The position numbers and the translations under genes were made by a program. A stretch of DNA of 24,133 nt from a virus: the IMG/VR virus record IMGVR_UViG_3300035701_000286, positions 1-24,133 of that record. One strand, given 5' to 3'. This document shows, in pieces, positions 1 through 24,133 of this stretch (within the stretch, counting starts at the first letter, position 1; the number at the start of each line of letters is the position of its first letter). Under the pieces are notes generated by a model. It was given only the letters and a program-made list of their open reading frames with translations. It was not told where the DNA came from and ran no database searches.

Positions 1-3000
1 TATCTGAGAATAAGCCAGCGCGATATCCTTTTGCCCCTCCCCAGAGGTCGTATACTTTTTTAATTCCCTGCTTTATTGCTGCTTTAAATTTGCTCGGCAA
101 ACGGGCCAGAACCTCGGCCTTGTTGCCTAATAAAGCAAAAGGCATACCCTTAAAAATCTTGGCGCGCTCTTCAAAGTCGATATCTTCTTTTGTGCTGATA
201 ACTGAACCGTTGCCTACGCCGGTTATTTCTCGCTCTGGCTTAGCCGGCTTTACCTTGTGTGGCTTTGCTGTTGCCATACGCTTCAATCCTGTGCGCCTGG
301 CCTTGTTGTATTGAGCCTCGGTTTCTGCAGCGCGGCCTTCGATTTCCTTACTAAAATATGATTCTATGAGGCCGATAATGTCCCCTTCCGATTCTACGGG
401 GAATCCCATGCTCGATAATTCGGTAAGACTATCCGCGCCTACGCCTTCCCCTTCTTTGGCCCAGAGCCAGGGTAGAAGCTTTAATTTTGAATATTCGCCC
501 TGCGTTTTTAATTCAGGATTGAGTTTGCCTTGGAGGAATGCCTTCAGTTCTCCTTTGCGCGCGAGCTGCTCTTCTCCGCCAGCCTCTTCCATTTCTGCGC
601 GCAGCTCATCGGCTATCTCATTCATGTGAGCGTGTGCCCACATCTCGGTTTTCTTTACGTCCTCTATATCCTCGCCGATTTCTTTGGCGATCTGCTTTAA
701 ACTCTTTTTCTCATCGATATATTTCTTTAAGAATTCCTTCTCGGAGGCCATCAGCTTGTCAGTAATGTCTGGAGTATTCCAGAGCTCCATATCGGCCTTG
801 CGCTGTTCGATACGGGGACTGGGTTTCTCTTCTTCTGGACGACTAATTATCGGTGCGCCGCCTTTTTCATCTGGAAGTTTCATTGCCTCATAGACGCCTT
901 CGCTGCTCATAATCCCTACGTCCTGAACATCGTCGGGATTTATGCCTTTTTTCTTAATAATATCGGAGTGCATTTTTGCGGTCTTGTCGGTGATCACCGT
1001 GCCGTCTTTAAGCCGGATAGCAAGGGGTATCGGATAGAATTTGCCACCGGCCTTTGGCTGTTCTCCCTCACCCAGCATTTTGCCTTTAAGTTTTCTTAAC
1101 TCGCCCTCAAATACCGTAATTTGCTTGCCATCCTGCAGGCGCACCTTATTCGGCACGATATTGCCTTCGCTGTCCAGAACCGGCAGCACCCGGTATTCTT
1201 CGCCTTTAGGTAGAGTTACGATTTCGCCTTTGGTATTTACGAGCTTGACCTCTTCGTCCATACGGAAGATTTTTAAGCCGGAAAATTCTTTGCCGGGAAT
1301 ACCTACGTCCTGTGGCATCTTGCCAAAAAGCGGCTGACCTTCCTGAAGGAGTCTTTGTTTTAACTCTGGGGTTATTATAAGTACGGGTTGAGACAGTTCT
1401 TCTGCAGATTTATTAAGTGCTTCACGAGCCAACTTCGCATTTTCTTGATAAGTAGGAGCAGAAGAAAACCAGTCATAAACTTTTCCAGTATCTTTATCGT
1501 ATATCTCCGCTGACTCGCTTTCTTTAACCTGCCTAATCGCAAGGAATTTTTGTTTAATAAATCTATCTGGCTGTTTTAATAAAATTTCTTTTGTCTCTTT
1601 TTTTGTCAAATCCTTTAAAATATTCGGTATCTGGCGGTCGTAGAGGTTCTTAGCCCATTCGCCGCCTATTTGTAAATTAGTTCCTTCCAGGATACCGCCT
1701 TTTCCAAACTCGGATTCTGTTCGCTTTCCTTCGCCTGCCCTTATTCGTTTTCCTATTTCCTTACCCACTAAAGTATCAAGCTTATCATCGGGGACAACCT
1801 GCTCTATCACGGTATTGTCGTTCTTTGTTCCGAAGATTTTATAATTTTTACCTTGTTTATAATATTCGAGTGAATCAATCTGTTTACTTAGATCATATCT
1901 CTCCGCCTGTTGCTCACCTGTAGTCCATGATATATAGTCGTAGCCATTCTCCGCGGCGTAACGAAGAAGGCGCTTAAGGATAAGGGGTTGCCAATGCTTG
2001 AGAAGAGAATGAGTTGGTTTCTCGCTGGTCACCATTAATCTGTCTAATTCTTCGCTTTCAGCTTCTGTTCTTTTTGTCGGGAGTATCTTTTGTAGTTCTG
2101 CTTTTCTGCCAACGTCTACACCTCTTACTTCTTTCGCCCAATCGCTCTGTATCTCTTCGATAAATAAAACCTTTTTACCGTCAAGAGTTGTGCGATCAGT
2201 AAGACGCGCATGCGCGAGGACATTAGGTTCGTCCCAGTGAGAAGATTTGTATTGAGGTAATGCTTGTCGTTCTGCTTGCGGCACGAGACCCCAATCTAAA
2301 ATTTTCTCTTTGCCGCGCATTACCCCGTATTTTTCTCGTAGCTTATCAATGGTTTCTTTTTGCAACTGTTCCTCTGGGACGGTAAGCAACACCTCTCTAT
2401 AATTATCACCACCAGGAAGTTGGTATTGAGAGAATTTAGTTCCTCTCTCTCCAACGCTTGTATCATAACCTTTATCTTCCAATGCCGCATCTATCTCGGC
2501 TCGCATTTCTTCTGGTAAGTTAAAATATCTATCTTCTCCAAATATCTTTTTTGCTGCTTTATCTCTGGCTTTATCTAATTCAGTAACACTTTCTTTATCA
2601 ACGCCTTTCCACACTTCCTCTATCGCTACCTGATTCTTGGAGAGATAATCAAGAAGATCGGTTTTGGAAATTTTATCCTTGCCTTTTAGAAAATTCTCTA
2701 TACCAGACCATTCTATTCCTTCTTTAGGTATCTGAGCGCTCTGCAGGATACCGCGAACCTGCTCTACTGGTGCTGATTCTGGCATCTTTTCGGCCAAGGT
2801 TGCGGCCATCTTTGAGTAAAAAATAGGGGCTTTTTCGGGCAAATGCGCCATTCCACCTGCTTTGGGCGTAGTTGGGGTCACTGGAGCCCAGATTGCCCCG
2901 CCTGCTTCGCCTGGTGCTTCCGTAGGGGGTGTTTTAGGGGTATATGTCAATCTGTCATAAGTAAGTTGCTTTGCCGGGTCTGGGGGCATACCGACTTTTT

Positions 3001-4042
3001 CTATCTTGGTGCGCATAAGATTGTAGAATCCCCTCACCAAATCAAAGATATTGGCTCTTGTGGTTGCCTGATCCCAAGAGTCTATGTCTGGCAACTCTAC
3101 TATCTCTTTTTTGCCTATATCGTAAGCCGTTTGTTTCGGTGCCATCTTTTCAAACTTAAACCCTGGGTATTTCTCATTCATTATGGCGTTGGCTCTGTTA
3201 AGTATGCCTCTACCCAGAGCGGTTTTTGCTAAATAAGGAGCCTCAAACATAAGCGATAAAGCCGTCATAATTCCACCCTGCTTTAATGCCTCTCCGAGAT
3301 TCTCACCGAATACTGCCTCCAGGCCTGCGGTTGCCGTGCCTCTTACTCCGGCCCTGGTCATAGCTGATAAAAATGGCTTGCCTATAAACCGGAAGTTTCC
3401 CGAGAAATACCAAATCGGCGCCATAATGCCGCTCTTGGCTACTTCTTTGCCGTAAGCAAGCGCCCTTTCAGCTACCGGCATCATCAGGCTTTCTTCTGTG
3501 CGCTGGCGACCAAGCTCTCCGGCTATCCCTACAGCCTCAAAGGTTGCTAAGGTGCCAAGGAGTCCTGCCGGGAATAACGGCGCAGTAGCAATAAAAGGCG
3601 CTGTGCCGGCTACAATCTGGCCCAGGGTAAAAGCTACCGGGTGGCCTTTCTGCATGGCGGCTTCTTCCTGGAGCTCACCTTCTGTCTTTGCGCCTTCTTT
3701 AAGTCCGAACGGCTTTGATAAGTCCGGACGTTTGCCTAAAAACGCTTTGGTAAAAAAGCCCACCACGCCCTCGGTGTAGGGAATAGCAAAAGACCTAAGC
3801 GCTCCCGGGTCCCGGCTTTCAGTGTCCTTGATAAATTGAACCTCATGCTCGGACATGGGGCGGCTTATAGCATCTTGGATTGATTTATGAAAGGTTGATC
3901 TCTGGAAGGCGGCGTAAGCATTCTCGCCGTCAAGCGGTTCAGTTACCTGCAGAGCGGTGTTAATATCGAACTCCGGCGGCATGGTAGCTACTCCACCTTC
4001 TTCTACTATGGGGACGGCTGTTTTGAAATCAAATCCCGACAT
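1..4042 (-). CDS. Giant polyvalent/internal virion-like protein in the gp16 position (C-terminus off window)
   Basis: The frame is open from an ATG at 4042 to the left edge, giving at least 1347 codons; GAGAG lies 7 nt before the start. It is the last gene seen in a T7-ordered core module, where T7 encodes gp16, so I infer a virion protein ejected into the host. A long hydrophobic, Gly/Ala-rich stretch lies near residues 139-175. Residues about 600-905 carry a signature I know from very large phage and conjugative-element proteins: SSHWDEPNVLAH, FIEEIQSDW, TGEQQAERYDLSKQ, GGEWAKNLYD and a closing TPELKQRLLQEGQPLF. A helix-turn-helix-like stretch (LKQIAKEIGEDIEDV) is near residue 1100. The last visible residues (about 1300-1347) contain LLGNK followed by VYDLWGGAKGYRAGL, resembling the start of a Dam-type adenine methyltransferase. 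The reading frame and partial status are seen; the domain calls come from memory of the families; ejection is inference. Confidence 0.85.
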   Translation of the reverse strand, partial: MSGFDFKTAVPIVEEGGVATMPPEFDINTALQVTEPLDGENAYAAFQRSTFHKSIQDAISRPMSEHEVQFIKDTESRDPGALRSFAIPYTEGVVGFFTKAFLGKRPDLSKPFGLKEGAKTEGELQEEAAMQKGHPVAFTLGQIVAGTAPFIATAPLFPAGLLGTLATFEAVGIAGELGRQRTEESLMMPVAERALAYGKEVAKSGIMAPIWYFSGNFRFIGKPFLSAMTRAGVRGTATAGLEAVFGENLGEALKQGGIMTALSLMFEAPYLAKTALGRGILNRANAIMNEKYPGFKFEKMAPKQTAYDIGKKEIVELPDIDSWDQATTRANIFDLVRGFYNLMRTKIEKVGMPPDPAKQLTYDRLTYTPKTPPTEAPGEAGGAIWAPVTPTTPKAGGMAHLPEKAPIFYSKMAATLAEKMPESAPVEQVRGILQSAQIPKEGIEWSGIENFLKGKDKISKTDLLDYLSKNQVAIEEVWKGVDKESVTELDKARDKAAKKIFGEDRYFNLPEEMRAEIDAALEDKGYDTSVGERGTKFSQYQLPGGDNYREVLLTVPEEQLQKETIDKLREKYGVMRGKEKILDWGLVPQAERQALPQYKSSHWDEPNVLAHARLTDRTTLDGKKVLFIEEIQSDWAKEVRGVDVGRKAELQKILPTKRTEAESEELDRLMVTSEKPTHSLLKHWQPLILKRLLRYAAENGYDYISWTTGEQQAERYDLSKQIDSLEYYKQGKNYKIFGTKNDNTVIEQVVPDDKLDTLVGKEIGKRIRAGEGKRTESEFGKGGILEGTNLQIGGEWAKNLYDRQIPNILKDLTKKETKEILLKQPDRFIKQKFLAIRQVKESESAEIYDKDTGKVYDWFSSAPTYQENAKLAREALNKSAEELSQPVLIITPELKQRLLQEGQPLFGKMPQDVGIPGKEFSGLKIFRMDEEVKLVNTKGEIVTLPKGEEYRVLPVLDSEGNIVPNKVRLQDGKQITVFEGELRKLKGKMLGEGEQPKAGGKFYPIPLAIRLKDGTVITDKTAKMHSDIIKKKGINPDDVQDVGIMSSEGVYEAMKLPDEKGGAPIISRPEEEKPSPRIEQRKADMELWNTPDITDKLMASEKEFLKKYIDEKKSLKQIAKEIGEDIEDVKKTEMWAHAHMNEIADELRAEMEEAGGEEQLARKGELKAFLQGKLNPELKTQGEYSKLKLLPWLWAKEGEGVGADSLTELSSMGFPVESEGDIIGLIESYFSKEIEGRAAETEAQYNKARRTGLKRMATAKPHKVKPAKPEREITGVGNGSVISTKEDIDFEERAKIFKGMPFALLGNKAEVLARLPSKFKAAIKQGIKKVYDLWGGAKGYRAGLFSD

Positions 4043-4076
4043 TATTTATCTCTCGCTTTCACCATGTTCAGTGTAA

Positions 4077-4349
4077 TTACACTATCTTTAAGAAATCACT
4101 ACACTGGCCGTAATCTTGACGAAGCACTACAAACCTTTTAATTATATCTGCCCCTTGAATTATCATCCCTGGCATACCGCAGGGCATATTATCTAAATCA
4201 AATACTTCCACAAATGCAACAATGCAATTACAAGAATCTGACCCTGGAGTAATAGAAACCATCTCTCCGACAACCTCGCCTATAGTGTTATAGGGTTTAC
4301 CTTTTACCTTATCGCCTATTGCTGCTGGTGTTCCGTCTTTGTAGTGCAT
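4077..4349 (-). CDS. Small conserved hypothetical phage protein (90 aa)
   Basis: The ATG at 4349 follows a perfect GGAGG with good spacing. The 90-aa product begins MHYKDGTPAAIGDKVKGK and looks like a small beta-barrel domain: a G-D-x-V-K-G turn, then GEVVGEMVSITPG, a C-N-C pair near residue 40 and a V-A-F-V strand. It has no signal peptide or membrane segment. It sits between the gp15-like and giant gp16-like genes with 13-nt and 34-nt gaps, so it is co-transcribed with the ejection module. Similar short proteins opening with MHYKDGT seem familiar from environmental phages, but I know no function. It could be a minor core protein or an accessory gene carried along. Confidence 0.75.
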   Translation of the reverse strand: MHYKDGTPAAIGDKVKGKPYNTIGEVVGEMVSITPGSDSCNCIVAFVEVFDLDNMPCGMPGMIIQGADIIKRFVVLRQDYGQCSDFLKIV

Positions 4350-4362
4350 GCTTCCTCCTTTT

Positions 4363-6024
4363 TTATTGTGCTTTTTGCTCTTTCTCTTTGTAAGTTACTA
4401 CCGGCTCAATCGTTCCGTCTGGATACACCATAGCTTTATTGCCATAAGCGTCCATCATCAGCTGGCCTTTTGGAGAAAAAGTTGCGAGCTCGGGGATTTT
4501 GCTGTTTATGTGATCCTGCATTATGGCTTTCGCGGCGTCTTGCGGCACTGTCCCTTCTTGCGATAGAGTACCAAGCAACTGCTTAATCCTTCTGGTAATT
4601 TCTTCGTCGCTGGCGTTGTTATTGTGCAACCACGATTTTACTGCCTTGACTGTATTTACCAAGGGCCCGGAACTGCGGTTAAATTCAATATCTTTGAGGT
4701 TTGTTTTTAAAGTATCCAGGAATTTCGCCTCGGTTGAGTTTACTATCCCGTCGGCATAGGCTTGAGATAATTTCTCGCGGGCGTGCCATTTATCGGTATC
4801 TTCGTTTATGAAGGCTTCTATCAAGTCGTTATATTCCTTAACCTGTTGTGCTCGCTTTGTAGGTTCTTTATCGGGAGTTTTCTCCTGCAGCATCCGGTTT
4901 AAATCTCTTTCAATGCCACGTTGCAGCGCGGTCTGGTAGTTTACGAGCATTTTCTTCTTTAGTCCGCCCTGTTCTTCCGGCACCTGCAGCTCATTCTCTA
5001 TATCTACCAAGGCCAGCTTCCCCTGGGAAAGCTTATCCAGCAGTTCGTTGTGTCGGGTTTCCTGGCTGTCGCTTATCATCTGCTCGGCAAGCGTATTGGT
5101 AAAATCATAAGCTGCCTTGCGCTTTACAGGGTCTTTAATGTTGTAGGCGTTCTTCTCAAGCTTCTGGCGGGTGCTTATAGGATCCAGGAAAGCGTCTTGT
5201 ATGGAGATAGCATAAGGAATGCCGCTCTCAACCTGCTCTTTCATCTTTTCTTCTGTCTCAGCCGGTATCTTGCCTTTTACGGCATTATAAATAGACTGCG
5301 CCTTGATTAGATTCTTTTCATCAGCGGCGGCTGCAAATGCGCTCTTTGCCACTTTCCCGGTAATCTCTATTTTTTTAGCTTCAATGGTTTTAGCATCATA
5401 TCCGTTTATCCTACTTAACTCGCCCTGTGTAGCCACGGCTGAATCTATCGCTCTTATAACTGACGGGCCATCCTGCAGGCGTGCGGCTTCGTTTACTTGG
5501 ATTTCCAGGTTTGAATTAAAAGAATTCTGAATGCTTTCGTCGGTCTGCTGGCGTTCATGCCGGATAATGGTATCCCTGTGGCTTAAGTAGCTTGAGTCAA
5601 GCAACCGGCCAAGGGCTTCTTTTTGCTCGGCAGCCGGAACATTGCTGAGGTATTTATTTTTTATTCCTGTGTATATGCTGTCAAACTCCGGGATACTACC
5701 TTGCGCCTGCTCAAGCTTGCGGCTTAAAAATCCCAGGGGCCTGCCCTTCTTGTCGGCCTGCTCGTTGTATAAAACATTCTGCATTTCCTGCCGGAATGCC
5801 GTATCCTGATCTGTAACCTGCTTTGCCATTATTTCTCTTTGGCGCTCTATCCCTCTTAGCGCTAAAGCCTCGCCTATACGCATGGCAGTTTCTCCAAGGC
5901 GCTGATTAGCCTGCGCAGTTTTTCCTCCAAAAACATCTTCCGGCGGTCTTAATTCCCGCTTAGTGGAGACGTTCGGAGCGATCTTACTCACTTGCCGCTC
6001 GTATGTAGGGACCTTAATTGCCAT
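4363..6024 (-). CDS. Internal virion protein, T7 gp15-like position (553 aa)
   Basis: The 553-aa product opens MAIKVPTYERQV, a start I associate with a family of phage core proteins next to the 'CDP' protein encoded just upstream. It is nearly all helical, rich in Lys, Glu, Gln and Ala, with long coiled-coil-like heptad stretches, few cysteines and no signal peptide or membrane helix. The C-terminus (LMMDAYGNKAMVYPDGTIEPVV) looks like a short beta-rich tail. The ATG at 6024 has TAGGAG 5 nt upstream, and that TAG is the stop codon of the gp14-like gene. Position and helical character suggest a T7 gp15-type protein that forms part of the ejected core and a trans-envelope channel. It is shorter than T7 gp15 (about 750 aa), so equivalence rests on order and composition rather than visible motifs. 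Confidence 0.75.
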   Translation of the reverse strand: MAIKVPTYERQVSKIAPNVSTKRELRPPEDVFGGKTAQANQRLGETAMRIGEALALRGIERQREIMAKQVTDQDTAFRQEMQNVLYNEQADKKGRPLGFLSRKLEQAQGSIPEFDSIYTGIKNKYLSNVPAAEQKEALGRLLDSSYLSHRDTIIRHERQQTDESIQNSFNSNLEIQVNEAARLQDGPSVIRAIDSAVATQGELSRINGYDAKTIEAKKIEITGKVAKSAFAAAADEKNLIKAQSIYNAVKGKIPAETEEKMKEQVESGIPYAISIQDAFLDPISTRQKLEKNAYNIKDPVKRKAAYDFTNTLAEQMISDSQETRHNELLDKLSQGKLALVDIENELQVPEEQGGLKKKMLVNYQTALQRGIERDLNRMLQEKTPDKEPTKRAQQVKEYNDLIEAFINEDTDKWHAREKLSQAYADGIVNSTEAKFLDTLKTNLKDIEFNRSSGPLVNTVKAVKSWLHNNNASDEEITRRIKQLLGTLSQEGTVPQDAAKAIMQDHINSKIPELATFSPKGQLMMDAYGNKAMVYPDGTIEPVVTYKEKEQKAQ

Positions 6025-6032
6025 ATCTTCTC

Positions 6033-6671
6033 CTAAAAAAGTTTATTGGGTGACCAGGCGGTAGTAAATTTATGCCCGGCTACTTCCTGGGGGCCTGTTG
6101 AAATAATCTTACCGCCTGAGTTTCCGCCGCCACCCGGTATCTTTGAACCCATTAAAAACATTGACCCGGCCGTACCCAGTAATGTCGTTGTCATATTTAT
6201 CCTTGCGGCGCGGCGAGCTTCTTTTCCGGCAAACCTATACAGCCCGGACTGCTCCATTAGCGATATCTCATCCTCTGCCGCCTCTTTTCTTATTCCCCAG
6301 GATTGCACGTCTGCGTTATAGCGGATATTGCCTTCATCAAGCTTTGCTTTGTTAAAAGTATCGAGAGCGATATCTTCCGCAGTTACGCCGAAGATTCCGT
6401 TTGCAGCCATAGCAGCTTTTTGCGCGCCTTCAACGCTGGCCACCTCGCCTTTTAATTCTTTTGCTTTATTCGCCGCTTCATTCTGGGCAAGGCTTACTCT
6501 ATCTTCAGCTGTCTTTTGCAGCGCCCTGGCCTGGCGTTCATTTGAATCAGCCAAGTATTGATAGTATTTATTTTGTGATTCACCTTCCGAATATTGACCA
6601 TACGCGGCCATGCCGCCGGCTGCGGCGGTAAGAACAAGGCCAGTAACAGTCAAACTTACAGGGTCACAAAT
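6033..6671 (-). CDS. Internal virion protein, T7 gp14-like position; probable AUU start codon
   Basis: The 212-aa product should begin (M)CDPVSLTVTG, the typical Met-Cys-Asp-Pro opening of this phage core family. It continues with a Gly/Ala-rich hydrophobic helix (residues about 8-25, suitable for membrane insertion on ejection), a long Ala/Gln/Lys helix with family-like NERQARALQ and AQNEAANKA stretches, and a glycine-rich C-terminus. Family members normally start with ATG, but here the codon is ATT (6669-6671), with GGAGG 6 nt upstream. The only longer in-frame reading starts at 6812 and merely reads the HNH gene in another frame, so I reject it. The next in-frame candidate, TTG at the seventh codon, is too far from the ribosome site. 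The start overlaps the HNH stop by 8 nt. The gene lies directly before the gp15-like gene, matching T7 order. Function is inferred from family and synteny. Confidence 0.8.
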   Translation of the reverse strand: MCDPVSLTVTGLVLTAAAGGMAAYGQYSEGESQNKYYQYLADSNERQARALQKTAEDRVSLAQNEAANKAKELKGEVASVEGAQKAAMAANGIFGVTAEDIALDTFNKAKLDEGNIRYNADVQSWGIRKEAAEDEISLMEQSGLYRFAGKEARRAARINMTTTLLGTAGSMFLMGSKIPGGGGNSGGKIISTGPQEVAGHKFTTAWSPNKLF

Positions 6672-7278
6672 TTTGCACCTCCGTTTTATACTCCTCCACT
6701 GTTTTATTATTTTTACTACAGTTACATTTTTGGCAAGCAACATCCAAATTTTTTCTATCATTTGCCCCACCTCTCGATAATGGCGTTTTATGCTCAAGGT
6801 GGTCTTTACCAAAAGGCACGGGCTCTAAACATAGATAGCAGGTCAGCGTGCCATACTGCTTGATATTGTCCTCATAGACCTGCTGAATTACCTGAAGAGT
6901 TAAATCAGAAAGCAGAATTCTTCTCTTATGGTAAGAGGCTTTTACGGATAAAGGATTTCTGCGGCGCCATTCCTTAAATGATTTAGCATGCCATTCTTTT
7001 GTTCTACAGAAACCACCTTTCCAGGCATGATTATTTTTACCAGTTAACCTTGCCCTTAGTTTATTTTTAAATTCCTCAGAATGTATATGGTAGCCCTTTT
7101 TCCCTTTATTCCACGCTGTTGGATGCTTCCCATACATAGGATGGTTCTCTCCCTGTAGATAATCAGGGTGCTTGCCTTTATTCCAGGGAATGCGCCCCTT
7201 CATTCTTTCGGAATGTTCTGGGTTAGGTCCAGTTTTTAACCCCTTATTCCAAGGAGACATGCCTTTTTTAAACAGCAT
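6664..7278 (-). CDS. NUMOD3-HNH homing endonuclease (free-standing)
   Basis: The 204-aa product has repeated NUMOD3-type DNA-binding motifs in its first half: MSPWNKGLKTG, RIPWNKGKHP, MYGKHPTAWNKGK and NNHAWKGG. An HNH nuclease follows, with C-Y-L-C, then KDHLEHKTPLSRGG (catalytic D-H and H), an Asn pair (NDRKN) and C-Q-K-C-N. These enzymes nick or cut a specific site and copy their gene into unoccupied alleles. I chose the ATG at 7278 because GGAGGG lies 4 nt upstream; the reading frame extends to 7326 but that start has no ribosome site. The gene overlaps the end of the gp13-like gene by 11 nt and the start of the gp14-like gene by 8 nt. It interrupts a T7-type gp13-gp14 junction, as expected for a mobile intergenic endonuclease. 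All catalytic residues look intact. Confidence 0.92.
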   Translation of the reverse strand: MLFKKGMSPWNKGLKTGPNPEHSERMKGRIPWNKGKHPDYLQGENHPMYGKHPTAWNKGKKGYHIHSEEFKNKLRARLTGKNNHAWKGGFCRTKEWHAKSFKEWRRRNPLSVKASYHKRRILLSDLTLQVIQQVYEDNIKQYGTLTCYLCLEPVPFGKDHLEHKTPLSRGGANDRKNLDVACQKCNCSKNNKTVEEYKTEVQNL

Positions 7279-7771
7279 TTTCCCTCCGAAATGAGAAATA
7301 ATGAAAAGGTATATTTTCTGCTCCATAAGGCTTGGCTTCTTCTATCTCTGCCCCGCAGGCCCTGAGCCATTTGATTGACGATTTATTACGCGCGTCCACG
7401 TGATTATATAAAACAGGGCATTCCTCAAGAAACATATCTATAAAATTCCGGCATTCTTTAATCAGCGATTTACGGACGCACTTAAGCCTCTCGGCATTAA
7501 ATCCATCGGTTGCTAAAAGCCAAATGGTCGCGCTGTCGCTTATCAAGGTTTCAGGAGATATGCCAAACATGGCCACGAGTGTTCCTCTAAATAATACAGT
7601 CAGGCACAATTCTGACATTTCAAAGGATAGCCGCAGTGCCTCTGCCGGCGAGTGGTGGTGGCTGGCCCAAACTTCGTCTATATCTGTCTTGCGTAGATTA
7701 TTTTTCATGTCTTCTACGTCTGTAGGTTCTGATGTCCGCACCAATATTCCGTGTTTTTCGTAATAAATCAT
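7268..7771 (-). CDS. T7 gp13-like / DUF2833 virion assembly protein (GNAT-like fold)
   Basis: The 167-aa product has the form of the phage Gp13/DUF2833 family: an N-terminal VRTSEPTDVEDMKNNLRKTDIDEVWAS segment, a central LFRGTLVAMFGISPE strand-turn, IWLLATDGF, a helix with E-C-R-N-F-I-D-M-F, and a late YNHVDARNKSSIKWLRACGAEI segment. The last part matches the cofactor-side Asn/Trp region of GNAT acetyltransferases. In T7, gp13 is needed to form infectious virions; its enzymatic role, if any, is unknown. The start codon lies directly after the stop of the nozzle gene (TAAATG) with no clear ribosome site, so translational coupling is likely. Its 3' end overlaps the inserted HNH gene by 11 nt. 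A true acetyltransferase is possible, but synteny favours the virion role. Confidence 0.82.
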   Translation of the reverse strand: MIYYEKHGILVRTSEPTDVEDMKNNLRKTDIDEVWASHHHSPAEALRLSFEMSELCLTVLFRGTLVAMFGISPETLISDSATIWLLATDGFNAERLKCVRKSLIKECRNFIDMFLEECPVLYNHVDARNKSSIKWLRACGAEIEEAKPYGAENIPFHYFSFRRENAV

Positions 7772-10444
7772 TTATCTGCTCGGTGTGACTACCGGGATAA
7801 TTGCAAGGATAGTCACCGGTAGAGGGTCTATTTGCCTAAAAAATACCCGGGCCCCCTCTTTGTATCCTCCGGATATCGGTTGTTCATGAAAACCTGTATA
7901 TAACTCTATGGGAGACCCCATCGGTTCGCTTGTGCGCGAAAGGGTTATCTCATCCAGGTTATCTTCATCCGGACCTATCCAACCGCCGCTTGAATTTAAG
8001 AAGCTAAACCTTACCTTTGCAACCTGCACCAACCTACCCTGCATAGTCCCTGTCTCCAGGTTTAATTCTATGCTCAACGGCTCAATGTCAGCAACATACG
8101 GCAGGCCGACATGGACGATAGAGGCGGCAACGGGAAGTGTTATTGCACTGTCTGTTACCACGAGATCATGTATGACGCTACCGTCGGCCAGAACTGCTAC
8201 CGTTTTTCCTTCAAGGTGGCTTAATCCTTCAAAGGTTATATCAGCCTTGCGCACCTCTCCACCGGAAACATAAGCTGCGTATTCCGTGCCGTCTATGTCA
8301 CTATCATCCTCAGGGTCGGTAAGCTCAAAGGTATCGTCTGTTTTATTTGCTACTTTAAACCTCAAACCGTTTAATTCAGTCATTCCTTCTACGTTGAGGA
8401 TATCCACGAGGTCACCGTCTTCAAAGCCGTGCGCCTCGGATGTGGTAATCACTACCGGCTCAGTTTGTGTAGCGTCGGTTATTACTACCGGGCTGTCATA
8501 ACTTATTCCACAATCCACAAAAAACTGATCCCTGGGATCAGTGGAAACCATGCGCTGCGTTAAGCGTTCTATAAACCTGCTTGAGCCACGCTTTACTATA
8601 AACCACACCTCATCGTAAGTATCCCCTGGGATGTTCGCAACTGATTCAAAGTCTCCGTCAGTATCGTGCCAAGCCCAGGCCATCACTTCCTGCTCTCTTA
8701 AATAAGTCAACGAGAGAAGCAATCCGTCGTCTCTTATGCACCATAAAAGACTGTCCGGCTCCTGCTGATATGCCATGTCTATAATTTGGTGGTTTTGAAA
8801 TAAGTGATTAGATAGCAAACTTAGCGGATCCCCAATATAACCATCCGAGGCATAATCGTATGCCAAATCTCTTACAATAGAACCCATCGGCTGCACATAT
8901 ATAACGCGGTTTCCTATAACTACCGGCGCGACCCCGGAGCACCCCCGATATCCCTGAAGCCTTTGGCTTATAGAAGTAGGAGTAATGATCCCGCCTGAAG
9001 TCGAACCTATGCTCCATTCGCTTGACGAAGTAAGGACAAGAATTTCACCCAAGGACACGAGATTTTTTATAGCATTCATCTTGCGGCTTGGCAAATTTAC
9101 GGTTATGCCGTCTGAATCAACAAGAGGGTTGCTGCGCCCAAAATTTATGTAATTACTGGTTTTTGTTAGCCAATCAGTCTGCGGCTCTGCGCGAGTTGAG
9201 GCAAACGTTATCCTGTCTTGATAAAAAGTCATCGTTCTTGGATACCCTCTGTATTCAGACCAAGAACCCTCTGCCCAGTCTGCCGTAGGGGAATCCGCGC
9301 CTATTTCTGTCAACACATCCACAGTCACTACAGTCGGACTGGTATACCCAACTATTTTTACTATCCCTGTTTGCGTAAAGGCATCAGTAGTTAAATCTAC
9401 GTTAATCGTTCCGCCTGTATAAGCGGTGCAATTTACACGGACGAGGAACGGCTTGTCTTCGCTTTCTTCTCCGTAGGTGTTCTGGTTAAGGTCGTCAGCA
9501 GAGCTGAATGTCCTAATCACCGTCCAGTTTGCCCCGCCATCAGTTGATTTTTCTACGCGTATCTTTCCTGTCCATGTGCCGTGGGTTATCAGACGCCACG
9601 TGCCGCCGCATTTAACAGAAGAGCCAGGGCCGGTCCCGGTTAGCGCGCCTGTATACGCCTGACCTTCGATATAATGCTCAAGCTTAAATAACGCCCCGAC
9701 CTGATCTTCATCAAATAAATCGTCGGAAGCCTCCAGCTCTATCCCTGTGCCCGTCACAGCCTCAGGATCAAGCGTTATGTCGGTAACATTGGAGGGCATA
9801 AATGGCCCGTCTTCGAAAGGATACAACTCCAGCCGCCAACTTATATGCGAATATCTGGAGAGCGTTCTGGGAACAAAATCCGGGTGGCATATATATAGAA
9901 CATCTGCCGACTGCGCGAATTGCAAATCCGCCAAATCATCTTTGTCATAGGGAGTTTCTATTTCATAGATACTGGATGCCTCCCAATCCGTAGTGTTACC
10001 CGGGGGCGTGTTGTGGGTAGTACCATTTGAGGTATGGTTGGTCTTGGAACGATAGACTATGTCAGTTACCTTGACAAAATCTCCGATATAGTAATCTGTG
10101 GCTGTCGCCCAAGCTGCCGTATCTGCCGGGGCGATTATCTGGCCGGCTTTACCAGCCTCATCGTTCATATAGAAACGGCAGTAATATTCGCCAAACTCTA
10201 TCATGTATGCCTGCTCAGTAGAAAACTCAAAAGGCACAAGCCGCGCTTTTTTGTCGCTGAATTTTGCGGTTGTTATATATTGAGTGCCGGGCCGGTTAGA
10301 AGCCCCGCCGTGAGGATGGACAATAAAATTACGCAGTACCCTGCAGCCAGAGCCATAGCGCTGCAGGTCTACGCGCGACCAAAGACTCGGCGCGAATTCT
10401 CCACCCGAGAATGACGGTTTTAATACAAAAACGGGCTGCGGCAT
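7772..10444 (-). CDS. Tail nozzle protein, T7 gp12-like, with FCCH-like insert (890 aa)
   Basis: The N-terminus (PSFSGGEFAPSLWSRVDLQRYGSGCR, then LRNFIVHPHGGASNRPGT) is the well-known opening of podovirus tail nozzle (tail tubular B) proteins, which close the tail tip and contact the fibres. The 890 aa compare with about 800 in T7 gp12. Residues about 640-735 form an extra beta-rich domain of the ubiquitin-activating-enzyme FCCH type often found in phage tail proteins (VVITTSEAHGFEDGDLVDI, ELNGLRFKVANK, DDTFEL, YVSGG). Residues about 140-350 contain another insertion with fibronectin-like strands. The ATG at 10444 has TAGGA 7 nt upstream, overlapping the stop of the previous gene. It follows the gp11-like gene, as in T7, with one small gene between. 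The family call is strong; host-receptor contact is inferred. Confidence 0.9.
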   Translation of the reverse strand: MPQPVFVLKPSFSGGEFAPSLWSRVDLQRYGSGCRVLRNFIVHPHGGASNRPGTQYITTAKFSDKKARLVPFEFSTEQAYMIEFGEYYCRFYMNDEAGKAGQIIAPADTAAWATATDYYIGDFVKVTDIVYRSKTNHTSNGTTHNTPPGNTTDWEASSIYEIETPYDKDDLADLQFAQSADVLYICHPDFVPRTLSRYSHISWRLELYPFEDGPFMPSNVTDITLDPEAVTGTGIELEASDDLFDEDQVGALFKLEHYIEGQAYTGALTGTGPGSSVKCGGTWRLITHGTWTGKIRVEKSTDGGANWTVIRTFSSADDLNQNTYGEESEDKPFLVRVNCTAYTGGTINVDLTTDAFTQTGIVKIVGYTSPTVVTVDVLTEIGADSPTADWAEGSWSEYRGYPRTMTFYQDRITFASTRAEPQTDWLTKTSNYINFGRSNPLVDSDGITVNLPSRKMNAIKNLVSLGEILVLTSSSEWSIGSTSGGIITPTSISQRLQGYRGCSGVAPVVIGNRVIYVQPMGSIVRDLAYDYASDGYIGDPLSLLSNHLFQNHQIIDMAYQQEPDSLLWCIRDDGLLLSLTYLREQEVMAWAWHDTDGDFESVANIPGDTYDEVWFIVKRGSSRFIERLTQRMVSTDPRDQFFVDCGISYDSPVVITDATQTEPVVITTSEAHGFEDGDLVDILNVEGMTELNGLRFKVANKTDDTFELTDPEDDSDIDGTEYAAYVSGGEVRKADITFEGLSHLEGKTVAVLADGSVIHDLVVTDSAITLPVAASIVHVGLPYVADIEPLSIELNLETGTMQGRLVQVAKVRFSFLNSSGGWIGPDEDNLDEITLSRTSEPMGSPIELYTGFHEQPISGGYKEGARVFFRQIDPLPVTILAIIPVVTPSR

Positions 10445-10448
10445 AGTT

Positions 10449-10733
10449 TTATCCTAAAAGCGTATTTTTTTCTTTCTGTTTTGAGTCTTTGCCTACAATC
10501 TCACCTTCTTTTAATTCAAAGGTAACGATTTTACGCCATTCGTTATCTTCATATCCACACACCCTGGCTTTTATTTTTATCTCTACCTCATCGTCACGCT
10601 TGACGTCTTTGCCCTCGATAAACGATAGAGGCAAATCTACCTTCGGGTATGTTACTGTTGGAAAATCTTTTGCAGACGCCGGACCCTCAAATACCGTCTT
10701 ATCGCGTTTGGTTCCTAAGTCTTTTAGTGCCAT
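10449..10733 (-). CDS. Small hypothetical protein between gatekeeper and nozzle genes (94 aa)
   Basis: The ATG at 10733 is preceded by AAGGAG with 5-nt spacing. The 94-aa product is charged, rich in Lys, Asp and Glu, and looks like a single beta-sandwich: TVTYPKVDLPLSFIEG, a VEIKIKARVCGYE strand pair, then KIVTFELKEGEIVG. It lacks signal peptide, membrane helix and cysteine motif. It lies 24 nt after the gp11-like gene and 4 nt before the nozzle gene, an unusual place for an accessory gene, so it may be a minor tail component or a chaperone for nozzle assembly. I recognise no family. The strong ribosome site and tight packing make it a real gene. Confidence 0.8.
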   Translation of the reverse strand: MALKDLGTKRDKTVFEGPASAKDFPTVTYPKVDLPLSFIEGKDVKRDDEVEIKIKARVCGYEDNEWRKIVTFELKEGEIVGKDSKQKEKNTLLG

Positions 10734-10757
10734 ATTGGCTCCTTCCTATTGGTATTT

Positions 10758-11681
10758 TTATCTTGCTTCCTCAAAGGTTGAGGTCTGGGCTTGTTTAATA
10801 TATTTTTCTATATCATTGATGCGCGCGGCGTCGCTTACCATCGAGCCGTAAATCTGGAGCATTGTCTTTGCTATTGTATCGTCGCCGGTCAATGGTTTTG
10901 CCACCTGAGCGGCCAGTAGGAATGAAAATGCGTTGACAAACGCCATATCAAATAACGTAGCGTCGGTAACCTGATAAGTAAACTCTATGTAGGCTTGCTC
11001 GGAATTACAGGCAATTGCCTTTTGGTTAATTCCCGGAATAAATATCGTTTCGTATTCAATGGGGTCTGGATTTTTGTTTTCAACATCAATAAACACCTTG
11101 CGGATACATAAACACTTTGCTGGATAGGCGTAGATATACGTCCAGCCGGGGACTTCTTGGTCAGCCACCTCGGCAAGCGCTGCTTTTACTGAAGCAAATC
11201 TCCAGTCTTTCATCCGTAGCACCACGTCTCTTGAGAGCTCGTAAATCCTGTTTAGCGACCTGGCGCTCTTATTCTCATCGGTCAAAGACACTATCGGGTC
11301 TTCTCCAAGGTGGGCCAAGGCAAGATTGCAGATGGCGATATCTGATGTAGTCGTCCTTGTAAGTATTGATTCGGGGAATTCCTCTGCCCCCAGAGATTGC
11401 AATACCTGGATGTATTTAACATCCAATGTTTCGTCCTCAATCGTAACAATATGAGTGTCTTCATCGGGGGGCGTAAATCCCTGCTTCCATATAATGTCGT
11501 TAACAAATATTGCTGCGGCTGAATGTTCCCCTGACTCAAATGCCAAGGTTGAAAAATTCCAGGTATAACCGTCGGATAAGCGCCTGATCTCTACGGTTAC
11601 TGTGTCGGTCTCCAGGCTCTCCGGGATGGCCTGGACGATTGCGTAAGCCGTGTTTACCCTAATATAGGAAAAATTGTCCAT
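10758..11681 (-). CDS. Tail tubular protein A / gatekeeper, T7 gp11-like, with extra N-terminal domain (307 aa)
   Basis: Residues about 112-307 carry the gp11-type core: SDIAICNLALAHLGEDPI, the SARSLNRIYELSRDVVLRMKDW helix, WTYIYAYPAKCLCIRKVF, then AFVNAFSFLLAAQVAKPL. This protein forms the ring below the portal that holds packaged DNA and links to the nozzle. T7 gp11 is about 196 aa, and the core here is about that size. The first 110 residues are additional: a beta-rich domain (IRVNTAYAIVQAIP, then DTVTVEIRRLSDGYTWNF) similar in style to the N-terminal immunoglobulin-like domains of phage fibre proteins. The ATG at 11681 has AAGGAG upstream. The gene follows the fibre gene by 10 nt. The core call is strong; the role of the N-terminal fusion, perhaps fibre attachment, is inferred. 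Confidence 0.9.
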   Translation of the reverse strand: MDNFSYIRVNTAYAIVQAIPESLETDTVTVEIRRLSDGYTWNFSTLAFESGEHSAAAIFVNDIIWKQGFTPPDEDTHIVTIEDETLDVKYIQVLQSLGAEEFPESILTRTTTSDIAICNLALAHLGEDPIVSLTDENKSARSLNRIYELSRDVVLRMKDWRFASVKAALAEVADQEVPGWTYIYAYPAKCLCIRKVFIDVENKNPDPIEYETIFIPGINQKAIACNSEQAYIEFTYQVTDATLFDMAFVNAFSFLLAAQVAKPLTGDDTIAKTMLQIYGSMVSDAARINDIEKYIKQAQTSTFEEAR

Positions 11682-11691
11682 ACCCCTCTCC

Positions 11692-13035
11692 TTACCTGTG
11701 CACTCTTATCAGGTTTTCTAAGTCGGAATAATTTCCGTTAGCGTCTTTTTTACCGTTCAGTAATTCCGAGAATGAACCGGTTGTATTGTGACTTACGCTT
11801 AACTCGTCCCATACCTCATCTATTCCTGTGGACGATAATCGGTAACCGGTCTTGTCATTGTTTGTGGTTACGGTAACGCCGTCAGTTAATGACCTGCTGG
11901 AATATTCCCATATTGTTTGCTCAGTTAAGTTTCCGCCACCAATAGTTGATACCTGCGCATCAAGGTATAATCCGAACGTGCCGGCGCCTGTGTGGCCGGT
12001 GCGCGTGGTATTCCAGATTAGATCTGCGGCGGACTGCGTGATATTGACTAAATTCGTTACGCTTCCAACTGCTCCGGTCACGCTCCCCACAGATCCGCTG
12101 AGGCTGCCGGTTATGTTTATGGTTTGGTTACCTGTTAAAGAATAACCGGTTTTGTCGTCAACCGTGAAGGCCCGCGCATCAACCTTATTTGCTGTAGTAA
12201 ATGTTAAATTGTCTGTCTTTGCCTTGATAGCCGTTATGTTTGCGTTATCCGGTGCTGTATAGGTGAACGTGGCCATTCTTGAGGATATCAACTCATCGAG
12301 ATTATCAAGATTAGCTGCGCGAGTTACATTATAATCTGTGCCGTTAGCGCGAGAAGAAACGGCGATATCAAGATATCCGGCTTTTGCCGAAGTCCAGGTA
12401 TTATTCTGGTTAGTTTCAATGGTGGTTAAGGTGGTAAGGTTAGCGTTTATCGTAGACAAGGCGAAATCGAGAAACGCTGCCTTTGCTGATGTCCAGGTGG
12501 CGTTCTGTAATCCTTCTGTGATATTACATTGGTAGGCAGAGGTGTTGGCATTTGCGGCCGAGGTATTGATTAGGATGATACTGGCATTCGCCGCGTTCAC
12601 CGTATCGTTAATCGTATTCACCGTCGCATTGGTGGCATCAGTTGAGGCGGTCGTAGCAATGTCTGCGGGATTGCCGATGATCATCCTGATAAGGATATCC
12701 TCATCGAGTGCAGAGGTAGCAGTTACTTTTATATAGCAATAAGTATAATTTATTTCTGCGGCTGTCAGGTTAAGAGAATATCTACCCGAATATTGAATTT
12801 GAACAGGCGAACTCGCCGTATTCGTAAAATTGCTTGGCAGGGTGCCATCACTCCAATAAGAATATTGCGATGTTATCCCTGTGGCGTTGGGGATTACCGA
12901 GCCGGTTGAGTTGATAATCGGAAACGATATTACTGTAGCGGTGTTTTTCTGACGGGTAAGTTCAAGGGCAAGGGCAGGAGTGCATATAGAGATTAGGAAT
13001 ATACCAATAGCAATATACTTAAATAATTTCCTCAT
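11692..13035 (-). CDS. Tail fibre-like protein with Sec signal peptide and many N-x-S/T sequons (447 aa)
   Basis: Residues 1-23 form a textbook Sec signal peptide: MRKLFKY, a hydrophobic core, then TPALA with cleavage expected before LE. The mature protein starts with a phage fibre N-terminal beta domain (KNTATVISFPIINSTG ... GRYSLNLTAAEI). Low-complexity fibre repeats follow: TSAKAAFLD and TSAKAGYLD, ISSRMATF, GSLSGSVGSVTGAVGSV, then an IWNTTRTGHTGAGTFG segment and a related C-terminal DEVWDELSVSHNTTGSF segment. Of about 44 asparagines, 25 sit in N-x-S/T, mostly N-x-T. The ATG at 13035 overlaps the preceding stop (ATGA) and has AGGAAGGGG upstream. A signal peptide is unusual for a virion fibre. 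Either the hydrophobic N-terminus anchors the fibre to the virion or membrane, or the protein is secreted by the infected or lysogenic cell. The fibre-type repeats are clear; function and glycosylation are inference. Confidence 0.8.
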   Translation of the reverse strand: MRKLFKYIAIGIFLISICTPALALELTRQKNTATVISFPIINSTGSVIPNATGITSQYSYWSDGTLPSNFTNTASSPVQIQYSGRYSLNLTAAEINYTYCYIKVTATSALDEDILIRMIIGNPADIATTASTDATNATVNTINDTVNAANASIILINTSAANANTSAYQCNITEGLQNATWTSAKAAFLDFALSTINANLTTLTTIETNQNNTWTSAKAGYLDIAVSSRANGTDYNVTRAANLDNLDELISSRMATFTYTAPDNANITAIKAKTDNLTFTTANKVDARAFTVDDKTGYSLTGNQTINITGSLSGSVGSVTGAVGSVTNLVNITQSAADLIWNTTRTGHTGAGTFGLYLDAQVSTIGGGNLTEQTIWEYSSRSLTDGVTVTTNNDKTGYRLSSTGIDEVWDELSVSHNTTGSFSELLNGKKDANGNYSDLENLIRVHR

Positions 13036-13238
13036 CGCAGACCCCTTCCTATGCCTGTGGCAATACCCCCGGAGTATATTGTTGCTCCCCCTGCAGCCTC
13101 AAAAAACCAATCCATCGTTATTGTCTGGATTGATTGGTCTGTATCAGCCCAAAATATCTGCTTTCTAAGGGTATCTCTTTTCCTTCCGTTCATCCATCTG
13201 CTACTAAAGGGAAAATTGCCCCTTCCTGTTATTACCAT
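13032..13238 (-). CDS. Small hypothetical structural-region protein (68 aa)
   Basis: The 68-aa product reads MVITGRGNFPFSSRWMNGRKRDTL at its start (shown here only in outline: a GRGNFPF turn, basic residues, RKQIFWAD), then TITMDWFF, and ends in a Gly-rich GGIATGIGRGLR tail. The ATG at 13238 has AAGGA 7 nt upstream, next to the stop of the preceding gene. It is translationally coupled to the secreted fibre gene by an ATGA overlap. I recognise no family. Its place between a decoration-like protein and the fibre suggests a small connector or fibre-assembly protein, but nothing in the sequence shows this directly. Confidence 0.68.
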   Translation of the reverse strand: MVITGRGNFPFSSRWMNGRKRDTLRKQIFWADTDQSIQTITMDWFFEAAGGATIYSGGIATGIGRGLR

Positions 13239-13242
13239 ATTT

Positions 13243-14046
13243 CTATCCTTGCGTTACAATCATTCCACCTGATATATTCGATGCGGTCGTTGTCGAGGGA
13301 ATAAATATTAAAAAAGGAACTGTGTTATCAAATAATCTTGGAAAACCAGAGGTAAGGGCATCAATAGCATTGGGAATATTTGCCGCCGTTAATTCTAAAC
13401 TTGCTAAAATTCTGTAAGCTACTAAATGCTCTACCCCCGTTACACTTGAAGCGTTCCGTGTGTATGTTTGTATTGATTTCACTCCCGTATCCCCTGCCGC
13501 CAAACCAATTTGATAAAATGCGCCTATTGCCGAAAGAGTAACTCCTGTCAAAATTCCCGTTCCTGTTTTTGACCCTGCATCCGCCGGGTTGGTATAAACT
13601 ATGGAAAGAACTGGCGCACCTGCACCCCAAATTGTTGACACCTCGACGCCAATCAGAACGCCTTCTCCATTTATTGTTCCATTAGCATCACGAGCGGGCC
13701 ATTCAACACTATTGATAGTTTGAGCCGACGTTGATGTTATGCTCATCCCAGAATTATGCCAAAGCCTATCACACAAAAGCAACCTGCCTGCTATTGTTGC
13801 CTGCCCAACAAATCTTGCTAAATAAGAATTTCCAGAAACAGGATTTGTAAAAGGTATCTGTCCCAGATAACTTGTAAGCGCCACTCCCGCAATTCCAGGC
13901 GTAGGTGCTACTGCTGCCCCTGGTGCACCTGCTAAATAAAACAAAGAATGAGGACGACCTGCCACTAATGCCGGCGTTGCTACTTTTGTAAAATCTCTTG
14001 GATACTGCATACCTGCGATTACACCATCTAAAGTAGTTATTGACAT
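13243..14046 (-). CDS. Conserved phage structural-region protein (267 aa)
   Basis: The product opens MSITTLDGVIAGMQYPRDF and has blocks I recall from environmental phage proteins of unknown function: APGAAVAPTPGIAGVALTSY, GQIPFTNPVSGNSYLARF, LLLCDRLWHNSGMSIT, INSVEWPARDANG, AAGDTGVKSIQTYTRN and SGFPRLFDNTVPFLIFIP. It is beta-rich, with no signal peptide, transmembrane helix or coiled coil. The ATG at 14046 follows AAGGAGG with ideal spacing, directly after a strong terminator hairpin. This gene therefore starts a segment whose transcription needs read-through or another promoter. Its place between head decoration and fibre genes suggests a virion surface or head-fibre protein. It is clearly a gene; its function is not known to me. 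Confidence 0.82.
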   Translation of the reverse strand: MSITTLDGVIAGMQYPRDFTKVATPALVAGRPHSLFYLAGAPGAAVAPTPGIAGVALTSYLGQIPFTNPVSGNSYLARFVGQATIAGRLLLCDRLWHNSGMSITSTSAQTINSVEWPARDANGTINGEGVLIGVEVSTIWGAGAPVLSIVYTNPADAGSKTGTGILTGVTLSAIGAFYQIGLAAGDTGVKSIQTYTRNASSVTGVEHLVAYRILASLELTAANIPNAIDALTSGFPRLFDNTVPFLIFIPSTTTASNISGGMIVTQG

Positions 14047-14058
14047 GCTTTCCTCCTT

Positions 14059-14090
14059 AAAAAAAACGGGTGAGTTTTTAGGCTCACCCG
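14059..14090 (-). terminator. Rho-independent terminator inside the structural block
   Basis: Read on the minus strand, an 8-bp perfect stem (CGGGTGAG / CTCACCCG) with an 8-nt loop is followed immediately by eight T. It lies 7 nt after the stop of the 117-aa gene and 12 nt before the next start codon. It would end or reduce transcription between the head/decoration genes and the tail genes. Confidence 0.85.
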
Positions 14091-14097
14091 CCGTGGA

Positions 14098-14451
14098 TCA
14101 CTTTACCTGGCGTTTCTTAGCCTTCTGGATTATGGCCTGGATTTTCTGCCGGCTTATGTCCTTAGCCAAGACCGCCAGTAATTCATCGTTCGTTAACAGT
14201 TTTGCGTCTTCGTCCTTGATACCGCAGCCTTTTGCTTCAACGAGCAGGTTTTCGCGCTCAATATCTGCCATTGTTTGCGGCTCTGGTCCCTGCGGCCCTG
14301 CTGCAGGTTCAGGTTTAACTTTGCCTTCTTTTAAAAGCTCAAAGTATTCAGGGGGCGGATTTTCCTTTGGGTCAGCCTCGATAATGTCGCCCTCTTCATA
14401 ACGCGCATTCCTGAATCCATAGCAGGTTACTTTAACTTTATACCTTGCCAC
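14098..14451 (-). CDS. Small head-region protein with acidic linker (117 aa)
   Basis: I chose the GTG at 14451, read (M)ARYKVKVTCYGFR, because AAGGAG lies 6 nt before it; the GTG two codons earlier overlaps that ribosome site. Residues about 1-45 form a small beta domain (CYGFRNARYEEGDII, then PPPEYFELLKEGKV). A Pro/Glu/Gln-rich linker follows, then a helical C-terminal domain from about residue 65 (LTNDELLAVLAKDISRQKIQAIIQKAKK) that resembles a short SAP- or Rho-N-like helix-extended-loop-helix. Proteins with this plan are common next to capsid genes in podoviruses and siphoviruses, possibly as neck or capsid accessory proteins. A terminator follows directly. No specific function can be assigned. 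Confidence 0.78.
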   Translation of the reverse strand: MARYKVKVTCYGFRNARYEEGDIIEADPKENPPPEYFELLKEGKVKPEPAAGPQGPEPQTMADIERENLLVEAKGCGIKDEDAKLLTNDELLAVLAKDISRQKIQAIIQKAKKRQVK

Positions 14452-14461
14452 GTTCACCTCC

Positions 14462-15223
14462 TTATGCTGCTGTCGCTACCGTGTAGACGATCTGCAAGTC
14501 AAACGCCGGAAGATTCGCTGTTGCTCCTTGTGTAACGTCTAATACGAGCTTTTCGCCAGCAGACAGCACTTTGTATGTTCCGCTCAGCGCTCCGAGATCC
14601 CCAATAACTCCTGCTGCCGGAGGCTGCGGGTCTGTGTCATAGGTCTTGCTCACAATGGCATTTGCGCTGCCGTCCTTTAAAGCAATAACGGCTGTGTTTC
14701 CATCATCAATGCCTGCGCTTGAACCCCTGGGAACAATACCCACGCTCACTAAGGTGATATCTATGCCTGCCGGGGCATAGAGTAAAGTCCTGTCGGCGAT
14801 ATCTGCGCCTGCTGCCAGATCCTCAATGGGAATCACCATGACTCTGGTGTTAGCCGCAGCGCTTAGCTGTTCAGGCGTGAAAATACCTGCCGCAAATAAA
14901 GCGCGCGTTGCGGCGTCAGCTGCAAACGCTCCGTTTTGAATCAACTGCAACAAAACCGCAGCGGTAAAACTATCCGCAGCGAATTTGTCCAATACTGTGG
15001 CGGCATCAAATAAGCCTGTCGCCATTTTTCCTCTACCTGCAGCTGAGGCCGCCAAGGCCCCTGCGAGTATCTTTGCAGTCGTAACTGCGTTGTCTGCCGG
15101 AGTGCCGGTAGTTACTGCTTTTGAATTCGTGCCGTCATGGTCATGACCTGATGCTGTGTCAAAAACCGCGCAAAGCAGGTCGACCAGTTCGGCCACGTTT
15201 TTGAAGTTGTAATATACACTCAT
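14462..15223 (-). CDS. Head fibre/decoration-like protein with HDHDG motif (253 aa)
   Basis: The 253-aa product has an HDHDGTNSKAV motif near residue 27, typical of phage fibre and decoration proteins, where such His/Asp turns often bind metal in trimers. A long Ala-rich helical region follows (residues about 50-125), with repeating phrases such as GAFAADAATRALFAAGIFT. The C-terminal half is beta-rich (VMVIPIEDLAAGADI, then LVSVGIVPRGSS, and a final strand). No cysteine, signal peptide or membrane segment is visible. The ATG at 15223 has GAGGAG 4 nt upstream. It lies after the cement protein and before the small head-region gene, so I infer a capsid-surface decoration or head fibre. The HDHDG feature is seen; the role is inference. 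Confidence 0.78.
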   Translation of the reverse strand: MSVYYNFKNVAELVDLLCAVFDTASGHDHDGTNSKAVTTGTPADNAVTTAKILAGALAASAAGRGKMATGLFDAATVLDKFAADSFTAAVLLQLIQNGAFAADAATRALFAAGIFTPEQLSAAANTRVMVIPIEDLAAGADIADRTLLYAPAGIDITLVSVGIVPRGSSAGIDDGNTAVIALKDGSANAIVSKTYDTDPQPPAAGVIGDLGALSGTYKVLSAGEKLVLDVTQGATANLPAFDLQIVYTVATAA

Positions 15224-15246
15224 GGTTCTCCTCTCTGGTTAATGAG

Positions 15247-15283
15247 AAGGCCCACTCCACCCTTGGAGAGTAGAACGGGCCTT
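15247..15283 (-). other. GC-rich hairpin between cement and decoration genes
   Basis: On the minus strand AAGGCCC pairs with GGGCCTT, and an inner ACTC(T)CC / GGAGT stem is offset by a bulge. No T tract follows, so it is not a standard intrinsic terminator. It could be an RNA-processing or mRNA-stability element that lets cement protein be made in excess. Confidence 0.4.
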
Positions 15284-15296
15284 ACTCAGTTCCTGC

Positions 15297-15701
15297 TTAT
15301 GCTATGTTCACGTCCGGCGTTAAGAACGCTTCGACGGTGCCGCCAGTAAAGTTATGAACCGTTACGGCGTAGTACAAACGCACAAACTGCTTCAGGCCTG
15401 GAGGAAGTTTTATCTTCCAGATTGTCGTCTTGGCCGTTAATGCTGCTTCGGCTATCAGATCCGATTTGGCTAATATCACTTTCGCTGTGGCAAAACCAAC
15501 AGCGGAATCAGATTCGATAGAAATCTGGAGAACTGCATCTTCCTCTGACGAGTCAAGCGCTGTACCTACTCGCACTACGAGATAGAGCTCAGCTCCTGCT
15601 ACAGCATCTCCTTTTTTGGTCATATCTATAACATTGGTAGATGCTCTGCTCGCTGTAAGTGCTACAACATCATCGAAAATCAAATGTGCATCCTTAATCA
15701 T
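15297..15701 (-). CDS. Capsid cement protein, Bbp16 family (134 aa)
   Basis: The product opens MIKDAHLIFDDVVALTASRASTNVIDM, the hallmark start of the Bbp16 family (Bordetella phage BPP-1 cement protein). A beta-sandwich pattern follows: ELYLVVRVGTAL, AVLQISIESDS, WKIKLPPGLKQFVRLYYAV, then GGTVEAFL. Cement proteins bind between capsid subunits after expansion and stabilise the shell. The length of 134 aa fits the family. The ATG at 15701 has AAAGGAG 7 nt upstream. It lies directly after the major capsid gene, as in the BPP-1 group. The family assignment is confident; an exact copy number or binding mode cannot be read from sequence. Confidence 0.88.
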   Translation of the reverse strand: MIKDAHLIFDDVVALTASRASTNVIDMTKKGDAVAGAELYLVVRVGTALDSSEEDAVLQISIESDSAVGFATAKVILAKSDLIAEAALTAKTTIWKIKLPPGLKQFVRLYYAVTVHNFTGGTVEAFLTPDVNIA

Positions 15702-15736
15702 GGTATTGCTCCTTTCTATGAGCGGTTAATTGAGTC

Positions 15737-16744
15737 TTACGCTACAGCTGTTTCGGTGTTTAAAAGCTGGTCACACCGGCGAATCGGGATACCCATGAAC
15801 TGCGTTAAGGTCTTGCCGTTCTCAAGCTCACGGATAGACAAATTCACGTTGCTCTTGTTATATGCTTTGATATCCAGGGCCGTCTTGACTTCTTTGTTGC
15901 AATACCAGGCCGCACGGCCGGCATTCAAGCTCTGGATTTTGTTTAATGCCTGAAGCATGAATTTGATGAGATTGGCGGAGCTGTCCGACGTATCGCCTGC
16001 GGTTGCAAGCGCGGTGATGTCGATGTTGCAGATACGCACGGCGTATTTCCAATCTCTAACGCAAAGGCCTGCGTCAAGGCAGAACTGGTCAATAAAGGCA
16101 AGAAACTGCCCGGCCGGGGTCTGGTCGTCGTTTACTAACTGCTTGCCCAGGTCGTTGTGAATGATACCTGCCTTAGTGCCGCGAGGATAGAACCCGTGGA
16201 TCGTATTCTCGCCCCATACCACAAGCCAGGTGGAAGTTAGGGTCGTGGACCCGCCTGCGTTTATTACGTTCGCCGATGAATCAGCCCCTGACAATGCTGA
16301 ATAATACGGCGATAAACCCGTGAATCTCTCAGGATAGCTTTCTACGTTGCCGTAGAAAACGGTTGCGGCCAGCGCCTGCGCTAAGGCCTCGATAAACGGC
16401 GCATTCTCGGAAACCCTGAAGGCAGCCTTGTCAATCGCTATATTGACAAGCAATTCATCGATCCTGCCCATACCTTCAAGGTGACCGGCTGTAAATAACT
16501 GCTGCCTGGTCTGGCTCTTTGAAGGCTGAATGCCTCGGTTTATCTGCCTCCACGCTACGGAAGGAAGGCCTGTCCGTATTGTGGATTTATGGCCGGTCGT
16601 GGTGTTGCCTTCGATAAACTGAAGGTCGTCAAGGATCTCGTTTTTTTCGTTCATCAACTCTGCGATACGCGCGATCTTCCCATCCGGGTCAAGCCGCCTG
16701 GCGTGATCCATCAGGGTTAAATTCGTATTTCCGATAGTAGGCAT
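15737..16744 (-). CDS. Major capsid protein, epsilon15 gp7 / BPP-1 Bbp17 type (335 aa)
   Basis: The 335-aa product matches the gp7/Bbp17-type major capsid family in length (epsilon15 gp7 is also about 335 aa) and in visible blocks: LTLMDHARRLDPDGKIARIA at the N-terminus, LDDLQFIEGN, the TGLPSVAWRQINRGIQPSKS loop, ENAPFIEALAQALAATVFYGN, RFTGLSPYYS, IHGFYPRGTKAGI, and a C-terminal GIPIRRCDQLLNTE. It folds as an HK97-type shell subunit. No cleavable propeptide is evident, consistent with a separate scaffold gene just upstream. The ATG at 16744 has AAAGGA 7 nt upstream. Flanking scaffold and Bbp16-type cement genes confirm the role. Confidence 0.93.
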   Translation of the reverse strand: MPTIGNTNLTLMDHARRLDPDGKIARIAELMNEKNEILDDLQFIEGNTTTGHKSTIRTGLPSVAWRQINRGIQPSKSQTRQQLFTAGHLEGMGRIDELLVNIAIDKAAFRVSENAPFIEALAQALAATVFYGNVESYPERFTGLSPYYSALSGADSSANVINAGGSTTLTSTWLVVWGENTIHGFYPRGTKAGIIHNDLGKQLVNDDQTPAGQFLAFIDQFCLDAGLCVRDWKYAVRICNIDITALATAGDTSDSSANLIKFMLQALNKIQSLNAGRAAWYCNKEVKTALDIKAYNKSNVNLSIRELENGKTLTQFMGIPIRRCDQLLNTETAVA

Positions 16745-16766
16745 GTCTTAGTCCTTTCTTTTTGCG

Positions 16767-17600
16767 TTACTTCATTGTGTCACCGTAAAATAACTCTCCG
16801 TCTGATTTTTGACCTGTTCTATTTGTACCATCCAGAAGCACGTCTTCGCTTATGGTCTTACCTACCTTCACAAAGAAATTCACCAGCTCTTTGTGGTTGC
16901 CTATGCCTGTCTGGTTCAGGATTTTGCGCAACTCAGGCGAGCCAAACTTCACGATGGCCTTGTTGGCATGTACCAGTTCTTTCTTGTAATCTGCGCCTAA
17001 GGCTGCGACTGTTTCTTTTTTCCAGCCGCTTACGGTCTCGTTAAAGGTGGTAAGCAGGCCGTCGGCGATACTCTGAACATGCTTGATCTGCATGTCAATC
17101 GCTTCCTGCGCTGCTTCCTGGCTAAGGTCATTTTTCTTAGCCCAGCCCTTAAAACTTTCCAGAATCGAGGCGTCTTTGATCTCAAAACCGTCTGGCACTT
17201 TAAAATCAGCATAGGTTTCCGGTGCGCCTTTTGCTGCTGCTGCCTTCTTTGCGTCTTCTTTGGCTTTTAAAAGAACCGCCTGCTTCGCCTGATCGTCCGT
17301 AGAAAGCTGCTCCTTAGGGGTTTCAAGGAGGCGTTTCTCTTCTGCGGCTGCTTTAAGCGTTACCTGCGTTGCCTTCTCGGTGTCGTTCAAGGTAGCCGGG
17401 TCTGCTTCTAAAATGCGCTTTTCTTCTGCTGCTTGAGCTTCCTTTTCTGCGGCTATTTCTTCCGCGGTCTTTCCTGCAGCTGCTGCAGCAGAGGCCTCGG
17501 GATCACCACCGCCATCAAGTAAACTCTTGTCTTCTGCATTCTCTGTTCCCGCTGCGGCTGCTGCGGGTACTACTGGTGCGCCGCTTGCTGGTCCTGGCAT
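16767..17600 (-). CDS. Scaffolding protein (277 aa)
   Basis: The product is very rich in Ala, Lys, Glu and Gln and lacks cysteine. Residues 1-40 are low-complexity Ala/Pro/Gly. Residues about 50-115 hold two imperfect helical repeats (EEKRILEADPATLNDTEKATQ and a second unit beginning EEKRLLETPKEQLSTDD). A segment YADFKVPDGFEI with the following helix (GWAKKNDLSQEAAQEAIDMQ) is a phrase common to phage scaffold-region proteins, and a C-terminal helix-turn (VKFGSPELRKILNQTGIGNHKELVNFFVKVG) may bind coat protein. The ATG at 17600 has AAAGGAG 5 nt upstream. It lies directly before the major capsid gene, the usual scaffold position. A protease function is not supported, as no catalytic motif is visible. 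Confidence 0.85.
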   Translation of the reverse strand: MPGPASGAPVVPAAAAAGTENAEDKSLLDGGGDPEASAAAAAGKTAEEIAAEKEAQAAEEKRILEADPATLNDTEKATQVTLKAAAEEKRLLETPKEQLSTDDQAKQAVLLKAKEDAKKAAAAKGAPETYADFKVPDGFEIKDASILESFKGWAKKNDLSQEAAQEAIDMQIKHVQSIADGLLTTFNETVSGWKKETVAALGADYKKELVHANKAIVKFGSPELRKILNQTGIGNHKELVNFFVKVGKTISEDVLLDGTNRTGQKSDGELFYGDTMK

Positions 17601-17638
17601 CGTTTCTCCTTTGTTTCCTGCCGGGCTATACGATCGGT

Positions 17639-17962
17639 TTATTCAAGGTCGTCTGGCTCGAGAGGGATTTCCTTTTTTAAACTTTCCTGCTCCGATTTAT
17701 ACTCATTCTGCATCTGCAAGAATGCTTCCGGGGTTATGTCACCAAAAAATACCTGGCCCACCAGTTGCTTTCCGCAGTTATAATCTGTCGCTGATCTATC
17801 ACCGGCAAAAGGGTTGCGAAAAATACCGGCTATGGTAAATAGTCGCCACAGTAATCGCCTACCCGCAACTAAACGCAAAACGCTTACTATATCGTTTATC
17901 TCACGGTCTCTTAGGCGCTTATCGCGTTCAGCTAATTTCTTTTTTCTTTCGTCGGCATCCAT
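17639..17962 (-). CDS. Bbp19-like phage protein (107 aa)
   Basis: The central block LRLVAGRRLLWRLFTIAGIFRNPFAGD, then TDYNCGKQLVGQVFFGDI and EAFLQMQNEY, is the characteristic pattern of the Bbp19-type family (GRR-LWRLL...GVFR...F-G...G...G). The gene occurs between portal and scaffold genes in the BPP-1 group; its function is unknown. The N-terminus is a highly charged helix (RKKKLAERDKRLRDREI) and the C-terminus is acidic. I use the ATG at 17962; AGGTG overlapping the stop of the 35-aa gene upstream serves as its ribosome site. Synteny with portal, scaffold and capsid genes supports a head-assembly role. Confidence 0.85.
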   Translation of the reverse strand: MDADERKKKLAERDKRLRDREINDIVSVLRLVAGRRLLWRLFTIAGIFRNPFAGDRSATDYNCGKQLVGQVFFGDITPEAFLQMQNEYKSEQESLKKEIPLEPDDLE

Positions 17963-17973
17963 CAGTTAAGCAC

Positions 17974-18081
17974 CTATGTGTAAGGCGTTCCTTTAATACG
18001 GTAATCTACCCAATGCGTGCGAAGGTTAGTTACTTTACCGTAGTCATTTACAAGCCTTTCTTTTTCTCTATTTGTCAGCAT
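17974..18081 (-). CDS. 35-aa microprotein between portal and Bbp19-like gene
   Basis: An ATG at 18081 opens a 35-codon frame ending in TAG at 17974. It begins MLTNREKERLVNDYGKV and ends YRIKGTPYT: basic, helical at first, with no cysteine. It fills exactly the 121-nt gap between the portal stop and the Bbp19-like start. The ATG is 2 nt after the portal stop, and AAGG lies 5 nt upstream. Its own stop TAG is part of the AGGTG ribosome site of the next gene. These junctions match the packing of the surrounding genes. I recognise no family. Confidence 0.6.
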   Translation of the reverse strand: MLTNREKERLVNDYGKVTNLRTHWVDYRIKGTPYT

Positions 18082-18083
18082 CC

Positions 18084-19835
18084 TTACCTTGCTCCTGCTG
18101 TTGCTTTTTCCGGCTGCTTCCTCGGGGCCACGTCTTTGCCGGTCATGGTTTTAATCACTGCATCCAGCACAGTATTGTCGCCAAGTTTGGCCTTAGAAAG
18201 TGTCTCTGCGCCTTGAGCTGCCAGCATACCGGCCTGAGCCTGCTGCTGCTTTAAAAGGGCTTCCTGCTTGGCCTCTCGTATTGCAGCCACGGCTTCGGCG
18301 CTCCTGATGATCCTTGCGGGGATACCCTTCATGTCAGCGTATGTCTCAATGGCTTCGTCTATGTCGAGCTTGTCTTCGGCTCCCGGGAATAACGTAACCA
18401 GCTGGCCTACAAAGCCGCAAACTTCAGCTATGGCCGCTGTGCCCACGGCTTTCTGCGCCTGGGCGAGTATCGAGACATACTCTACTTTTAAATCCTGGCC
18501 CTGCAGTTCTTCCGGGGGCTCTGGGATTAAACCAAGCCTGAGCATTATTGCGAAAGTCCTGTCTATCAGCTGATCCAAGAAGTCCTCAAGCACGTCAAGC
18601 ACCGGGCCGAGCATAAGCAGTTTTTCTTCATATCTCTTGGCTATCTCCTCAGCCGTTATCTGCCTGCGGTCTGACTGGGATATCATTAAGAATAAGTCCA
18701 TAAAGTAGGTGCTGCCGATAGCTGCCTGTGTCTTTTCTATGCTTACTTCTATGTCTGCGAGGCTAATGTCTACTTGATAGACGGGCCTGAGACCAGCATT
18801 GGGTACACTTGCTGAGGACGAAGTTATTCCGTTAGGTAAAGTATTTACTTCGCCTGATACCAGTGCGTCTTTTTGAACAGGTGGGCTTAATTTTTTATCA
18901 AGACCGAGGAATTTCTGCTTTTGTAGCTTCTGGAGACCCTTAGAGTCACCTAAGGCGTCCCAACCCGGGGATTGATTACCGTAAATATCGGCTGTGGTTG
19001 TAGTCCCCCACTTAGCCCCTAAAATCGGGAACTCTTCGTAACCGCCTATGCGCAGGTAAGTATTTGCCGGCGAACCATCTTCCCATTGAACTGAGCGATA
19101 GCGCATATTCTTAAAGTCTGCCTGATCTGGTATCCGGGTATCGTTTTCTTCAATGAGGTGAATTACGGGAAACCAGCGGTCTACGTTTGACGTTTGCAGA
19201 CTACTGTAGGCGCTCTTTACTCCTGCGCTTACATTCTCTTCGCCGAACTCTTTAACAAGCTGGCCTGCGGTCATCCAATGCCTGCGCGCAAATCCGTTAA
19301 CTCTGCCATCCGGGCCCACACTGAAATAATATTCACCTATAGTAAAATTCCTTGCCCTGATTACTGTCTCAGGGTCTTCAACGATACCCATGGCAGCCGT
19401 AGCAAAATCTCCGAGCTCGCCGTAGAATGAAGTCAAGGCCCCGTATATATTTGAACGCGAGTAAACATTGCGGATTCTCTCTTCTACTGTATCGAGCCAG
19501 AACTTTACGCTATCTATTTCCATTAAATCCTGATCTGCTACCCCGAGTTTAAACCAGGGCCTGACAGCCGAGGTCATACCGCTTGACATACCGGAGGCAA
19601 GCGTCCTTGAGGCACGCCTGGGATATCCGTCAATGATAGTCTTGTGGTCAATCGCAGTACCTTTGTTTGGCTGATCATCAAAGAAGCCTTTCTGGGGGGC
19701 GATATAGGTCTTAATGTCTTTTAGGGTGGAGACGTAGGATTGGAATTCGGCCTTCATTGAAGTGAAGCGCCGCTCGGATGGTTTGCGGTCAGGGCCTGTA
19801 GCAACCTGTTCTTTTGTTTGAGTGGCTTCTGCCAT
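18084..19835 (-). CDS. Portal / head-to-tail connector protein (583 aa)
   Basis: This is a podovirus head-tail connector of the T7 gp8 / Bbp21 type. Visible family blocks are the N-terminal ERRFTSMKAEFQSYVSTLKDIKTYIAP helix, RRASRTLASGMSSGMTSAVRPWFKL (the conserved 'SG-TSP-RPWF' block) and FYGELGDFATAAMGI. YYFSVGPDGRVNGFARRHWMTAGQLV is also present, and late helices DRRQITAEEIAKRYEEKLLMLGPVLDVLEDFLDQLIDRTFAIML form stem and wing. The C-terminus is Gln/Ala/Lys-rich. The protein forms the dodecameric ring at the capsid vertex through which terminase pumps DNA. The start overlaps the preceding stop by 1 nt (TAATG) with only a weak GGGG ribosome site, suggesting coupling. Length fits the family (about 500-600 aa). 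Confidence 0.93.
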   Translation of the reverse strand: MAEATQTKEQVATGPDRKPSERRFTSMKAEFQSYVSTLKDIKTYIAPQKGFFDDQPNKGTAIDHKTIIDGYPRRASRTLASGMSSGMTSAVRPWFKLGVADQDLMEIDSVKFWLDTVEERIRNVYSRSNIYGALTSFYGELGDFATAAMGIVEDPETVIRARNFTIGEYYFSVGPDGRVNGFARRHWMTAGQLVKEFGEENVSAGVKSAYSSLQTSNVDRWFPVIHLIEENDTRIPDQADFKNMRYRSVQWEDGSPANTYLRIGGYEEFPILGAKWGTTTTADIYGNQSPGWDALGDSKGLQKLQKQKFLGLDKKLSPPVQKDALVSGEVNTLPNGITSSSASVPNAGLRPVYQVDISLADIEVSIEKTQAAIGSTYFMDLFLMISQSDRRQITAEEIAKRYEEKLLMLGPVLDVLEDFLDQLIDRTFAIMLRLGLIPEPPEELQGQDLKVEYVSILAQAQKAVGTAAIAEVCGFVGQLVTLFPGAEDKLDIDEAIETYADMKGIPARIIRSAEAVAAIREAKQEALLKQQQAQAGMLAAQGAETLSKAKLGDNTVLDAVIKTMTGKDVAPRKQPEKATAGAR

Positions 19836-20101
19836 TATTGCCCCAACTTTGTTTTGCCGCTTGTACCCATTACTGCCGGCAAGAGAAGGTTAACTGCCGA
19901 TATATCTCCCATCCCGGATGTCTTTACAGTACTGGCCTGCCCGTATTTCTGCGCTAACGCAAGTTTTCTTTTTTTCTCTGCTAAACGTGAGGCTGTCTCT
20001 TCTGGTACGGATGCTGTTGCTGTAGGTGCGGGTGCTTGAGCTGCTGCGGTTACTGCGGGGGGTATTTCAGGCTGCTTTATCTTTCCGCCACCGAAACACA
20101 T
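19835..20101 (-). CDS. Small Gly/Ala/Pro-rich phage protein before portal (88 aa)
   Basis: The product starts MCFGGGKIKQPEIPP, a Gly-Gly-Gly plus Pro opening common in short phage proteins near portal or tail genes. An Ala/Pro/Thr linker follows, then a basic helix (SRLAEKKRKLALAQKYGQ) and a C-terminal GDISAVNLLLPAVMGTSGKTKLG motif. Similar C-termini occur in phage proteins that accompany internal or portal proteins; I cannot name a function. The ATG at 20101 has AAGGAG upstream and is the first gene after the regulatory leader. It is coupled to portal by TAATG. Confidence 0.8.
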   Translation of the reverse strand: MCFGGGKIKQPEIPPAVTAAAQAPAPTATASVPEETASRLAEKKRKLALAQKYGQASTVKTSGMGDISAVNLLLPAVMGTSGKTKLGQ

Positions 20102-20118
20102 AGGCCGCTCCTTTTTTG

Positions 20119-20133
20119 TATGTCAGTTTGTCA
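20119..20133 (-). promoter_or_regulatory. Third copy of TGACA-N3-TGACATA motif
   Basis: On the minus strand this reads TGACAAACTGACATA, one base different from the copies in the two promoters (TGACAAAATGACATA). It lies between the terminator and the ribosome site of the 88-aa gene, has no -10 hexamer at a proper distance, and therefore looks like a protein-binding site rather than a promoter. Confidence 0.45.
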
Positions 20134-20147
20134 TAAATCTACCCAAC

Positions 20148-20183
20148 AAAAAAGGGATAACTCGCACGGCCGCGAATTATCCC
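20148..20183 (-). terminator. Rho-independent terminator in the structural-operon leader
   Basis: On the minus strand GGGATAA pairs with TTATCCC, a mismatch follows, then an inner TCGC/GCGA-type stem closes a small GC-rich loop. Six T follow immediately. It lies about 65 nt downstream of the predicted start of the leader promoter and 47 nt upstream of the first structural gene. It would stop transcripts from both the terminase operon and this promoter unless read-through is allowed. Confidence 0.88.
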
Positions 20184-20196
20184 TTAAAACCGTTGG

Positions 20197-20208
20197 TCAG
20201 TTAACTGA
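20197..20208. promoter_or_regulatory. 12-bp perfect palindrome in the leader
   Basis: TCAGTTAACTGA is self-complementary, and a further TAACTG at 20215-20220 can pair with its CAGTTA half over a short loop. It sits between the promoter and the terminator, where it could be an operator or an RNA element competing with the terminator stem. Confidence 0.4.
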
Positions 20209-20257
20209 TCAGGCTAACTGAAATAATCGTATCTATAAAGACTTACCGTTGCTTTTT

Positions 20258-20286
20258 TCTATATCAGACTTATGTCATTTTGTCAA
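20258..20286 (-). promoter_or_regulatory. Sigma70-type promoter for the structural operon leader
   Basis: On the minus strand TTGACA (20281-20286), a 17-bp spacer and TATAGA (20258-20263) form a near-perfect housekeeping promoter. The predicted start is near 20251, giving a leader of about 150 nt to the first gene. The -35 region is part of TGACAAAATGACATA, shared with the promoter at 22783-22811. It lies just after the large terminase stop. Confidence 0.8.
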
Positions 20287-20295
20287 GTTTTATTT

Positions 20296-21786
20296 TTATG
20301 CAAGCGGATCGTAGTCAGCCTTAGCGAATTCCGGTTGCTGGTTGGATTTCTTCTTCACGACGGGAAATGCGAAGGTAAGCGCCAGGGCATCGGCATTACT
20401 CGGGGACGCCAGGCCTCTGTCTCGCATCTGTTTTTTTGACTCAAGGACAATCTCGCCTTTTAAATTAGGGTAGGCCTCTGGCCCGGTCAGGTCGTCAATC
20501 ATTTGCTGATCATCAGGAATGCAGCCGCCTTCTTCAAGCCACTTCTTTGTCTTGCCCCATATCTCAGCGCGCTTATTGGCGAATCCCGGAGTGCTTGACT
20601 TTGCCCCGAAAGAACAAAGCAGCCATTGCCGGTTCATAGACTTGCCTATCGAGTAAACGCCTGTGCCGTAGCCTAAGTCAATGATAACTCCATCGGCCTG
20701 CTCTTTATCTTCCCATGCTGCTACTACAGCAGCGATTACAGTATCATCATCATTCTTTGCGAATTTCTGCAGGCGCCTGTAGACTAAACCTTGCCTGATG
20801 CCGATAATTACCTCATCCCCGCCTGTCCAGGCCATGTCTACGCCGATGATCTTGGGGGCAAATGTGTATTTATGCGCCTCCAGTTGTTTTCCTTTGGCCT
20901 TCTCCGCTAAATCAGTGGGGATAAACTGCAGGTCGCTTGCCTTAGGGAATAAACCCAGGATGTGGACACGTACCCAGTCGTTGTCTATGCCGAGATCTTC
21001 AATCCATTCTCTAATCTTATCCTGGTTTACAAGGATGGACTTACGGATATCCAACTGCCATTGCTTCCAGCGGTGCCTGAATTTCCCCCAGCATTCTCTA
21101 AAACGGCCGGTGTTCCTGGTGGGGTTACCAAAGACAAGCCATAGTATTTGGGTGTTTTTATCAGTCAAGGCGCCTTCCGTAACTTCCCAGATCTTATCCG
21201 GGATGGCTGAGGCCTCGTCAAAGACTATGATAATCCGCTTGCCTTTGTTGTGCAGGCCGGCAAAGGCCTCAACATTATGCTCGCTCCAAGGCACCTGGTC
21301 TATGCGCCATGTGCGCTCATGCTCTTTGTCTTTGGCATATATAGCTGTGGCTGTCAGCTCAAACCAATGCTTGGCAATAAACAATCGATACCACTTACTC
21401 AACTCTGCCCAGGTCTTTGTGCGCAGCTGCGTTTCTGTATTGGCGGTTACAACGCCGCGCGTATCTTCATAGGTTGATAGGCCCCAAAGGATGATCCAGG
21501 CCACCAAGGCGCTCTTACCCGGGCCATTGCCGGAGGCTACAGCAATCTGAATCACATAGCTTATAGCCTCCTGCGCAGTCATTTTACCGGTCTGCAGCTG
21601 GTCCCGGATATACTGCAGCACTTCTGCCTGCCATTTATCAGGGCCATCGAAGCCCTCAAGCTCATCTTCGCCCCACCTGAAAGAATAAAGGACCCATTCG
21701 TAAGGATCCCTTTCAAATGAGTCCATGTCTTTGATGAGTTGGCGCTCGGCTTTTATTTCTTCTTCTTGGATAAACTCCGCTGGCAT
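20296..21786 (-). CDS. terL: Terminase large subunit (ATPase-nuclease, 496 aa)
   Basis: This DNA-packaging motor has an N-terminal ATPase with Walker A SGNGPGKS (residues 85-92), Walker B IIIVFDE (185-191, catalytic Glu 191) and a coupling motif FGNPTR (219-224). A C-terminal RNase H-like nuclease carries Asp 317 (IIGVDMAW), Asp 370 (GVIIDLGYGTG) and Asp 466 (NADALALTF). It docks on the portal and cuts concatemeric DNA. The 496 aa are typical for headful-type enzymes. I chose the ATG at 21786 because GGAG lies 6 nt upstream; it overlaps the small subunit gene by 34 nt, implying coupled translation. All catalytic residues appear intact. Packaging strategy (pac or cos) cannot be told from this window. 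Confidence 0.96.
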   Translation of the reverse strand: MPAEFIQEEEIKAERQLIKDMDSFERDPYEWVLYSFRWGEDELEGFDGPDKWQAEVLQYIRDQLQTGKMTAQEAISYVIQIAVASGNGPGKSALVAWIILWGLSTYEDTRGVVTANTETQLRTKTWAELSKWYRLFIAKHWFELTATAIYAKDKEHERTWRIDQVPWSEHNVEAFAGLHNKGKRIIIVFDEASAIPDKIWEVTEGALTDKNTQILWLVFGNPTRNTGRFRECWGKFRHRWKQWQLDIRKSILVNQDKIREWIEDLGIDNDWVRVHILGLFPKASDLQFIPTDLAEKAKGKQLEAHKYTFAPKIIGVDMAWTGGDEVIIGIRQGLVYRRLQKFAKNDDDTVIAAVVAAWEDKEQADGVIIDLGYGTGVYSIGKSMNRQWLLCSFGAKSSTPGFANKRAEIWGKTKKWLEEGGCIPDDQQMIDDLTGPEAYPNLKGEIVLESKKQMRDRGLASPSNADALALTFAFPVVKKKSNQQPEFAKADYDPLA

Positions 21787-22322
21787 TGACTTCTCCTCTG
21801 CCTTGCCTTCTTTATTTGGTCTGCGAGATTATCTAATCCCCGGTGCTCTACCACGTCAGTAAACATTTTTAAGTGCTTGCCTATCGCCTCAAGAGACTTA
21901 AAACGATCCATTACTTTTATAGTTTTGGCAGTGCCTATCTGCTCCCGCTCTTCCCCCCGGCCGTCAAACAGCTCTTCTGTCCTTATTTCTACAATCGCTT
22001 TTTGCAACTGCTCTGGCATAAACTCTAAAGGCAGAAGGTTGCCGCCCTCGTCGTAGGCGTCTTTAATATTTATAGTGGCGCTGTTCAAAAGCTCTCTTAT
22101 CACAAAATCAGACCTTATTTTTATGCGGTCAAGCTGTTCTTTAACCAGCTGATTGACACGCGCGCGCAGCATAACATTTGTTAACAAGCGAGAGGATTGC
22201 GCTTGGGCTGTCTTGCGTGAGTATTTAGCGCGGATTGCTGCTTGTGTGCCGTTGCGGTCTTTAAGATATTCGTGGCAGAAACGTTCTTGCTGCGGAGTAA
22301 GTTTTTTACATTCTTGTTTCAT
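21753..22322 (-). CDS. terS: Terminase small subunit (Terminase_2-like, 189 aa)
   Basis: Residues 8-60 match the Terminase_2 pattern: LTPQQERFCHEYLKDRNGTQAAIRAKYSRKTAQ in outline, then SRLLTNVMLRARVNQL, an HTH that recognises the packaging site. The central part (residues about 60-120) is helical for oligomerisation, and a conserved KVMDRFKSLEAIGKHLKMF segment follows at about 135-155. The C-terminus is strongly basic and Ser/Gln/Lys-rich, and is likely the contact to the large subunit. The ATG at 22322 has GGAGG 7 nt upstream. It overlaps the large subunit gene by 34 nt. The protein binds viral DNA and recruits the motor to start packaging. Confidence 0.92.
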   Translation of the reverse strand: MKQECKKLTPQQERFCHEYLKDRNGTQAAIRAKYSRKTAQAQSSRLLTNVMLRARVNQLVKEQLDRIKIRSDFVIRELLNSATINIKDAYDEGGNLLPLEFMPEQLQKAIVEIRTEELFDGRGEEREQIGTAKTIKVMDRFKSLEAIGKHLKMFTDVVEHRGLDNLADQIKKARQRRSQCQRSLSKKKK

Positions 22323-22335
22323 CCTTTAACCTCCA

Positions 22336-22497
22336 CTAATGGATCCTTATTAAACTAAACGCTTTTAAAAAACAGCCTTTGTGGTAATAATTAGGGAACA
22401 TAAACCTCTCGCTGCCAACTTGGCAATTACCACGATACTTAACCATCTCAACCTTATGCCCTAATTCATTACAATGAGCACAAACCTTATGAATATC
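22336..22497 (-). pseudogene. Zinc-finger-like C-terminal remnant after an in-frame stop
   Basis: This open frame of about 53 codons continues directly, in the same frame, from the 35-aa gene at 22498-22605 after its TAA. It reads KVCAHCNELGHKVEMV, later YRGNCQVGSERFMF and YYHKGCFLKAF, giving C-x2-C, a third Cys and a C in YHKGC, like a small treble-clef or LIM-type zinc site. It has no ATG, GTG or TTG near its start and no ribosome site; only an ATT codon is available. It is probably the broken second half of a 90-codon gene, or is reached by stop read-through. Confidence 0.5.
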
Positions 22498-22605
22498 TTA
22501 GAGTTCGTCTATCAACCTTTCTAACCCTGGCTCAGCAATAAAAATAGTGCCGTCTGCATTAAACCTGATACTTAATAACCCGCCTTGCTCAAGCTGACGC
22601 TTCAT
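22498..22605 (-). CDS. 35-aa small protein, possibly truncated by a stop codon
   Basis: The ATG at 22605 overlaps the preceding stop (ATGA) and has AAGGA 9 nt upstream. The 35 residues include LLSIRFNADGTIFIAEPG, a beta-hairpin-like segment, and end ERLIDEL before TAA. The frame continues without shift into a cysteine-bearing stretch, so this may be the N-terminal half of a 90-codon zinc protein. Alternatively the TAA is the natural end and the zinc stretch is separate. It lies in the small-gene run leading into the small terminase gene. I know no family. Confidence 0.5.
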   Translation of the reverse strand: MKRQLEQGGLLSIRFNADGTIFIAEPGLERLIDEL

Positions 22606-22760
22606 CTAAATAATTCCTTTTTTAACGATTTAGCCATTCTTTTAACCAGCGCTTTTTTAAATGCCTCGTCATTGAGTTGTTTCGATATTGTAGGCTTAAA
22701 GCGCTTTTTAGAGTCCAGTATTTCTATAACCCTGTTGACTAACGGAATAAAGTTATCCAT
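22602..22760 (-). CDS. Small basic helical protein, first gene after promoter (52 aa)
   Basis: The ATG at 22760 follows GAGGGGG with 7-nt spacing and lies about 23 nt after the -10 of the promoter at 22783-22811, so it is the first gene of the terminase transcript. The 52-aa product starts MDNFIPLVNRVIEILD and has a Lys-rich helical second half (FKKALVKRMAKSLKKEL). It has no cysteine, signal peptide or membrane segment. It is coupled to the next gene by ATGA. A nucleic-acid-binding role is possible from its charge, but no family is recognised. Confidence 0.62.
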   Translation of the reverse strand: MDNFIPLVNRVIEILDSKKRFKPTISKQLNDEAFKKALVKRMAKSLKKELFR

Positions 22761-22782
22761 TTATCTACCCCCTCTCGTTTTT

Positions 22783-22811
22783 GAATTACCACGATTATGT
22801 CATTTTGTCAA
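22783..22811 (-). promoter_or_regulatory. Promoter for the terminase operon
   Basis: On the minus strand TTGACA (22806-22811), a 17-bp spacer and TAATTC (22783-22788) with a TGG extended -10. The -35 and following bases, TTGACAAAATGACATAA, are identical to the structural-operon promoter. The -35 overlaps the stop codon of the 49-aa gene. The weaker -10 may require the extended element or an activator. Confidence 0.6.
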
Positions 22812-22957
22812 GTTAAAGATTTGTAGCCGTTTTTAATTGCAAATCTTATTATCGCCATTAACTCTTTCAATTTATACCCAAAAACCGTAAACCCTGCTTT
22901 ACGCACTTCCAGTTGCTCGTGAGTAACTACGCTCCCACAACAAGGACATTCTCTCAT
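22808..22957 (-). CDS. Small cysteine-bearing protein, zinc-knuckle-like (49 aa)
   Basis: The ATG at 22957 has GAGGGGG 7 nt upstream and overlaps the preceding small gene's stop by ATGA. The product starts MRECPCCGSVVTHEQLEV, where the clustered cysteines resemble half of a zinc ribbon, and ends in a basic helix (LKELMAIIRFAIKNGYKSLT). One C-x2-C pair only is present, so metal binding would need a dimer or the His at residue 13. Its end overlaps the terminase promoter. Similar phage microproteins with a single Cys cluster are common, with no assigned role. Confidence 0.6.
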   Translation of the reverse strand: MRECPCCGSVVTHEQLEVRKAGFTVFGYKLKELMAIIRFAIKNGYKSLT

Positions 22958-23058
22958 AGCTCTACCCCCTCTGTTTTGCCTGGTATATTTATACCTTTGG
23001 TATATTTATACCGGAGAAGCCTCGGGTCCGTGCTTTTGATTTGATTAAAGCAACCCAT
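22954..23058 (-). CDS. Candidate 34-aa microprotein over the tandem palindrome
   Basis: An ATG at 23058 opens 34 codons ending in an ATGA overlap with the 49-aa gene. It starts MGCFNQIKSTDPRLL and includes YKYTKGINIP, encoded by the tandem palindrome. GGGGAAG lies 8 nt upstream. The start codon sits in a small hairpin (AACCCA / TGGGTT, 23052-23066) that could limit initiation. The coupling pattern matches neighbours, but the short length and overlap with a DNA-level repeat leave it uncertain. Confidence 0.42.
   Translation of the reverse strand: MGCFNQIKSTDPRLLRYKYTKGINIPGKTEGVEL
22982..23012. repeat. Two tandem 14-bp palindromic units, 17-bp period
   Basis: GGTATATTTATACC occurs twice exactly, separated by TTT. 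Each unit is an inverted repeat (GGTATA / TATACC around a 2-bp centre). The period is not a multiple of three, so the small frame across it does not explain the repetition. This is the form of a double operator site. Confidence 0.7.
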
Positions 23059-23095
23059 TTTGGGTTCTTCCCCTATAAAAACTCCGGCTTAATCT

Positions 23096-23197
23096 TTACC
23101 AGGGCCACAAGCCCAATATAGTTAAGACTGTCGTAGCTGCAAAAACTACCGCAAAATAAACCGCAATACCTATGCCTACATAATCTTTCAGCTTCAT
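23096..23197 (-). CDS. 33-aa single-helix membrane peptide
   Basis: The ATG at 23197 follows AGGTGAG with 4-nt spacing. The product starts MKLKDYVGIGIAVYF, has one strongly hydrophobic helix (about residues 7-29, Val/Ala/Ile/Leu/Thr) and ends GLWPW. The basic N-terminus predicts a cytoplasmic N-terminus and a periplasmic or outer C-terminus. It lies 25 nt after the broken HNH gene. A role in lysis, superinfection exclusion or membrane signalling is possible, but such short peptides cannot be assigned by sequence alone. Confidence 0.6.
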   Translation of the reverse strand: MKLKDYVGIGIAVYFAVVFAATTVLTILGLWPW

Positions 23198-23222
23198 TAT
23201 TCTCACCTACCCCTCGCGTTTT

Positions 23223-23542
23223 TTAGTGCGTACTACCTGCCAACTTTTTATATTTTCCGTGGCATTTTTTACATAAAGTCTCACCGTTATCTACATCCCA
23301 AAAAGGCTTATAGGTTATCGCCAGTCTGGCTAAGGTTTCTTTATCTTCTATGGGAGAAAATTGGCTATATTCCTTTAAAAACTCCTCGAGGATAATAAAA
23401 AACGGCTTCTTATTATGATGAGCCTCTAAATTTTTCCCACGCTTACCGCTATTCCTTTGTTCCAAGGACAATGACCTTGAGCGTGCTTATTTCCTATCCC
23501 TATTTTATTACCTTTTTGAAACCCTTTTATTCCTTTGGGCAT
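23223..23542 (-). pseudogene. Broken NUMOD3-HNH homing endonuclease
   Basis: The ATG at 23542, with GGGAG upstream and a TAATG overlap with the zinc-ribbon gene, begins MPKGIKGFQKGNKIGIG and reaches HCPWNKGI, a NUMOD3-type motif. This frame then stops at a TAG. The other half, in a different frame (23223-23471), carries GKRGKNLEAHHNKKPFF, WDVDNGETLCKKCHGKYK: the H-H, Asn and C-x2-C of an HNH nuclease. The first Cys pair normally before 'G-K-R-G...L-AHH' is missing. I infer an internal deletion of the region between the motifs plus a frame change. A TTG start could make the 82-aa HNH fragment, but without the first Cys pair it is probably inactive. Confidence 0.72.
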
Positions 23543-23703
23543 TAGTGGCAACTCCCTTTAAGACCATAACCGGCCTTCTTGCCTGTCTTTTCTCCGCGGT
23601 GCAGGTTGCGTTCATATTGCTCTTTGCATTTCGAGTTACAGAATAACTCACCTTCTTTAATTACCTTGCCGCACGTCCAGCAAAAGCCTGTGGCTTCAAT
23701 CAT
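23542..23703 (-). CDS. Small zinc-ribbon protein (53 aa)
   Basis: The ATG at 23703 overlaps the previous gene's stop (ATGA). The 53-aa product has C-W-T-C near residues 8-11 and FCNSKCKEQYE near 21-31, so C-x2-C ... C-x3-C, a compact zinc ribbon of the kind seen in short phage and archaeal DUF2116-like proteins. The C-terminus is basic and Gly/Lys-rich. It is coupled on both sides (ATGA before, TAATG after). The zinc site is clear from the spacing; the target (DNA, RNA or protein) is unknown. Confidence 0.75.
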   Translation of the reverse strand: MIEATGFCWTCGKVIKEGELFCNSKCKEQYERNLHRGEKTGKKAGYGLKGSCH

Positions 23704-24062
23704 ACTATTGCCAACGCTCTCTCCACGCGATTAATAAAATCTTTCTTATGAATATCAAACGCCGCGTGGACGTGCATAACGAATTCACTCTTCTCTGTTT
23801 CGGTCTGCTGCGTTGTTTCTTTACCCTGGCCAGCCTTCTTTCTGTAATACTTATCGTTTGCTTTTTTGCGCCTTGCTATCTCCCTTGACGCCACGCCTAC
23901 TTTTTTCTTGCCGTGGAGAATATAACTCAGGGTGGGTGATTTTAAATCGATGTTGTAAGTTTTCTTAAAAAACTCAATGATCTCGCAAGGCCTTTTACCA
24001 TCCTCTTTAAACATGGATCTGCATTGGTCCTTATGCGCTTCTGTTAATTTTGTCTTTGCCAT
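23700..24062 (-). CDS. Basic, possibly HTH-containing protein (120 aa)
   Basis: The ATG at 24062 has GGGAGGGG 5 nt upstream. Residues about 4-50 (LTEAHKDQCRSMFKEDGKRP in outline, then CEIIEFFKKTYNI and SPTLSYILHGKKK) have the pattern of a helix-turn-helix: a short helix, a turn, and a second helix with Ser-Pro-Thr at its start. A strongly basic helix follows (REIARRKKANDKYYRKKAGQ), then a Glu/Thr/Gln linker and a C-terminal helix (DIHKKDFINRVERALAIV). I infer a DNA-binding regulator or accessory protein. It is coupled to the zinc-ribbon gene by ATGA. No family is recognised with confidence. Confidence 0.75.
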   Translation of the reverse strand: MAKTKLTEAHKDQCRSMFKEDGKRPCEIIEFFKKTYNIDLKSPTLSYILHGKKKVGVASREIARRKKANDKYYRKKAGQGKETTQQTETEKSEFVMHVHAAFDIHKKDFINRVERALAIV

Positions 24063-24088
24063 CTACCCCTCCCAATCGGTTTGTTTCT

Positions 24089-24133
24089 TCATTTCACCAG
24101 CTCCTTCGGCACCTTGCCTTTGGGGGCATTTTT
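24089..24133 (-). CDS. C-terminal end of an upstream gene (partial)
   Basis: From the right edge a minus-strand frame reads 14 codons (NAPKGKVPKELVK after the first Lys) and stops at TGA, 26 nt before the 120-aa gene. The basic end and the spacing fit the tail of another small gene in this run. It is too short to identify. Confidence 0.35.
   Translation of the reverse strand, partial: KNAPKGKVPKELVK

Follow-up and report, generated by a model that had tools for sequence, protein, structure and literature searches.

The gp14-like internal virion gene in this 24,133-nucleotide stretch of viral DNA (the window) probably begins translation at an AUU codon placed behind a strong Shine–Dalgarno site, and comparison with its relatives leads us to propose, with the same good but incomplete confidence, that phages alternate in this gene between a strong site with AUU or AUC and a weak site with AUG, both arrangements giving a similar moderate dose of the protein. 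The opening is not likely to be due to chance, since many phages show it again in their gp14-like genes; because AUU or AUC opens the corresponding gene in so many other phages, the use of these codons appears from the sequences to be a repeated evolutionary choice, neither an oddity nor an error.

The gene (positions 6033–6671, minus strand, stop codon included) encodes a 212-residue protein that matches PHROG 418 (internal virion protein) with an E value of 3.8e-19, residue 2 of the protein being aligned to profile position 2, and that scores 37.5 bits against the Pfam family T7_gp14 (PF24072; cut-off 27), confirming the initial annotation of the product as a gp14-like ejection protein. Its placement is also that of the T7 gp14 family, after a gp13-like internal virion protein gene (7268–7771, minus strand; PHROG 308, E value of 1e-35) and before a gene for a 553-residue protein (4363–6024), with an HNH endonuclease gene intervening between the first two. 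Neither PHROG nor Pfam gave a match for the 553-residue protein, which nevertheless occupies the usual position of an internal virion protein. A search of a phage collection with the window protein and DNA gave no match. The nearest relative is L004, in which the nozzle protein is 75% identical and gp14 about 61% identical; in this genome and in L002 the gp13-like gene directly precedes gp14 and no HNH gene separates them. The window protein resembles the T7 gp14 family in its profile score, its Met-Cys opening and its location between the gp13-like gene and the next internal protein, but differs in its start codon, which is ATG in L004, L002, phiV10 and Caulobacter phage S2B and ATT in the window.

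On the minus strand the gene opens as ACGGAGGTGCAAA-ATT-TGT-GAC-CCT, with the ATT at 6669–6671 and a GGAGG Shine–Dalgarno site at 6678–6682, the two being separated by a 6 nt spacer (TGCAAA). The duplex energy of −13.1 kcal/mol, calculated for pairing with the anti-Shine–Dalgarno sequence, makes this the strongest ribosome site among the window gene starts inspected (the next is −12.1 kcal/mol). The initial annotation had proposed this AUU as the start, with GGAGG six nucleotides to its 5′ side, and had suggested a comparison with relatives lacking the HNH gene; the GGAGG is present, in the last HNH codons, and L004 opens as GGGAGGACCAACTAA-ATG-TGC-GAC-CCT, so that the comparison of sequences supports the proposed start. 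Its statement that no ATG, GTG or TTG lies in a usable position was nearly right: it stands for TTG 6653 (codon 7) and ATG 6611 (codon 21), for which a ribosome site was sought and none was found, but not for an in-frame ATG at 6761, since the gp14 frame is open for 51 codons upstream of the ATT, inside the HNH gene, and the sequence in front of this ATG, GAGAGGTGGGGCAAATG, resembles a ribosome site (−10.3 kcal/mol). Initiation at 6761 would place a 30-residue basic extension before Cys-Asp-Pro. We regard this as very unlikely: the bases in question also encode the GGAND residues of the HNH protein, which explains their resemblance to a ribosome site, L004 and L002 lack such an extension and start at the Met of Met-Cys, and an upstream start is impossible in many of the relatives with ATT or ATC. 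Still less probable is a sequencing or assembly error at base 6669 that hides an ATG; the ATT is indeed one base away from ATG, but dozens of phages that were sequenced independently, and prophages within several bacterial genomes, likewise have ATT or ATC at this codon. The ATT is therefore the best start call for the gene, and on the window alone it would be likely, if short of certain.

The neighbouring HNH gene (6664–7278, minus strand; HNH_5, HNH and NUMOD3 matches) starts at ATG 7278, preceded by CGGAGGGAAA, at the end of gp13. The GGAGG of gp14 is contained in the last HNH codons, and the HNH TGA (6664–6666) overlaps gp14 codons 2–3, such that the final TTG-TGA of the HNH frame (6664–6669, within ATTTGTGA) forms an out-of-frame pair overlapping the gp14 start. 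An HNH nuclease motif, a NUMOD motif and absence from L004 and L002 are as expected for a homing insertion. The initial annotation had suggested that this insertion created the AUU start, and several features agree with the suggestion: the gene lies exactly between gp13 and gp14, it supplies the GGAGG from its last codons, it is flanked by the similar sequences CGGAGGGAAAATG and CGGAGGTGCAAAATT, and L004 and L002, which lack it, have ATG. The similarity of the flanks, however, may simply reflect two ribosome sites, and AUU or AUC is also found in phages with a different, ordinary neighbour before gp14. Because these starts recur in many phages without a preceding HNH gene, we consider it distinctly unlikely that the insertion was the cause of the AUU. 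In this phage the strong site may derive from the HNH gene, which the AUU does not require.

Recurrence was assessed by scanning viral contigs for GGAGG followed by 4–9 bases and ATT-TGY-GAY-CC, together with matching scans for other start codons, a gene being counted as gp14-like if it matched home-made profiles seeded with such genes. The ATT scan returned 86 stretches, 12 of which are gp14-like, and the ATC scan 28 gp14-like genes out of 77; none of the ten stretches found by the ATA scan of viral contigs was gp14-like. Behind the same GGAGG, ATG is found in at least 48 gp14-like genes (48 of 62 among the matches listed), and GTG, TTG and CTG in three of 21, one of 11 and none of 26, respectively, again among the matches listed. 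Assignment to PHROG 418 or 805 was confirmed for the window, L219, L095, L068 and L088; a PHROG match was sought for L308, L356 and L019 and none was found. The overlap between frames varies with the start: AUG-UGY overlaps an out-of-frame GUG, AUU-UGY a UUG and AUC-UGY a CUG. The absence of AUA may be explained by the out-of-frame AUG that it would create before the Cys codon.

Relatives in two clades, A5 and A6, were gathered with peptide patterns that cover neither the start codon nor the ribosome site. The clade representatives, L308 and L356, fall outside the PHROG family profiles and a profile comparison found their N-termini alone; both clades are therefore described as gp14-like by position and N-terminal opening only. 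Clade A5 contains 14 ATG, four ATT and four ATC starts (eight of 22 near-cognate). Among the 51 usable genes of clade A6 there are 38 ATG, six ATT, four ATC and one each of ACG, GTG and TTG, giving 11 near-cognate starts. When these near-cognate sets are combined with two Caulobacteraceae loci, ATG, GTG and TTG are absent from the stretch that separates the upstream in-frame stop from the near-cognate codon in 14 of the resulting 21 genes; the other seven have such a codon upstream. The clearest case is L356, which cannot start otherwise because a stop lies three codons upstream and the first in-frame NTG is at codon 125. In the ATT and ATC lineages 62% and 70% of the codons altered between positions 2 and 18 differ by silent changes, where 28% would be expected if single bases changed at random; this N-terminal stretch is therefore under selection and translated. 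ATC starts are also found in Caulobacteraceae prophages (L387 from Brevundimonas sp. ASV9, L389 from Brevundimonas sp. EYE_349, G115 and G154). One Caulobacteraceae genome, G185, carries two prophages (L397 and L401) whose gp14-like genes start with ATC and ATT, and the copy in Caulobacter sp. D5 has ATG. A search for clade A6 in 385 genomes from the class to which the Brevundimonas genome belongs gave no match.

Within these clades the start codon is paired with the strength of the ribosome site. In A5 the mean site energy is −10.3 kcal/mol for near-cognate starts (n = 8, all −9.3 or lower) and −4.0 kcal/mol for ATG (n = 14, all −7.2 or higher), with no overlap; in A6 the corresponding means are −9.5 (n = 11) and −6.6 kcal/mol (n = 38). 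Mann–Whitney tests of site strength by start, uncorrected for descent, gave p values of 7e-5 (A5) and 6e-6 (A6). The trees require a minimum of three changes of start class in A5 and 12 in A6 (three and ten if only near-cognate and NTG are distinguished), and the site class changes three and 11 times. In nine independent pairs on well-supported branches, start and site change in the same way in about seven and in opposite ways in none. The distance to the stop of the upstream gene also varies, usually being 2–8 bases for ATG genes, whereas near-cognate genes mostly have it 12–18 bases away or overlapping at +5. An upstream TGA overlapping at +5 was considered as a constraint that forces ATT or ATC, but was rejected as a general explanation, many ATT and ATC genes having the stop at −12 to −18. 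The pairing does not hold throughout the wider family, in which strong-site ATG genes are common. L138 (ATG) and L219 (ATC) are 99% identical and share the same strong site; this pair and the strong-site ATG genes of the scans indicate that a weak start need not accompany a strong site, and the notion that a strong site always brings one was discarded.

We infer initiation at AUU, the level of protein that results and selection on that level from these patterns. In the window a strong site six bases 5′ of the AUU would recruit the ribosome directly, and the initiator fMet-tRNA would then pair with just two of the three bases of the AUU. Such phages have switched repeatedly between this arrangement, with AUU or AUC, and a weak site with AUG. 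The AUG of the latter often lies a few bases from the stop of the upstream gene and would be suited to re-initiation; the strong-site AUU or AUC probably yields about as much ejection protein, a moderate amount, independently of the upstream gene. The suggestion of the initial annotation that an AUU start would lower or tune the level of this protein is plausible and agrees with the pairing with strong sites. These two routes to a moderate dose, direct initiation and often re-initiation, are suggested by the cited work in combination with the present data. Alternatively, the AUU could be a real start that arose by drift, permitted by the strong site and free of selection on expression, or one under IF3 control as in infC. 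Closely related phages often differ in having ATG, ATT or ATC, in one case behind an unchanged site (L138 and L219), IF3 disfavours the pairing of AUU and AUC with weaker anticodons (PMC10158994), and infC itself uses ATT or ATC (PMC5472188). Under drift alone, however, GTG and TTG would be expected to outnumber ATT and ATC, and they are the rarer codons both among the matches listed and in the A5 and A6 sets; we consider this alternative somewhat unlikely, though less so than an origin by HNH insertion. More tentative than the AUU start and its alternation with AUG, and somewhat less likely than not, is a wider proposal: that in many phages, mostly uncultivated, AUU and AUC are ordinary, selected ejection-gene starts that, together with strong sites, fix a moderate dose independent of the upstream gene, that the UUG-UGA within AUU-UGU-GA may act as a start-stop decoy lowering the dose further, and that gene finders restricted to ATG, GTG and TTG would misplace these starts.

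To our knowledge, AUU and AUC starts have been treated as curiosities of a handful of genes, infC among them. A literature search, with subscription journals mostly outside its scope, found no report of AUU or AUC starts in phage internal virion genes. The start of infC is ATT or ATC, and initiation factor 3 discriminates against such a start (PMC5472188). The initial annotation had offered E. coli infC as the known parallel; it is not the only relevant one, as AUU and AUC recur at the gp14 codon in phages. E. coli infC (AUU) and Streptomyces infC (AUC) resemble the window gene in using AUU or AUC as a genuine protein start, as judged for the window gene by its sequence, but infC is a single autoregulated housekeeping gene, whereas the gp14-like gene is a phage structural gene in which ATG, ATT and ATC interchange in a manner tied to site strength. 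IF3 favours strong pairing at the third base and acts against AUU paired with the CAU anticodon (PMC10158994). Weaker starts tend toward stronger Shine–Dalgarno sites, as has been shown for GUG and UUG in a study that covered AUG, GUG and UUG, omitting AUU, and in which alphaproteobacteria gave no significant effect (Belinky 2017; PMC5622118). The phage genes likewise combine a stronger site with a weaker start, but here the effect reaches AUU, AUC and ACG, and does so within one gene. AUGUG starts in E. coli are ambiguous between frames (Kohl 2022; PMC9841429). The AUG-UGY of Met-Cys genes similarly overlaps GUG in another frame; the earlier study concerned two overlapping canonical starts, in contrast to the near-cognate first starts of gp14-like genes.

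A gene that recurs with near-cognate starts beside ATG relatives, its site changing in step, represents a natural experiment on the trade-off between start codon and Shine–Dalgarno site, of which L138 and L219, nearly identical but for the start codon, form a part. The starts of gp14-like genes are probably misplaced by standard gene callers. In Mycobacterium phage jiawei (L305) the GTG-TGT-GAT-CCC start of the gp14-like gene (2387–2402) is already skipped, the record annotating an ATG too far downstream. Start codons of other genes were surveyed in 12 phages as a rough control, in which gp14 lay outside the filter: 87 of 92 homologous starts are ATG, GTG or TTG, and the remainder comprises one clear ATT, in the gene after gp14, and others that are alignment artefacts or doubtful. 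In clade A5 the gene that follows gp14 (MPGIY...) has an ATT start in L309, L313 and L315 and an ATC start in L316, and three of the four have ribosome sites of −6.9 kcal/mol or stronger. In L391 (700–1470) a small ORF immediately before gp14 contains a second copy of a gp14 fragment (residues 88–129) and is itself preceded by a further ORF, an arrangement that may represent another insertion between gp13 and gp14.
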